This document shows positions 1-64,000 of a stretch of DNA of 64,000 bases, piece after piece. Each line of letters opens with the position of its first letter. Within the stretch, counting starts at the first letter, position 1. Source of the stretch: an uncultured Actinomycetes bacterium (GTDB lineage Bacteria; Actinomycetota; Acidimicrobiia; Acidimicrobiales; RAAP-2); NCBI GenBank assembly GCA_903828785.1, contig CAIKNP010000009.1, positions 40,993-104,992 of the forward strand, given 5' to 3'. Below the pieces are notes generated by a model. The model saw only the letters and a program-made list of their open reading frames with translations. It ran no database searches and was not told the origin of the DNA. The translations under genes and the position numbers were made by a program.

Positions 1-326
1 CGTTGCAGGTCGACGCCCCGTCCGTACCCCTGGTAGGCCAGGGTGGAGGCCAGGTAGCGATCGGCGATGACGTGGCGCCCGGATTCGAGGGTCGGCTCGA
101 TCAGCGTTGCCACGTGATGACTGCGATCGGCCAACATCATCAGGGCCTCGGTCACTGGGCTCATAGGGGTGCTCCCATCAAGGAGCCAGCGGCGCAGTTC
201 AGCGCCCAACGCGGTGTCACCCGGTTCAAAGGTGAACAAACCACCGCAGGCCTTCGCCACTCGCCGGGCTTGAGAGGTCTTGCCCGAGGCGTCGATGCCC
301 TCGAAGACAATGAAGCGTCCGGCCAC
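1..326 (-). CDS. tmk: Thymidylate kinase (partial, C-terminus outside window)
   Basis: Reverse-strand translation from GTG at 326: VAGRFIVFEGIDASGKTSQARRVAKACGG...; P-loop FEGIDASGKT and DRYLASTLAYQG motif. Start overlaps topA stop (TAGTG). Confidence 0.93.
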   Translation of the reverse strand, partial: MAGRFIVFEGIDASGKTSQARRVAKACGGLFTFEPGDTALGAELRRWLLDGSTPMSPVTEALMMLADRSHHVATLIEPTLESGRHVIADRYLASTLAYQGYGRGVDLQ

Positions 327-3091
327 TAGAACTCGTCCGTCGCCTTCGCCTTCGCGAGCAACACCGCGTTGGCCTTTGATCCCTTGGCGGTCGCGGCACG
401 CTTCGTCGCGCCCTTGGTGACCTTGGCGGCCGGTCGTTTGGCGGCGGGTCGCTTGGCCGCCTTCTTCGCCGGAGCCTTGCGCGGGCGGCTGGAGGGCTCG
501 GCGTTGCGCTTTTCGGCCAGGAGCTCGCAGGCTCTATCAATCGTCAAAAGTTCAATGGCGTCACCGGTGCGCAGCGTGGCGTTCACTTCGCCATCGGTGA
601 CGTAGTTACCGAACTTGCCCGTTTTCACCACGACGTGCAACTTCGTCACGGGGTCAAGACCCAGGTCCTTCAGGGGCCCGGCCGCGGCGCGACGACCCTT
701 CGCCCGCGGTTGGGCCAGCAGGAGCATCGCTTCGTCCAGGGAGAGGGTGAAGAGTTGATCTTCGCGCTCGAGTGTTCGCGCTTCTTTGCCCCAGGTGATG
801 TAGGGGCCGTAGCGACCATTTTGCGCGAGGATTGGTTCCCCGTCGACGGGATGGGTCCCGACGGTCCGCGGCAGGGCCAGCAGCTGACGGGCCTCGTCGA
901 TGGTGACGGAAGCGGGGTCCATGCTGGTGAGCAGCGCCGCCGTTTTGGGCTTTTCGCCCGCCTTTACGTCACTGACGTCGCCGACCTGGATATAGGGTCC
1001 GTAGCGACCGGCCTTCAGGTTGATGGGGAGGCCACTCTCCTCATCGGTGCCGAGCACGCGGTCACCGCTCGGCGCGTCGAGGAGCTCGAGCGCGTGGGTG
1101 ACGGTCAGGGCGTCGGGCTCGGTGGATTCAGGGATAGACACGCGCCGCTCGCCGTGCACCAGGTAGGGTCCGTAACGACCGGAGCGGACACTTACGGGTA
1201 CGCCGTCGGGGGCGACGCCGAGCAGCAGCGAGTTGATGGCGGCGAAGTCGAAGTCCAGTTCGCTGTGGGTCATCTCCTTGAGACCGCGACGAGCCAATTC
1301 CGTGGTCGCGGTTTCGTCACCGAAGTAAAAGCTCCTAAGCCAGGACTCGAGGGCCTGTCGCCCATCGGCGATGGCGTCGAGTTGGTCCTCCATAGCTGCG
1401 GTGAACTGGTAATCCACCAAGTCAGCGAAATAGGTTTCGAGGAGATTCACGACCGCGAAGGCTCGGTAGGCCGGCACCAGGGACTTACCCTTCTTCCAGA
1501 CGTAGCATCGCTTGTCAATGGTCTTCATAACGCTGGCGTAGGTGGAGGGACGACCGATGCCCAGATCCTCGAGTTTCTTAATCAGCGTGGCCTCGTTGTA
1601 GCGATCGGGAGGCTGCGTGTCGTGACTCTTCATGGTCACCTCGCTCACCGGAATACTGGCCCCCTGGGTCAGGGGAGGCAAAATGCGTTCCTGGTCGGCC
1701 AATTCGGCCTCGGGATCGTCCATGCCCTCCACGTAGGCTCGGCGGAAGCCGGGGAACTCGATACGCAGACCACTGGCGGAAAGCCCCGCCAGCACCTCGC
1801 CGCTAAAACCGGTCACGGCGCCCAGCGGCGCGCTGAGGCGAACCTTGTCCTGGGTCAGGCGGGCGTCGACCATCTGCGAGGCGATGGTGCGCTTCCAGAT
1901 GAGGTCGTAGACGGCGAACTCGTCACCACTGAGTTTGGCCGAGGCCTCCTCCAGCGTGCGAAAGGATTCGCCCGCGGGTCTGATGGCTTCGTGAGCCTCC
2001 TGAGCGTTCTTCACCTTGCGGTCGTAGCGACGGGGCGTATCGCTGATGTAGTCGTCGCCGAACATGGCCGCGGCCGTCGACCGCGCCGCCGATATAGCCT
2101 CGTTCGACAGCGTGGTCGAGTCGGTGCGCATGTAGGTAATCCAACCCTGCTCGTAGAGTCGCTGCGCCGCGCGCATGGTGCGCTCAGGGTCGAAGCGCAG
2201 TTTGCGGTTGGCCTCGATTTGCAGGGAACTCGTCATGAAGGGCGGCTGGGGACGTTGCGTTCGGGGGGTCGAGGTGATCGAATCAATAGTCACCTGCGCC
2301 TGGCGTAAGCGCTCGGCGACGGCCGTGGCCTGGGCTTGACTCAACACTTCAACCCCACCCTTGGCGTCGAGTTGCCCGGAGGCGTCAAAGTTCTTACCCG
2401 TGGCGAGGGCGCGACCGTTCAGCGACTCAACCACGGCGTCGAAGGTGGCACTCTTGGCGTCCAGGGTGGCGGTGACGTCGAACCAGGTGGCCGAGGTGAA
2501 AGCCATGCGTTCACGTTCGCGTTCGCACACCAGACGAATGGCGACCGACTGCACTCGACCGGCGGAGCGGGCCTTGTCCACGGCTCGCCAAAGGACCGGC
2601 GACACTTCGTAGCCAACGAGGCGGTCGAGGAAGCGGCGACCCTCCTGAGCGTCGACGAGCTGCATGTTTATATCGCGGGTATCCAGTACGGCCTTAGCGA
2701 TGGCGGCGGCGGTGATTTCGTGAAACACCATTCGTTTGACGGGAACCTTGGGCTTTAAGACCTCGAGCAGGTGCCAGGCGATGGCCTCCCCCTCGCGGTC
2801 TTCATCACTCGCGAGGTAGACCTCGTCAACCTGTTTGAGGGCGGCCTTTAGTTCGGCCACCACCTTTTTGCGGTCGGGGGAAATAACGTAAACGGGCTTG
2901 AAGTGATCGTCGGGATTAATGCCTAGTCGGGACCAGGCTTCCTTTTTGATGTCGGCCGGAATATCAGCCGCACTCTGGGGCAGATCACGGATGTGACCAA
3001 TCGAGGGCTTGACGATGTAGTCATCGCCCAACATGTCCTGAATACGGGTGGCCTTGGCCACGGATTCCACGATTACGAGTGCTCGCGCCAT
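326..3091 (-). CDS. topA: DNA topoisomerase I (type IA), with GRYGPY-type C-terminal repeats and Lys/Ala-rich tail
   Basis: ARALVIVESVAKATRIQDML, DEDREGEAIAWHL, YMRTDSTTLS active-site motif, repeated GRYGPY; tail RKAPAKKAAKRPAAKRPAAK. Confidence 0.97.
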   Translation of the reverse strand: MARALVIVESVAKATRIQDMLGDDYIVKPSIGHIRDLPQSAADIPADIKKEAWSRLGINPDDHFKPVYVISPDRKKVVAELKAALKQVDEVYLASDEDREGEAIAWHLLEVLKPKVPVKRMVFHEITAAAIAKAVLDTRDINMQLVDAQEGRRFLDRLVGYEVSPVLWRAVDKARSAGRVQSVAIRLVCERERERMAFTSATWFDVTATLDAKSATFDAVVESLNGRALATGKNFDASGQLDAKGGVEVLSQAQATAVAERLRQAQVTIDSITSTPRTQRPQPPFMTSSLQIEANRKLRFDPERTMRAAQRLYEQGWITYMRTDSTTLSNEAISAARSTAAAMFGDDYISDTPRRYDRKVKNAQEAHEAIRPAGESFRTLEEASAKLSGDEFAVYDLIWKRTIASQMVDARLTQDKVRLSAPLGAVTGFSGEVLAGLSASGLRIEFPGFRRAYVEGMDDPEAELADQERILPPLTQGASIPVSEVTMKSHDTQPPDRYNEATLIKKLEDLGIGRPSTYASVMKTIDKRCYVWKKGKSLVPAYRAFAVVNLLETYFADLVDYQFTAAMEDQLDAIADGRQALESWLRSFYFGDETATTELARRGLKEMTHSELDFDFAAINSLLLGVAPDGVPVSVRSGRYGPYLVHGERRVSIPESTEPDALTVTHALELLDAPSGDRVLGTDEESGLPINLKAGRYGPYIQVGDVSDVKAGEKPKTAALLTSMDPASVTIDEARQLLALPRTVGTHPVDGEPILAQNGRYGPYITWGKEARTLEREDQLFTLSLDEAMLLLAQPRAKGRRAAAGPLKDLGLDPVTKLHVVVKTGKFGNYVTDGEVNATLRTGDAIELLTIDRACELLAEKRNAEPSSRPRKAPAKKAAKRPAAKRPAAKVTKGATKRAATAKGSKANAVLLAKAKATDEF

Positions 3092-3269
3092 ACCACCACC
3101 TCTCTCTTCGACGTCGTTACTGCTCCCATACCTACTGCTACGCGTCCTTCAACGATAGGTGGACCGCGTGACGATGGACCGCGATAGTTCTACCACCTCA
3201 CACGCAGGCCGAAGGTCCTCGACGGAAATTTTCTCATCTCCTCATCAAGGCAGCGCTGTCCGATGAGGG

Positions 3270-5654
3270 CTATTCGTCACCTTGCGGGGCGGCCACAATC
3301 TCGTAGCGGGGGTTCAAAATTACCGCCTCGCGCCGCTGGCTGGAAACGGTACCCTTCACCATTAAACGAGTGCCCCGTTCGATCCCCGGTATCGTGCTGC
3401 GGCCTTGAAAAACGAGGGTGACCGAACCGGTGTTGTCGGCAATGACGCAACGCAAGTCCGTCGTTCCGTCCTCGCGAGCGACGGTCATGGCGCGTACTCG
3501 CCCAGCGATTTCGGCTACTTGCCGCTCCTGTAAATCACCAATGGGATCGGCCCCGACCGAGCGTTCGGCCAACTTCACGTCGGCCTCGAGATGGGCGTCT
3601 TCGCGTCGGCCGCCGCGAGCCACCTCATCACTGAGGGGGGCCTCTTGTTTGGCTCCATCACTGACCTGCACTCGCGTCGCGCGGTAGGGGATAATCGTGG
3701 CGGCCGTCCTCGGAATCTGCATCACGGCGGTCGCAATGGAGTCGGCGGTGCGGTCGTGCAGGAGGCGTTGTAAACGAGAGACAAAACTTCGCCGCGGCAT
3801 GATGGCCATGCAGAAGGTTTCCGGATCACGAACAACGTCGGCAACTAACTCCATCGCGGCTCGATCAATGCGACGGTCCTCGCAATCCACTACGTCGAGG
3901 TTGATGGCGGCGGATGCCGTGTTTTCCTTGCCCCACATGCTTTCGAGTCGCTTGGTGACCAGGGGGTCAATGTCGAAGTGCACCGCTCGCACGCTGTAGG
4001 CGTTCAGCGTCTTGCAGTACTGCAGGGCTCGTTCGGTGGCGAGGTCGTAATTATCAACGAAAACGATGACGCGGGTGGTGCGGATGCTCATCGAGGCGCC
4101 CGCCGCGGTGGCCTCGAAGGCCGCGTGCTCGCGCACGTATTGCTTGTTAAAGCGAATCAGAGCGAAGTACATGATTGGCCCGACGACCGCGATGACCCAC
4201 GCCCCTTGCTTGAACTTGGCCACCAGGAAGATGATCACGACCAAGGACGTGACGCAGGCGGAGAAGGCGTTGAAGAAAACACCGCGGCGCCAGTGACGGG
4301 AGCGCTCGCGTAGGTGTAACTTCACCATGCCGAGGCCGGCCATGGTGAAGCCCGTGAAGACGCCAATGGCGTACAGGGCAACGAGACCGTTGACGTTGGC
4401 GTTGAAGGCGAGGATGAGGATAAGCGAAATGACACCGAGCACGATGATGCCATTGGAAAAAGCCAAGCGATGCCCGCGCTTGGTGAGCTGGCGGGGCAAG
4501 TAAAAGTCGGTGGCGACGTAATTAGCCAGGAAGGGGAAGCCGTTGAACGAGGTGTTACCACCGGTGTACAGAATTGCCACGGTGGCGAATTGCACAATGA
4601 GGAAAATAACGTGACCGCTGGCCGAGGATCCGAACACCGCTCGGACTTCCTGGGAAACCACCGTGGGGGTCCCCGCCGCGAAGGGCACTGCGTGAGTCCA
4701 CTTGGCCAGCAGCGCCGTCCCCAGCAACAAGAAGCCCAGCACCGAAGCCATCACCAGCAGCGTCTGGCGAGCGTGAACCGACTCGGGCTTGCGGAAACTT
4801 CCCACCCCGTTCGAAATTGCCTCCAGCCCCGTCAGTGAGGAGCCACCGTTGGCGTAGGCGCGCATCAAACTGATGAACGCCAGTCCCATCAGAACGCCGG
4901 TGCCCGAGTGGCCGAAATGACCGTCCACGAGTAGCGAGGGCTTCGGGAGTGGGAGGGCGTGGAGGGTGCCATTGAACTTGCGGTAGTAACCAGCGAGGAT
5001 GGTCGCCCCGAGGGCCAGGACGTAGAAATAGGTGGGGAAGGCGAAATAACTCCCGGCCTCTTTGAGGCCGCGCAGGTTCCCGTAGAGCAAGATCAGCACA
5101 ATGCCTACGGTTATCTGCAGGGTGTACGGCGCGAGCGCGGGCACCGCGCTCGTCAAGGCGGCGGTTCCGGCGGAGCACTGCACCGCCACCGTCACGGTGT
5201 AGTCAATGAGCAGGGCCACCGCCGCGATCTGCGCAACCTTTGGTCCAAAGTTCTCCCGGGCCACCACGTAGGAACCGCCGGCCTGGGTGTAGTACTTGAT
5301 CACGTCCCAGTAGGAAATGGTCACGAAGATCAAGACCCCGATAATCACGAACATGATGGGCACCACGAGCGCGAAGGCCGCCATCCCAATGAAGGGCGTC
5401 ATTTGCGTCAAGATTTCTTCGGTACCGTAGGCCGACGAAGAAATGCAGTCGGGAGCCAAGACTCCCAGCGCCACGACGCGACCGAGGCGCTCCCCGGACA
5501 ACTGTTCGCTGACGTAGGGCTTTCCGAGAAAGAATCGTTTGAGTCGGTAACCCAAAGGCTCGGGAAAGACCTTGGCCAAATTGGCGTGAGAAGTGAGAAC
5601 GAGCGAGTTCTTAGCGAGCTGCTTATCTGCTTCTGACACGCTACCGACCTTCAA
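3270..5654 (-). CDS. APC-superfamily permease with C-terminal OB-fold domain
   Basis: N-terminal multi-TM APC permease (SSAYGTEEIL, YTQAGGSYVVARENFG); C-terminal ~100 aa IGDLQERQVAEIAGRVRAMTV...LRCVIADNTGSVTLVFQGRSTIPGIERGTRLMVKGTV resembles an OB-fold nucleic-acid-binding domain. Confidence 0.88.
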   Translation of the reverse strand: MKVGSVSEADKQLAKNSLVLTSHANLAKVFPEPLGYRLKRFFLGKPYVSEQLSGERLGRVVALGVLAPDCISSSAYGTEEILTQMTPFIGMAAFALVVPIMFVIIGVLIFVTISYWDVIKYYTQAGGSYVVARENFGPKVAQIAAVALLIDYTVTVAVQCSAGTAALTSAVPALAPYTLQITVGIVLILLYGNLRGLKEAGSYFAFPTYFYVLALGATILAGYYRKFNGTLHALPLPKPSLLVDGHFGHSGTGVLMGLAFISLMRAYANGGSSLTGLEAISNGVGSFRKPESVHARQTLLVMASVLGFLLLGTALLAKWTHAVPFAAGTPTVVSQEVRAVFGSSASGHVIFLIVQFATVAILYTGGNTSFNGFPFLANYVATDFYLPRQLTKRGHRLAFSNGIIVLGVISLILILAFNANVNGLVALYAIGVFTGFTMAGLGMVKLHLRERSRHWRRGVFFNAFSACVTSLVVIIFLVAKFKQGAWVIAVVGPIMYFALIRFNKQYVREHAAFEATAAGASMSIRTTRVIVFVDNYDLATERALQYCKTLNAYSVRAVHFDIDPLVTKRLESMWGKENTASAAINLDVVDCEDRRIDRAAMELVADVVRDPETFCMAIMPRRSFVSRLQRLLHDRTADSIATAVMQIPRTAATIIPYRATRVQVSDGAKQEAPLSDEVARGGRREDAHLEADVKLAERSVGADPIGDLQERQVAEIAGRVRAMTVAREDGTTDLRCVIADNTGSVTLVFQGRSTIPGIERGTRLMVKGTVSSQRREAVILNPRYEIVAAPQGDE

Positions 5655-5734
5655 CCTATCTTCTCTAGAGGCGTCCTCAGTCTACGACGACCCTCGTAGT
5701 TGCGTGTGCAGTGCGAATGTGGTGAGATGATGGA

Positions 5735-6388
5735 GTGCACATTGTTGTCGTCGGCTGTGGCCGCGTAGGGTCCAGTTTGGCAATGCAGTTGTCCGAGCAG
5801 GGACACTCAATCGTCATCATTGACAAGAATCGCGAGGCATTTCGTCGCCTCACCGCTTTCGATGGTCGCGCGCTGGTCGGCTCGGGCTTCGATAGAGAGA
5901 TCTTGGCGAAAGCGGAAATCCAAAACGCCGACGCCTTGGCCTCGGTGACGCGCGGCGACAATACCAACATTCTCTGCGCGCGTATCGCCCGCGACAATTT
6001 CGGTGTGAAGAACGTGGTGGCGCGAATTTACGACTCGCAGCGCGCCAGTATTTATCTGAAACTCGGAATTCCCACGGTGGCCTCGGCCCTGTGGACCACC
6101 CAGCAAGTTCGCCGTTACATCATGCCCGACGAGAACGCCGTAAGTTGGACCGACGTCAGTGGCGGTCTGCAACTCGTCGAACGCTTGGTGCCCGATGCCC
6201 TGGCCGGAAAGCCCTTAAGCACGATGGCCTTGGGCGACAACGTCCGGCCGGTAAGTCTGCTCCGCGGGGGTGTCGCTCGCGTGGCAATTGATGGGCTTTT
6301 CGCCCAAGAGGGTGACGTCGTGCAATTCATGGTTACGGGTGAAGGCCTCAAGTCCCTCACCAGCTTGTTAAACGGTGGTGAGTCATGA
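5735..6388 (+). CDS. Potassium uptake protein TrkA family (RCK N/C), first copy
   Basis: MHIVVVGCGRVGSSLAMQLSEQGHSIVIIDKN Rossmann motif; paired with second TrkA. Confidence 0.93.
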   Translation: MHIVVVGCGRVGSSLAMQLSEQGHSIVIIDKNREAFRRLTAFDGRALVGSGFDREILAKAEIQNADALASVTRGDNTNILCARIARDNFGVKNVVARIYDSQRASIYLKLGIPTVASALWTTQQVRRYIMPDENAVSWTDVSGGLQLVERLVPDALAGKPLSTMALGDNVRPVSLLRGGVARVAIDGLFAQEGDVVQFMVTGEGLKSLTSLLNGGES

Positions 6389-7053
6389 GAGTAATGATCG
6401 CGGGTGGTGGATCGGTGGGTATCGCTATTTCCCTCGACCTCGTTGACCGTCATCACGACGTGGTGCTACTCGAACAAGACCCCGCCGTGGCCGAGAAATT
6501 GCGTAGCCAACTCCACAGTGTTGACGTCGTGACGGCGGACGCCTGCGAGTACTCGAGTTTGGCCAACGCCGACTTACGCACCGTGGACGTCGTTATCGCC
6601 GCCACTGGTGACGACGAAGACAACTTGGTCATTTCCTGGTTGTCCAAGCAAGAATTTGGTGTACCGCGCGTCATTGCGCGTATCAACAACTCCCGAAACG
6701 AGTGGCTCTTTGGTCAGTCGTGGGGAGTGGACGTGGCCGTTTCCACGCCCGCGCTGATCACTTCCTTGGTGGACGAGGCCGTCGAAGTGGGCTCCATTAT
6801 CAACCTGATGGACCTCGCCCACGGCAAAATGACCTTGATCGAAGTAACGCTCACGGCGTCGGCGCCCGCCGTGGCGGAGAAGAAGACGCTGGATGAATTG
6901 GTCTTATCCGACTCGGTTCGGGTAGTGGCCGTGGTGCGAGCCGAACAGCCGATGGTCCCCCAAGGATCCATGCGCTTTCTCGAGCACGACCACGTCATTT
7001 TGCTCGCTCGGGCGGACAGCGCCGGCGACTGCGCCTCCGCCTTTGTCGGCTAG
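6385..7053 (+). CDS. Potassium uptake protein TrkA family, second copy
   Basis: MRVMIAGGGSVGIAISLDLVDRHHDVVLLEQDP; 4-bp ATGA overlap with upstream trkA. Confidence 0.93.
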   Translation: MRVMIAGGGSVGIAISLDLVDRHHDVVLLEQDPAVAEKLRSQLHSVDVVTADACEYSSLANADLRTVDVVIAATGDDEDNLVISWLSKQEFGVPRVIARINNSRNEWLFGQSWGVDVAVSTPALITSLVDEAVEVGSIINLMDLAHGKMTLIEVTLTASAPAVAEKKTLDELVLSDSVRVVAVVRAEQPMVPQGSMRFLEHDHVILLARADSAGDCASAFVG

Positions 7054-7096
7054 GGGGCCCGAACCCCTCGATTGGCAAGGGCGTAACATACAAGCA

Positions 7097-7858
7097 ATGC
7101 GTGCCGCCTTCTTCGATCTCGACAAAACGGTCATCGCCAAGTCATCCATGGTGGCCCTGGGTCCAGAGTTTCACGCCAGGGGACTCTTGAGTCGCCGAAC
7201 CTTGTTGCGCGGGGCCTTTACGCAGCTACTCTTTCTGCGATTCGGCGCCAACGACGAACGTTTGGACAAAATTCGTCGAGCCGTGCTCAAAGTCACCAAG
7301 GGTTGGGACCACAACGAAGTCCGGCGCTTGGTGGCCGAAACCATTACCGAGGTTATTGAACCGCTCATTTACCAAGAGGCGATTGACCTCATCAATTTCC
7401 ACCTCGCCCAAGGCGACGAGGTCTGGCTGGTATCGATGTCTCCCGCCGAAATCGTGGAGCCCTTCGCCGAGATGCTGGGCATGACCGGCGCCATAGGCTC
7501 GCGAGCCCAGATTGACGAGAATGGCAAGTTCACCGGCGACATGGACTTCGTGTCACACGGAACGAACAAGGTTCTCGCCATCGAAGAAGTCGCGACCAAA
7601 CGCGGCATCGATCTTGATCAGTCCTTCGCCTACAGCGACTCGGCCACCGACATCCCCATGCTTCAGGCGGTCGGACACCCCTACGCGGTGAACCCGGACC
7701 GGGCCCTCGCTCACTTCGCTCACGACCACGAGTGGCCGATTATGAGTTTCACGCATCCCGTTCGGGCGCACGACGGCAAGGCCTCGCGGACGCCCTTCGT
7801 GGTGAGCGCCATCATTCTGGGCATCATGGCCCTGGTGGGCCGATCGCGACGCGATTAA
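7097..7858 (+). CDS. HAD-IB family phosphatase (SerB-like)
   Basis: MRAAFFDLDKTVIAKSS; SDSATDIPML; ORF extends to 7043 but ATG at 7097 fits the HAD motif. Confidence 0.88.
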   Translation: MRAAFFDLDKTVIAKSSMVALGPEFHARGLLSRRTLLRGAFTQLLFLRFGANDERLDKIRRAVLKVTKGWDHNEVRRLVAETITEVIEPLIYQEAIDLINFHLAQGDEVWLVSMSPAEIVEPFAEMLGMTGAIGSRAQIDENGKFTGDMDFVSHGTNKVLAIEEVATKRGIDLDQSFAYSDSATDIPMLQAVGHPYAVNPDRALAHFAHDHEWPIMSFTHPVRAHDGKASRTPFVVSAIILGIMALVGRSRRD

Positions 7859-8808
7859 AGCGTCAGCAAGTCCCGCGCACCGGTGTCCGACGAAGGGTGG
7901 CGTAGTTTGGACATCGCACGGGCCTCAATCTGTCGAATGCGCTCACGGGTGAGGTTCATTTCGGCGCCCACGTCTTCGAGGGTACGAACCTCACCGGCGC
8001 CATCGAGACCGAAGCGCATGCGCAAAATCCGGCGCTCGCGGTCATCGAGCAATTGGAGGAATTTCTCAATTGCGGCCGGCATCATCTTCACCGCAGCCAC
8101 GTCGAAGGGTGATTCGGCGGAGCGGTCCTCGACCACGTCGCCCAGTTCGGCGTCGCCGTCCTCGCGCAGGGGCTCCGACAAGGAGATGGGCTCGGAACGG
8201 AAGCGCAGGGCCTCAATCAGTTTGTCTTCGGGCATCTCACACTCGTCGCAGAGTTCCTTGATGGTCGGTGGACGTCCAAACTTCAGCTCCAGACGCGACT
8301 GCGCCTTCTGCACGCGCGCCAGGGTGTCACCAGCGTGCACCGGGAGGCGGATGGTGCGGCCGGTGTTCGCGATACCGCGCGTGATGGCCTGACGAATCCA
8401 CCAAGTGGCGTAGGTGGAGAACTTGAAACCCTTGCGCCAGTCAAACTTCTCGACGGCGTGCATGAGACCAAGGTTGCCTTCTTGGATCAAGTCGAGCAGC
8501 GGCAGACCTGAGGCCTGGTACTTCTTGGCAATGGAGACGACGAGTCGCAAGTTGGACTGCACGAAGTCCCGTTCCGCTTTTTCGCCGCGGTGAGCGGCGC
8601 GCTTCAGTGCGGCCTTTCGCGTGGGAGTCAGCTTCACGGTCTTGTCCGTTTCGGCACTCTCGAGTTCGGCGCGGGCTTCGCGGCCCTCCTCAATGGCTTG
8701 GGCCAATTCGACTTCGTCATCCTTAGTCAGCAGGGTGTACTGACCAATGTCGGAGAGGTAGAGGCGGACGAGGTCTTCATCGTCGCGATCAACGCGGTCT
8801 TTAGCCAT
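7855..8808 (-). CDS. RNA polymerase primary-like sigma factor (sigma-70 group 1/2, lacks region 1.1)
   Basis: DLVRLYLSDIGQYTLLTKDDEVELAQ; GNLGLMHAVEKFDWRKGFKFSTYATWWIRQAITR; LTRERIRQIEARAMSKLRHP. Confidence 0.95.
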   Translation of the reverse strand: MAKDRVDRDDEDLVRLYLSDIGQYTLLTKDDEVELAQAIEEGREARAELESAETDKTVKLTPTRKAALKRAAHRGEKAERDFVQSNLRLVVSIAKKYQASGLPLLDLIQEGNLGLMHAVEKFDWRKGFKFSTYATWWIRQAITRGIANTGRTIRLPVHAGDTLARVQKAQSRLELKFGRPPTIKELCDECEMPEDKLIEALRFRSEPISLSEPLREDGDAELGDVVEDRSAESPFDVAAVKMMPAAIEKFLQLLDDRERRILRMRFGLDGAGEVRTLEDVGAEMNLTRERIRQIEARAMSKLRHPSSDTGARDLLTL

Positions 8809-8872
8809 TGCGAATTCCTTTTAACTCAGTACCGGAGAAACCGGCACACTGTGTTATACGAGGACCCGCAAC

Positions 8873-9366
8873 CTACGTCCGTGGACCCAGGTGTTCATCC
8901 CACCCCGCGCTCACCAAAATCTCGAGCAGCGACTGCGCAATCAGGGTCAATTGGGTGCTTTCCAGTGGCGGCTGACTCGCCAGAATCCGTCCCGTTTCGT
9001 GCATCGAGGAAACGAGGAAGGACTGACCCTGAGACAGCAGGTGTTGCTGGAGAGGCGTCAAGGGGCCTTGCGCCAAGTCCCTCAGCCAGACGAGCAGACG
9101 CGGACTGAGCAACATCGTGACGCTAAAGAGCGTGATCGCGCCGCTGGGATCCTCCAGAGTGGCGTGCTCCAGCATGCCCGTGATCAGGGAGGACGGCTCC
9201 CCGACGGCGCCGGCGTCGCGAAGCTCCAAGACTCGCTCACCAAAGAGTCGACCCAGTTCGTAGCCGCGCACCGCTAAGGCATCGTTCGTGAAGGTCGGCG
9301 CGCTCCGTCCCAGTTCGGCGTAGAGCGCGGCGTAGAGGCCGGCGAGGTGTTCCCCGTCAGACCACG

Positions 9367-9370
<4 letters not shown>
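8873..9370 (-). CDS. Hypothetical protein, 165 aa, translationally coupled to nadE
   Basis: Complete ORF overlapping nadE stop by 4 bp; no family recognised. Confidence 0.6.
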
Positions 9371-11109
<1,739 letters not shown>

Positions 11110-11154
11110 GTTCTCAGCCTACCGGCGCAGGGTGGCGCTTCCCTAGGGGGAAGT

Positions 11155-11170
11155 TTCACACGCCCGAAAC
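11155..11170 (+). promoter_or_regulatory. Putative GlnR-box half-site TTCAC-N6-GAAAC
   Basis: ttcac acgccc gaaac, 76 bp upstream of the glnII start; matches the actinobacterial gTnAC-n6-GaAAc pattern except at the first base. Confidence 0.5.
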
Positions 11171-11245
11171 AGAACCGCGTCCTCGGGTCCGCTCGGACCG
11201 GCACACTGGAAGCACTACATCCGACGCTACGCCCAAGGAGAAACC

Positions 11246-12334
11246 ATGGCCTACCAAGCCGAGTACATCTGGATTGACGGAGCCGAGCCCACGCGTGGGC
11301 TGCGCTCGAAGACTCGCATCATTGCCACCGGCAAGAAGCCCGAGCTGTGGGGATTTGACGGTTCGAGCACGAACCAGGCCACGGGATCGTTCTCCGACTG
11401 CGTGTTGCGCCCCGTGTTCACCTGCCCCGACCCCCTGCGCGCCCCCGGTGACATCTTGGTGCTTTGTGAAGTGTTGAACCCCGACATGACGCCCCACGCG
11501 ACGAATACCCGACACGCCGCCGCCCTCGTCGCGAAGCAGTACGCCAGCTTCGAACCGAAGTTCGGTATCGAACAGGAGTACACCTTTTTCCAGGACGGCC
11601 GTCCCTACGGCTGGCCCGAGGTGGGCTACCCCGCCCCCCAGGGTCCCTACTACTGCGGCGTCGGAGGATCCAAGATGCCCGGCCGTGACATCGTCGAGGC
11701 CCACACCATCGCCTGCCTCGAAGCCGGCATCAGCATCGAAGGTACCAACGCCGAAGTGATGATGGGCCAGTGGGAGTTTCAGGTCGGCGTGCTCGACACC
11801 TTGGCCGTCGGTGACCAGTTGTGGGTTGCCCGCTGGCTGCTCGAACGAATCGCCGAAGAATTTGAAGTGGAAGTCTCTTGGCTGGCCAAGCCCATCAAGG
11901 GTGACTGGAACGGTGCCGGAGCGCACACCAACTTCTCGACCAAGCAAATGCGCGCGGTGGGCGGTTGGGAGCACATCATTGCTGGTTGTGAAGCCCTCGG
12001 CACTCGCGTGCTCGAGCACGTCGAGAACTACGGTGACGGCGTGAAGGACCGTTTGACGGGAGCGCACGAGACCGCCCCCTGGCACACCTACTCCTACGGC
12101 ATTTCTGACCGTGGTCGTTCAGTGCGCATCCCCGGTGGTGTCGCGCGCGAAAAGCGTGGCTACCTCGAGGACCGACGCCCTAACGCCAACGTCGACCCCT
12201 ACACCGTGGCCCGCTTGATGGTCGAGACCATTTGCGGCGCCGCCAGTTCCGCGAAGAAAGCCCCGGTGAAGAAGGCGGTCGCCAAGAAGGCGCCGGCCAA
12301 GAAGGCTCCGGCGAAGTCGGCGGCCCGAAAGTAA
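11246..12334 (+). CDS. glnII: Glutamine synthetase type II (GSII) with C-terminal Lys/Ala/Pro-rich tail
   Basis: AEYIWIDGAEPTRGLRSKTRII, WGFDGSSTNQA, GAGAHTNFSTKQM; tail AKKAPVKKAVAKKAPAKKAPAKSAARK. Confidence 0.93.
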   Translation: MAYQAEYIWIDGAEPTRGLRSKTRIIATGKKPELWGFDGSSTNQATGSFSDCVLRPVFTCPDPLRAPGDILVLCEVLNPDMTPHATNTRHAAALVAKQYASFEPKFGIEQEYTFFQDGRPYGWPEVGYPAPQGPYYCGVGGSKMPGRDIVEAHTIACLEAGISIEGTNAEVMMGQWEFQVGVLDTLAVGDQLWVARWLLERIAEEFEVEVSWLAKPIKGDWNGAGAHTNFSTKQMRAVGGWEHIIAGCEALGTRVLEHVENYGDGVKDRLTGAHETAPWHTYSYGISDRGRSVRIPGGVAREKRGYLEDRRPNANVDPYTVARLMVETICGAASSAKKAPVKKAVAKKAPAKKAPAKSAARK

Positions 12335-12362
12335 TTTCGGCGAAGTACCCGCGGTACCTCCT

Positions 12363-12400
12363 TCACAAATCCGTCACCCGCGAGGGTGACGGATTTGTGA
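12363..12400. terminator. 17-bp perfect hairpin with GCGA tetraloop (intergenic terminator/attenuator candidate)
   Basis: tCACAAATCCGTCACCC-GCGA-GGGTGACGGATTTGTGa, uninterrupted complementarity. Confidence 0.7.
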
Positions 12401-12439
12401 TTTCTGGCCGAATTGGCCAACGAGAGCAAAGGTGCGAGA

Positions 12440-13738
12440 ATGGACAGTATGCAGAGCCAGGCGCAGTACGTTTTGCGAACCGTTGAGGAACGCGGTATTC
12501 GCTTCATCCAATTGTGGTTTACCGACGTGCTCGGTCGCCACAAGGCCTTTCACGTCACCCCCGCCGAGCTCGAGGATGCCCTCGACCAAGGACTGACCTT
12601 TGACGGCTCCTCCATTGACGGTTTCTCCCGCACGACCGAATCAGACGTCCTGGCCCGACCCGATCTCACGACCTTCGAATTGTTGCCCTGGTACGAGCCG
12701 GGACACGGGATCGCCCGCGTGTTCTGTGACATCGTCAACATCGACGGATCGCCCTTCCTGGGCTGCCCGCGCCAGCAGCTACGCCGAGTCCTGGGTGAGG
12801 CCCACGCCCAGGGATACACCTTCTACGTGGCCCCCGAGATCGAGTACTTCTACTTCGCCTCCTTGGACCCTTCCGCGGCCCCCCAGCCGCTGGACCGAGG
12901 GAGTTACTTCGACTTACTGCCCGACGACGTGGCCAGTCAATTGCGCCGACGTACGGTACTCACCCTGGAAGAGATGGGCATTGGTGTTGAGCACGCACAG
13001 CACGAAGACGCGCCCAGCCAGCACGAGATTGACCTGCGTTATACCGACGCGTTGACCATGGCGGACACGGTGATGTCCGTTCGCCACGTAGTGAAAGAAC
13101 TCGCTCGCCAAGAGGGCGTGGCCGCGAGTTTCATGCCCAAGCCCCTCGCTAACGTGCAGGGTTCGGGCATGCACACCCACCTGTCCTTATGGAAAGACGG
13201 GGTCAACGCCTTCGTCGGTGATGGGCCCTACGGTCTGAGCGAGGTGGCCACTGGTTTCATCGCCGGACTCTTGCGTCACGCCCCCGAAATAACGGCCATC
13301 ACCAACCAGTGGGTCAACTCGTACAAGCGGCTCGTGCCCAGCACGGAAGCCCCAGTGGGCGCCGAGTGGGCTCGTCACGACGACGCCGCCCTCGTGCGCA
13401 TCCCCTCGGTGAAGCTCGGCAAAACCGACTCCACCCGCATCGAGTACCGGGCCCCCGACCCGGCCGCCAACCCCTACCTGGCCTTCGCCGTTATTCTGGC
13501 CGCCGGTTTGCGTGGCATTAACGGTGCCTACGAACTCCCCGCCGAGGGCGAACGCGTGGCTCGCTTGCCGCGCAGTCTTGACGAAGCCATCGACCTCATG
13601 GCCTCGTCGGAATTACTGCACGAGACCTTGGGCGAACACCAGGTCGAGTGGTTCCTGCGAAATAAGCGCACCGAGTGGGACGCCTATCGCGGCCAAGTCA
13701 CCCCCTTCGAACTTGAACGCTACCTACCGCTGCTGTGA
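12440..13738 (+). CDS. glnA: Glutamine synthetase type I (GSI-alpha-like)
   Basis: FIQLWFTDVLGRHKAFHVTPAELE, DGSSIDGFSRTTESDV, FMPKPLANVQGSGMHTHLSLW, RIEYRAPDPAANPYLAFA. ORF open from 12413; ATG 12440 preferred. Confidence 0.92.
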   Translation: MDSMQSQAQYVLRTVEERGIRFIQLWFTDVLGRHKAFHVTPAELEDALDQGLTFDGSSIDGFSRTTESDVLARPDLTTFELLPWYEPGHGIARVFCDIVNIDGSPFLGCPRQQLRRVLGEAHAQGYTFYVAPEIEYFYFASLDPSAAPQPLDRGSYFDLLPDDVASQLRRRTVLTLEEMGIGVEHAQHEDAPSQHEIDLRYTDALTMADTVMSVRHVVKELARQEGVAASFMPKPLANVQGSGMHTHLSLWKDGVNAFVGDGPYGLSEVATGFIAGLLRHAPEITAITNQWVNSYKRLVPSTEAPVGAEWARHDDAALVRIPSVKLGKTDSTRIEYRAPDPAANPYLAFAVILAAGLRGINGAYELPAEGERVARLPRSLDEAIDLMASSELLHETLGEHQVEWFLRNKRTEWDAYRGQVTPFELERYLPLL

Positions 13739-14427
13739 GCGACCTCGTCCTGTGCATCCCGACTTGCGAAGGATCCATTCGCAAAGCCTTTGAGGTAACG
13801 GGAGTAACGCCGGTCGTCTCGTCCAGCCTCAAGCTGGGTGACATCGAACGCCTGGAGAGCAGCGAGGGCTTCGCGGCGGTGGTCGTCAACGCCACGACGG
13901 TACCCTTCAACGACGCCGTCAGCCTCTGTCGCCAGTTGCGCAGCCGCGAACGCTCCACCGGACCCATCATCATGCTGGTCGATCACTTCCAACTCGACGA
14001 CTTGACCTTCCGCGAGGACCTCTTCGACGACTTCATCGTGAGCCCCTTCGACGTGAGTGAGCTGGCTACTCGCCTGCGGCACCGTTTGCGACGCGCGGGG
14101 AACGAGAGTGTCGCCGCTCGCATTGAACACGGGGCGCTGGTGCTGAACGTGGAGACCTACCAGGCCTCCATCGCCGGTCGCGTGCTCGACCTGACCTACA
14201 TGGAATACGAACTCCTGCGTTTTCTGGCCTCGAACCCCCAGCGGGTGTTCACCCGCGAGACCCTACTCAGTCGCGTGTGGGGCTACGAGTACTACGGTGG
14301 GGCCCGCACCGTTGACGTGCACGTTCGACGACTTCGCGCCAAACTGGGCGAGGAGTACGCCTACCTCATTTCCACCATTCGCAGCGTCGGGTACCGTTTC
14401 AGCACCAGCAACGAATTCGAAATTTAG
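13735..14427 (+). CDS. GlnR-like OmpR/PhoB-family response regulator with atypical receiver
   Basis: C-terminal RVLDLTYMEYELLRFLASNPQRVFTRETLLSRVWGYEYYGGARTVDVHVRRLRAKLGEEYAYLISTIRSVGYRF closely resembles remembered actinobacterial GlnR; 4-bp overlap with glnA. Confidence 0.88.
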   Translation: MSDLVLCIPTCEGSIRKAFEVTGVTPVVSSSLKLGDIERLESSEGFAAVVVNATTVPFNDAVSLCRQLRSRERSTGPIIMLVDHFQLDDLTFREDLFDDFIVSPFDVSELATRLRHRLRRAGNESVAARIEHGALVLNVETYQASIAGRVLDLTYMEYELLRFLASNPQRVFTRETLLSRVWGYEYYGGARTVDVHVRRLRAKLGEEYAYLISTIRSVGYRFSTSNEFEI

Positions 14428-14816
14428 GCCAGGGGTAGGTAGGCCCAGAGTTCGGCTTCGGCCAAGGCACCCATGGGCAACTTGGCGACTTGCACCGTCG
14501 AACGAGTGGGGCGCGGTAGCTCGAAGGCCTCGGTCCATACCGCGTTGCAAGCGGCGTAGTCCTGGTCCATGTCCATGAGGAACAAGGTGCCCTTGACGAC
14601 GTCGGCCATCGTGGCCCCGTGCTCGGCGAGGAGAGTGCGCGCGTTTTCGAGGGCTTGGCGCAACTGTTCGGGGGCGCCGCCTTCAATAATGGTCGGGGTG
14701 GCCGCACCCGGCACGAGACCAATCTGTCCGGAAAGAATAACGAAATCGCCCGCGCGTCGCGAAGGCGAGTAGGGGCCGACGGGGGTCGTCACGGAATCAA
14801 CTAAAGGAGTTGCCAC
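14424..14816 (-). CDS. ridA: RidA/YjgF family enamine/imine deaminase
   Basis: TTPVGPYSPSRRAGDFVILSGQIGLVPG; FLMDMDQDYAACNAVW; start uncertain (GTG 14816 or 14792). Confidence 0.88.
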   Translation of the reverse strand: MATPLVDSVTTPVGPYSPSRRAGDFVILSGQIGLVPGAATPTIIEGGAPEQLRQALENARTLLAEHGATMADVVKGTLFLMDMDQDYAACNAVWTEAFELPRPTRSTVQVAKLPMGALAEAELWAYLPLA

Positions 14817-15168
14817 AGCCGCAGGTGCGGGTGGCGTTGGGGTTGGTGATGTGAAAACCCGCGCCCTGCAGACCATCGGTGAAATCCAGGGTCGAACCAA
14901 TCAGCAATTCGGCACTCGAAGGGTCGACGACGACCTTGACCCCGCCGTACTCCTTGACGATGTCGTCACTGGCAAACTCCGAGTCGAAGAACATGTCGTA
15001 GTTGAAGCCCGAGCAGCCGCCGGGCTTGACGGCCACGCGCAGCGCGAGGCTGTCTTCACCTTCGGCCGCGATCAATTCGGCAACCTTGGCGATGGCCTCG
15101 GCGGTCAAGGTGATGGGCTCGGCGTTCTTCTTCGTCAGCGTGACGGTGGTCGTTGAGGCGTCAGACAT
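14797..15168 (-). CDS. erpA: Iron-sulfur cluster insertion protein (ErpA/IscA family)
   Basis: A-type carrier motif VKPGGCSGFNYDMFF and C-terminal CGCGNSF. Confidence 0.94.
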   Translation of the reverse strand: MSDASTTTVTLTKKNAEPITLTAEAIAKVAELIAAEGEDSLALRVAVKPGGCSGFNYDMFFDSEFASDDIVKEYGGVKVVVDPSSAELLIGSTLDFTDGLQGAGFHITNPNATRTCGCGNSFS

Positions 15169-15259
15169 GTCGCTCCTTTGGCTAGTAACTCCCTTCTATC
15201 GTAGCGAACACCACGCCAAGGGTGGCGGGGAGCCTGCGTAAAACGGGTAGTTTGCCTCT

Positions 15260-16402
15260 ATGGACCTCGTCGCCGCCCTGCGCTCACGCCTCGCTGAGGT
15301 TCGCGACCCCGAACTAAACGCATCCATCGTCGAACTGGGCATGGTGGGGACTATCGAGGTGGACCCCCGCGGCCACGCCCGCATCGCCGTCGCCTTGACG
15401 ACGGCGTCTTGTCCGCTCCGCGGGACTATTGAACGCGAAGTTCGAGCCGCCGCCGAGTCCCTCGAGGGCGTCACTAGCGTGGAGCTGCTCATGGGGGTGC
15501 TCGACGCTGATGCGAAGTCCGAGTTGATGCGCACCGCCCGGCGACTGGCCCAAGCCAATGCCCCACTCACCTCGGTACCGCGCAGCGCTCCGGTAATCAT
15601 GATTGCCTCGGGCAAAGGCGGCGTCGGGAAGTCGTCGCTCACCGCCAATCTCGCCGTGGCCTTGGCGCGAATGGGTCGCCGCGTTGGCGTGCTGGATGCC
15701 GACATTTGGGGCTTCTCACTGGCCCGACTACTCAACATCCACGGTGACATCGCCGTGCGTGGCGGCACGATGCTCCCGCTCGTCCGCCCCGAAGGCAGCG
15801 GCTCGGTCGCGCTGCTGTCAATGGGGCACCTCGCCGACGACGATCAGGCCCTGCTCTGGCGGGGGCTTATGGTGCAAAAGGCGGTGGCGCAGTTCATCGG
15901 AGACGCCGACTGGTCCGGAATTGACATCTTGCTCATCGATACCCCACCGGGCACCGGCGACATCGTGATGACCCTCGCCAAACTCCTCCCGCACCTCGGC
16001 CAGATTGTCGTAACGACGCCGGCGATGGCCGCGCAACAGGTGGCCGCACGCGCCGCCGACTTCGCCCAAAAATCAAACCTGCGCATCCTCGGGGTGGTCG
16101 AAAATATGACGGGCTTCAACTGCGCCTGCGGGACGCGTCACGCCCCCTTCGGGGCTGGCGGCGGCGAACACTTGGCGCAACGACTGGGCGTCCCCCTCCT
16201 GGCCGCGATCCCCCTCATCGATGACGTGGCCCAGGGTGGCGACAGTGGCACCCCCGTGGCGAGTACGGAAACGACGCACGGGGTGTTCGCCCAACTTGCG
16301 ACTTCGGTGAGCGAGGTGAGCGCCACACTCATCCCCGCGGGCTGCACCGCCCGCCTGCTCGACAGCCTCGACCAAGCGGTGCGCGAGGTCGAAGCGAGTT
16401 AG
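15260..16402 (+). CDS. mrp: Mrp/NBP35-family Fe-S carrier ATPase
   Basis: N-terminal DUF59-like domain; IASGKGGVGKSSLTANLAVALA; DTPPGTGDI; VENMTGFNC. Confidence 0.94.
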   Translation: MDLVAALRSRLAEVRDPELNASIVELGMVGTIEVDPRGHARIAVALTTASCPLRGTIEREVRAAAESLEGVTSVELLMGVLDADAKSELMRTARRLAQANAPLTSVPRSAPVIMIASGKGGVGKSSLTANLAVALARMGRRVGVLDADIWGFSLARLLNIHGDIAVRGGTMLPLVRPEGSGSVALLSMGHLADDDQALLWRGLMVQKAVAQFIGDADWSGIDILLIDTPPGTGDIVMTLAKLLPHLGQIVVTTPAMAAQQVAARAADFAQKSNLRILGVVENMTGFNCACGTRHAPFGAGGGEHLAQRLGVPLLAAIPLIDDVAQGGDSGTPVASTETTHGVFAQLATSVSEVSATLIPAGCTARLLDSLDQAVREVEAS

Positions 16403-17181
16403 ACCGGAAGGCGCACGCTCGTCACGCCATTTTCGGTAACTTCAACGGGCTGGATCATGGAAATGGTGGGCCGGGTTCGCCATTGTTCCAAGATGGCCTC
16501 AACGTTCTCGGCCCCAGCCAGCTCGGCGAGAATAGTGCGCGTGGGGAGCAAAAACTTCCACTCTCCACGCTCGTAGGCCTGAAGAGCGTCAGCGGGCCGA
16601 ACCCATCGGTGCTCCACTGTTTCGTATCCGTCGCAACTCGCCACTTGCTCGTCGGGGGCCCTTAGGGCGAAAAACCGCGTGTCGAAGCGACGGGTTCGCT
16701 GTTCGGGAGTGCGCCAATGAGCGAAGTACACCAGCCTCTCGGGCCCTCTTTCGGCTCCAAACTGACTAAAGATGTCATAAAAGTTTTGCGTCCCATCCAG
16801 CACGCCGCTTCGCCAGCGAGCCAATTGTTCGGCGTCAACGTGCTCCGCGGTGATCAAGAGGCCGGCTTCTTCAAAGAGCTCGCGTAGGGCCGCGCCCAGG
16901 TAGGCGGCGGCGTCGGATGTGCCCAGTCGCAGTTCCAAAGCCTCGGCACTTATAGAGCCATTCATCAGGGTTTTCATTCTCTCGTCAGCCACTGAAACCC
17001 CCCCACCGGGAAAGACGAAGGCGCCCGCGGCCGAGGGGGTGTCGTCGTGGCGACGAAGGAGCAATACTTCGAGTCCGTGGGCCCCATCTCGCAGTACCAC
17101 GGTGGTGGCGGCGGGGCGCGGAGCGGAGCCAGTTTCCATGAAGGCATCGTAGGGCTTCGCGTAGTGTCCTTGGAGTTCCAC
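16399..17181 (-). CDS. NUDIX hydrolase
   Basis: GAFVFPGGGVSVAD...AALRELFEEAGLLI (Nudix box with insertion); start may be at internal Met (FMETGSAPRPAATTV). Confidence 0.85.
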   Translation of the reverse strand: MELQGHYAKPYDAFMETGSAPRPAATTVVLRDGAHGLEVLLLRRHDDTPSAAGAFVFPGGGVSVADERMKTLMNGSISAEALELRLGTSDAAAYLGAALRELFEEAGLLITAEHVDAEQLARWRSGVLDGTQNFYDIFSQFGAERGPERLVYFAHWRTPEQRTRRFDTRFFALRAPDEQVASCDGYETVEHRWVRPADALQAYERGEWKFLLPTRTILAELAGAENVEAILEQWRTRPTISMIQPVEVTENGVTSVRLPV

Positions 17182-17220
17182 CTACTAAGTTTGTCCCAGC
17201 AAAACCTTTCAAGGAGCACT

Positions 17221-18117
17221 GTGCCCAATTCCTCAACTAAGAAGCCTGTCGCATCGGGTCGGCCCGCCGGACTCTTCACTTGGATCGCCATCGGGGTCGT
17301 TCTCGTCGTGGTCGCCGCCCTGGTCGTCGTGAAAGTCACCTCTGGTTCGCCGGGCAAGAACGGTGGTAACACCGTCACGACTCCCGCCATGATGGCCGAA
17401 CTCACCGGCATCGCTCCATCGGTGTTTAACAGCGTGGGGCTGAACTCGCCCTCCGCCCCCGTGGCCAAGCCGGTTGTTTTGAAGAAGCAGCCACTCTTGA
17501 CGGGGCTGTCCTCGACGGGCAAGCCCGTTCCGCAGATTCTCTACGTGGGTGCGGAGTACTGCCCCTACTGCGCCGGCGAGCGTTGGTCCGTCATCACGGC
17601 GCTCAGTCGCTTCGGGACCTGGTCGGGTTTGCAAAACACCGCATCGTACGTGGGCGACTACTTCCCCAACACCGCCAGTTTTAGTTTCGTCACCGCCAAG
17701 TACTCTTCGCCCTACCTGGCCTTCAACGGTATCGAACAGTTCTCGAACGTGCCCAAGCCCGACAAGAGCGGGTACGAGCCCTTGATGACTACCCCGAAGA
17801 AGTTCAACGCCGTCTTTTTGAAGTACGACACCGCCCAGTTCGTTCCGGGCATGTCCGTGGCGAATCAGTACGCCTATCCCTTCATTTCGCTGGGTAACCA
17901 GTACCTCGTGTCGGGCGCGCAGTTCACTCCCGGTCTGTTGGCTGGTCAGAGTCGTGACGCCATCGCCGCGGCCCTCTCCACGCCCTCCAGCCCCGTCACG
18001 GATGGCATCATCGCCGCCGCGAACTACCTGACAGCCTCCATCTGCCACCTCACCCACAATCAGCCCATGGCCGTCTGCACCTCGCCAGCGGTTGTCAACG
18101 CCGCTTCACACCTGTAG
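17221..18117 (+). CDS. Membrane-anchored DUF929-like thioredoxin-fold protein (CPYC motif)
   Basis: N-terminal TM; ILYVGAEYCPYCAGERWSVITALSRFGTWSGL; GTG start at 17221. Confidence 0.82.
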   Translation: MPNSSTKKPVASGRPAGLFTWIAIGVVLVVVAALVVVKVTSGSPGKNGGNTVTTPAMMAELTGIAPSVFNSVGLNSPSAPVAKPVVLKKQPLLTGLSSTGKPVPQILYVGAEYCPYCAGERWSVITALSRFGTWSGLQNTASYVGDYFPNTASFSFVTAKYSSPYLAFNGIEQFSNVPKPDKSGYEPLMTTPKKFNAVFLKYDTAQFVPGMSVANQYAYPFISLGNQYLVSGAQFTPGLLAGQSRDAIAAALSTPSSPVTDGIIAAANYLTASICHLTHNQPMAVCTSPAVVNAASHL

Positions 18118-18121
18118 CGCA

Positions 18122-18595
18122 GTGTCGCGTCAAGTAGAGCCAGTAGCGCAGTGGGCGCGAGTCCTTAGCTTCCTACTGTGCTTGGTGGGTCTGGGCTTGT
18201 CCATCTACTTGACCATTGAGCACTTCGGTAATCCCGGGCTCCTGATTTGTTCCTCGAACAGCGTCATCAACTGTGCGATAGTCACCACGTCGAAGTGGTC
18301 GTACTTTCTCGGGATACCCGTTGCCGTGCTCGGACTCGCGAACTACGTAGCGATGACCGCCCTCTGCAGCCCCTGGGCCTGGCGTTCCTCTTGGTACTGG
18401 CTGCACGCCACGCGCTTGGCGATGGGCGTTATCTCCATGGTCTTTGTGCTGTGGCTGATCACCGCCGAAATTGTCCTGATCGGCAAGATTTGTCTCTTCT
18501 GCACCGCGGTGCACCTCGTGACCTTTGCGCTGCTCATCGTGTTATCGCGCGTGAGCCCCAACCAGCTCGGTTGGGCTGCGTCACCGGCGGAGTAA
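18122..18595 (+). CDS. Vitamin K epoxide reductase (VKOR) family protein
   Basis: Multi-TM; LTIEHFG...CSSNSVINCAIVTTSKWSYFLGIPVAVLGLANY; IGKICLFCTAVH (CxxC). Confidence 0.92.
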   Translation: MSRQVEPVAQWARVLSFLLCLVGLGLSIYLTIEHFGNPGLLICSSNSVINCAIVTTSKWSYFLGIPVAVLGLANYVAMTALCSPWAWRSSWYWLHATRLAMGVISMVFVLWLITAEIVLIGKICLFCTAVHLVTFALLIVLSRVSPNQLGWAASPAE

Positions 18596-18829
18596 GTCGC
18601 GACGCTCCTGTTCGGTGCAGCCGCCCCAGATGCCGTACGACTCGCGCCGGCGGAGCGCTTCGTCGAGACAACGTTCGCGAACTGGGCAACGCCGACAGAT
18701 GTCCTTGGCCGCTCGCTCGCGACGGAGTCGCGCTTCCTTGAGTTCGACCAGCTGAGGTGAAAAAAACAGGGCGGCCTCGGCTCCGTGACAGGCTGCCTGG
18801 TCGGACCAACTTGGCTGGAGGAGTGCCAT
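18581..18829 (-). CDS. WhiB-family Fe-S transcriptional regulator
   Basis: Cys residues in AACHG...ICRRCPVRERCLDEAL, plus ESYGIWGGCTEQER. Confidence 0.95.
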   Translation of the reverse strand: MALLQPSWSDQAACHGAEAALFFSPQLVELKEARLRRERAAKDICRRCPVRERCLDEALRRRESYGIWGGCTEQERRDLLRR

Positions 18830-18934
18830 TGAGCCGTCTTTCTCTCGTTCGCAAGTGGAGGCTATCCATTCCGTCGCCACAATGCCAATTGACGCCTTAC
18901 CCAGTGCGCCAGTTCCCCTTGCTACGCTCTAATC

Positions 18935-19351
18935 GTGTCCACCATTGTGATTGCCAGTGACCTTCCCGCCCTTCGCCGGGAACTGCGGACAATGATTGCG
19001 TCGCCCGAACTCGTGATTCACGAAGCGTCCTCGGGTCCCGAGGTTTTGGCCCTCACCCGCGCGGGTGGAGTGGACCTCGTCATCTGTGATCTCCAAATGG
19101 GCTCCATGGGAGCAATGGCCGTCACCATGGAGCTTCGCCACGACGAGTCCTACGGCCTCGCCGAGCCGGTGGCGGTTCTCATGTTGCTCGATCGACGCGC
19201 TGACGTCTTCATTGCTCGTCGGGCGGGAGCCGAAGGCTTTGTCTTAAAGCCCCTCGAGCCCCTCACCGTGCGACGCGCCCTTCGCGCCCTCTTGCGCGGC
19301 GAATCCTTCGAGGACCAGGCTCTCACGCCGGCCACCGTTCCCGTCGCTTAG
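18935..19351 (+). CDS. Stand-alone response regulator receiver domain protein
   Basis: STIVIASDLPALRRELRTMI...DLVICDLQMGSMGAM...AGAEGFVLKPLEPLTVRRALRALL. Confidence 0.85.
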   Translation: MSTIVIASDLPALRRELRTMIASPELVIHEASSGPEVLALTRAGGVDLVICDLQMGSMGAMAVTMELRHDESYGLAEPVAVLMLLDRRADVFIARRAGAEGFVLKPLEPLTVRRALRALLRGESFEDQALTPATVPVA

Positions 19352-19355
19352 CGCG

Positions 19356-20189
19356 ATGAATGAACCCCGTCCCGCGACCTCAGGATTAGCACGCCTGCGA
19401 GCACGGGTTGGGGGGAAACCCGAACGCGTCGCCACGAGCCCGGAAGCGCAAGCCATTCACGACCGCGTCGACCAACTCAGCGCACTCGAGTTGCGCGACA
19501 TCATGACGCCCCGCGTGGATGTCGCCTACCTAGCGGTGCCGGTAACCCCCGAAGCGGTGGCCGAGGCGGTCCGCGACACTGGACACTCCTGTTTTCCCGT
19601 GGTGGTCGGCGATGATCTCGATGAAGTGCAGGGGGTGCTCTTCGTCAACGACCTGTTTCGCTCCACGACGCTGAAGCGCGCCATCGGGGTGTCGTTGCCG
19701 GACCAGCGAGAGATTGCTCGCAAGATTCGCACGCCGCTGATGCTGCCCGAAACCATGGATCTTCTCGAAAGTCTGAAGGAGATGCGGGAGCAGCGGCGAA
19801 CGTTCGCGATCGTGCTCGACGAGCACGGCGGTGTGGCTGGAGTCATCTCCATACGTGACATTTTGGAACAACTCGTTGGGGACTTGAACGACGAATTCGA
19901 CGAGAACGAAGCCGTCACCATCGTTAAGATTCGACCGGGCCGTTGGTTAATCGACGGTCAAACGCACGTCGACAAAGTCGAAGAAGCCCTCGGCCTCGTC
20001 ATTCCCGAGGGTGAGTACGTCACCTTGGCCGGATACGTCTTGCACTTAGCGGACGATATTCCCAGCGTCGGTTCGACCTTGAAGGACGGCTCGTGGAGTT
20101 TTCGGGTGCAGTCCATGACCAAGCAACGAATCAGCGAAATTGTGGTTGAATTCCACGAACCCGTGATTGACGATCCCATCGATCGCTAA
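19356..20189 (+). CDS. CBS-domain protein, CorC/HlyC (hemolysin) family
   Basis: ELRDIMTPRVDVAYL; FAIVLDEHGGVAGVISIRDILEQLVGDLNDEFDE. Confidence 0.92.
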   Translation: MNEPRPATSGLARLRARVGGKPERVATSPEAQAIHDRVDQLSALELRDIMTPRVDVAYLAVPVTPEAVAEAVRDTGHSCFPVVVGDDLDEVQGVLFVNDLFRSTTLKRAIGVSLPDQREIARKIRTPLMLPETMDLLESLKEMREQRRTFAIVLDEHGGVAGVISIRDILEQLVGDLNDEFDENEAVTIVKIRPGRWLIDGQTHVDKVEEALGLVIPEGEYVTLAGYVLHLADDIPSVGSTLKDGSWSFRVQSMTKQRISEIVVEFHEPVIDDPIDR

Positions 20190-20248
20190 GGCTTTGTGCC
20201 AACGAACAACCGGCGGCTAGGATTGACGGGCTGCGAGTTCTCTCGCTG

Positions 20249-20325
<77 letters not shown>

Positions 20326-20363
20326 ACTCGGGCGGCAGTGCAGTGAACAGCAGTACAACATAG

Positions 20364-20436
20364 GCTCCCATCGTCTAGAGGCCTAGGACACCGCCCTTTC
20401 ACGGCGGCGACGCGGGTTCGAATCCCGCTGGGAGTG
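20364..20436 (+). tRNA. tRNA-Glu (TTC)
   Basis: GCTCCCATCGTCTAGAGGCCTAGGACACCGCCCTTTCACGGCGGCGACGCGGGTTCGAATCCCGCTGGGAGTG; anticodon loop CTTTCAC. Confidence 0.95.
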
Positions 20437-20487
20437 CTTTCGAAGTACGCCGCCAGCGCACCGGGTTCTTTTGACTACTGTTTGGTC

Positions 20488-20925
20488 GTGCCGACTATTA
20501 GTTACATGCTTTGGTTCAATGGCCAAGCCGAAGAAGCGGCAAACCTCTATACCTCAATTTTTCCAAACGCCACGGTGAAAGAAATTTCGAGGGGTGCCGA
20601 TGGTCGTGCCTTTACCGTGAACTTTGAAATTCTTGGGGAAAACTACATCGCTCTGAACGGTGGTCCTCAGTTCACCTTCACCGAAGCCTTCTCCATATTC
20701 GTAAGCTGTGACGGGCAATCTGAGGTTGACGAATACTGGAACGCCTTTCTGAAGTCCGGCGGACAGGAAGGTCGCTGCGGATGGCTCAAAGACGCCTTCG
20801 GAGTCTCGTGGCAGATAATTCCCAAGCAACTGGGAGAAGCACTATCAAACGCGGATCCGGCAAAAGCTCAGGCCGCGTACGCCGCCATGATGAAGATGTC
20901 CAAAATAGTCATCGCCGATTTGTAA
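20488..20925 (+). CDS. VOC/PhnB-like protein (3-demethylubiquinone-9 3-methyltransferase domain family)
   Basis: ISYMLWFNGQAEEAANLYTSIFPNATV; GWLKDAFGVSWQIIPKQL. Confidence 0.88.
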   Translation: MPTISYMLWFNGQAEEAANLYTSIFPNATVKEISRGADGRAFTVNFEILGENYIALNGGPQFTFTEAFSIFVSCDGQSEVDEYWNAFLKSGGQEGRCGWLKDAFGVSWQIIPKQLGEALSNADPAKAQAAYAAMMKMSKIVIADL

Positions 20926-21115
20926 GCAGGTTGGTCGCCTCGGACCGTTCTTCGCTGAGGCGCCACGCCTCGTAACCGTCATTTAGGTTTTTCCAGCGAT
21001 TTTCGCTCGGGCTGGCTCGTTGGCGTATCGAGTTTTCCCAGCGCCGGTCGCTCGAAGTTCTCGAGGCAGCGTCGATCGAGAGGAAAGTCAAAGCGGGCTT
21101 CGCCCGGGGTCTCTC

Positions 21116-22012
21116 CTAGCCAAACCTTCGATCAAGAAAATAGCGAATCTGAATCGCTGCCGCCGCCCCTTCGCCGACCGCCGAGGCGAGCTGCTTCGTT
21201 GACCCGGCCCGAACGTCTCCGGCAGCGAAAACGCCTTCAACCGAAGTCTGAAACATCTGGTCAGTAGCGACAAAGTTTCGACCATCGAGTTCAACTGCGC
21301 CATTCAACCACTGGGTGTTGGGGTCAAGACCAATGAAGACGAAGGCACCGCTGGCCGGAAAGGAGCTTGGCATGTCCGTACGAAGGTCAATCGTTTCCAC
21401 CGAGGCCAGCTTGCCTTGTTCGTTGGCCACAAAGCGCTGCACCGACTGATTGAGCACAACCGCCATTTGGGGGTGATTCTGCACCTTTTCTTGGAGCAAT
21501 TTTGAGCCCAGCAGTTGCCCGGAGCGTTCAATTACCGTGACGCGTTGAGCGAACTGGGTCAAGAATAAGCCTTCTTCGAGGCCCGAATTTCCACCACCAA
21601 GAACCACGATGTTTTCAGCCCCTTTGTAAAAGGGCCCATCACAAGTGGCACAGAAATGTATCCCCGCTCCAATCAGATCTTCTTCACCCGCCGCACCCGT
21701 GCGTCGATAGGTCGAACCAGTGGCGAGCAAGAGAGCGTTGGCACGCACGGTCGCCCCCGTCGAAAGAGTGACGGAGAGTCCCGAATACGCTCCGTCCATT
21801 TCCTCTCGAATAAAGCCCTCGACGGAAACTGCCTGGAGCATTTCCACTCCGTAACGACTTGCTTGCTGCGCGAAGCGCGCAGCCAGCTCGGCGCCGCCAA
21901 TGCCCTCGGGAAAACCTGGATAATTATCGAATCGTTCGGTAACCCCAGCCTGCCCACCTACCGCGGACTTTTCCACGATGAGAGTGGAGAGGTTCTCCCG
22001 AGCCGCGTACAT
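21116..22012 (-). pseudogene. Thioredoxin reductase-like FAD oxidoreductase module, separated from its N-terminus by a frameshift
   Basis: YAARENLSTLIVEKSAVGGQAGVTERFDNYPGFPEGIGG; FCATCDGPFY; VVLGGGNSGLEEGLFL; lacks its own N-terminal FAD GxGxxG, which lies in the adjacent ORF in another frame. Confidence 0.8.
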
Positions 22013-22020
22013 TGCGGTAG

Positions 22021-22323
22021 TCAGCGCGGTCGGCCCCCTCCAGCAATCACGAGGTCGTAGTGCAATTGCGACGCCTCTCGAACCAGGTGCAATTTGTCAG
22101 CCAACTCATCGTTCGAAGGTTCGCTCACAAAACTTCCGTCGGGAAAAATGAGGGTGGGGATTATGCGTTTTCCGTCATTAAGGCGCTCAACTTCTCCCTG
22201 CGCTTCAGGAGTAACTTCGAGATCTACCCAGTCGAAGGGAATCCGGTGTTGATTGAGAAAGGCCTTGGTGCGGGTGCAGTCGGGGCACCAGGCCGCTCCA
22301 ATAACTCGTAAGCGATTTTCCAT
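22021..22323 (-). pseudogene. Glutaredoxin domain plus start of TrxR FAD motif, truncated by frameshift (5' part of Grx-TrxR fusion)
   Basis: MENRLRVIGAAWCPDCTRTKAFLNQH...IIPTLIFPDGSFVSEPSNDELADKL followed by HYDLVIAGGG then RPR-stop. Confidence 0.8.
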
Positions 22324-22566
22324 AGCGTCCTTTCTGAACTCGTCTCGATAGTACCCACCTGCTTTCGCCTTTGGCTTCGCCACGTCGGTACTGCCCAGCA
22401 GGCCCGCCCGACAATCAAGGTTCAAGTCATTAAAGGGGTACAGGTGGCCGGCGTCGCCCACGGTGTCTCCGGGCTCGTTACGTGGCGTTTGGAATGTTCT
22501 AGAAACGAGGAAGGTGGATGAGGGGAGTTTCTGCGTTTTCTTGCTCGAATGAAATAACCTCGTTGA

Positions 22567-22851
22567 GTGGAACTACGTTTCTCTGGGGAAGTCTGGTTTT
22601 GGCGAGGGCCGTCCCCTTTTCACTTCGTAACGGTGCCCGAAATCGAGAGTGCGGCGATCAAGTCAATTGCTCCCGCCCTCACCTACGGATGGGGGGCAAT
22701 TCCCTGCGCCGTGGTCGTCGGTGAAACACGCTTCACCACTTCCTTGTTTCCCAAGAATGGCGGATACGTCCTCCCCTTGAAGACTGCGGTTCGCACCGCC
22801 GAAGACATTGACCTAGGGGACGAGATAAGCGTCACCATCATCATTGACTAG
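22567..22851 (+). CDS. DUF1905 domain protein
   Basis: MELRFSGEVWFWRGPSPFHFVTVPEI...YGWGAIPCAVVVGETRFTTSLFPKNGGYVLPLKTAVR. Confidence 0.82.
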   Translation: MELRFSGEVWFWRGPSPFHFVTVPEIESAAIKSIAPALTYGWGAIPCAVVVGETRFTTSLFPKNGGYVLPLKTAVRTAEDIDLGDEISVTIIID

Positions 22852-22923
22852 AGCTCCGTCGGCCCCCGACCAAACGACGCCCCGCAGCACCAACCGCGTG
22901 GTCAGAGGACTTACGCTAGGTGT

Positions 22924-23511
22924 ATGAAGAAGCCACTTCTCGTTAGCTACTTTGAGCCCTTTGGTGGTGACCGTCTCAATTCGTCGGCCGTCGTCGCGAC
23001 ACAGGCGCGTGGTCTGTTGGGGGCGGAGGACATTATTTGGGTGGAACTTCCCGTGTCCTACGAGCAGTCGGTGCGTCGAGTCAGCGAACTCATTGCTGCC
23101 CACGATCCAGTGGCGGTAGTTGCCCTCGGTCAGGCAGCTGGCCGTTCGGCCCTCTCCTTCGAACGCCAGGCGCAGAATCTCTCCAACGCCGCGGCTCTCG
23201 ATAGTGACGGCCATCAGGGTGCTGGCGTGATCCTGGAAGGTGCACCGCCCACCCTGGCGACGTCGCTGCCCATCGATTTGATGGCGCGAGCCGCGAGTGA
23301 ATCGGGGTGTCCCGCGGAATTCTCCGATTCGGCAGGCGGCTACGTGTGTAATCACTTGTTCTACCATTTGCAGTTGCTTGGTGACCGCCCGAGTGGATTC
23401 ATACACCTTCCCCTCGTTGGCGAACAGGCAGCGGAGTACCCGCAAGGACCCACGCTGGCTAGCGAACTACTCGCCCTCGGACTATCAGCGTCGTTGGGCA
23501 TCCTGCGCTAG
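22924..23511 (+). CDS. Pyroglutamyl-peptidase I family (peptidase C15)
   Basis: SYFEPFGGDRLNSS; GYVCNHLFYHL catalytic Cys motif; GFIHLPL. Confidence 0.9.
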   Translation: MKKPLLVSYFEPFGGDRLNSSAVVATQARGLLGAEDIIWVELPVSYEQSVRRVSELIAAHDPVAVVALGQAAGRSALSFERQAQNLSNAAALDSDGHQGAGVILEGAPPTLATSLPIDLMARAASESGCPAEFSDSAGGYVCNHLFYHLQLLGDRPSGFIHLPLVGEQAAEYPQGPTLASELLALGLSASLGILR

Positions 23512-23559
23512 GACGAGGAATCTCCTGATGTGCGTGGCCTGTTCCGATACAGTTGTGCC

Positions 23560-24243
23560 ATGAAAAATCATCTCATACTGGTTCACGGCGCCTGGCACAG
23601 TCCGTCCGGATTCGAACTGCTGCAGCGCGAGCTCGCTGATCGTGGCATCACTTCGTCCACCGTGGCGTTGGAGAGTGCCGCAGCCGCCGACGAGCCCATC
23701 GGGGACATGTACAACGACGCGGCTCTGGTTCGAGGGGCCGTCGACGCCTTAGGGGATGACTGTTTTGTCCTCGCCCACTCCTACGGTGGTCTCCCCGTCA
23801 CGCAAGGACTGGTCGGGGCCACCAAGGTGAAGGGATTAATTTTCCTCACCGCTTTCGTTCTCGACGAAGGTGAAACACTCTTTGAGGCCTGCGGGAGCCA
23901 GGACCCACCGTGGTGGGTGCGCAGCGAGGATGGTGAGCGTGCGACGACCAGCACCCCCGAACACGTTTTTTACAACACCTGCACCCCCGAAGTGGCGGCC
24001 GCCGCAGTAGCGGACTTACGGCCCCAGAGCATTCTCTCCTTCAACCAGCCCATCACCCAATGCGCCTGGAAGGAAATCCCCTCGAACTACATTCTCTGCG
24101 AGTTCGATCAGGCGATTCCCCTCTTCGCTCAACAAGCCATGTCGGGTCGAACGGGGAACAGCGAAACGCTGGCTACCGACCATTCACCCTTTTTGAGTGC
24201 GCCCGCGCAACTGGCTTCCTTGCTCGCTTCCTTGATGCGCTAG
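23560..24243 (+). CDS. Alpha/beta hydrolase (esterase EstC-like)
   Basis: LILVHGAWHSPSGFE; VLAHSYGGLPVTQ; catalytic His near DHSPFLSAP. Confidence 0.9.
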   Translation: MKNHLILVHGAWHSPSGFELLQRELADRGITSSTVALESAAAADEPIGDMYNDAALVRGAVDALGDDCFVLAHSYGGLPVTQGLVGATKVKGLIFLTAFVLDEGETLFEACGSQDPPWWVRSEDGERATTSTPEHVFYNTCTPEVAAAAVADLRPQSILSFNQPITQCAWKEIPSNYILCEFDQAIPLFAQQAMSGRTGNSETLATDHSPFLSAPAQLASLLASLMR

Positions 24244-24309
24244 CGAGTTCCGCCGGCGGGCTCGTCGGGCGCCAAATGGCCGCCACCGCGGTTCAGATTC
24301 CTTCGACGG

Positions 24310-24402
24310 CGAAAGTCCACTCGAGAAGAGGTAGACGAACTGCGATGCGTAATCGCTGACAGTACCGGGTCGGTAACGCTGGTCTTCCAAGGTCGCGGCG
24401 TC
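24310..24402 (+). pseudogene. Remnant of an OB-fold domain (second copy of the domain at 3270-3560)
   Basis: + strand translation RKSTREEVDELRCVIADSTGSVTLVFQGRGVKV versus LRCVIADNTGSVTLVFQGRST in the APC-OB protein; no complete ORF. Confidence 0.7.
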
Positions 24403-24464
24403 AAAGTCCCTACACCGCGTTCCGATCCATGCTGGTCTTGGGTGCCATCTTCTACACTGCTGGA

Positions 24465-25289
24465 ATGTCTGACTACATCGAGATAAATCGGGCGAATTGG
24501 GATTGCGTGGTTGAGCACCACGTCAAGGCGTACGACCTTGACAAGTTTCGCGCCGACGAGAAGTTTCTTTCGTACGTAGTGCAGTTCGACCAAGCCCGAC
24601 TAGGCAGTGTCGAAGGTCTCAAGGTCGTTCACCTCCAGTGCCACATCGGTACCGACACTCTTTCGCTCGCCCGTCTGGGAGCGGCGTCCGTTACCGGGTT
24701 GGACTTCTCGCCCAAGGCCATTGCGGCGGCGCGGCGCTTTGCGGCCGAACTGGGTGTCGAAGCGACTTTCGTCGAAGCCAATGTCTACGACGCACCCCGC
24801 GCCTTAGCGGGCCGACGATTTGATCTCGTTTATACCGGCATCGGCGCCCTGTGTTGGATCGCCGACATCAAAGCCTGGGCGCGAGTGGTGGCGGATCTAC
24901 TCGTGCCCGGCGGCCGTCTGTTCATTCGTGAAGGCCATCCCATGCTCTGGGCGCTTTCGGACCCGAGGGAGGATGGACTGCTGGTGGTCCAATACCCCTA
25001 CTTCGAATCAGCGGGACTGCATTTCTTCAATACCAAGTCCTACGTCGAACACGAAGGTGAACTCTCGTCCCCGGAAAGCGTCCAATTCAATCACGGACTG
25101 GGGGAGGTGATCAGCGCGCTCATGGCAGCGGGCCTCACCTTGACGATGCTGGAGGAACACGACAGCATTCCCTGGAATGCCCTCGGAGAGGGCATGGAGT
25201 TCATTGGCGAAGGTGAGTACCGTCTGCGCGAGAATCCTCGCCGATTGGCCGCCTCGTACACCCTGCAGGCCACCAAGACTTCCTCCTGA
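24465..25289 (+). CDS. SAM-dependent class I methyltransferase
   Basis: VVHLQCHIGTDTLSLARLGAASVTGLDFSPKAIAAARRFA. Confidence 0.92.
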   Translation: MSDYIEINRANWDCVVEHHVKAYDLDKFRADEKFLSYVVQFDQARLGSVEGLKVVHLQCHIGTDTLSLARLGAASVTGLDFSPKAIAAARRFAAELGVEATFVEANVYDAPRALAGRRFDLVYTGIGALCWIADIKAWARVVADLLVPGGRLFIREGHPMLWALSDPREDGLLVVQYPYFESAGLHFFNTKSYVEHEGELSSPESVQFNHGLGEVISALMAAGLTLTMLEEHDSIPWNALGEGMEFIGEGEYRLRENPRRLAASYTLQATKTSS

Positions 25290-25450
25290 GGACCTCACTG
25301 ACCGGACGGGGGTGCGGCCGTTCCCAAGGAATACCGTCACCAGACTCCGGTCACGTATGTCGGCCGAGGGATCAAAAAACGCCTGTCGGCTCATGTCGCA
25401 TTTTCACTTACGCAGCGCGTCGCAGCCGGCGGCGAGGCTAACGCTACGCC

Positions 25451-25972
25451 CTAGCAACCCGAAGTGGGCGACACCACAAAGGCCGTGACGGCTTGATTCA
25501 TTCCCCACCCGTAGTAGTCCGAAGCCAGTTGGGCGCCTCGCACTTCCTCAACTCGAGTGGCGTGGTGCACCTTGACGTCAGAACACATGGTGTGCAGGAC
25601 AATCTCGACGCCCATATGCGCGCCTAGGGCCATGACTTCACTCGAGAGCGGAGCGTAGAACTTCCACGCCGGAACATTGATGTCACCGTTCTTGCACGTC
25701 AGCGGCGTAACATTCCCATCTTGCGTGTGGGTCAGTGGCGTGCTGCACTCGGGCACGACGGGTCGCACGATGGCCGGGGCGAGGACTGCCGGCAAGGTAT
25801 TCTGCGGACTCGATGAATGAGAGAATGGGCTACTGCATGACGCCAAGCCCAGCGAAACGCTGGCCAAGGCGAGCGCGGCGCGCAGCGCATTTCCCGAACG
25901 ACGAAGGGGCACGGCGCTTCGACGCCGGGTGGGCGGGTCACTCGCCAACGACCTTGGATGTCTTTTGCTCAC
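25451..25972 (-). CDS. Putative lipoprotein of unknown function
   Basis: Hydrophobic leader with lipobox-like LGLASCSS; no domain recognised. Confidence 0.6.
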   Translation of the reverse strand: MSKRHPRSLASDPPTRRRSAVPLRRSGNALRAALALASVSLGLASCSSPFSHSSSPQNTLPAVLAPAIVRPVVPECSTPLTHTQDGNVTPLTCKNGDINVPAWKFYAPLSSEVMALGAHMGVEIVLHTMCSDVKVHHATRVEEVRGAQLASDYYGWGMNQAVTAFVVSPTSGC

Positions 25973-26031
25973 AGACTGAATGTAGACGATGACCTGGCCC
26001 GCAGCGCGGGTGGACCGCCGAAGCGTGGGCC

Positions 26032-26637
26032 CTAGGCGACGGGGCTACACACTAATTTGGCAGCCACGAGCAGCATGACAACGCCAATTCCCCCGTCAAG
26101 AACTCGCCACGTCATTGCCCTAGCCATCAGCGGCGACGCCAAGCCTGCTCCAAATCCCAGTAGGGAGAACCACAGGATGGAACTGGTGGCGGCCCCCAGG
26201 GCAAAGAGCCATCGGCCACCAGCGTATTGATTGCCAATCGAGCCCAGCAAGAACACGGTGTCGATATAGACGTGCGGGTTGAGAAAGGTGAGAGCCAAAA
26301 TGGTCGTGATGGCGACTCGCTTGGAGGGGCTTGCTGATTGGGCCGGGGACAAGGATTCACTTCGAACGAGCTTCTCGAACGCACGGTACGCCACGTAGAG
26401 AAGGTACGCCACCCCGACCCAGCGCAGGACCTGGAGCACAATCGGGGCCGACGAAACGATGGCCCCGACACCGCCCACCCCGAGACCAATCAAGGTGATA
26501 TCGGAGGCGATACAGATCGTGACGATTACCGCGACGTGCTGCTTACTCAGCCCCATGCGCAACACGTAGGCGTTCTGCGCACCAATCGCGACGATGAGCG
26601 AAAGACCCGTGAGGAAGCCAGCCAGTAGAACGTTCAT
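26032..26637 (-). CDS. LysE/ArgO family amino acid exporter
   Basis: MNVLLAGFLTGLSLIVAIGAQNAYVLRMGL; LTFLNPHVYIDTVFLLGSI. Confidence 0.92.
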   Translation of the reverse strand: MNVLLAGFLTGLSLIVAIGAQNAYVLRMGLSKQHVAVIVTICIASDITLIGLGVGGVGAIVSSAPIVLQVLRWVGVAYLLYVAYRAFEKLVRSESLSPAQSASPSKRVAITTILALTFLNPHVYIDTVFLLGSIGNQYAGGRWLFALGAATSSILWFSLLGFGAGLASPLMARAMTWRVLDGGIGVVMLLVAAKLVCSPVA

Positions 26638-26704
26638 AGTGGAACCCTCGTGCCAAAACACCGTCCCGGTGCTTGCTTTCGCGTGCGCGGTAGAAGCTCG
26701 GAAG

Positions 26705-26962
26705 CTAGAGAATCGCCAAATCGGTGAGCTTGGCTTCGAGCACTTCATCACTGGGCTCGATGAGCATCGCGCCATCATCAAAGAAAATGACGGGGATGGT
26801 CGTATTGTTCCCGGTCAGGCCCGCCACCTTCTCGGCCGCCGCAGCGTCTTCGACAACGTCAATGAAGGTGTAAGCCACGTCGTGTGCTTCGAGGAAGGCC
26901 TTTGAGCGGCGGCAATCAGCGCACCAGTCGGCACCGTAAAAAGTTATGCGGGACTCGGTCAT
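26705..26962 (-). CDS. Mycoredoxin/glutaredoxin-like protein
   Basis: ITFYGADWCADCRRSKAFLEAHDVAYTFIDVVED...IPVIFFDDGAMLIEPS. Confidence 0.87.
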   Translation of the reverse strand: MTESRITFYGADWCADCRRSKAFLEAHDVAYTFIDVVEDAAAAEKVAGLTGNNTTIPVIFFDDGAMLIEPSDEVLEAKLTDLAIL

Positions 26963-27069
26963 TGTTCTGCTCGTTTCTATCAAAGACGTCCTTCCACTAT
27001 AGGAGGCGCCACGAGCGGCCTGGCAAGTTATCCCCTCGACACAAAACGCCGGGCGGCGTTCGCTTGGTA

Positions 27070-27531
27070 CTACAAGTTCAATGTGCGACAGTCAAAACCC
27101 TTGTACTTATCAAGGGCGTTCACGACCGGCGCTGGCACCATGCCCGGCTTGACACACCCGGGGAAGCCGAGGCGAGTCGTGGCCAGTCTCTTCCAGTGGT
27201 TCTGGGATTTCGAGAAGAGCCCGTAGACACCGGCATCCTGCATCGATACGAGGAAGTTGTAGGAATCTTTCGCATTCGCCACAAAGGTGTCCAGTGTGTA
27301 CACCACGCCTTGGTAGAAGACCGTGCGATCCGTACCAAAGTGAACCAGGTCAGTCTTCTGCATGACTTTGTCGGCCATCTTGTAGGCAATGAAGAGTCTG
27401 GTTAGTTCCGCTTTATCCGCACCGGAGAGACCATCCTTGACGGGGGCCGAGGCCGCCATCGCTGCCGAAGACGCAACGAGGGCGGGGACGAGGACGGCAC
27501 TGATGACGAAGATGGCGACGCGACGATTCAC
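27070..27531 (-). CDS. Secreted hypothetical protein
   Basis: GTG start, signal peptide VNRRVAIFVISAVLVPALVASSAAMAAS. Confidence 0.6.
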   Translation of the reverse strand: MNRRVAIFVISAVLVPALVASSAAMAASAPVKDGLSGADKAELTRLFIAYKMADKVMQKTDLVHFGTDRTVFYQGVVYTLDTFVANAKDSYNFLVSMQDAGVYGLFSKSQNHWKRLATTRLGFPGCVKPGMVPAPVVNALDKYKGFDCRTLNL

Positions 27532-27700
27532 GGAAAACCTCCCTGGGCGGATCCATCTCACTCTCCCACACGAACGCCTCACCACGACTGGCTCTTCGAA
27601 AGATTTATCTCCACGACCAAGAGTCCTCTGGCATAATTCGCTTCGAATCTCACGCGAATTTTCGTCTTCTTTCCCGGAGCACATCAATACGCGGGGCGGA

Positions 27701-28345
27701 TCAACGGACCAGAGCGAGAACACCGCCCGCGGCCGCGAGTGCAACGGCCACCACCACTGACCACCTGGATCCCAATCGCTGGGGCAGACCCATCAGCCCC
27801 AAGGCGCGATCACTGTCTAGATCCTTGATCACGTTCACGAAGTGAAACGAGCACGAAAACGCAATGCTGGCCAAGACCAGCCAGGTGGGTGGCCATCGAT
27901 GCGCGGCGCGAAATATCACCACGGGCAGTAGACCAAAGGAAACGGCGTAGGGCACGAAGGACAAGGGCGTGCTCTTGAGCCCGAGGTTGTAGGCACTGGC
28001 ACTGGCGAGACCAATGGCGTAGAGAAGGGTACCCGATGGTCCCATAGGGCCCAGCAGTGAGGTCGCGAGAGCCAGGGTCAGGGCCGTGGGCCACAAGCGG
28101 TGCAGAAGGCGCTTCGAAACGCCACCCGCGACGAGGGGTTTGTCCCTTCGCCCGGCGGCGCGATCAGTTGATTCATCAATCAGGTCATTCGTCCAGCCGA
28201 CGAAGCATTGGCCAAAGAACACGGCCAGCGTTAGGTTGAGGGCCGCGGGCCACGGTAGAACCCGGGTCGAGAGGACCAGGGCAATCACGGTGACGAGCCC
28301 CGTCGGACCGGCGTGGAATGCCCGAATTACGGGCGCGAGTGGCAT
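27701..28345 (-). CDS. UbiA-family prenyltransferase
   Basis: NDLIDESTDRAAGRRDKPLVAG and NVIKDLDSDRALG Asp-rich motifs; multi-TM. Confidence 0.88.
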   Translation of the reverse strand: MPLAPVIRAFHAGPTGLVTVIALVLSTRVLPWPAALNLTLAVFFGQCFVGWTNDLIDESTDRAAGRRDKPLVAGGVSKRLLHRLWPTALTLALATSLLGPMGPSGTLLYAIGLASASAYNLGLKSTPLSFVPYAVSFGLLPVVIFRAAHRWPPTWLVLASIAFSCSFHFVNVIKDLDSDRALGLMGLPQRLGSRWSVVVAVALAAAGGVLALVR

Positions 28346-28428
28346 CTCGCCAGATTACGCACTTCTCCCGTCAGGGAGCGTCGGCGCTGCCCTAGGCCCG
28401 AGGAGATACGTCGCTGTACGGTGGGGTC

Positions 28429-29589
28429 GTGAAGGAACTTGCGCTCATCTCCTTGGCGGGTCTTCTCGGGCCGCTCCTCGCGCTCTACCGGCGATTCGCG
28501 CTTCCGGTCATCATCGGCGAAATAATTGGCGGCGCCCTGATCGGACCCGCCGTCCTGCATTGGGCACCCACCACTGGTGCATTCTTCTCCACCTTGCACG
28601 ACGCGGGCTTCGCCGTGCTGATGTTCACGGTGGGTATGCACCTCCCGCTTCGCGACAGCACCCTTCGGACGCAAGGGATTCGTGGTGCTATCTCCTTTAT
28701 GGTGACTTTCCTGGCGGGAGGGGTGGCGGGGGCGCTGATCGCCCACCTCAACCACTTCGGACATCCCCTGCTCATCGCCGTCTTAGTTGCCAATTCGTCA
28801 GCCGCCATGGCGCTACCGGTCATCCGCGATCTGCCCGGGCCCGAAGACGCGCTCACCACTCGCCTTATTGTTTGGCTCGTTGTGGCGGACGTGATTTCGA
28901 TCATCCTGGTACCGCTCGCCGTTGTGACGCATCCGCTCATCGATATCCTGACCGGCTCCCTCGCAATTTCCTTCCTGGCGTTCTTGTTCTTTGTCCTTCA
29001 ACGCAGGGCGAATAGCCTTCGCTGGTCTCAAAATCTCCGCGCCCTAAGCGAGCAACTCGGCTGGGGGTGGATGATGCGGGTGAACCTCACCCTTCTCTTT
29101 CTGCTGACCTGGCTGGCGCAGATTAGTTTCACTTCAACCTTGATCGCCGGCTTCGCCAGTGGCGTCGCCGCGGCCGCTCTCGGAGTGAACGATCGTCTCA
29201 ACATTGAGGTCGTGGGCGTGAGTGAAGGATTCTTCATACCGCTCTTCTTCGTAACGCTGGGCATGACCCTTGATCCCGTCGCCCTGGTTCATTGGTCCAC
29301 CTTGAGTTTGGCCCTCGCCTTGACCCTGGCTGCCGTCGTCGCTCACGTTCTGGGGGCGCTCAGTGGGGGGCTGGGCGTACGACGAGGATTAATCGCCACC
29401 GCCCAAGTTGGCGTACCGGCCACCGTCGTGACCCTGGGTATCGCCGACCATTGGCTTTCGCCCAGTCAAGCGGCCGCGATTATGGCGGCCATGATTCTTT
29501 CTATAGGCGTCTGCTCCGTCGGGGCCGTACTCCTCGGTCGCAGCGAACAACTGCGGCGGCGAGGGGCAATTTCGCGAAGCAGCGGCTAA
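28429..29589 (+). CDS. Cation:proton antiporter (CPA2/Kef-like)
   Basis: LPVIIGEIIGGALIGPAVL; HDAGFAVLMFTVGMHL; VANSSAAMALPVIRDL; multi-TM. Confidence 0.9.
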   Translation: MKELALISLAGLLGPLLALYRRFALPVIIGEIIGGALIGPAVLHWAPTTGAFFSTLHDAGFAVLMFTVGMHLPLRDSTLRTQGIRGAISFMVTFLAGGVAGALIAHLNHFGHPLLIAVLVANSSAAMALPVIRDLPGPEDALTTRLIVWLVVADVISIILVPLAVVTHPLIDILTGSLAISFLAFLFFVLQRRANSLRWSQNLRALSEQLGWGWMMRVNLTLLFLLTWLAQISFTSTLIAGFASGVAAAALGVNDRLNIEVVGVSEGFFIPLFFVTLGMTLDPVALVHWSTLSLALALTLAAVVAHVLGALSGGLGVRRGLIATAQVGVPATVVTLGIADHWLSPSQAAAIMAAMILSIGVCSVGAVLLGRSEQLRRRGAISRSSG

Positions 29590-29960
29590 GGCATATCCGC
29601 GATGCCGCAGGGGATGGGCGTGTTTTCATCGAGGTGGTAACTCGCGCAGATCCGGTGGTAGCCGTCGGCGACGAGCAACGGATACGAGCCCACGCGTCCC
29701 CGTACCAAGAGCACCGGTGAAAGGAGTGTTCCGTTGTCGACCTTGTGGAAATCAGATTTAACGTGTTCGTTGTCTCGACCCAGCAGTGGCAATTGACTCG
29801 CCCGCAGGAGGTCCTTCGCTTGGAAGAATTGCATGGGGCTCGTGCGCAGCCGGGCCACCAAAGTGTCCGCGAGCTCGAGGGCCAGCACGAGGCCCAAGTA
29901 ATGCCTCGCCGCGTCAAAGTCGTGCGGCTCGGGCGCGTCCATCCAAATTGGCTTATCCAT
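29586..29960 (-). CDS. Hypothetical protein with ParB-like DGYHRICASY motif
   Basis: LLVADGYHRICASYHLDENTPIPC; conserved-hypothetical style. Confidence 0.65.
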   Translation of the reverse strand: MDKPIWMDAPEPHDFDAARHYLGLVLALELADTLVARLRTSPMQFFQAKDLLRASQLPLLGRDNEHVKSDFHKVDNGTLLSPVLLVRGRVGSYPLLVADGYHRICASYHLDENTPIPCGIADMP

Positions 29961-30020
29961 GTTCGAACCTCCTAAAACACCACCCTAGCCATGGGCCAGC
30001 GAGGTCAACAGGCCTAAGAC

Positions 30021-30067
30021 TAGACCGTTTAGTCCATAATTTATTATTGACTGGACTCTGCAGTCCA
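30021..30067. promoter_or_regulatory. Two operator-like elements upstream of tetR (TAGACCGTTTAGTCCA and TGGACTCTGCAGTCCA)
   Basis: 30052-30067 has perfect 6-bp inverted arms TGGACT/AGTCCA; 30021-30036 is a degenerate copy with the same AGTCCA arm; 20 bp before the tetR start. Confidence 0.6.
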
Positions 30068-30086
30068 TTTATGAAAGAATTGTGCG

Positions 30087-30704
30087 GTGCCAGCACCCGT
30101 CTTGACCACCAGAGGCGCAGCAACGCGCCGGCGTATCGTCACGGTGGCCAGCGACCTCGTGGCCGAAAAGGGACTGGTGCAGCTCTCCCTCGATGACGTG
30201 TGCGAACGAGCCAAAGTTTCCAAAGGCCAGCTCTACCACTACTTTGCGTCCCGCGGTGCTCTGGTCACGGCCCTCACCGAACACGTTGTTACCGAGGTCC
30301 TCGACCTGCAGTCGCCCCTCTTCGCTCAGCTGGACACTTTGGCGGGTCTGCAGTTTTGGGTGAGCGCGGTCGTGCAGTACCACGCCCGCCGTGGCGCCCG
30401 TGGGGGTTGCCCGATCGGCTCACTCATCAGTCAACTCGATCGAGGAGACGAAGCGTCACGCGCGGTCATCGCCAGGGGCTTTCAACAATGGGGCGACGCA
30501 CTGGAGGAAGGTCTCGCCACGATGGTCCGCTCGGGTCACCTCGACGATTCCATCGACCCCGCGTACGAAGCACGACTGCTCGTTATAGCCCTCGAGGGCG
30601 GACTCCTCTTGACCGACGTCTACCGGTCAACCATATGGTTACGTGAAGCACTGGACGCTCGGCTGCAGCACCTGCGCCTTCACCTGGCATCCGCCAGGGT
30701 CTAG
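30087..30704 (+). CDS. TetR/AcrR family transcriptional regulator
   Basis: TRRRIVTVASDLVAEKGLVQLSLDDVCERAKVSKGQLYHYFASRGAL. Confidence 0.95.
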   Translation: MPAPVLTTRGAATRRRIVTVASDLVAEKGLVQLSLDDVCERAKVSKGQLYHYFASRGALVTALTEHVVTEVLDLQSPLFAQLDTLAGLQFWVSAVVQYHARRGARGGCPIGSLISQLDRGDEASRAVIARGFQQWGDALEEGLATMVRSGHLDDSIDPAYEARLLVIALEGGLLLTDVYRSTIWLREALDARLQHLRLHLASARV

Positions 30705-30723
30705 CCACTCCTAGACTCATCGC

Positions 30724-32148
30724 GTGAATACCCCCACCGCAGCCGACGTCGAAAAGGGACACCCCCAGCGCTGGCTGATTCTCACCATCATGATGATGGC
30801 CGAGGTCATGGATTTACTCGATGGGACGATCGTCAACGTGGCCGGGCCGTCCCTCAAACGGGATCTCGGCGCTTCACCCTCGTCGCTGCAGTGGATCATC
30901 GGCGGTTACACCTTGGCGCTTGGTGCAGCGCTCATCCTCGGTGGGCGCTTGGGTGACCGCTACGGTCGACGCAACACCTTCTTGCTTGGCATGACCGGGT
31001 TCACCGTGGCTTCGGTGCTTTGCGCCATCGCCAACTCCACTGGTCAACTGATTACTTTTCGCGTGCTGGAGGGTGTCGCCGGGGCCATTCTCTTGCCCCA
31101 GGGACTGGGCCTTATTCGCGAATCCTTCGCCGCGGCCGAATTGGGGAAGGCCTTCGCCGTCTCGGGTCCCATCTACGGCCTAGGCGGCATCCTCGGCCCC
31201 ATCATTGGTGGCTTCCTCATCCAAGCCAACCTCTTCAATCTGTCGTGGCGAATTGTCTTCCTGGTCAACGTACCTATCGGCATCATCGGCGTGGTCGCTG
31301 CTTTCGTGATCTTGCCGAAAAATCCCGGCGATCACGGGGTGACCATCGACCTACTGGGCTCATTGATTATCGCCGTCTCTTCGCTGCTGCTGATTTTACC
31401 CCTCATCCAAGGGCGCGTCGACCACTGGGCGGCGTGGACCTGGATGTCCATGGGGCTCTCCCCCCTTGGTTTCTTCCTCTTCGCTCTTCGAGACCGAGCA
31501 GTGGAACGAGGTGGCAAGACTCCACTGGTCAAGGCCTCCATTTTCGAAAAACGACAATTCGTGGTGGGGGCGGGCACCCTGACGATATTCTTCGCCGGCT
31601 TCACGGGCATCTACCTCATCATTACCCTCTTCTTGCAACTTGGTGAGGGTTTCAGCGCCGCGCAAGCGGGCGTCGCCAATATCCCAATTGCCGTTGGAAC
31701 AGCAATTGGTGGCACCCTTTCGGGGGCCTTCTTGTCCGAGAAACTCGGCCGATTGACCCTGCATCTGGGGGCCGCCTTTCAGCTCGCCGGTGCCGTCGTG
31801 CTGTGGCTGGCCCTAGGGAGCATCAGCCACTTTTCAGTGTGGCACCTGGTGCCCGGCATGGCGCTCTCGGGGGTGGGAACCGGACTAATTGTGGCCGCGC
31901 TCTTCCAGACGATCCTCTCGAGCATCGCCAACGACGAGATCGGTTCGGGTTCGGGTTTTCTCACCGCGGTGCAATCCATTGGCGCTTCCGCTGGTGTGGC
32001 AATTTTCGGAACGCTCTTTTTCGGACCGGCCACTCTTGGTCAGTTCGCCACCGGATTTCGCCACGCCCTCATCGCCCAGTTCATCGTGATTGCCATCTTC
32101 TCGCTGGCGACGTTCGGCTTGAACCGCTTTGCCCCAGCGGCCGAGTGA
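30724..32148 (+). CDS. MFS transporter, DHA2/EmrB-QacA family
   Basis: MDLLDGTIVNVAGPSLKRDLG; GGRLGDRYGRRNTFLLG; 14-TM type length. Confidence 0.94.
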   Translation: MNTPTAADVEKGHPQRWLILTIMMMAEVMDLLDGTIVNVAGPSLKRDLGASPSSLQWIIGGYTLALGAALILGGRLGDRYGRRNTFLLGMTGFTVASVLCAIANSTGQLITFRVLEGVAGAILLPQGLGLIRESFAAAELGKAFAVSGPIYGLGGILGPIIGGFLIQANLFNLSWRIVFLVNVPIGIIGVVAAFVILPKNPGDHGVTIDLLGSLIIAVSSLLLILPLIQGRVDHWAAWTWMSMGLSPLGFFLFALRDRAVERGGKTPLVKASIFEKRQFVVGAGTLTIFFAGFTGIYLIITLFLQLGEGFSAAQAGVANIPIAVGTAIGGTLSGAFLSEKLGRLTLHLGAAFQLAGAVVLWLALGSISHFSVWHLVPGMALSGVGTGLIVAALFQTILSSIANDEIGSGSGFLTAVQSIGASAGVAIFGTLFFGPATLGQFATGFRHALIAQFIVIAIFSLATFGLNRFAPAAE

Positions 32149-32245
32149 ACGAAGTAAAACTCGAAACGGTGCCGCCAGTAGCCCTCTTCATCGGGTCCCG
32201 CTGTGCTACTTTCCCTAGCAATCGTTAAGCACATGAGGGGGCAGT

Positions 32246-33733
32246 ATGAGTACGGGAACATCGACGCCGGGTTCAATGGGAGCGGACGAAGCGTCCAATC
32301 ATCTGACCTTGTCACGAGGCTTTGACTTTCGAGCCATTTTCGCTTTGACCTTCTCAGACATCTCGCCGATTGTTTCCATTTACACGGTCTTTGGCATCAT
32401 TGTGTACATCTGCGGGGCGGGCTTCTGGTGGGCCATGCCCATCGTCTTGGGGGGTCAGCTGCTCGTCGCCGCGACGCTCGGTGACGTCGCGTCCAAGTTT
32501 CCTCTGGCGGGCTCGGTGTACCAGTGGTCGCGCTACTTAGTGAACGCCCGCTACGGCTGGTTCACGGCCTGGGCCTACATCTGGGGTTTGACCATTGCCC
32601 TGGCTACCCTGGCTCTCGGTTCGGCCAACTTCCTCTTAGGCGTACTCAACATCACGACCCTTAGCCACTTCCAGACTGCCTTGGTGGCCTTGGCTTTGAC
32701 CGTCTTCGCGAGTGCGGTCAACATTGCCGGCCGTCAAATACTCAAGTGGTTCTTTTACGTCAGTATCGTGGCCGAGGTCCTCTGTTCGGTCGTGCTGGGA
32801 ACGGTGCTGCTCGTCGCCTACCGCGTGAACCCCATCAGTGTCATCTTTCACAGCGCCGGAGCGACCCACGGCTCGGCCTACTTCTTTGGTCCATTTATCG
32901 CGGCCATTTCGGTGGCCGGCTGGTCCTTCCTCGGTTTCGAAGCGGCGGGATCGGTGGCCGAAGAAGTTGACAGTCCCGGACGCCAGGTTCCGAAGGCCAT
33001 CTTCTTTTCGCTACTCGGCGTTGGGGCCATCGTGCTCTACATCTCCCTGGCCCTCTGCCTCTCCATTCCAAACATTGGTGACGTCATGTCCGGTGCGGTG
33101 GCCTCGCCCATCGCGGCCGTGTTGACGACCCACTTCGGCGCCTCCACCGCCCGGGCCTTCCAGTTGCTCTTCCTCATTGGCTTCTTGGCTAGTTTCATGG
33201 CCGTCCAGGCGGCGGTGACCCGCTGTATTTGGGCCAACGCTCGCGACCGCGTGTTGCCCGCGTCGAACTGGCTGCTCAAGTTAACCAAGCACGAGAAGCT
33301 CCCCTACAACGCCGTCATCTTCACCGGCGTTATCGCCGCCGCCCTGCCCTTCATTAACGACCCCAAGATTTACGGCACCCTGATTAACTTCACCAGCGCC
33401 GGCTTCTTCGTCGCCTACGCCCTACCGGTCTTTGGCGCCCTCTGGTTGCGCACCAAGGGCAAGTGGCAGGCCGGTCCGTGGACGCTGGGTACCTGGGGAC
33501 CGCTGGTCACCTGGGCGGCGTCGGTGTGGTTGGTCTTCGAAATCGTCAACATCCTCTGGCCCCGCGCCGAGCTCTACGGCTCGGGCTTCCTCGCGTGGAG
33601 TGCCATCTACATGGTGCTGGGACTCGCCCTCCTGGGATTCGTGATTCAGGCCTGGGTCTTCCGCGACGGCGGCCGGCACATTCGTCAAGGCAACCTCGAA
33701 GGTATCGAGGGTGTCGACCTCTCCAATCACTGA
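32246..33733 (+). CDS. APC-family amino acid/amine permease
   Basis: TFSDISPIVSIYTVFG; LAGSVYQWSRYLVNARYGWFTAWAY; AEEVDSPGRQVPKAI. Confidence 0.93.
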   Translation: MSTGTSTPGSMGADEASNHLTLSRGFDFRAIFALTFSDISPIVSIYTVFGIIVYICGAGFWWAMPIVLGGQLLVAATLGDVASKFPLAGSVYQWSRYLVNARYGWFTAWAYIWGLTIALATLALGSANFLLGVLNITTLSHFQTALVALALTVFASAVNIAGRQILKWFFYVSIVAEVLCSVVLGTVLLVAYRVNPISVIFHSAGATHGSAYFFGPFIAAISVAGWSFLGFEAAGSVAEEVDSPGRQVPKAIFFSLLGVGAIVLYISLALCLSIPNIGDVMSGAVASPIAAVLTTHFGASTARAFQLLFLIGFLASFMAVQAAVTRCIWANARDRVLPASNWLLKLTKHEKLPYNAVIFTGVIAAALPFINDPKIYGTLINFTSAGFFVAYALPVFGALWLRTKGKWQAGPWTLGTWGPLVTWAASVWLVFEIVNILWPRAELYGSGFLAWSAIYMVLGLALLGFVIQAWVFRDGGRHIRQGNLEGIEGVDLSNH

Positions 33734-34427
33734 GACCACGTCGCGCGTCGCCTTCGTGACGGGGGCCGCGAGTGGCATAGGGGCGAGCGTCACGCGACTC
33801 TTGCGGGCGTCGGGCTACCGCGTCACCGGCTTTGACTTGCGTCGCGGCGAGGCCGACCTCAACATCATTGGTGACGTCACCGACCCCGCAGGGGTGGCGG
33901 AAGCGGTGGCACAGACGCAGGAGCGATTCGGATCGCTCGACGTCGTGGTGAGCGTGGCTGGTCATTACGAGATGCTCCCGGTCGACGCGATTAGTGACGC
34001 CGACTGGTTGCGCATGATCAACGTGCATCTCGGAGGTCTCACCACTCTGCTCCGTTGCGCCCTTCCGGGCATGCTGGAGAGGCGCAGCGGACGCATCATT
34101 GCGGTCACCAGCGAACTCGCCATCGGCGGCGGTGACCACGACGCGCACTACGCGACGGCCAAGGGGTCCATCATTGGCTTCGTGCGCAGCTTGGCCGTGG
34201 AGCTCGCGGCGAAGGGCGTGCTGGTCAACGCCGTGGCGCCCGGCCCCTGCGATACACCGCTCCTGGCGGCCGACTCACCCTGGCGAGACCGCGCCTACCT
34301 CGACACCTTGCCCGCACGTCGCCTCGCCAACCCGGAGGAAATCGCGGTGGCCGTCGAATTCCTCGCCTCGGAGGCGAGCTTCTGCGTGGGGGAAGTCATC
34401 TCGATTAATTCGGGAGCGGTGATCTGA
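33711..34427 (+). CDS. SDR family oxidoreductase
   Basis: AFVTGAASGIGASV; HYATAKGSIIGFVRSLAVELAAKGVLVNAVAPG. Confidence 0.93.
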   Translation: MSTSPITETTSRVAFVTGAASGIGASVTRLLRASGYRVTGFDLRRGEADLNIIGDVTDPAGVAEAVAQTQERFGSLDVVVSVAGHYEMLPVDAISDADWLRMINVHLGGLTTLLRCALPGMLERRSGRIIAVTSELAIGGGDHDAHYATAKGSIIGFVRSLAVELAAKGVLVNAVAPGPCDTPLLAADSPWRDRAYLDTLPARRLANPEEIAVAVEFLASEASFCVGEVISINSGAVI

Positions 34428-35194
34428 TGTCGCGCCAGGTCGATCGCGAGTCACTGACGCTCATCACCGGAGCAGCTCAGGGGATCGGCGGCGCCACCGC
34501 CCGCCACTTTGACACTCTGGGAGCGCGCCTCGCCCTCAATGACCGCGAGGCGTCGCCGGCCCTCGCGGCGCTGTGCGCTGCGACCGACGCCGTGGCCGCG
34601 CCCGCCGATATCACCAGCCGTGACGACATTCGTTCGATGATCGCCACCCTGACCAGCCAGCACGGCCCCATTGGCACCCTGGTCTGCAACGCGGCCTACA
34701 TGACCATGGCTCCCTTCCTCGAGCACGAACCCGGTGACTGGTGGAAGATTATCGACACCAACGCCGCTGGCACCTTGCGCGTCATTCAAGAAGTACTCCC
34801 GTCGATGCGTTCCCTCGGAGGCGGACGCATCGTGGTGGTTTGTTCCTACTGGGGTCTCACTGGATGGCCGGACGCCAGCGCGTACGCCGCTTCGAAGGCC
34901 GGACTCATTTCACTGGTCAAAACCCTCGGACGTGAACTCGCCCCCGAGGGCATCGTGGTGAACGGTATCGCCCCCGGCGTTACCGCGACTCCCCAGCTCG
35001 AGGTCGACGCCCGGGCGGCGGGCCTAAGCGTGGCCGAGATGCACCGCCAGTACGCGGCGGGCATACCCTTAGGGCGTATCGCCCACGCCGACGAAATCGC
35101 CGCCGGCATCGCCTTCTTGGCGGATCGTCGCCTGGGTGCCATGATTGGAACCGTGCTGAACGTCAATGGTGGAGAGGTGAGGGCTCGCGCGTGA
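34427..35194 (+). CDS. SDR family oxidoreductase
   Basis: LITGAAQGIGGATARHF; SAYAASKAGLISLVKTLGRELAPEGIVVNGIAPG. Confidence 0.93.
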   Translation: MSRQVDRESLTLITGAAQGIGGATARHFDTLGARLALNDREASPALAALCAATDAVAAPADITSRDDIRSMIATLTSQHGPIGTLVCNAAYMTMAPFLEHEPGDWWKIIDTNAAGTLRVIQEVLPSMRSLGGGRIVVVCSYWGLTGWPDASAYAASKAGLISLVKTLGRELAPEGIVVNGIAPGVTATPQLEVDARAAGLSVAEMHRQYAAGIPLGRIAHADEIAAGIAFLADRRLGAMIGTVLNVNGGEVRARA

Positions 35195-36057
35195 CGCCCG
35201 ACTACTGCACCCAGTGGCCCGCTTCCTTTACCGCCGCGGCGTCCTTCTGCTTTGACGTCGACGCCGAGTCCGCGGTCCTCTCCTTCGCCCCCGAAGCCGC
35301 GTCTCGCATGAGTGTGATGACCCACCAGAGTTACGGACCCCTGGTGGGTATTCCCCGTCTCTTGCGCATTCTCGAGCAACACGGCGTCCTCGCCACCTTC
35401 TTCGTCCCCGGGTACACCGCGCACCGTTACCCCGACGTCGTGCGCTCGCTGGTCGAACACGGTCACGAGATCGCCCACCACGGCTACCTGCACGAGCCGC
35501 TGGGCTCGGCCGACGAAGCCCAGGAGATTACGTATCTAGAACGGGGACTCGAAGCGCTCGAGGAGGTGGCCGGCGTTCGACCGGTCGGCTACCGCGCGCC
35601 GATGTGGGAACTGAACTACCGATCGCCCCACCTGCTCGCCGAGCGAGGCTTCCTCTACGACTCCAGTTTGATGGATGGCGATAGCCCCTACCTGCTGGCC
35701 ACCGGCCAGGGTGACGAAAGCCTCGTGGAGATTCCTATTCACTGGGCCCTCGACGACTGGGAGCAGTACTGCTACATCCCCGCCCTCTTCGAAACCGGCG
35801 TCATCGAGAACCCCGCCAAGACGCGCGAAATGTGGCTCAGTGAGTTGCGAGCGGTCAGCGACGAACAGGGATGCTTCGTCTTAACGGCTCACCCCTTCGT
35901 CAGTGGCCGCCCCTCGCGCGCTCGGGCCTTGTCGGACGTCATCGAAGCGGCGGTGGCCGACCCCCGTGTTTGGGTCGCCACCATGGCGCAGATCGCCGAG
36001 CACACCAGGAGCCAGTCTCTGCGGGTGCGCACGCTGAGCCAACCCCAGGTCGAGTGA
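35191..36057 (+). CDS. Polysaccharide deacetylase/PuuE-like (CE4-fold) hydrolase
   Basis: FCFDVDAES; GVLATFFVPGYTAHRYPDVVRSLVEHGHEIAHHGYLHEPLG; VGYRAPMWELN. Confidence 0.9.
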   Translation: MTPDYCTQWPASFTAAASFCFDVDAESAVLSFAPEAASRMSVMTHQSYGPLVGIPRLLRILEQHGVLATFFVPGYTAHRYPDVVRSLVEHGHEIAHHGYLHEPLGSADEAQEITYLERGLEALEEVAGVRPVGYRAPMWELNYRSPHLLAERGFLYDSSLMDGDSPYLLATGQGDESLVEIPIHWALDDWEQYCYIPALFETGVIENPAKTREMWLSELRAVSDEQGCFVLTAHPFVSGRPSRARALSDVIEAAVADPRVWVATMAQIAEHTRSQSLRVRTLSQPQVE

Positions 36058-36061
36058 GGCG

Positions 36062-36970
36062 ATGGAAGAAGCTCGCAGGTATTTCACCTACGTGGGTACT
36101 TCCATCATCTGGGGCTGCTCGTTTATCTTCATTAAAGAGTCTCTGGGTTTCTTAACCCCCTTTGGCGTCGCCTTCGGACGCTGCCTCTTTGGCACCATCG
36201 TGCTCTTCACCATTGCGAACATTCGATCCGTGTCCCTACCCCCCGTGGGTGTGGTCTGGCTACGACTGATGGTGGTGGCCCTGTGCATCAACGTCCTGCC
36301 GGGCATTCTCTTCGCCGTCGCCGAGACGCGAACGACCACGATTCTCGCCAGCATCATCAATGCCCTGGTGCCCCTCACGTCGCTCTTCTTTATCACCGTC
36401 GTCTTTCGCGACGAACACATAACTCGCACGCAAGAACTGGGATTGGCCGTCGGCTTCGTGGGTATTCTCATCGCCTTCGGTGTGTGGAACGGCTTCGGTC
36501 GCAACCCCTGGTGGGCGGTGGGGGCCCTGCTGCTCGCCGTCACCCTCTACGGCGTGACCTTCCCCTACATCCGCCGGCACATCACCCCCCTGAAACTCGA
36601 CCCCATCGCCCTGTCGACCACCCAGCTCCTGATCAGTGTGCTGCTGCTCACGCCCACCTTCTTCCTCGACGGCTTTAACGGTCACGCCATGACCTGGCGG
36701 TCGGGGCTGAGCATCGTCGTGCTGGGGGCGGGGGGCAGCGGTCTGGCCTTTATGTGGAACTTCCACACCATTGAGCGGCTGGGCCCCTCGATCGCCTCGA
36801 CCGTCACGTACTGGTCGCCCCTGGTGGCCACCGTCGTGGGCATCATCTTCATCCACGAATCGCTGCTGTGGTACCAACCCGTCGGCGCCGCCGTCGTGGT
36901 GCTCGGTTCGGCCATCGGGCAAAATCGCCTGCGACGCCGTCCCACTCCGCCCCCCGCTGTTCTACGCTAA
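36062..36970 (+). CDS. EamA/DMT family transporter
   Basis: YVGTSIIWGCSFIFIKESLGFLTPFGVAFGRCL; two EamA-like halves. Confidence 0.9.
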   Translation: MEEARRYFTYVGTSIIWGCSFIFIKESLGFLTPFGVAFGRCLFGTIVLFTIANIRSVSLPPVGVVWLRLMVVALCINVLPGILFAVAETRTTTILASIINALVPLTSLFFITVVFRDEHITRTQELGLAVGFVGILIAFGVWNGFGRNPWWAVGALLLAVTLYGVTFPYIRRHITPLKLDPIALSTTQLLISVLLLTPTFFLDGFNGHAMTWRSGLSIVVLGAGGSGLAFMWNFHTIERLGPSIASTVTYWSPLVATVVGIIFIHESLLWYQPVGAAVVVLGSAIGQNRLRRRPTPPPAVLR

Positions 36971-36974
36971 ACCG

Positions 36975-37991
36975 GTGACCCTTCCCGCGCCTCGACTCAT
37001 CGACCCCTCCATCCAGCCTCGTTTGCGCTGGGGCATACTCGGGGCGGGGTGGATCGCTGACCAGTGGGCGAGCACCGTTCTGGCCAATTCGAATCAAGAA
37101 ATTCGCGCCGTGGCCTCCCTGACCCCGGGTCGAGCGGAGGCCTTCGCCCAGCGTTTCGCCATCCCGCACGCCCACGACTCCTACGAGGCTCTGCTCGCGC
37201 GCGACGACATTGACGCGGTCTACGTGGCCAACCTGCCCCCGGACCATTTCGCAACCACCATGATGGTGCTCGATGCCGGCCGGCCGGTGCTGCTCGAAAA
37301 ACCAGTCACCAAGGACCTCGCTCAGGCCCAGACCCTTTTCGCCACCGGCCGTTCGAAGGGCTTGCTCGTCATGGAAGCCATGTGGTCGCGCTACCTGCCC
37401 CAAATGGACGTGGTGCGTCAACTCCTCGCCAGTGGTGCCATCGGTGAACCCCAATTGATTCTCGCGGACTTCTGCCAGGACAATCGCGACGTCGATCGAC
37501 TCTGGCGCCGTGGCGCCGGCAGCCCCTTGTGGGACATGGGCATCTACCCCATCGCCCTCTGTCAAATGGTGCTGGGTGCGCCCACGCAGGTCGAGGCCTG
37601 GGGTGAACTCAACGAGGCGAAGATGGACCTCGAGACCACCATCCACATGCGTTACGCCAGCGGGGCCCGAGCGACCTGCACCACCTCGGGAGTCATCGAC
37701 GTCGCCAATCACAGCAGCATCGCCGGCAGCGAGGGGGTTATCGAGTTCGAACCCCCCTACATCTTCCCCACCACGCTGCGGGTCGCGCCCAAGGGCTTCA
37801 ACCAGCCCGCGGCGATCTGGCGAGACGAGTCACCAATACGTGGACACGCCGCCCTGGTCTACCAAGTACACGCCTTCGTGGAGTACCTCACGCACGGGCT
37901 CGTGGAGTCGCCGCTGCAGAGTCACGAGGATTCCTTGGCCTGCTTACGCGTCGCCCAGCTGGCCACCGACGCCATCGGTGCCCTGGTCTAA
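36975..37991 (+). CDS. Gfo/Idh/MocA family oxidoreductase
   Basis: RWGILGAGWIADQWASTVL; DAVYVANLPPDHFATTMMVLDAGRPVLLEKPVTKDLAQA; GTG start at 36975. Confidence 0.92.
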   Translation: MTLPAPRLIDPSIQPRLRWGILGAGWIADQWASTVLANSNQEIRAVASLTPGRAEAFAQRFAIPHAHDSYEALLARDDIDAVYVANLPPDHFATTMMVLDAGRPVLLEKPVTKDLAQAQTLFATGRSKGLLVMEAMWSRYLPQMDVVRQLLASGAIGEPQLILADFCQDNRDVDRLWRRGAGSPLWDMGIYPIALCQMVLGAPTQVEAWGELNEAKMDLETTIHMRYASGARATCTTSGVIDVANHSSIAGSEGVIEFEPPYIFPTTLRVAPKGFNQPAAIWRDESPIRGHAALVYQVHAFVEYLTHGLVESPLQSHEDSLACLRVAQLATDAIGALV

Positions 37992-40232
37992 GACCGGCCG
38001 ACGACGACGTCGCAGGGTGAAGATCACCAGTCCCGCCAGCGTCAGTCCCGATACGACCAGCAACTCGGGGTAGTAGGCGAAGCCGCGGTAGGTGAAGACA
38101 ACATCGTGTGTTCCGGCCGGCACCGCTACCGCCATCAAGGCGGGTTCCACCATGAAAATTTTCGCGGGCTGGCCATCAATGGTCGCCACCCAGTGGGGAT
38201 CGAAAGCCACCTTAAAGAGCAGGGCCGAGCGGCGGGTTGTCGCCACCACCGCCTCCGCGCTTTGGCTGTTCACCAGATCGGCTACCTGGCGCTCAATACG
38301 CCCGGGCGGACTTATACGACCCGAGCTAGGCAGAGTGGAGGGCCCGGGAGCGGCCCCCGCGAACGCCACGGTGGGCACCACGCCGTGCAGGGCTTCGGAC
38401 GAGGCGAGAAAATTGCGCGTCACCGGACCGAGGGTGGCGTTGGTAGCCGACACCGAGCCCGAGGTGTCGATCACTTGGAGAAGGGCGGTGGGCGTTTGGT
38501 TCGACAACTCCCACAAGGCGTAGTGGCCCGCCACGTCTATGCGCCACACCGGCGAGATGGCGGGCCGTTTCCAGGTGGGCATGATGATGTACTTCACGCC
38601 GAAGAGTTCGTAGTCCGCGAGCTGGCGCTGGTCGAAGTAGCACTCGGGATCGGTCATGAGTCCCGAGGTGCGCAGCGTAAAGCCCACGGCGTCGACCTTG
38701 AGTTGCTCGAGGTAGAGATAGACGGGGACGTCGCCCACCGAAAACCTTCGTCCCCAGTTGCTGGGCATGCCGGCGTAGATGCGCCCACCGCCGAGCCGCT
38801 CGGCTTGCGTCACCAGCGACCGCACCTGGGCCCCCTGGGTGCTGTCGGCGGCCTCCTGGGTCACGATGAGTGCACGCGAGGTGCCGTCGTAGTGATTGAT
38901 TTCCACCAAGCCCGGGAGGAGGAGGAGCAACACGCTGGCCACCATGGCCACGCTGGCGAGCCAACGCCAGCCGCCGGAGAATGCCCCAACGACGTACTGG
39001 ACGTAGCGTGGCCGCCAGCGGGTCAGCGTGGCGGCGAGAAAACGACCCAGGGAGACGAGGCCCAGCCCCGCGAGCAGTATTCCCGCCAGTTGCACCCCCA
39101 TGATGAAGCGTTGCAGCAGGAGATTCTGGTTGCCCGGGATGAGATCAATGAGCCAGGCAAAGCTTGGTCGTCCGCAGAAGAGGACCAGACTGAGCGCCAA
39201 GACGCCCACCAGAGCCCGCACCCGCTCGTCCACGCGCCAGCGCAGCACACTCACCACCACCGCGACCGCGAGAAAGACCGAAAGAACGGCCCACCTTTGA
39301 AAGTCGAAGAGTTGGCCCGTGAAGAGCCAGGCGAGAACCCTTGGCGCACCGTAGGAGTTGTTAATGGTGGTGCCCACTTGGAACTGATTCACCGCCTGCC
39401 AGGTAGAGCGCAGCAGAATCGGGACGGTCACCGGGAGCGCCAACAACATGCTCGCCGCCACCAAGGTCAGCGTGCGCACCAACCGCGTTCGCCACGCGGT
39501 GGGAACAATAATGAGCCACACCCCGACACTGAGCAGGGCCAGGTAGGCAGTCAGGAAGTGAAAGGCGACCGTCAGGGCCAGGGCCAGCGCGGCCCCGAGA
39601 AGGTGTTCCTTGCGAGCGATCCAGCGCCACGACAGGGCCCAGGCCAAAGGAAGTGTCCACATCGCAAACAGCTGCGACCACAGTCCGCTGCCGATCCAGA
39701 CGTAACTCTGGTGCCCGAAACCTCGACTGGTGACACTGAAGAGCAGCGGCGCCATCGCGGCCGACACGGCGGCGGCCCAGGGCTCGAGATTGAAGAGTCG
39801 CGCCGACCAGTAGACGCAGACGGGCCACAGGGCGAGCAGCAGGTAGAGCGACAGCGCGTACACGGTGGCCACCGGGGCGAGCAGACCCAGCGCCCCCACC
39901 AGTAGCGCGGAGAAACTCTGGTACTGGACGAAGAAGGGTGAACCCAATGACAAGAGTGGGTACCAGTGGTCGAAGGGGGACATGCCACCCGCCAGGAGAT
40001 GGCGGGCCAGCTCGGTCATTTGCAAGTGCATGCCGCTGTCGTTGGGGTAGGCGACGACGCGAGCCTCGGCTCGCAGGGACCAGAGGTTGAACACGCCGGC
40101 GGCCACCACCAGTAACCAGGCGCCGGGCCAGGGGGAACTATCGCGCTCGGCCAGCGCCACGTTGGAGGTCCCAATTGGATCGAGCAATTGCCCCTCTCGA
40201 AGGAATATGCTCCAGCGTCGACGAAGATTCAT
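37944..40232 (-). CDS. Large multi-TM membrane protein, YfhO/6-PTPS-related glycosyltransferase-like
   Basis: ~12 hydrophobic segments, NDSGMHLQMTELARHLLAGGMSPFDHWYPLLSLGSPFFVQYQ, C-terminal soluble domain; internal Met at 40232 preferred. Confidence 0.75.
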   Translation of the reverse strand: MNLRRRWSIFLREGQLLDPIGTSNVALAERDSSPWPGAWLLVVAAGVFNLWSLRAEARVVAYPNDSGMHLQMTELARHLLAGGMSPFDHWYPLLSLGSPFFVQYQSFSALLVGALGLLAPVATVYALSLYLLLALWPVCVYWSARLFNLEPWAAAVSAAMAPLLFSVTSRGFGHQSYVWIGSGLWSQLFAMWTLPLAWALSWRWIARKEHLLGAALALALTVAFHFLTAYLALLSVGVWLIIVPTAWRTRLVRTLTLVAASMLLALPVTVPILLRSTWQAVNQFQVGTTINNSYGAPRVLAWLFTGQLFDFQRWAVLSVFLAVAVVVSVLRWRVDERVRALVGVLALSLVLFCGRPSFAWLIDLIPGNQNLLLQRFIMGVQLAGILLAGLGLVSLGRFLAATLTRWRPRYVQYVVGAFSGGWRWLASVAMVASVLLLLLPGLVEINHYDGTSRALIVTQEAADSTQGAQVRSLVTQAERLGGGRIYAGMPSNWGRRFSVGDVPVYLYLEQLKVDAVGFTLRTSGLMTDPECYFDQRQLADYELFGVKYIIMPTWKRPAISPVWRIDVAGHYALWELSNQTPTALLQVIDTSGSVSATNATLGPVTRNFLASSEALHGVVPTVAFAGAAPGPSTLPSSGRISPPGRIERQVADLVNSQSAEAVVATTRRSALLFKVAFDPHWVATIDGQPAKIFMVEPALMAVAVPAGTHDVVFTYRGFAYYPELLVVSGLTLAGLVIFTLRRRRRPVLDQGTDGVGGQLGDA

Positions 40233-40329
40233 ACTTCTCCTATTCTGCCCCGCGAGGGTCGCCGTGAAAGTACCCCGAGTGTGGTGACATACATTTACTA
40301 GGGCCGCTCCTCGTTCAGAAAGGTATGTC

Positions 40330-40893
40330 GTGAATCGCAACGCACTTTCGAGCATTCCGCGAATAGTCATGGTGCTGCTCCTGGTCGCGGCCACCGCGAC
40401 GATAAGTGTGCAGTTGCGAGGCGGTCCTTCCTCGGTGGCGGCCAACGTCAGCAATCAGCTCGCCCTGGGCGTGCAGGCCCAACGCAGCGGTGACTACCAG
40501 TCGGCTATCGCCCACTACCTCGCCGTGCAGCGGCTCGAGCCCCGAAGCCCCATCCCCCTCTTCGACGCCGGTGACGCCGAAGAGTTCGCCGGTGATCTGC
40601 GGCGAGCACGCCAGTACTACGACCAGTGCCTGGCCCTCGACGCCACCTACGTACCCGCCCTCTACAACGAGGCCGTCATGGCCCAGACGAGCAATTCGAG
40701 CGGGGCTATCGCCCTCTACCGGCGAGTGATTGCTCAGTCGAAGCCGGGATCGGCGCAATGGATCTTGATCGCCAAGTCCCACTACAACCTCGGTCTTCTC
40801 CTCGAGAAGCGTGGTCAGGGGCTAGAGGGGCGAGCGCAAGTAGCGCTCGGCATCAAGCTCGATCCGGGTCTCGCCCCTCACACCCAGCGCTAG
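40330..40893 (+). CDS. Membrane-anchored TPR-repeat protein
   Basis: N-terminal TM; ALGVQAQRSGDYQSAIAHYLAVQRLEP...DLRRARQYYDQCLALDATYVPALYNEAVM. Confidence 0.82.
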   Translation: MNRNALSSIPRIVMVLLLVAATATISVQLRGGPSSVAANVSNQLALGVQAQRSGDYQSAIAHYLAVQRLEPRSPIPLFDAGDAEEFAGDLRRARQYYDQCLALDATYVPALYNEAVMAQTSNSSGAIALYRRVIAQSKPGSAQWILIAKSHYNLGLLLEKRGQGLEGRAQVALGIKLDPGLAPHTQR

Positions 40894-40960
40894 GACCGAG
40901 GAGTGGTTGCGTACCTCGCCGAAATGTGCCACGATTCGACGACCCCATTTGAGGAGAACT

Positions 40961-41899
40961 ATGGAACCCAGCCTGAGGATTTCGCGTGACCAGCACATCT
41001 GGTCCTTTCGAGCCGATCACGAGCCCGTCGCCACCGTCGACCCCGGCAGCATCATCGAGATTGAAACCTGGGACTGCTTCACCGGCCAGGTGACCTCCGA
41101 AGCCGACACCGTCTTAACCCTCGACCTGCACCGGGTCAACAGCGCCACGGGGCCCATCGCCGTTCGCGGTGCTGAGCCGGGCGACAGCCTCTCCGTAACG
41201 CTTCTCGACATCCGCCCTAACGAAATCGGGTCCGCGATGGTCATCCCCGGATGGGGTCAGCTGGCCAGCCAGTGCGACGGTCCGACCACGCGCATGTTCC
41301 GCGTTGACGGTGACACCGTTTATATGAATGACCGGGTCTCCTTCCCGGCGCGTCCCATGTTTGGCGTCATCGGGGTCTCACCCGCCGCCGGCGAGATTGG
41401 GACCTTCTTCGCGGGTCGTCACGGCGGCAATATGGACGACCACTTCAACGGCATTGGCGCCACGGTTCACCTCCCGGTGTTTCAGTCCGGTGGTCAACTG
41501 TCCATTGGTGACATGCACGCCGCCATGGGTGACGGCGAAATCTCGGGAACTGGCGTTGAGATTGGCGGCAAGGCCCTCATCAAGCTTGACGTCGTGAAGG
41601 GCGTCGCCGGGGGCTGGCCCATCACCGAAACGGCTGACTCCTTCTACACGCACGGCACGTCGGGTTCGCCCAGTGAGCCCTCGGACCTCGACGAGGCCAT
41701 GCAAATGGCCATCGAAGAAGCGGCCAAATTACTGGTGGACCAGTGGGGTTTCACGACGCCCGACGCCTTTATCTTCCTGTCGGTCGCTTGCGACCTGGGA
41801 GTGGCCCAGAATTGCCACCCCATTCCCGACACCCCCTTCGTCGTGGCCAGAATGCGCATTCCCAAGTTGGCCGCCACGCCCCAGCCCTTTCGTCGCTAA
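40961..41899 (+). CDS. Acetamidase/formamidase family protein
   Basis: IIEIETWDCFTGQV; RVNSATGPIAVRGAEPGDSLSVTLLDI; GDMHAAMGDGEISGTGVE. Confidence 0.94.
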   Translation: MEPSLRISRDQHIWSFRADHEPVATVDPGSIIEIETWDCFTGQVTSEADTVLTLDLHRVNSATGPIAVRGAEPGDSLSVTLLDIRPNEIGSAMVIPGWGQLASQCDGPTTRMFRVDGDTVYMNDRVSFPARPMFGVIGVSPAAGEIGTFFAGRHGGNMDDHFNGIGATVHLPVFQSGGQLSIGDMHAAMGDGEISGTGVEIGGKALIKLDVVKGVAGGWPITETADSFYTHGTSGSPSEPSDLDEAMQMAIEEAAKLLVDQWGFTTPDAFIFLSVACDLGVAQNCHPIPDTPFVVARMRIPKLAATPQPFRR

Positions 41900-41908
41900 G
41901 GCCCCTTC

Positions 41909-42400
41909 GTGGCCGATCTCTTAGCGCGTGCCTCGGTGCAAAGGGTGCACGCCGCCTTGAGCGAGGCCGGGATTCCCCCACGCATCACCCTCTTGGACCT
42001 CTCGGCCTCGACGGCGGTGCAAGCGTCGGCCGGTCTGGGAATTAGCGTCGGGCAGATTGCCTCCTCACTCATCTTCCGCCTACCCGACGACTCCCCCGTC
42101 TTGGTTATCACCAGTGGGGCGCACCGGGTGGACGAGGAACACGTCGCGCGCCAGCTCGGCGTGACGCACTTAGGTCGGGCTGACGCCGACTACGTCAAGC
42201 AGTGGTCCGGCTTCTCCATCGGGGGCGTGGCCCCCCTCGGCTGGCCGAGCAGCGAAGGGGTGACCACCGCCATGGACGAAAGCCTCTTCGCCTACGACGA
42301 AGTGTGGGCCGCGGCCGGTCACCCGCACACGGTCTTTCCCGTCGCGCCCGAGGCCCTGCAACGCGCCACGCGAGCGCGGGTCTTGTCGGTGCGACCCTAA
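41909..42400 (+). CDS. YbaK/EbsC (aminoacyl-tRNA deacylase) family protein
   Basis: QIASSLIFRLPDDSPVLVITSGAHRVDEEHVARQLG; GFSIGGVAPLGWP. Confidence 0.92.
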   Translation: MADLLARASVQRVHAALSEAGIPPRITLLDLSASTAVQASAGLGISVGQIASSLIFRLPDDSPVLVITSGAHRVDEEHVARQLGVTHLGRADADYVKQWSGFSIGGVAPLGWPSSEGVTTAMDESLFAYDEVWAAAGHPHTVFPVAPEALQRATRARVLSVRP

Positions 42401-44547
42401 GCGACGCCCAGCGTTTCTTTAAAGAAGTCAATCTGTAGTTTGACCATATTCTCGGCGACCACCGGATCGGTGGGCATGTGCGTGGCGTCGGAGAGACTGA
42501 GCACGCGATGGCTCTTTCCCGCCGCTAAGAGGCTGGCCGACAGCAGCTGGGTGTGGGCGTAGAGGACGTTGTCGTCATTGAAGCCGTGAATGAAGAAGAG
42601 GGGTCGCTCGAGCCGGTCGGCGAAACGCGTGAGGTCCGCCTCGTGGTAGGCGGCGGTGGCCACGGCCGGGTGACCGAGGTAGCGCTCGGTGTAACCGGTG
42701 TCGTACCACCCGAAGTCCGTAACCGGGGCACCGGCCACGGCGGCGTGAAAGACGTCGGGCCGCTCCAGGACGCAGCGCGCCGCCAAGTAGCCTCCGAAAC
42801 TCCAGCCGCGAATTCCCACTCGGCTGGAGTCAACCAGATCGCCCAACTCGGCGACTACCGCCTCCACGGCAATGACCTGGTCCTCAACCGGCAAGGTGCC
42901 TAAGACTCCGACGATGCTGCGGTCCCAGGCCGGGCCCCTAGCCCCGGTACCGCGACCGTCAGCGATCACGACACAGAAGCCCTGGTCCGCGAGGTACTGG
43001 TCGAGGGCGTAGGCCCGACCAGCCCCGACCACTCGCGTGTGGTGCGGCCCGCCGTAGGGGCAGAGGAGAATGGGCAAACCCTTGCCGTGCTCGCTGAGGT
43101 TCTGGGGCAGGACAATGGCCAGCGACAGACGGTGCTCGCCGACTTCCAGCAAGCGCACCTTCGGTGCGATGGGCGGCGTGGCGTCCAGCGGGGTGAGGGC
43201 GAAAGAGGGAATGACGGCCGGCTCGTAACCGGGGGCCACAACGACGTGCGTAGTCTCCACCGTGTCGAGGTCCATCAGCGTGCTGACCTTGACGCCGTTG
43301 GGTGTGCCGTCCACGACGGCGGTAATCGACGCCGGGGATCCAGCGACCTCCGCTGCGCCATCGAAGGAGACCCGCGCAGTGACCACGGTCGTAGGATCGC
43401 TGTTCGCCACGACCAGAATGGCGTCGTTGGTTACCCCGACGACTTCCATGACTTGGAGATCGCTGGGGGTGAAGGGGGCGGCCACACCCTCGCGCACCAC
43501 GGCCACGCGGTAGGCGTCGTTTTCCTCATCGACGAAACCCACCAGGAGTCGGCCATCGGGGGTCACGGTCGGCAGCCCCGAGGTCCATTCGAGAAAGTGC
43601 TCGTTACGGACACTCCAGTGTGGGCGTAGCTCGCCCGACGACGGAGTGATGCTCGCCACGAGCTGGTCGCGATGATCACGGGTCATCAAGGTGACGAGGG
43701 GACCCTCGTCACTGGGCCACGACACGGTAACCAGGTACTCGTAACGCTGGCGATCCCAGTTCGCGAACACGACCCTACCCGCCACGTGCCAGATTCCTAG
43801 ACGCAGGCTGGGGTTGGCGGTGCCGGCGCGGGGATACTGACGAGACGAGGGGGTACTCGTGGGGTCGATGGGATCGAAGATCCAAATTGTTTCCAGTGCG
43901 GCGTTGTCCGCCTCCTCGAAGGCGAGGGACTGCCCGTCGGGCGACCACCAATGCCCCCGTGAGCGATCGAGTTCTTCGGCCGCCACAAAATTCGCCAAGC
44001 CCACCGTGCCTTGCGCCGGGGCCGTCGCCACGAGGGTCACCGTTTCGTCAGCGATGGTGATTACCCGCAACTCGCTCCCACAGACGTAGGCGACTCGCGA
44101 ACCCGTGCGATCGATGCGAGGATCGATCACCCCCTCATCGCTTCCCACGCGGCGCACCACGGCTTCGTCTTGCAGATCGACCACGTACAGGCCGCCCGAG
44201 AGGGCGAAGGTCACCCGTGAACCGTCCGCAGAAAGGTCGTAGGCGGTGATGCCACTCGAGGCTTCACGCATGCGCTCGCGACGCTGCCGTTCGGCCTCGG
44301 GGATGTTCTCGGCCCCATCACCAAGCAACTCGGCGACGTCAACAATCAGTCGCTCGCTCGCCCCCTCGGCGTCGAGCTCAATGGCCCACAGGTGCAACAA
44401 GCGGTCGCTGCTGGACTTGGTGCGCAAGAAGTACACCCGGGCGCCCGCGGGCGCAACGCGGAAGGTGCGCGGCGCGCCCAGTGAAAAGTGCCGAGTGGCG
44501 GCGTCGAGTGCGGGGAAGGTGCGGGCGGGGCTTGGCGAAATTGTCAC
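42397..44547 (-). CDS. S9 family peptidase (DPP IV-like prolyl oligopeptidase)
   Basis: N-terminal beta-propeller; VGIRGWSFGGYLAARCVLERPDVF; HGFNDDNVLYAHTQ. Confidence 0.94.
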   Translation of the reverse strand: MTISPSPARTFPALDAATRHFSLGAPRTFRVAPAGARVYFLRTKSSSDRLLHLWAIELDAEGASERLIVDVAELLGDGAENIPEAERQRRERMREASSGITAYDLSADGSRVTFALSGGLYVVDLQDEAVVRRVGSDEGVIDPRIDRTGSRVAYVCGSELRVITIADETVTLVATAPAQGTVGLANFVAAEELDRSRGHWWSPDGQSLAFEEADNAALETIWIFDPIDPTSTPSSRQYPRAGTANPSLRLGIWHVAGRVVFANWDRQRYEYLVTVSWPSDEGPLVTLMTRDHRDQLVASITPSSGELRPHWSVRNEHFLEWTSGLPTVTPDGRLLVGFVDEENDAYRVAVVREGVAAPFTPSDLQVMEVVGVTNDAILVVANSDPTTVVTARVSFDGAAEVAGSPASITAVVDGTPNGVKVSTLMDLDTVETTHVVVAPGYEPAVIPSFALTPLDATPPIAPKVRLLEVGEHRLSLAIVLPQNLSEHGKGLPILLCPYGGPHHTRVVGAGRAYALDQYLADQGFCVVIADGRGTGARGPAWDRSIVGVLGTLPVEDQVIAVEAVVAELGDLVDSSRVGIRGWSFGGYLAARCVLERPDVFHAAVAGAPVTDFGWYDTGYTERYLGHPAVATAAYHEADLTRFADRLERPLFFIHGFNDDNVLYAHTQLLSASLLAAGKSHRVLSLSDATHMPTDPVVAENMVKLQIDFFKETLGVA

Positions 44548-44646
44548 CTAGTTGGTTTAGCACTAAGCAAGCGCTCGCCACGGGCCAATCACGAGGGCTT
44601 CACCGAAATCCCCCCGTCCGCTCCGCTCTGGTCCTAGGGTTTAGAC

Positions 44647-44988
44647 GTGCACGTTATTGCCCTTCTCCTCTCCGTGGTTCTCATAGTCGTGTGCGGTAGC
44701 ACCGCTATCGCCGATCTCCTTCACAACGAGGCGCGGGTCGCGACCCTGCGGCGGCTGGGCCTGCGGCGGGGTACCGAAGTCCAAGTAGGCGTCATCAAGC
44801 TGCTGGCGGTAGCGGGACTTCTCGTCGGTCGAGGCAGCGGTAGCCTCAGCGTCGGGGTTGCCTGGTTTCTCTTCGCCTACTTCATGGTGGCCACCGTGAT
44901 GCACCGTCGGGTACACGACAGCTGGAAAACGAGCTCGCTGCCCCTCGCCATGGGAATAGTGGCCCTGCTCTTGGCCTTCAGCGCCTAG
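44647..44988 (+). CDS. DoxX-like small membrane protein
   Basis: Four hydrophobic segments, ~113 aa; GTG start. Confidence 0.65.
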   Translation: MHVIALLLSVVLIVVCGSTAIADLLHNEARVATLRRLGLRRGTEVQVGVIKLLAVAGLLVGRGSGSLSVGVAWFLFAYFMVATVMHRRVHDSWKTSSLPLAMGIVALLLAFSA

Positions 44989-45001
44989 GGCGACCATACT
45001 C

Positions 45002-45439
45002 GTGAGCGCTATTTCACTGTCCATCAGTCTCCCCCGAACCAGTGCTGTCGTCTGGGAGGAGTTGCGACACATCGAACGCCACGTGGAGTGGATGAACGAC
45101 GCCGTCAGCATCACCTTTCTGAGTGAGCAACGTTCGGGGGTGGGCACCAGCTTCTCCTGTCTCACCAAGGTTGGCCCCTTCACCACCCGTGACGTGATGA
45201 GGGTTACTCGCTGGGAGGAGGGGCGGGTGATGGGCGTCGCCCACGGCGGACTCATCTCGGGCGAAGGGGTTTTTCTCTTACACGCCAACGAACACAGCAC
45301 CGTCATGACCTGGCAAGAGCACCTGCATTTCCCCTGGTGGGTCGGTGGACGGCTCAGCGCCGCCATTATCGCCCCCGTGTTGCGAATCATTTGGCGTAAA
45401 AATCTCCAGAATTTCCGTACGCAATTACTGCGTCCGTAA
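45002..45439 (+). CDS. SRPBCC family (START-like) protein
   Basis: SISLPRTSAVVWEELRHIERHVEWMNDAVSITFLSEQRSGVGTSFSC. Confidence 0.83.
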   Translation: MSAISLSISLPRTSAVVWEELRHIERHVEWMNDAVSITFLSEQRSGVGTSFSCLTKVGPFTTRDVMRVTRWEEGRVMGVAHGGLISGEGVFLLHANEHSTVMTWQEHLHFPWWVGGRLSAAIIAPVLRIIWRKNLQNFRTQLLRP

Positions 45440-45710
45440 TTGCCCCATCGAATTCGCCGAGTCGTCACTCGCCCATAGCGCCGCGGTCATCTTCGCCTTC
45501 TACCGTGGAGCTATGCGCTACTACCCCCTCACTTTGCCCCGTCACGCAACTAGTGAATACTGGCCCGACCAACTTGATTGTCGTCGACTAGTGCTTACCC
45601 GCCAACGCGAGGAACTCTTCGCGCTCACCGGTGGCCAGCACCCCGGTTTTCTCTAAATCGTCACGCCCCGGAATGTGAAGGTGCTGCCGCGTCCTCACTA
45701 AAGTTGCCCT

Positions 45711-46631
45711 GTGCGCGAACCGAAGGTCATTCTCTACTACGCCTTCACGCCACTGGCGGATCCCGAGGCCCTGCGGCTCTGGCAAGAGACCCTCTGTCGC
45801 AGTTTGGGCTTGAAGGGACGAATCCTGCTTTCGCCCCACGGGATCAACGGCACCGTGGGCGGACCCATGGCCGAGGTGAAGCGCTACGTTCGCGCCACCA
45901 AGAGTTATCCGGCCTTTGCCAAGCTCGACATTAAGTGGTCCGACGGTAGCGGCGACGACTTCCCCCGCCTCCGCGTGCGGGTGCGAGACGAAATTGTTTC
46001 CTTTGGCGCCCCCGGTGATCTGACCGTGAATGAACAAGGCGTGGTGGGCGGTGGCGTTCACCTCACACCGCAAGAAGTCCACGAACTCGTCGCGTTAAAG
46101 GGGGACGAGGTCGTCTTCTTTGACGGTCGCAACGCCTTTGAGGCGGCGATAGGTCGGTTTAAGAACGCCATCGTTCCCTCCGTCGAAACGACGCGCGATT
46201 TCGTGGCCGAACTGGACTCGGGCAAATACGACGACTTGAAGAACCGGCCCATCGTCACGTACTGCACCGGTGGGGTGCGCTGTGAAGTATTGAGCGCCCT
46301 CATGAAGCAGCGTGGTTTCCACGAGGTGTACCAGATAGCGGGCGGCGTCGTTCTTTACGGTGAAACCTACGGCAATCAGGGGCTTTGGGAGGGCTCGCTC
46401 TTCGTCTTTGACGAACGCATGATCCAAGAGTTCGGTGACGATCGGACGGTGCTGGGCCGTTGCGAGGTCTGCCGGGCGCCCACCAGTCGCTACTACAACT
46501 GTGCCAACCCGGCTTGCCGAGCGCTCACCCTCAAGTGCGACGCCTGCGCCGCCATCTCCGATCGAGGGGCCTGCGGACCACAACACGCCTCGGCACCACG
46601 CACCAAGACCTTGCGTGAAGAAATTTCGTAA
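45711..46631 (+). CDS. trhO: Rhodanese-related tRNA uridine hydroxylase (TrhO/YceA family)
   Basis: [61 protein letters not shown]-terminal Cys cluster. Confidence 0.93.
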
Positions 46632-46707
46632 AAAAGAATGTGCCCGGTAAGAAGAACGCCGGCAGCGACATGGTATGCATTGAAGAGCTTCAATGAAAGA
46701 GTCCAGC

Positions 46708-47100
46708 ATGAAAAAAATCACCACCACTATCGCAGTCCTCAGTACCAGTGCCGCCCTCGTGGCCGCCCCGGCACTCGCCGTCACGGCGAGCGCCGCCCCG
46801 GTCACGAAGTTGATTCAGTGCAATGCCAGTAGTGTCGCGCCGAAGAAAATCATCATCGCCTGCGCCGACGCCAATCGCTGGATTTCAAAGATTTCCTGGA
46901 CCGCGTGGGGCAGCGCGGTGGCCCACGGCAGCGGTACCTTGAACTGGAATAACTGCACCCCCACCTGCGTGGCGGGCACGTACCGGTCCAAGCCCATTAC
47001 CTTCACCGCTTTGGCAAAGAAGAACAACGTCTACACCGAACTCCGCGGCCCCAAGGGTTCCTTCGGCGACAACAGCACGATCTGGTCACTCGTCGCGTAA
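46708..47100 (+). CDS. Small secreted Cys-containing protein, paralog 1
   Basis: Signal peptide; IIIACADANRWISKISWTAWGSAVAHGSGTLNWNNCTPTCVAGTYRSKPITFTALAKKNNVYTEL. Confidence 0.8.
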   Translation: MKKITTTIAVLSTSAALVAAPALAVTASAAPVTKLIQCNASSVAPKKIIIACADANRWISKISWTAWGSAVAHGSGTLNWNNCTPTCVAGTYRSKPITFTALAKKNNVYTELRGPKGSFGDNSTIWSLVA

Positions 47101-47326
47101 GGTCGCGTTCTTCTCATCTCCCTGGCTTTCACGAAGCTGCCGTCGCCACGCGGCGACTTCTTCGCCGAAAGGGCGCATTCGCTGCATTGGGTGCAGAACA
47201 CCCCAGGCGCTGTGAAAACCCAGTGCGTTAAAGAAATTCGGATGCCCACGCGTGCTCGGTAATTGCGGGTCACGTTCGGACATAGTAGAAATAGTATTGA
47301 AACATCCTAAGAAAGGTCTCCCAAAA

Positions 47327-47716
47327 ATGAAGAAGATTCTTCCCACCCTTGTAGCTATGGCCGCCACCGCGACCCTCGCGATTGCGCCCTCCTTCGTATC
47401 CTCGGCCAGCGCCGCCACCACGGTGAAGTTGACGCAGTGCCACAAGACATCGAGCAGCCCCTCCAAGATCATCATCTCTTGCGCCGACGCTCACCGCTGG
47501 ATCTCCAACATCACCTGGACCGGCTGGGGCAGCGCCTCAGCGCACGGCAAGGGAACCTTGCACTGGGACAACTGCATTCCCGCCTGCGTGGACGGTGTCT
47601 ACAAGACCAAGCCCATCATGTTCACCGCGACCATGAAGAAGAACAACGTTTACACCGAGCTCATGGGCCCCGCCGGCTCCTTCGGTGGAAAAGTAACGGT
47701 CTGGAAGCTGAGCTAG
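47327..47716 (+). CDS. Small secreted Cys-containing protein, paralog 2
   Basis: Signal peptide; IIISCADAHRWISNITWTGWGSASAHGKGTLHWDNCIPACVDGVYKTKPIMFTATMKKNNVYTEL. Confidence 0.8.
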   Translation: MKKILPTLVAMAATATLAIAPSFVSSASAATTVKLTQCHKTSSSPSKIIISCADAHRWISNITWTGWGSASAHGKGTLHWDNCIPACVDGVYKTKPIMFTATMKKNNVYTELMGPAGSFGGKVTVWKLS

Positions 47717-48366
47717 TACGCCGGTCCTTCGTCGGACTCGGAGCTCTCTTCCTTAGCGGGAAGTCGCCCGATAGCCGACGCTGACATGACGGAGTTTGGT
47801 ATCCGTAGCAATCCCGAACTGGTGGCTACCGTCACGTAGGTGAGGCCAATCGCGCGAACGTCGCATTCGAGCACGCCCAACGCCGCCGATCGAACAATGA
47901 TGCGGTCACCCACGTTAAAGGGTCGAGCGAAGAGCAGCACGAAGGAAGCAAAGATGTTCGACAGGCTCTGCTGGGCAGCGATGCCCAGCACCACCGAAGC
48001 GAGACCCGCGCCGAGCAGTAGGCGCTGCAGGGAAACGCCCATCACGGCCAGCGAGACCAGGAAGATCAGGGCGTAGCCCACACCAGTCGCCACGAAGCGC
48101 ACCACCGCTCCGGCGGACATCACCGTTCGGTGGGTGACAATTCGACCCAGGAGCAGGGCACCCCATCGTACGACGACGCCACCAACGAAAAGAGTGACGA
48201 AGAGGACGAGCCACTCCAGTCCCCTCAGCCGGGGCCTCGAAAGCAGTGCGTGGTGCAGGCTCACGCCGCCACGCACCATCGCGACAAAAACCAGCGCGCC
48301 GAGTATGGCGCGCAACCACTCGGGGGCCGCATTTCGTAGCGTCAGATCGGGGTTGTGGCGGGACAC
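47713..48366 (-). CDS. MscS-family mechanosensitive ion channel
   Basis: GAGLASVVLGIAAQQSLSNIFASFVLLFARPFNVGDRIIV. Confidence 0.94.
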   Translation of the reverse strand: MSRHNPDLTLRNAAPEWLRAILGALVFVAMVRGGVSLHHALLSRPRLRGLEWLVLFVTLFVGGVVVRWGALLLGRIVTHRTVMSAGAVVRFVATGVGYALIFLVSLAVMGVSLQRLLLGAGLASVVLGIAAQQSLSNIFASFVLLFARPFNVGDRIIVRSAALGVLECDVRAIGLTYVTVATSSGLLRIPNSVMSASAIGRLPAKEESSESDEGPAY

Positions 48367-48526
48367 GGGTCAGGCGCTTTCGTTTTCGTCGAGGGCAAAA
48401 ATCGGCACACCAGTACCGTAGTGGCTGCACCACTCAGCCACCTCGTCGAGCTTCTTTTCGACGTGGCGGCGCGAGGGGGCTAGACTGTTCATTCGCGTCT
48501 CAAAGTCTCGACTTTGGGAACACCGA

Positions 48527-48601
48527 GGACCTGTGGTGCAGCTCGGAGTGCACGCCGCCCTGTCAAGGCGGAGGTCGCGGGTTCAAATCCCGTCAGGTCC
48601 G
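48527..48601 (+). tRNA. tRNA-Asp (GTC)
   Basis: GGACCTG...CCGCC CTGTCAA GGCGG...CGGGTTCAAATCCCG TCAGGTCC; anticodon GTC. Confidence 0.95.
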
Positions 48602-48629
48602 CTCGGAACCCCGCAAGGGGTGAAGAGAT

Positions 48630-48705
48630 GGTCGAGTAGCTCAGTTGGTAGAGCACACGCCTGAAAAGCGTGGGGTCACCGGATCGACGCCGGTCTCGAC
48701 CACCA
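48630..48705 (+). tRNA. tRNA-Phe (GAA), CCA encoded
   Basis: GGTCGAGTAGCTCAGTTGGTAGAGC A CACGC CTGAAAA GCGTG ... CTCGACC ACCA. Confidence 0.95.
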
Positions 48706-48708
48706 TAC

Positions 48709-48742
48709 AAAACCCCGTGGCACTCCGTGCTGCGGGGTTTTT
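48709..48742 (+). terminator. Rho-independent terminator after tRNA-Phe
   Basis: AAAACCCCG-tggcactccgtgctg-CGGGGTTTTT followed by T-rich run. Confidence 0.8.
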
Positions 48743-48775
48743 CTTTTTTGGCCCGCGGCGACCTACGATACGACT

Positions 48776-49192
48776 ATGAGCTCACTACGTCTTCGCCTCA
48801 CCGTCATCGACTGCCCCCACCCCGTCGCCCTCGCCACCTTTTACGCCGACCTGCTCTCCCTCGAAGTCGAAGAACTCGAGGGAGTCTCGCCCGAAGAGGT
48901 GACCTGGATCGAGATTCTCGACCAGGGTGTTTCGGTGCTCGCCTTCCAGCAGATCGACAACTACGTCGCGCCCACCTGGCCCGAAGGAGCAGTGCCACAA
49001 CAACTACACCTCGATATCGCGGTCACCAATCTCGACGAGGGTGAGGCCTGGGTACTCGCCCACGGAGCCACGAAGGACCCCGTGCAGCCCGGCAGCAACT
49101 TTCGTGTCTACCGGGACCCGATTGGTCACCCCTTCTGTCTGGTAACGTACAGCAGCGCCGAGGCGAACTCGGGGCCCGACGCGCTCCCCTAG
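48776..49192 (+). CDS. VOC/glyoxalase-like domain protein
   Basis: LTVIDCPHPVALATFYADLLSLEVEE; FRVYRDPIGHPFCLV. Confidence 0.9.
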   Translation: MSSLRLRLTVIDCPHPVALATFYADLLSLEVEELEGVSPEEVTWIEILDQGVSVLAFQQIDNYVAPTWPEGAVPQQLHLDIAVTNLDEGEAWVLAHGATKDPVQPGSNFRVYRDPIGHPFCLVTYSSAEANSGPDALP

Positions 49193-49743
49193 GCGCCTTC
49201 GTAGGGGAAGCCGAGGTCCGGTGCGGTGAAGAGGGCGTCGAAGGCCCAGCCTTCCTGCGCCGCCATGGCGGCCGCGGTTCCCCCGCGGTCAACCACGGCG
49301 AGCAGCAACACGACCTCGGCGCCGAAGTCGCGCACGACCTTGGCCGCTTCGAGCAAACTCGTGCCGCGAGTCACCGTGTCTTCGGTGATGATGACCTTGT
49401 CGCTCGTGAGCAAGGAACCCGCGATACGACCGCCGGCCCCGTGATCCTTGACCTCTTTGCGAACGCTGAAGGGGCGCAGGGAACGACCCCGAGTGGCCGC
49501 CACTCCCGCCGAAATGAAGGTCACGCCGTCAGCCCCCATAGTGAGACCACCAATGGCGGTGACCTGCTCGGGGACGCGCGCCAGCACGAGGTCGGCCACG
49601 TCGACCATGACCTCGGGGGCGCAGATGGTCTGCTTCGAATCGATGAACCAAGTGGACTTGCGTCCCGACTTGAGCGTGAAATCACCGCGGCGCACCGAGT
49701 GCGTGAGGAGGTGATCGAGGACCCGACGGCGAGCATCACTCAC
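49189..49743 (-). CDS. pyrE: Orotate phosphoribosyltransferase
   Basis: GDFTLKSGRKSTWFIDSKQ; VIITEDTVTRGTSLLEAAKVV. Confidence 0.93.
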   Translation of the reverse strand: MSDARRRVLDHLLTHSVRRGDFTLKSGRKSTWFIDSKQTICAPEVMVDVADLVLARVPEQVTAIGGLTMGADGVTFISAGVAATRGRSLRPFSVRKEVKDHGAGGRIAGSLLTSDKVIITEDTVTRGTSLLEAAKVVRDFGAEVVLLLAVVDRGGTAAAMAAQEGWAFDALFTAPDLGFPYEGA

Positions 49744-50804
49744 GACAGCACCACTTTCTGGGACCCGGCCCGAACTGTTCCGACGATGCTGGCCGACATT
49801 CCCGCGCTGCGCGCAATTGTCACGGCCGCTTCCGCGGCGTCGGGGTCGACGGCGATGACCATACCCAGGCCGCAGTTAAAGACTCGAACCATCTCCTCGG
49901 CGCTCACGCGTCCGCGGCGCTGAATTTCAAAGAAGATCTCTGGCGTATCGAAGCTCGCCATGTCAATGGTGGCGTCGAGGTGTTCGGGTAAGACGCGCAC
50001 CACGTTGCCCACAATGCCCCCACCCGTGATGTGGGCCGCCGCGTGGACGCCAGACCCCAGATCCCTGATCATCGCCAGCACCGTGGGCGTGTAGATGACG
50101 CAGGGGCGCAGCAGTTCGTCGGCCAAGCTAACATCCGCGCCATCCCAGGCGGGAAGTTCCAGCGCAGCGGGAGTCGTCACGAGCACCTGGCGCGCCAGTG
50201 AGTAACCGTTCGAACGTAGGCCCGGCGATCCCAGCCCCACCAACACGTCGCCCTCGCGGACGCGGTGTGCGCCGAGTTCTTCGCCCTGCTCGACGACGCC
50301 GACCACGAAGCCCGCGACGTCGAGCTCGTCGGGGCGCATGACGCCGCCGTGCTCGGCCGTCTCACCACCCAGCAAGGCGGTGTTCGCTTGACGACAGCCT
50401 TCGGCGATGCCGGCCACGAGTTCTTCGAGACGCTTCGGATCGAGCGCCCCCACGGCCACGTAATCGAGCATGAAGAGGGGTTCGGCACCGAGGCAGGCCA
50501 AATCGTCCACCAGCATGGCGACGAGGTCTATGCCGACGCTGTCGTAACGCTGGAGGAGGCGAGCAATTTCGAGTTTGGTGCCCACCCCGTCGGCCGAGGA
50601 CACCAGTACCGGCGAGCGGTAGCGGCTGGTGTCGAGGCGAAAGAGGCCACCAAATCCACCAATACCCCCGAGGACTTCGGGGCGGGCCGTCGACGCGACG
50701 TGTTGCTTGATTCGCTCCACCGCTTCGTCGCCCGCTTCAATGGACACCCCGGCCTCGTGATAGGTGGCGCCACCCGCGGGCTGATCAAGCAGGCGACTCA
50801 CCAA
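49740..50804 (-). CDS. purM: Phosphoribosylformylglycinamidine cyclo-ligase
   Basis: TYHEAGVSIEAGDEAVERIK; STADGVGTK-like SSADGVGTKLEIA; GSPGLRSNGYSLAR. Confidence 0.96.
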   Translation of the reverse strand: MVSRLLDQPAGGATYHEAGVSIEAGDEAVERIKQHVASTARPEVLGGIGGFGGLFRLDTSRYRSPVLVSSADGVGTKLEIARLLQRYDSVGIDLVAMLVDDLACLGAEPLFMLDYVAVGALDPKRLEELVAGIAEGCRQANTALLGGETAEHGGVMRPDELDVAGFVVGVVEQGEELGAHRVREGDVLVGLGSPGLRSNGYSLARQVLVTTPAALELPAWDGADVSLADELLRPCVIYTPTVLAMIRDLGSGVHAAAHITGGGIVGNVVRVLPEHLDATIDMASFDTPEIFFEIQRRGRVSAEEMVRVFNCGLGMVIAVDPDAAEAAVTIARSAGMSASIVGTVRAGSQKVVLS

Positions 50805-52231
50805 CGAGCTCCCAGGCTAAGGGTCACCGGCACGGGGGCCGGATAGTTCCCGGTCAGGCAGGCGTCACAGCACTCCTGATCAAGACCAATCGCCCGGCGT
50901 AATAGGTCGAGCGGCAAGAAGGCCAGGCTGTCGGAACCAATGAAATCGTTCATTTCTTCTAGCGTGTGGTGCGCCGCCAACAGGTCGTCGCGCGTGGGCG
51001 TATCAATCCCGAAGTAGCAGGGCCAGGCGAAGGGGGGCGAAGAAATGCGCAGGTGCACTTCGGCGGCGCCGGCTTCGCGCAGCATCTTAACGAGGGCCTT
51101 GGTCGTCGTTCCGCGAACGATGGAATCATCGACCACGATGAGGCGCTGACCCTCGATGTTCTCGCGCAAGGGGTTGAGCTTGCGCTTCACACTGGCCGCC
51201 CGGTGACTCTGGTTGGGCGAAATGAAGGTCCGGCCGATGTAGCGATTCTTCACCAGCCCGTAGCCGAAGGGGGTACCGGACGCCTTGGCGTATCCCTCGG
51301 CCGCGGGGACTCCCGAATCGGGTACGCCCATCACGATGTCCGCTTCGACGGGGGCGACGGCGGCGAGTTGCTCACCCATACGCCGTCTCGCCGTGTGGAC
51401 CTGATGTCCCATGAGGTAGGTGTCCGGGCGAGCGAAGTAGACGAACTCAAAAATGCACAGCTTGGTGGGGCCTTCGGCGGGTTCGAGTAACTGCGTGGCC
51501 GTGACTCCAGCGCTGGTCAGGGTGACCATTTCGCCCGGGTGGATTTCGCGCACGAAGGTGGCCCCGACGACGTCGAGAGCGGGTGACTCTGAGGCCACCA
51601 TCCATCCGCCGACCGCGTCGGCGTCGCCCAGGGTCCCGAGGCACAAGGGGCGAAAGCCGTGGGGATCGCGCACCGCGTGGATGGCCCCGGCTTCGAGGAT
51701 CACCATGGAGAAAGCGCCTTCGGCTTTGGCCAGCACCGTAGCCAGCGCCTGGGACACGGTCGCGCCCTCCTCAATTTCTCGCGCCATTAATTCCGCCACT
51801 AAGTCCGAGTCCGAGAGCATCGAGGTGTACTCAATGCCCGCTTCGGCAGCGAGGGCCAGGGTGTTCGTGAGATTTCCGTTGTGACCAAGAGCGAAGTCCG
51901 TTCCGGCTGCTGAACGAAAGACCGGCTGGGCCGCGGTCCAGTTCGCCGAACCCGACGTGGAGTAACGGGTGTGACCAATCACGTGGCTCCCCGCGAGGGC
52001 GCGCAGCGCGGCGTCACTAAAGACGTGCGAGACCAGGCCGTTATCCTTCACGACGGTGATGTGGTTATTGGTGAAGGCGGCCATGCCGGCCGACTCCTGA
52101 CCGCGGTGCTGGAGCGCGTAGAGCGCGTCGAAACACAGGGGGGAGGCGTCGAGTCCGGGGGACACAATCCCCACCACCCCGCAGGCTTCCTTCAATTGGC
52201 CATCACTCGAGATTTCGGGGGTGGACGTCAC
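50798..52231 (-). CDS. purF: Amidophosphoribosyltransferase
   Basis: EACGVVGIVSPG...ALQHRGQESAGMA; VMGVPDSGVPAAEGYA; VVDDSIVRGTTTKALVKMLREAGA. Confidence 0.97.
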   Translation of the reverse strand: MTSTPEISSDGQLKEACGVVGIVSPGLDASPLCFDALYALQHRGQESAGMAAFTNNHITVVKDNGLVSHVFSDAALRALAGSHVIGHTRYSTSGSANWTAAQPVFRSAAGTDFALGHNGNLTNTLALAAEAGIEYTSMLSDSDLVAELMAREIEEGATVSQALATVLAKAEGAFSMVILEAGAIHAVRDPHGFRPLCLGTLGDADAVGGWMVASESPALDVVGATFVREIHPGEMVTLTSAGVTATQLLEPAEGPTKLCIFEFVYFARPDTYLMGHQVHTARRRMGEQLAAVAPVEADIVMGVPDSGVPAAEGYAKASGTPFGYGLVKNRYIGRTFISPNQSHRAASVKRKLNPLRENIEGQRLIVVDDSIVRGTTTKALVKMLREAGAAEVHLRISSPPFAWPCYFGIDTPTRDDLLAAHHTLEEMNDFIGSDSLAFLPLDLLRRAIGLDQECCDACLTGNYPAPVPVTLSLGARW

Positions 52232-52285
52232 TAGTCAATTCTCGCACATCCGAGGACGGTCACTGGCCCTCGGTACGCTAGAAGC

Positions 52286-53201
52286 GTGATCGACCTGCAC
52301 ACCCACTCCACTTTCTCCGACGGTACTGACTCCCCCAGCGAATTAGCGGCCGCGGCGCATCGCATTGGGATCACCACCATGGCCCTCACCGACCACGACA
52401 CCACCGCCAGCCACGACGAAATGCAGGCGGCCTGCGACCACTGGGGGATCAATCTCATCACCGGAACCGAAATTTCCTTGGTTGATCACCAGTTCCCCCG
52501 GGCCAATGAGCGGGGCGAGGAGAAGGGGCGGGGCATCCACGTCTTGGCCTATTTTCCGCCCTTGGACCCCGATTCGCCGATGCAGCGCTTGCTGGAGCGA
52601 CTACGAAATGACCGCGAAAACCGCAACGCCCAACTGCTTCACGTCTTGCAGGGACTGGGATTTGAGCGCCTGACCATGGAAGCCGTGGCCGGCAGCAAGG
52701 CCGAGGGCGAGGTCATTGGGCGGCCACACTTCGCCGAAGCGATGTTTCTCCTGCACCCCGAAATCGTCGGCGAAAAGTCCCCCGAGGCGTGGCGGTCCAT
52801 TTTCGACAACTGGCTCGGCGTCACCGGCCGGGCCTACCTGCCCAAAACGGAACTCACCCTCGAAGAAGTCGTGGAACAGGCCAAGGGATCGGGAACCATC
52901 TTCTCCATCGCCCACCCCCTGCTTAACTACCTACCCGATTACACCAACGAATCGATTGAACGCGAGATGCCTCGCATCCTCAACAGCCTGCGCGAACGGG
53001 GTTTCACCGGTGCCGAGGCCTACTACGGTGGTACGACCGAGCCCACCCGGGCCCTGATGGTCAAGCTGACCCGCGACGCCGGACTCGTACCCACGGGTGG
53101 ATCGGATTACCACGGCAGCGTCAAGGAGCTGGTCGCTCTCGGCGTCGGCTACAGCGGCGATCTACACGTCCCCGATCACATCGTGGACGAACTTCGAAGG
53201 G

Positions 53202-53227
<26 letters not shown>
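52286..53227 (+). CDS. PHP-domain metal-dependent phosphoesterase
   Basis: IDLHTHSTFSDGTDSPSELAAAAHRIGITTMALTDHDT; GGSDYHG. Confidence 0.94.
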
Positions 53228-55471
<2,244 letters not shown>

Positions 55472-55475
<4 letters not shown>

Positions 55476-56143
55476 GCGACCACCACCGTCTGGCCCACGA
55501 ATCCCGCCAGGAGGGCGCGACCATCGGCACTGCCGAGCAGGGTCGACATGGCTCGCTCGGGGTGCGGCATCAGGCCCACCACGTTGCGACCCTCGTTGCA
55601 AATGCCGGCAATGTTGTCGCGTGAGCCGTTGGGGTTGTCGACGTAGCGCAAAACGACTTGATCATTGTCGACGAGTTGTTGGTGGGTCTCGTCGGTGCAG
55701 GTGTAGGAACCCGAGAAGTGGTTGATAGGAATACGCAGTTCCTGTCCGAGGCTGGTTGAGCGGGTCAGCACCGAATTCGTTGACGCCACGACCAGCGTGG
55801 TGGGCTGACACAGGAAGGTCAAACCACGATTCTTCTGCAGGGCGCCGGGCAGGAGACCGGCTTCGGTCAATACCTGAAAGCCATTGCAGATACCCAAGAC
55901 GGCGCCACCGGCGGCGGCGAAGCTGCGCACCGCTTCCATCACCGGTGAGAAGCGCGCGAGGGCACCGGGGCGAAGGTAGTCGCCGTGGGCGAAGCCACCG
56001 GGGAGAATGACCCCGTCGACGTCACCGAGCGACGTGGCGCTGTGCCAAATGAATTCGGCCTTCGCTCCGAGGTCGGTGACGGCACTGGCCGCATCGTACT
56101 CACAGTTCGAACCCGGAAAGACCACCACGCCGATTCTGTTCAC
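55472..56143 (-). CDS. purQ: Phosphoribosylformylglycinamidine synthase, glutaminase subunit
   Basis: [48 protein letters not shown]. Confidence 0.97.
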
Positions 56144-56146
56144 CGA

Positions 56147-56401
56147 CTACACCTCTTCAATGAGTCGAACGGCGGCGTCTTCCATCACCGGGTTGGACAA
56201 GAGTCGTTCGGCCAGCGAACGGGCGATCATGACGGCCTCACTGGGGTCGTCCGCTTCGATGCGCAGGGTGAAGGATTTGCCGGCGCGCACGTCGCTGATG
56301 CCGGAGAATCCCAGCGCCGGTAGGGCGCGCTCAATCGTTGCCCCTTCCGGATCAGCGATACCAGCGCGGAGGGTTACGGAGACGGCCACGGAGTAGTTCA
56401 C
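56147..56401 (-). CDS. purS: Phosphoribosylformylglycinamidine synthase subunit PurS
   Basis: 84 aa; VTLRAGIADPEGATIERALPALGFSGISDVRAGKSFTL. Confidence 0.95.
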   Translation of the reverse strand: MNYSVAVSVTLRAGIADPEGATIERALPALGFSGISDVRAGKSFTLRIEADDPSEAVMIARSLAERLLSNPVMEDAAVRLIEEV

Positions 56402-56441
56402 CCCTTAAACGGTAGTCGCAACGGCGGACGCTACTGACCCA

Positions 56442-57359
56442 TCAGTCGGCCGTCGGCGAAAGTTCGTCGTCGTCGCGACCAAACCAGGTGCTAATCGAGC
56501 GACCGGTGATGCGTTCGTAGGCGTCTTCGTAACGGCCGGCGGTGATCGCGACGATGTCCGCGGGCACTGGTGGCGGCGGGGGGGTCCGGTCCCAGGCCAG
56601 CGAGGCCAGCCAGTCTCGGAAGGGTTGCTTGTCAAACGACGGCGGCGTCTGCCCCGACACCACGCCGTCGGCGGGCCAAATGCGCGAGGAGTCGGGCGTC
56701 AAGACTTCGTCGCAGACCACGAGCGCACCATCGACGAAGCCCAGTTCGAACTTGGTGTCCGCCAGGACCAGACCCTGGTCGCGAAGGCGCGACTGGGCCT
56801 GCGCGAAGAGACCGAGACACAAGGTGGCCGCCCGCTCCAGCAGTTCCGCGCCCACCAGGGCGGCCGCGGTCGCGAGATCAATATTGATGTCGTGTCCGGA
56901 CTCCGCCTTGGTACTGGGCGTAAACAGGGGCTCGGGAAAGGGATCGGTCAAACGCAGGCCCGCGGGGACGTCCATGGAGTGCACGGTTCCCGTCTGGCGA
57001 TACTCGTCGTAGGCCTGGCCGGCTAAGCGGCCCCGCACGATGCATTCCAGGGGCAACATCTCGGCCTTACGCACCAGCATGCTGCGTCCGTGCCACTGTG
57101 TCTCGTCACTAAAACCAGGCACCATCTGGTCGATGACCTCGGGATCGCAGGAGACCAGCGCCGTGGGCACCTGGGAGAGTTCGTGCACCCAGAAATTCGT
57201 GAGCCCCGTAAGCACCCGACCCTTATTCGGTATGGGCTCGTTCATCACCACGTCAAAGGCACTCAGCCGGTCCGAGGCCACCATCAAGAGATGATCGTCG
57301 CCGACCGCGTAGAGGTCTCGCACTTTGCCCGAATACAGGTGAGGGAGCGACAGTGCCAT
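56442..57359 (-). CDS. purC: Phosphoribosylaminoimidazole-succinocarboxamide synthase
   Basis: LYSGKVRDLYAVGDDHLLMVASDRLSAFDVVMNEPIPNKGRVL; VLTPDSSRIWPA. Confidence 0.97.
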   Translation of the reverse strand: MALSLPHLYSGKVRDLYAVGDDHLLMVASDRLSAFDVVMNEPIPNKGRVLTGLTNFWVHELSQVPTALVSCDPEVIDQMVPGFSDETQWHGRSMLVRKAEMLPLECIVRGRLAGQAYDEYRQTGTVHSMDVPAGLRLTDPFPEPLFTPSTKAESGHDINIDLATAAALVGAELLERAATLCLGLFAQAQSRLRDQGLVLADTKFELGFVDGALVVCDEVLTPDSSRIWPADGVVSGQTPPSFDKQPFRDWLASLAWDRTPPPPPVPADIVAITAGRYEDAYERITGRSISTWFGRDDDELSPTAD

Positions 57360-57361
57360 AA

Positions 57362-58663
57362 CTACCAGTTCAGCGCGTCGGTGAAACGACCGCGGTGCGC
57401 CACCATACGTTGAGCGTCAAAGACGCGATCGAGGGCCGCCTCGTCGAGGGTGACGGCGGGATCTTCTTCCACCACCCGTCGAAAGGCTCGACCTTCTTCC
57501 ACGCTGCGTCGGGCGGCCGACTGCACGATGCGGTACGCCTCGTCGCGGGCCAGACCCGACTCCACCAGTGCGAGCAGCACTGACTGCGAGTACACCAGAC
57601 CCAGAGAAGTAACCTCGAGATTTTCCAGCGCCCGCTGCGGGAAGAGGACCAGTCCGCTGGCCAGACTCGTCGCCTTGCGCAACATGTAGACACAGAGTTG
57701 CAGGGCGTCGGGCAAGACAATGCGCTCCACGCTGGAGTGCGAGATGTCGCGCTCGTGCCACAGCGCCACGTTCTCGAGTCCGGTGGCGAGGTAGCCCCGC
57801 AACACGCGGGCCAAACCGCAGAGGCGCTCGGACAAAATGGGATTGCGCTTGTGGGGCATCGCCGACGAACCCTTTTGCCCAGCGGCGAAGGGTTCTTGGG
57901 CTTCGCCCACTTCGGTACGGGCCAGGTGGCGAACCTCGAGGGCGAACTGCTCCATGGTCGTCCCCAGGGCCGCGCAGGCGTAGAGGACTTCGGCGTGGCG
58001 GTCGCGAGCGATGACCTGCGTCGCCGGCACGGGCGACAGGCCGAGCCGCGCGCAGACGTAGGCCTCGACCGCTGGATCGATATTGGAGAAGGTTCCCACG
58101 GCTCCCGAGAGCTTGCCCACCGCAATGCCCGTACGCGCCGCGCGGGCGCGCACCAGATCACGCTCGACCTGCAGGGCGAAGAGCGCGAACTTGGCGCCGT
58201 AGGTGGTGGGCTCGGCGTGCATGCCGTGCGTGCGCCCGGTTATGGGCCAGTCAATTGATTCACGGGCGCGCACGCTCAAGGCGTCGCGAAACTTCGTGGC
58301 CTCGTCAATCACGATGTCCATCGCTCGGGTCAAGGTAACGCAGAGGGCCGTATCGACGACGTCCGATGAAGTCAGGCCGTAGTGGACCCAGGCGCCCTCG
58401 GGCATGCCGATACGCGACTGCACCACGTCGACGAAGGCCGCGGTGTCGTGGTTGGTGACGGCTTCGCGCTCGTCGACCTCCGCCACGAAAGCCGCGTCCA
58501 CGACGGGTCGGCGCAGGCGCAGTTGCGCCACTTCGTTCGCCGGTAGGACGCCGAGTTCGGCCAGGCCCTCGGCCGCGAGGATCTCCACTTCGAGCATGGT
58601 GTCGAAGCGGTGGACGTCGCTAAAGAGGGCCGCCATATCTTTGGGGGCGTAGCGATTAATCAT
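57362..58663 (-). CDS. purB: Adenylosuccinate lyase
   Basis: WVHYGLTSSDVVDTAL; GRTHGMHAEPTTYG; GSSAMPHKRNPILSERLCGLAR. Confidence 0.97.
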   Translation of the reverse strand: MINRYAPKDMAALFSDVHRFDTMLEVEILAAEGLAELGVLPANEVAQLRLRRPVVDAAFVAEVDEREAVTNHDTAAFVDVVQSRIGMPEGAWVHYGLTSSDVVDTALCVTLTRAMDIVIDEATKFRDALSVRARESIDWPITGRTHGMHAEPTTYGAKFALFALQVERDLVRARAARTGIAVGKLSGAVGTFSNIDPAVEAYVCARLGLSPVPATQVIARDRHAEVLYACAALGTTMEQFALEVRHLARTEVGEAQEPFAAGQKGSSAMPHKRNPILSERLCGLARVLRGYLATGLENVALWHERDISHSSVERIVLPDALQLCVYMLRKATSLASGLVLFPQRALENLEVTSLGLVYSQSVLLALVESGLARDEAYRIVQSAARRSVEEGRAFRRVVEEDPAVTLDEAALDRVFDAQRMVAHRGRFTDALNW

Positions 58664-59913
58664 GCGATTCCTTTCACTGCGTCGAGCGCGATGTCACTGC
58701 GCACCACGCATCCATCAAACGAAATTCGACCTACGGCCTCGTAGGCCTTGCTTCGGGCCGTCGCCAGGTCGTCGGCGTGCGCCGTGACCGCGAGGACGCG
58801 CCCCCCATTGGTCACGAAGTGGCCATCGACCCGAGCACTGCCCGCGTGGAAGACCACGACACCGTCGATGGCGTGCGCGAGCTGACCGTCGTCGCCCAGT
58901 CCCGCAATGCGGTCGCCTCGTCGAGGCGTGTCGGGGTAGCCGTGGGCCGCCATAACCACCGTGACCGCCGCGCCGCTGGCCGACACGGCCACCTCACCCA
59001 GCGTGCCCCGGGCGCTGGCCTGGAGGAGGGCGAAGAGTTGGTCACCGTAGAGGGGGACGAGGACCTCCGTCTCGGGGTCTCCGAAGCGCACGTTGTATTC
59101 GAGCAACTGGGGGCCAGCGCTCGTGAGCATCACGCCGGCGTAGAGCACGCCGCGGTAGTCAATTTCTCGACGCTGCAGCTCTTTTAGTGTGGGGCGCAGC
59201 ATTGTCTCCATGATGCCGTCAACGAGATCGGGGTCAATAGGCATAGGCGCGTAGGCACCCATGCCACCGGTGTTCGGACCCGTTCCACCGTCACCCACCC
59301 GCTTGAAGTCTTGCGCGGCGGACAGTGCGAAGAGTGACCTTCCGTCACAGAGCACGATGAGTGAGCACTCCTCCCCATCGAGGCCTTCTTCAATCACGAT
59401 GGTCGAGCCGGCACTGGCGAAGGCGTCACCACTCACTTTGGCGCTGACGTCGAGACGGGCCTCGGCCAGTGAGTTGGTAACCAGCACACCCTTGCCCGCC
59501 GCGAGCCCGTCAGTCTTGATCACGTAGGGCGGGGTCATTGATTCGGCGAGGAAACGGTGGGCCGCAGCCTCGTCACTAAAGACCTCGTAGTCCGCAGTGG
59601 GAACGTCGGCGTCGGCGAGGAAGTCCTTCATGAAGGCCTTGGATCCCTCGAGGCGCGCGCCGTCCGCGTTCGGCCCGAGGACGAGCTTGCCCTGCGCTCG
59701 CAGCTGGTCCGCCAAGCCATCCACCAAGGGCAGTTCGGGTCCAATGACGAAGAGGTCCGCTTCCAACTCGGTCGCGGGCCTCGGCGTGCAGGTCAAGCCG
59801 TGCGCCGCCATACCGTCGTTCCCTGGCGTGACGACGACCTCGGCCGATTTTGCCAAGCCCCAGGCCAGGGCGTGCTCACGCGCGCCCGATCCGACGACGA
59901 CGACGCGACTCAC
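58660..59913 (-). CDS. purD: Phosphoribosylamine-glycine ligase
   Basis: [47 protein letters not shown]. Confidence 0.97.
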
Positions 59914-61187
59914 GATGGGCGAACGAACTGCTCGCGTCCGGGACCGACTCCGACGACGGAAATCTTGACGCCGATGAGCTCTTGTACGAAGGCCACGTAG
60001 GAGCGAGCCGCCGCGGGCAGTTGGTCAAAGGTAGTGAAGGAGCTCAGGTCCGTCTGCCAGCCGGGCAGGGTCTCGTAGACGGGGGTGACGTCGTGCAGCA
60101 CCGACTGGTGATACGGCGGGTACTCGTAACGCAGGCCGTCGGCCTCGTAAGCGACGCAGACCTTGATCTCGTCCAGTGTGTCGAGGACGTCGAGCTTGGT
60201 GAGGGCAATCTCGGTCAAGGAATTGAGGCGAGCTGCCTGACGGGCCATCACCGCGTCGAACCAGCCGACGCGGCGGCGGCGACCGGTGTTGGTGCCGTAT
60301 TCGTGCCCCCGATCGACCAACAAATCACCGAGCTCCCCGTCGAGTTCCGTGGGGAAGGGTCCCGCGCCAACGCGCGTGATGTAGGCCTTGGCGATGCCCA
60401 CGATGTCCGAGAGGTCGCGCGGTCCCAGCCCCGAACCCGTGCAGGCTCCCCCGGCGACGGGGTTCGACGAGGTCACGAAGGGGTAGGTGCCGTGGTCGAG
60501 ATCGAGGAAGGTGGCTTGGGCCCCTTCGAGCAAGATGCGCTGTCCCTGGGCCAATGCCTCGTGGACCAGGTTGACGGTGTCACCGACCATGGGTGCGACG
60601 CGAGGCGCGAGTTGCCCGAGGTACTGGCCACAGAGTTCGTCGAGGGAAATGGAGGGTCGGTTGTAGATCTTGTTGAGGATGAGGTTCTTCTCGTGCAAGA
60701 CCACGTCGAGCTTCTCGCGGAAAATCTTCGGGTCGAGCAGGTCCTGCACGCGTAGTCCCACTCGCGAGGACTTGTCGGCGTAGGCCGGACCAATACCGCG
60801 CTTGGTCGTACCCAGGGCGTTCTTGCCTAAGAATCGTTCAGTGAGCCGGTCGATTTCCTGGTGGTAGGGCATGATCAGGTGAGCGTTGCCCGAGACCACG
60901 ACCCGCGACACGTCCACTCCCTTGGCGGCGAGTCGGTCGAGTTCGGCGAGTAGGACGGCGGGATCGACGACCACCCCGTTGCCAATAACCGGCGTGATGT
61001 GAGGGTAGAGAACACCCGAGGGCACCAGCTGGAGCGCGAAGGCTTCGCCATCGACCACGATGCGGTGACCAGCGTTGTGGCCACCTTGGTAGCGCACCAC
61101 CATGTCCATGTCACGGGCGAGTAGGTCGGTGAGTTTGCCCTTGCCTTCGTCCCCCCACTGTGTTCCGACTACGACTGTTGCGGGCAC
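59910..61187 (-). CDS. purA: Adenylosuccinate synthetase
   Basis: [44 protein letters not shown]. Confidence 0.97.
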
Positions 61188-61254
61188 GGGGGCTCCTAGC
61201 GACTAGTGGCTTAGACCCAATCCTACTAAAGCGCCAGAGGCGTCCGACTGAGGC

Positions 61255-61653
61255 CTAGGGCCCGTCGGGGGCCCGGCGCTGGGCGTCGATGAAGACCGCG
61301 ATGGTGTTTTGGATGGGCACCAAGTCCCGGCGGTACTGGCGATGCGTGGCGGCCACGTCCGACTGGGCTGACTGGCGAGACGCTTCGAGTTCTTGGTGAG
61401 CGCGCGCTAATTCGGCTTCGAGTTTGACAATTCGTCGCACCCCCTCGAGATTGACCCCTTCGGTGGTGAGTTCTTGAATGCGCCGCAGCACGGCAAGATC
61501 AGCTTCCGAGAAACGGCGCGACCCGCCATTGGTGCGCTGGGGGCGAAGCAAGCCCGTTCGCTCGTAGTTCCGCAAGGTCTGCGGGTGCACGCCGGCAATC
61601 TCGGCGAAGACCGAAATCACGTACACCGCTTGGTGGTGGCGTTCGCTGCTCAC
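61255..61653 (-). CDS. hspR: MerR-family heat shock repressor (HspR-like)
   Basis: VYVISVFAEIAGVHPQTLRNYERTGLLRPQRTNGGSRRFSEADLAVLRRIQEL; last gene of dnaK-grpE-dnaJ-hspR order. Confidence 0.93.
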   Translation of the reverse strand: MSSERHHQAVYVISVFAEIAGVHPQTLRNYERTGLLRPQRTNGGSRRFSEADLAVLRRIQELTTEGVNLEGVRRIVKLEAELARAHQELEASRQSAQSDVAATHRQYRRDLVPIQNTIAVFIDAQRRAPDGP

Positions 61654-62723
61654 GCGTCCTCCCCGAACGAGGAGGCCAACTTCTCGACCATCAAACGCTG
61701 GTCCTTGCTCAACTTCTTGGGCAGGGTGATCGACACCGTGACCAGTAGGTCACCCTGGGCGTGCGTACCCGAAGCGGGTACCCCGCGCCCCCGTACTCGC
61801 ATGGTGGTGCCCGGCTGAGTGCCGGCGGGAATCTTCAGGGTCACGGGCTCGTCCAAGGTCGGCACCGAAACCTCCGTTCCGAGCAAGGCCCGCGTGACGG
61901 GAACAGTCACGACGGTCGTCACGTGACGGCCCTTGCGCTCAAAGCGTGGATCGGCCGTCACGTGGACGTCCACCAGTAAGTCGCCGCTCGGTCCACCATT
62001 GGCCCCGGGCGAACCCTTTCCCTTCAATCGAATGCGTTGACCGGCGACGACGCCGGCGGGAATGCGAACGCTCACCCGACGGGAGGAGGGTTCGCGTCCC
62101 GACCCCTGACAGCTGGTGCAGACCTGGAGAATTTTGATGCCCCGACCGTGGCAGGTGGGGCAGAGTGAGGACGTCGCGAAGGGCCCCTGGTCGTCGTTGA
62201 CGTTGCCCCGGCCACCGCACGTGTCGCAGTTAACGTAGCCGCCCCGAGCTGCGCCGCGCCCGTGACAGGTTCGACACTTCTCATTACTGGGCACCGAGAC
62301 CTTGGTCTCGACGCCCATCACGGCGTCACGAAAACTCAGATGCAGGGCCGCTTCGATGTCGGCACCCCGCTGGACGCGGGTGCGACGCTGGCCCCCAAAC
62401 ATGCCTCCGAAGAGATCATTAAGGTCGCCAAAGTCACCGCCCTGGAAGTTGAAGCCACCCGCCCCGGGGGGCGGTCCACCAAAGCCCGACGCGGCGGGAC
62501 CCAGTCGACGAACCTCGTCGTATTCCTTGCGCTTGGCCTCATCACCCAAGACGTCGTAGGCACCCGAAACCTCTTTAAATTTCTCTTCCGATCCGGGGTT
62601 GGTGTCGGGGTGGAGCTGCTTGGCTAACTTGCGGTACGCGCGCGTTATCTCCTTTTCCGTCGCCGAGGACGAAACCCCGAGAACTTTGTAGTAGTCCGTA
62701 TCGAACCACTCGCGCTCGGCCAT
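61650..62723 (-). CDS. dnaJ: Chaperone protein DnaJ
   Basis: DYYKVLGVSSSATEKEITRAYRKLAKQLHPDTNPG; CxxCxGxG zinc repeats. Confidence 0.97.
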   Translation of the reverse strand: MAEREWFDTDYYKVLGVSSSATEKEITRAYRKLAKQLHPDTNPGSEEKFKEVSGAYDVLGDEAKRKEYDEVRRLGPAASGFGGPPPGAGGFNFQGGDFGDLNDLFGGMFGGQRRTRVQRGADIEAALHLSFRDAVMGVETKVSVPSNEKCRTCHGRGAARGGYVNCDTCGGRGNVNDDQGPFATSSLCPTCHGRGIKILQVCTSCQGSGREPSSRRVSVRIPAGVVAGQRIRLKGKGSPGANGGPSGDLLVDVHVTADPRFERKGRHVTTVVTVPVTRALLGTEVSVPTLDEPVTLKIPAGTQPGTTMRVRGRGVPASGTHAQGDLLVTVSITLPKKLSKDQRLMVEKLASSFGEDA

Positions 62724-63227
62724 TTAACCCTTCACTCTCACCATGGCGGGTCGCAAGACCACGCCCTTCCAGCGGTACCCGGCGCGCAGCAAGTCATCGA
62801 CGACCTGCTCACCACCGTCCCCCTCAACGTGCATAACGGCGTCGTGCACCTGCGGGTCAAAGGCTTCACCAGTGACACCGAGACGCTCGAGACCCTCTTT
62901 GGCGAGGGAGTCGAGCAGTAATTGGCGCGACTGCATCAGCGCCTTCGCCTCGTCACCGGCGTTGTCCCCGTAGTGGGCGACCGCGAGGTCGAAGGCGTCA
63001 AGCACCGGCAATACGGCGCTCACCACCCGCGCACCAGCCCGAGTGCTGGCGTCGTCAATGTCCCGTGCCACCCGCTTCTTATAGTTCTCAAAGTCGGCCT
63101 GCAACTGCTGGGCGAGGAGTCGAAACTCGTCGCGCTGCAATTCGGCTTCGCTGCGCTCGATGATGTCAGAAGTAACGGCGTCAGCTGACGCCGTTACTTC
63201 CTCATCCGAATAGAAGTCGTTGGCCAT
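62724..63227 (-). CDS. grpE: Nucleotide exchange factor GrpE
   Basis: LQADFENYKKRVARDIDDASTRAGARVVSAVLPVLDAFDLA. Confidence 0.95.
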   Translation of the reverse strand: MANDFYSDEEVTASADAVTSDIIERSEAELQRDEFRLLAQQLQADFENYKKRVARDIDDASTRAGARVVSAVLPVLDAFDLAVAHYGDNAGDEAKALMQSRQLLLDSLAKEGLERLGVTGEAFDPQVHDAVMHVEGDGGEQVVDDLLRAGYRWKGVVLRPAMVRVKG

Positions 63228-64000
63228 TAGTCAACGATCTCAGCGTCGACGATGGTGTCGTCGTCCGCCGCGGGCGCCTGCTCACCAGGGGTGGCGTTGG
63301 CCTTGGCGGCCTCTTCGTAGAGGCGCTGGCTGAAGCCCTGGCTGGCGGTGAGCAACTTCTCAGTCGCGGCGGAGATGGCGGCGTTGTCGCTGCCGGTCAG
63401 CGCTTCCTTCAGTCCAGCGAGAGCCGACTCAACGTCTTCACGCTCACTGCCCTGGAAGGACTCGGCCTGATCCTTCAACAACTTCTCGGTCGAGTACACC
63501 AGACCGTCGGCGTTGTTGCGAATTTCGGCTTCCTCACGGCGCTGTCGGTCCTCCTCGGCGTGGGCCTCGGCGTCACGTACCATGCGGTCGATGTCGTCCT
63601 TGGACAACTTCGAGCCACCGGTAATGGTGACCGACTGGCTGGTCCCCGTGGCGAGGTCCTTGGCGGAGACGTTCACGATGCCGTTGGCGTCAATGTCGAA
63701 GGTGACTTCGACCTGGGGTACGCCGCGGGGCGCGGGGGGAATACCCACCAGCTGGAACTTACCCAGGGTCTGGTTGTACGAAGCCATTTCGCGCTCACCC
63801 TGCAAGACGTGGACTTCCACGCTGGGCTGATTGTCATCGGCCGTGGTGAAGGTCTGCGACTTCTTCGTCGGGATCGTGGTGTTGCGTTCGATGATCTTCG
63901 TCATGACGCCACCCTTGGTCTCGATGCCGAGCGACAACGGGGTCACGTCCAAGAGCAAGATGTCCTTGACGTCACCGCGCAAGACACCGGCCTGGACGGC
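63227..64000 (-). CDS. dnaK: Chaperone protein DnaK (partial; N-terminus outside window)
   Basis: [62 protein letters not shown]; frame remains open to window end. Confidence 0.97.

Follow-up and report, generated by a model that had tools for sequence, protein, structure and literature searches.

The KimA–OB-fold gene and its neighbours

Translation of the window, the whole 64-kb stretch of DNA analysed here, revealed on its minus strand a frame of 794 codons at positions 3270–5654 that contains no internal stop (Table 1). The preliminary description had reported a single uninterrupted frame joining a permease to an OB-fold domain, without giving its strand, and the reported length and limits proved exact. 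The start is ambiguous: translation could begin at TTG 5654 or at GTG 5639 in the same frame, and several relatives start close to the latter. The two trkA neighbours of the gene, also mentioned in that description, lie on the plus strand as a divergently oriented pair (5735–7053); they overlap by 4 nt, and GxGxxG is present in the TrkA_N region of both.

Table 1. Features of the kimA-OB/trkA locus and their positions in the window
Feature	Position	Strand	Basis or remark
KimA-OB fusion gene	3270..5654	-	794 aa, or 789 aa from GTG 5639; fused in relatives too
KimA-type transmembrane domain, residues ~59-515, ~12 TM helices	4110..5480	-	PDB KimA match, residue mapping, model helices
KimA-type cytosolic alpha/beta domain, residues 526-658	3681..4079	-	KimA alignment to residue 640; strands and helices alternate in the model
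Linker, residues 659-703	3546..3680	-	Mostly low model confidence; evolves faster
OB-fold domain, residues 704-790	3285..3545	-	PF01336, AlphaFold2, Foldseek, conserved motifs
Intergenic region, divergent kimA-OB/trkA	5655..5734	.	Between the two coding regions
trkA1, TrkA_N carrying the dinucleotide motif GCGRVG; weak TrkA_C match below cut-off	5735..6388	+	PF02254 3e-28
trkA2, TrkA_N and TrkA_C, GGGSVG motif	6385..7053	+	PF02254 2.6e-25, PF02080 3.2e-8

The Pfam family AA_permease_2 (PF13520) covers residues 71–481 of the fusion protein (8.6e-19). The original label of an APC permease left unstated that the protein is specifically a homologue of the KimA/KUP-type K+ transporters, not a generic amino-acid APC transporter. 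KimA of B. subtilis was the sole sequence relative in the PDB at E ≤1 (phmmer; E 2.3e-91 over 605 residues, spanning fusion residues 36–640), and the three best Foldseek entries for the permease were all KimA. The residues that coordinate K+ in KimA, D36, Y43, T230 and Y377 (PMC10284832), are all four retained, as D69, Y76, T275 and Y428. From these matches and the four retained residues, we assign the permease as a homologue of the KimA/KUP-type K+/H+ symporters, which would be expected to transport K+. The K+ site and the similarity to KimA disfavour the alternative identity of an amino-acid permease. The fusion protein thus has in common with the KUP-family K+/H+ symporter of B. subtilis (6s3k, 8b70 and 8b71) its sequence, fold, K+-site residues and the position of the cytosolic domain, but it differs from that protein in carrying an additional linker and C-terminal OB-fold and in having a divergent TrkA pair next to its gene.

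The proposal that the C-terminus forms an OB-fold was borne out. The match of the OB-fold family PF01336 to residues 716–786 exceeded the 27-bit cut-off when the domain was searched in isolation (28.8 bits), but not in the context of the full-length protein (24.0 bits); PF01336 also matched 28 of the 28 members of the OB family that were tested. The AlphaFold2 model of the domain is a five-strand barrel (strands 23–38, 41–49, 54–60, 73–83 and 86–98) with a mean pLDDT of 88, for which Foldseek returned archaeal RPA OB domains, PolC, POT1 and RecG as the best hits, with TM values of ~0.7 at most. A profile of the OB family gave only weak matches to PDB sequences, the best being RecG (E 0.022), and neither this profile search nor Foldseek found a nucleotide-binding OB relative. 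Since the model of the full-length fusion reached a pLDDT of only 70 and a pTM of 0.59, we did not interpret the position of the OB-fold relative to KimA.

Alignment of 114 OB sequences showed the strongest conservation at R711, G718, D740, G743, G751, R752, G757, G761, G768, N781 and P782; these positions include a G-R-x4-G-x3-G motif at 751–761 and an N-P motif at 781–782. The conserved positions fall in loops L23 and L34, which have the lowest entropy, and at the N-P motif in strand 5, rather than in L12 and L45, which are among the loops with the highest entropy. Many OB-folds hold nucleic acid through L12 and L45. Such conservation hints at L34 as a surface for a protein or a small ligand. 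The domain has in common with the RecG wedge and archaeal RPA OB-folds (PF01336) the fold and a weak profile similarity, but L12 and L45 are unconserved here and the domain possesses an invariant G-R-x4-G-x3-G loop of its own.

Elsewhere in the window, at 24322–24402 on the plus strand, 28 in-frame residues share 74% identity with residues 727–754 of the OB core, and the similarity extends at the DNA level over ~83 nt. The genes on either side are unrelated, and the fragment seems to be the decayed remnant of a partial duplication of the OB sequence.

Distribution and evolution of the fusion

Both domains were encoded in one frame in 29 of the 30 loci fetched from the same genus, the remaining locus ending at a contig edge; in one further relative (G018), outside these 30, the match stops at residue 692. 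Within the order, at least 10 more families have fused proteins, which also occur in Streptomyces sp. ICBB 8177, two Kitasatospora isolates and Streptosporangiales bins. A stop or frameshift between the domains, which re-sequencing might have disclosed according to the preliminary description, is at odds with this distribution: the many independent fused homologues, isolates among them, rule out a frameshift, a chimera or an assembly artefact.

A FastTree phylogeny built from 144 KimA domains placed all 60 fused KimAs in one clade of 75 rows with a support of 99. The same clade includes nine rows without an OB gene nearby, a Streptomyces group among them, and four rows in which OB is the next, unfused gene. 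The fused label changes seven times on the KimA tree; a single fusion followed by losses fits this distribution, and a count of seven is no proof of one origin. The median dN/dS was 0.15 for the fused OB domain, 0.18 and 0.17 for the transporter and 0.32 for the linker. The OB domain is thus under purifying selection as strong as that on the transporter, which argues that it is not read-through junk.

Some loci have unusual arrangements. One of them (L039, genome G041) contains a tandem pair of fused KimA-OB genes at 5796–10709 with one TrkA pair alongside. In four loci of a single family (L093–L096), OB lies directly upstream of KimA, overlapping it or separated from it by ~25 nt at most, an arrangement that may represent a second, separate route to OB–KimA coupling. 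A record titled as a Bifidobacterium breve MAG (L192) contains KimA and OB of the acidimicrobial type, which is probably due to binning contamination.

Association of the OB family with KimA and TrkA

We searched 397 actinobacterial genomes for the OB family, KimA and TrkH alike, with E-value thresholds of <5e-13, 1e-70 and 1e-20, respectively. The OB threshold keeps out RecG, whose matches (E above ~1e-12, in frames of ~700 aa) were left out of the OB counts. OB was found in 111 genomes, KimA in 142 and TrkH in 214. KimA was present in 108 of the 111 OB genomes (Fisher p 3e-62, on genome counts uncorrected for kinship), and the two lay within 6 kb of each other in 71 of the 73 genomes listing both on one contig. 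KimA and TrkH were anti-correlated, with both present in 32 genomes (odds ratio 0.12, p 2.6e-21, likewise uncorrected for kinship). Among 24 other genomes of the order, TrkH occurred in six of the six without KimA as compared with three of the 18 with KimA (p 6e-4).

None of the 37 genomes examined from the genus had a match to PF02386, the family of the TrkH/KtrB membrane partners; Kdp is frequent in the other species of the genus. The genome containing the window (1.56 Mb, 96% complete) had no match to TrkH, KdpA or Kup; its TrkA pair therefore has no other recognised membrane partner, and, among the families searched, the KimA-OB/TrkA locus is its sole system for K+ uptake.

Of 40 OB neighbourhoods fetched, 35 contained two TrkA frames and 38 contained KimA. 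The five lacking a nearby TrkA pair comprised two fused loci, two short contigs and one locus with OB straight after KimA. By comparison with the 35 of 40 OB loci, only one of 20 KimA loci from OB-less genomes had a TrkA pair (p 4e-10). Taken together, the co-occurrence, the linkage, this contrast in TrkA pairs and the anti-correlation with TrkH suggest that OB, the TrkA pair and KimA belong to a single system. The co-occurrence, the linkage and the frequency of TrkA pairs in OB loci also lend strong support to the earlier Rosetta-stone argument that the joined proteins work together.

The commonest layout, found in nearly all split loci, was KimA<- ->TrkA->TrkA <-OB. A set comprising a permease, two TrkA genes and a stand-alone OB, which the preliminary description had given for mycobacteria, is accordingly the most frequent one among the OB loci surveyed. 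The mycobacterial permease, TrkA and OB genes would follow this order, which makes Rv2690c a putative KimA homologue. In the mycobacterial CeoB-CeoC ‘Trk system’, tandem TrkA_N genes adjoin a permease in what would be the same order; the locus described here differs from it in that the genome lacks TrkH and the OB-fold is fused.

In each of the three OB genomes that have no KimA match (L129–L131), OB adjoins TrkA genes. One of them (L131, genome G365) has a TrkA pair, DUF3159 and OB alongside dut and an RlmD-like gene, and no KimA at this locus; TrkH lies on other contigs of the genome, and the trkA1 frame is apparently truncated. As OB stays there with TrkA and DUF3159 in the absence of KimA, it may contact TrkA rather than, or besides, KimA. 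The DUF3159 (PF11361) membrane protein is encoded between trkA2 and OB in several loci (L119, L115 and L131) and might be a fourth part of the potassium locus. In bins of Chloroflexi and Armatimonadetes (L206 and L212), KimA adjoins a same-strand TrkA pair without OB.

Possible roles of the OB-fold domain

As our best reading, to which we give about even chances, the OB-fold is a docking or regulatory module or subunit that links TrkA to KimA in a three-part K+ uptake system. It rests on the anatomy of the protein, the co-occurrence and linkage of the genes, the association of OB with loci that have KimA as well as TrkA, and the inverse relation between KimA and TrkH. The KUP-type symporter KimA, here with its usual small OB partner fused to the C-terminus, would move K+ inward, and the TrkA proteins, as dinucleotide-binding RCK subunits, would gate it. 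The OB-fold, hanging by a flexible linker below the cytosolic dimer of KimA, would couple the state of TrkA to KimA, probably via its conserved L34 surface and not by DNA binding. KimA, TrkA1/TrkA2 and OB would in this way provide potassium uptake that replaces TrkH-based uptake in many Actinobacteria. Counting against a three-part system are the three OB genomes without KimA at our threshold, the five of 40 OB loci without a TrkA pair, the OB-less Streptomyces subclade within the fused clade and the OB-less KimA–TrkA loci outside Actinobacteria, which on the other hand speak for the pairing of KimA with TrkA. A further proposition, that a LeuT-fold KUP symporter gated by TrkA/RCK via a dedicated OB adaptor represents a new architecture of TrkA-controlled K+ uptake and supplies the membrane component that the actinobacterial ‘Trk’ system has been missing, is plausible but, in our estimation, falls somewhat short of an even chance.

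The OB-fold might instead be a small-molecule sensor in its own right, responding to a nucleotide such as ATP/ADP or NAD(H) and not to c-di-AMP, and gating KimA with TrkA acting separately or additively. Many K+ transporters are nucleotide-gated, and the invariant G-R-x4-G-x3-G loop, with its 94% conserved arginine, could hold phosphate. In addition, the S. venezuelae RCK_C protein Vnz_27460 does not bind c-di-AMP (PMC10117811), so that another signal is needed. However, the sequence and fold searches gave no nucleotide-binding OB relative, and TrkA already provides dinucleotide sites, which makes such a sensor unlikely. Vnz_27460 would adjoin Vnz_27465, to judge from the locus-tag numbers; the latter is one of the KimA-like proteins recorded in Streptomyces (PMC10117811). 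Sensing of c-di-AMP itself, by the OB-fold or by the fusion protein, had been suggested by the preliminary description, which named this nucleotide as a candidate ligand. c-di-AMP inhibits B. subtilis KimA (PMC10284832), the synthase is present in many other families of the order, and the residues retained include the equivalents of R337 and H579 in the c-di-AMP pocket and of Y118 and N237 in the transmembrane domain. Most of the pocket residues checked are nevertheless replaced (P479 by F, V506 by F, F565 by M, F568 by R, N580 by D, Q581 by R and S582 by T), so that the inhibition site, a feature of KimA and not of all KUP proteins, is not conserved here. Moreover, the c-di-AMP synthase (DAC) domain was found in none of the 37 genomes of the genus by a search that did detect it in the positive controls and in 21 of 24 genomes from the rest of the order. 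The absent synthase and the largely substituted pocket disfavour c-di-AMP sensing in the genus, and we regard it as highly improbable.

Binding of single-stranded DNA or RNA, by which the protein would tether nucleic acid at the membrane or moonlight in RNA/DNA metabolism, agrees with the best fold and profile matches, RPA, POT1, PolC and the RecG wedge, all of them nucleic-acid-binding OB-folds. The stand-alone OB proteins are mildly basic (median net charge +3), and the aromatic residues at 749 and 784 are conserved. Yet the family is linked to potassium genes and not to DNA repair, it is joined here to a membrane protein, the L12 and L45 loops vary and the net charge of the fused form is near neutral (median +1); we therefore consider a nucleic-acid-binding role quite improbable. 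The fusion could also be passive, reflecting operon proximity only, with the OB-fold as a folding or assembly aid that has no regulatory part. Overlapping or adjacent unfused KimA–OB pairs (L033, L036, L193 and L194) indicate that fusion can follow adjacency, and some Streptomyces of the fused clade have no OB around KimA. The tight phylum-wide tie of OB to the combination of KimA and TrkA and the equal purifying selection speak against a passive role, which we hold to be decidedly unlikely.

The preferred reading, that of a three-part system, bears on how actinobacterial TrkA pairs are understood. Such pairs, CeoBC for example, are described as complete K+ transporters even though RCK proteins act as gates in the cytosol. 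The linkage reported here points to a KimA-like membrane partner for them and to OB as a third component, so that the proposal can be tested directly. The pattern across the hundreds of related bacteria surveyed, in which OB nearly always lies beside KimA and the TrkA pair, indicates an overlooked three-part potassium-uptake system and, if it is true, to what would be, to our knowledge, a new c-di-AMP-free control of a KUP symporter.

We found no paper in the open-licence literature that treats KimA, a TrkA pair and OB as one system. In M. tuberculosis, CeoBC is described as the Trk transporter, and after deletion of Kdp and Trk an unidentified importer was sought elsewhere (PMC13163235); this and two other M. 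tuberculosis papers (PMC6375644 and PMC12136442) give neither TrkH nor KimA/Rv2690c as the membrane partner. A Streptomyces OB-fold protein (cluster 13947) syntenic with trkA is already on record (PMC13118837). It has a similar domain in the same potassium neighbourhood, but in the gene described here that domain is fused to the transporter.
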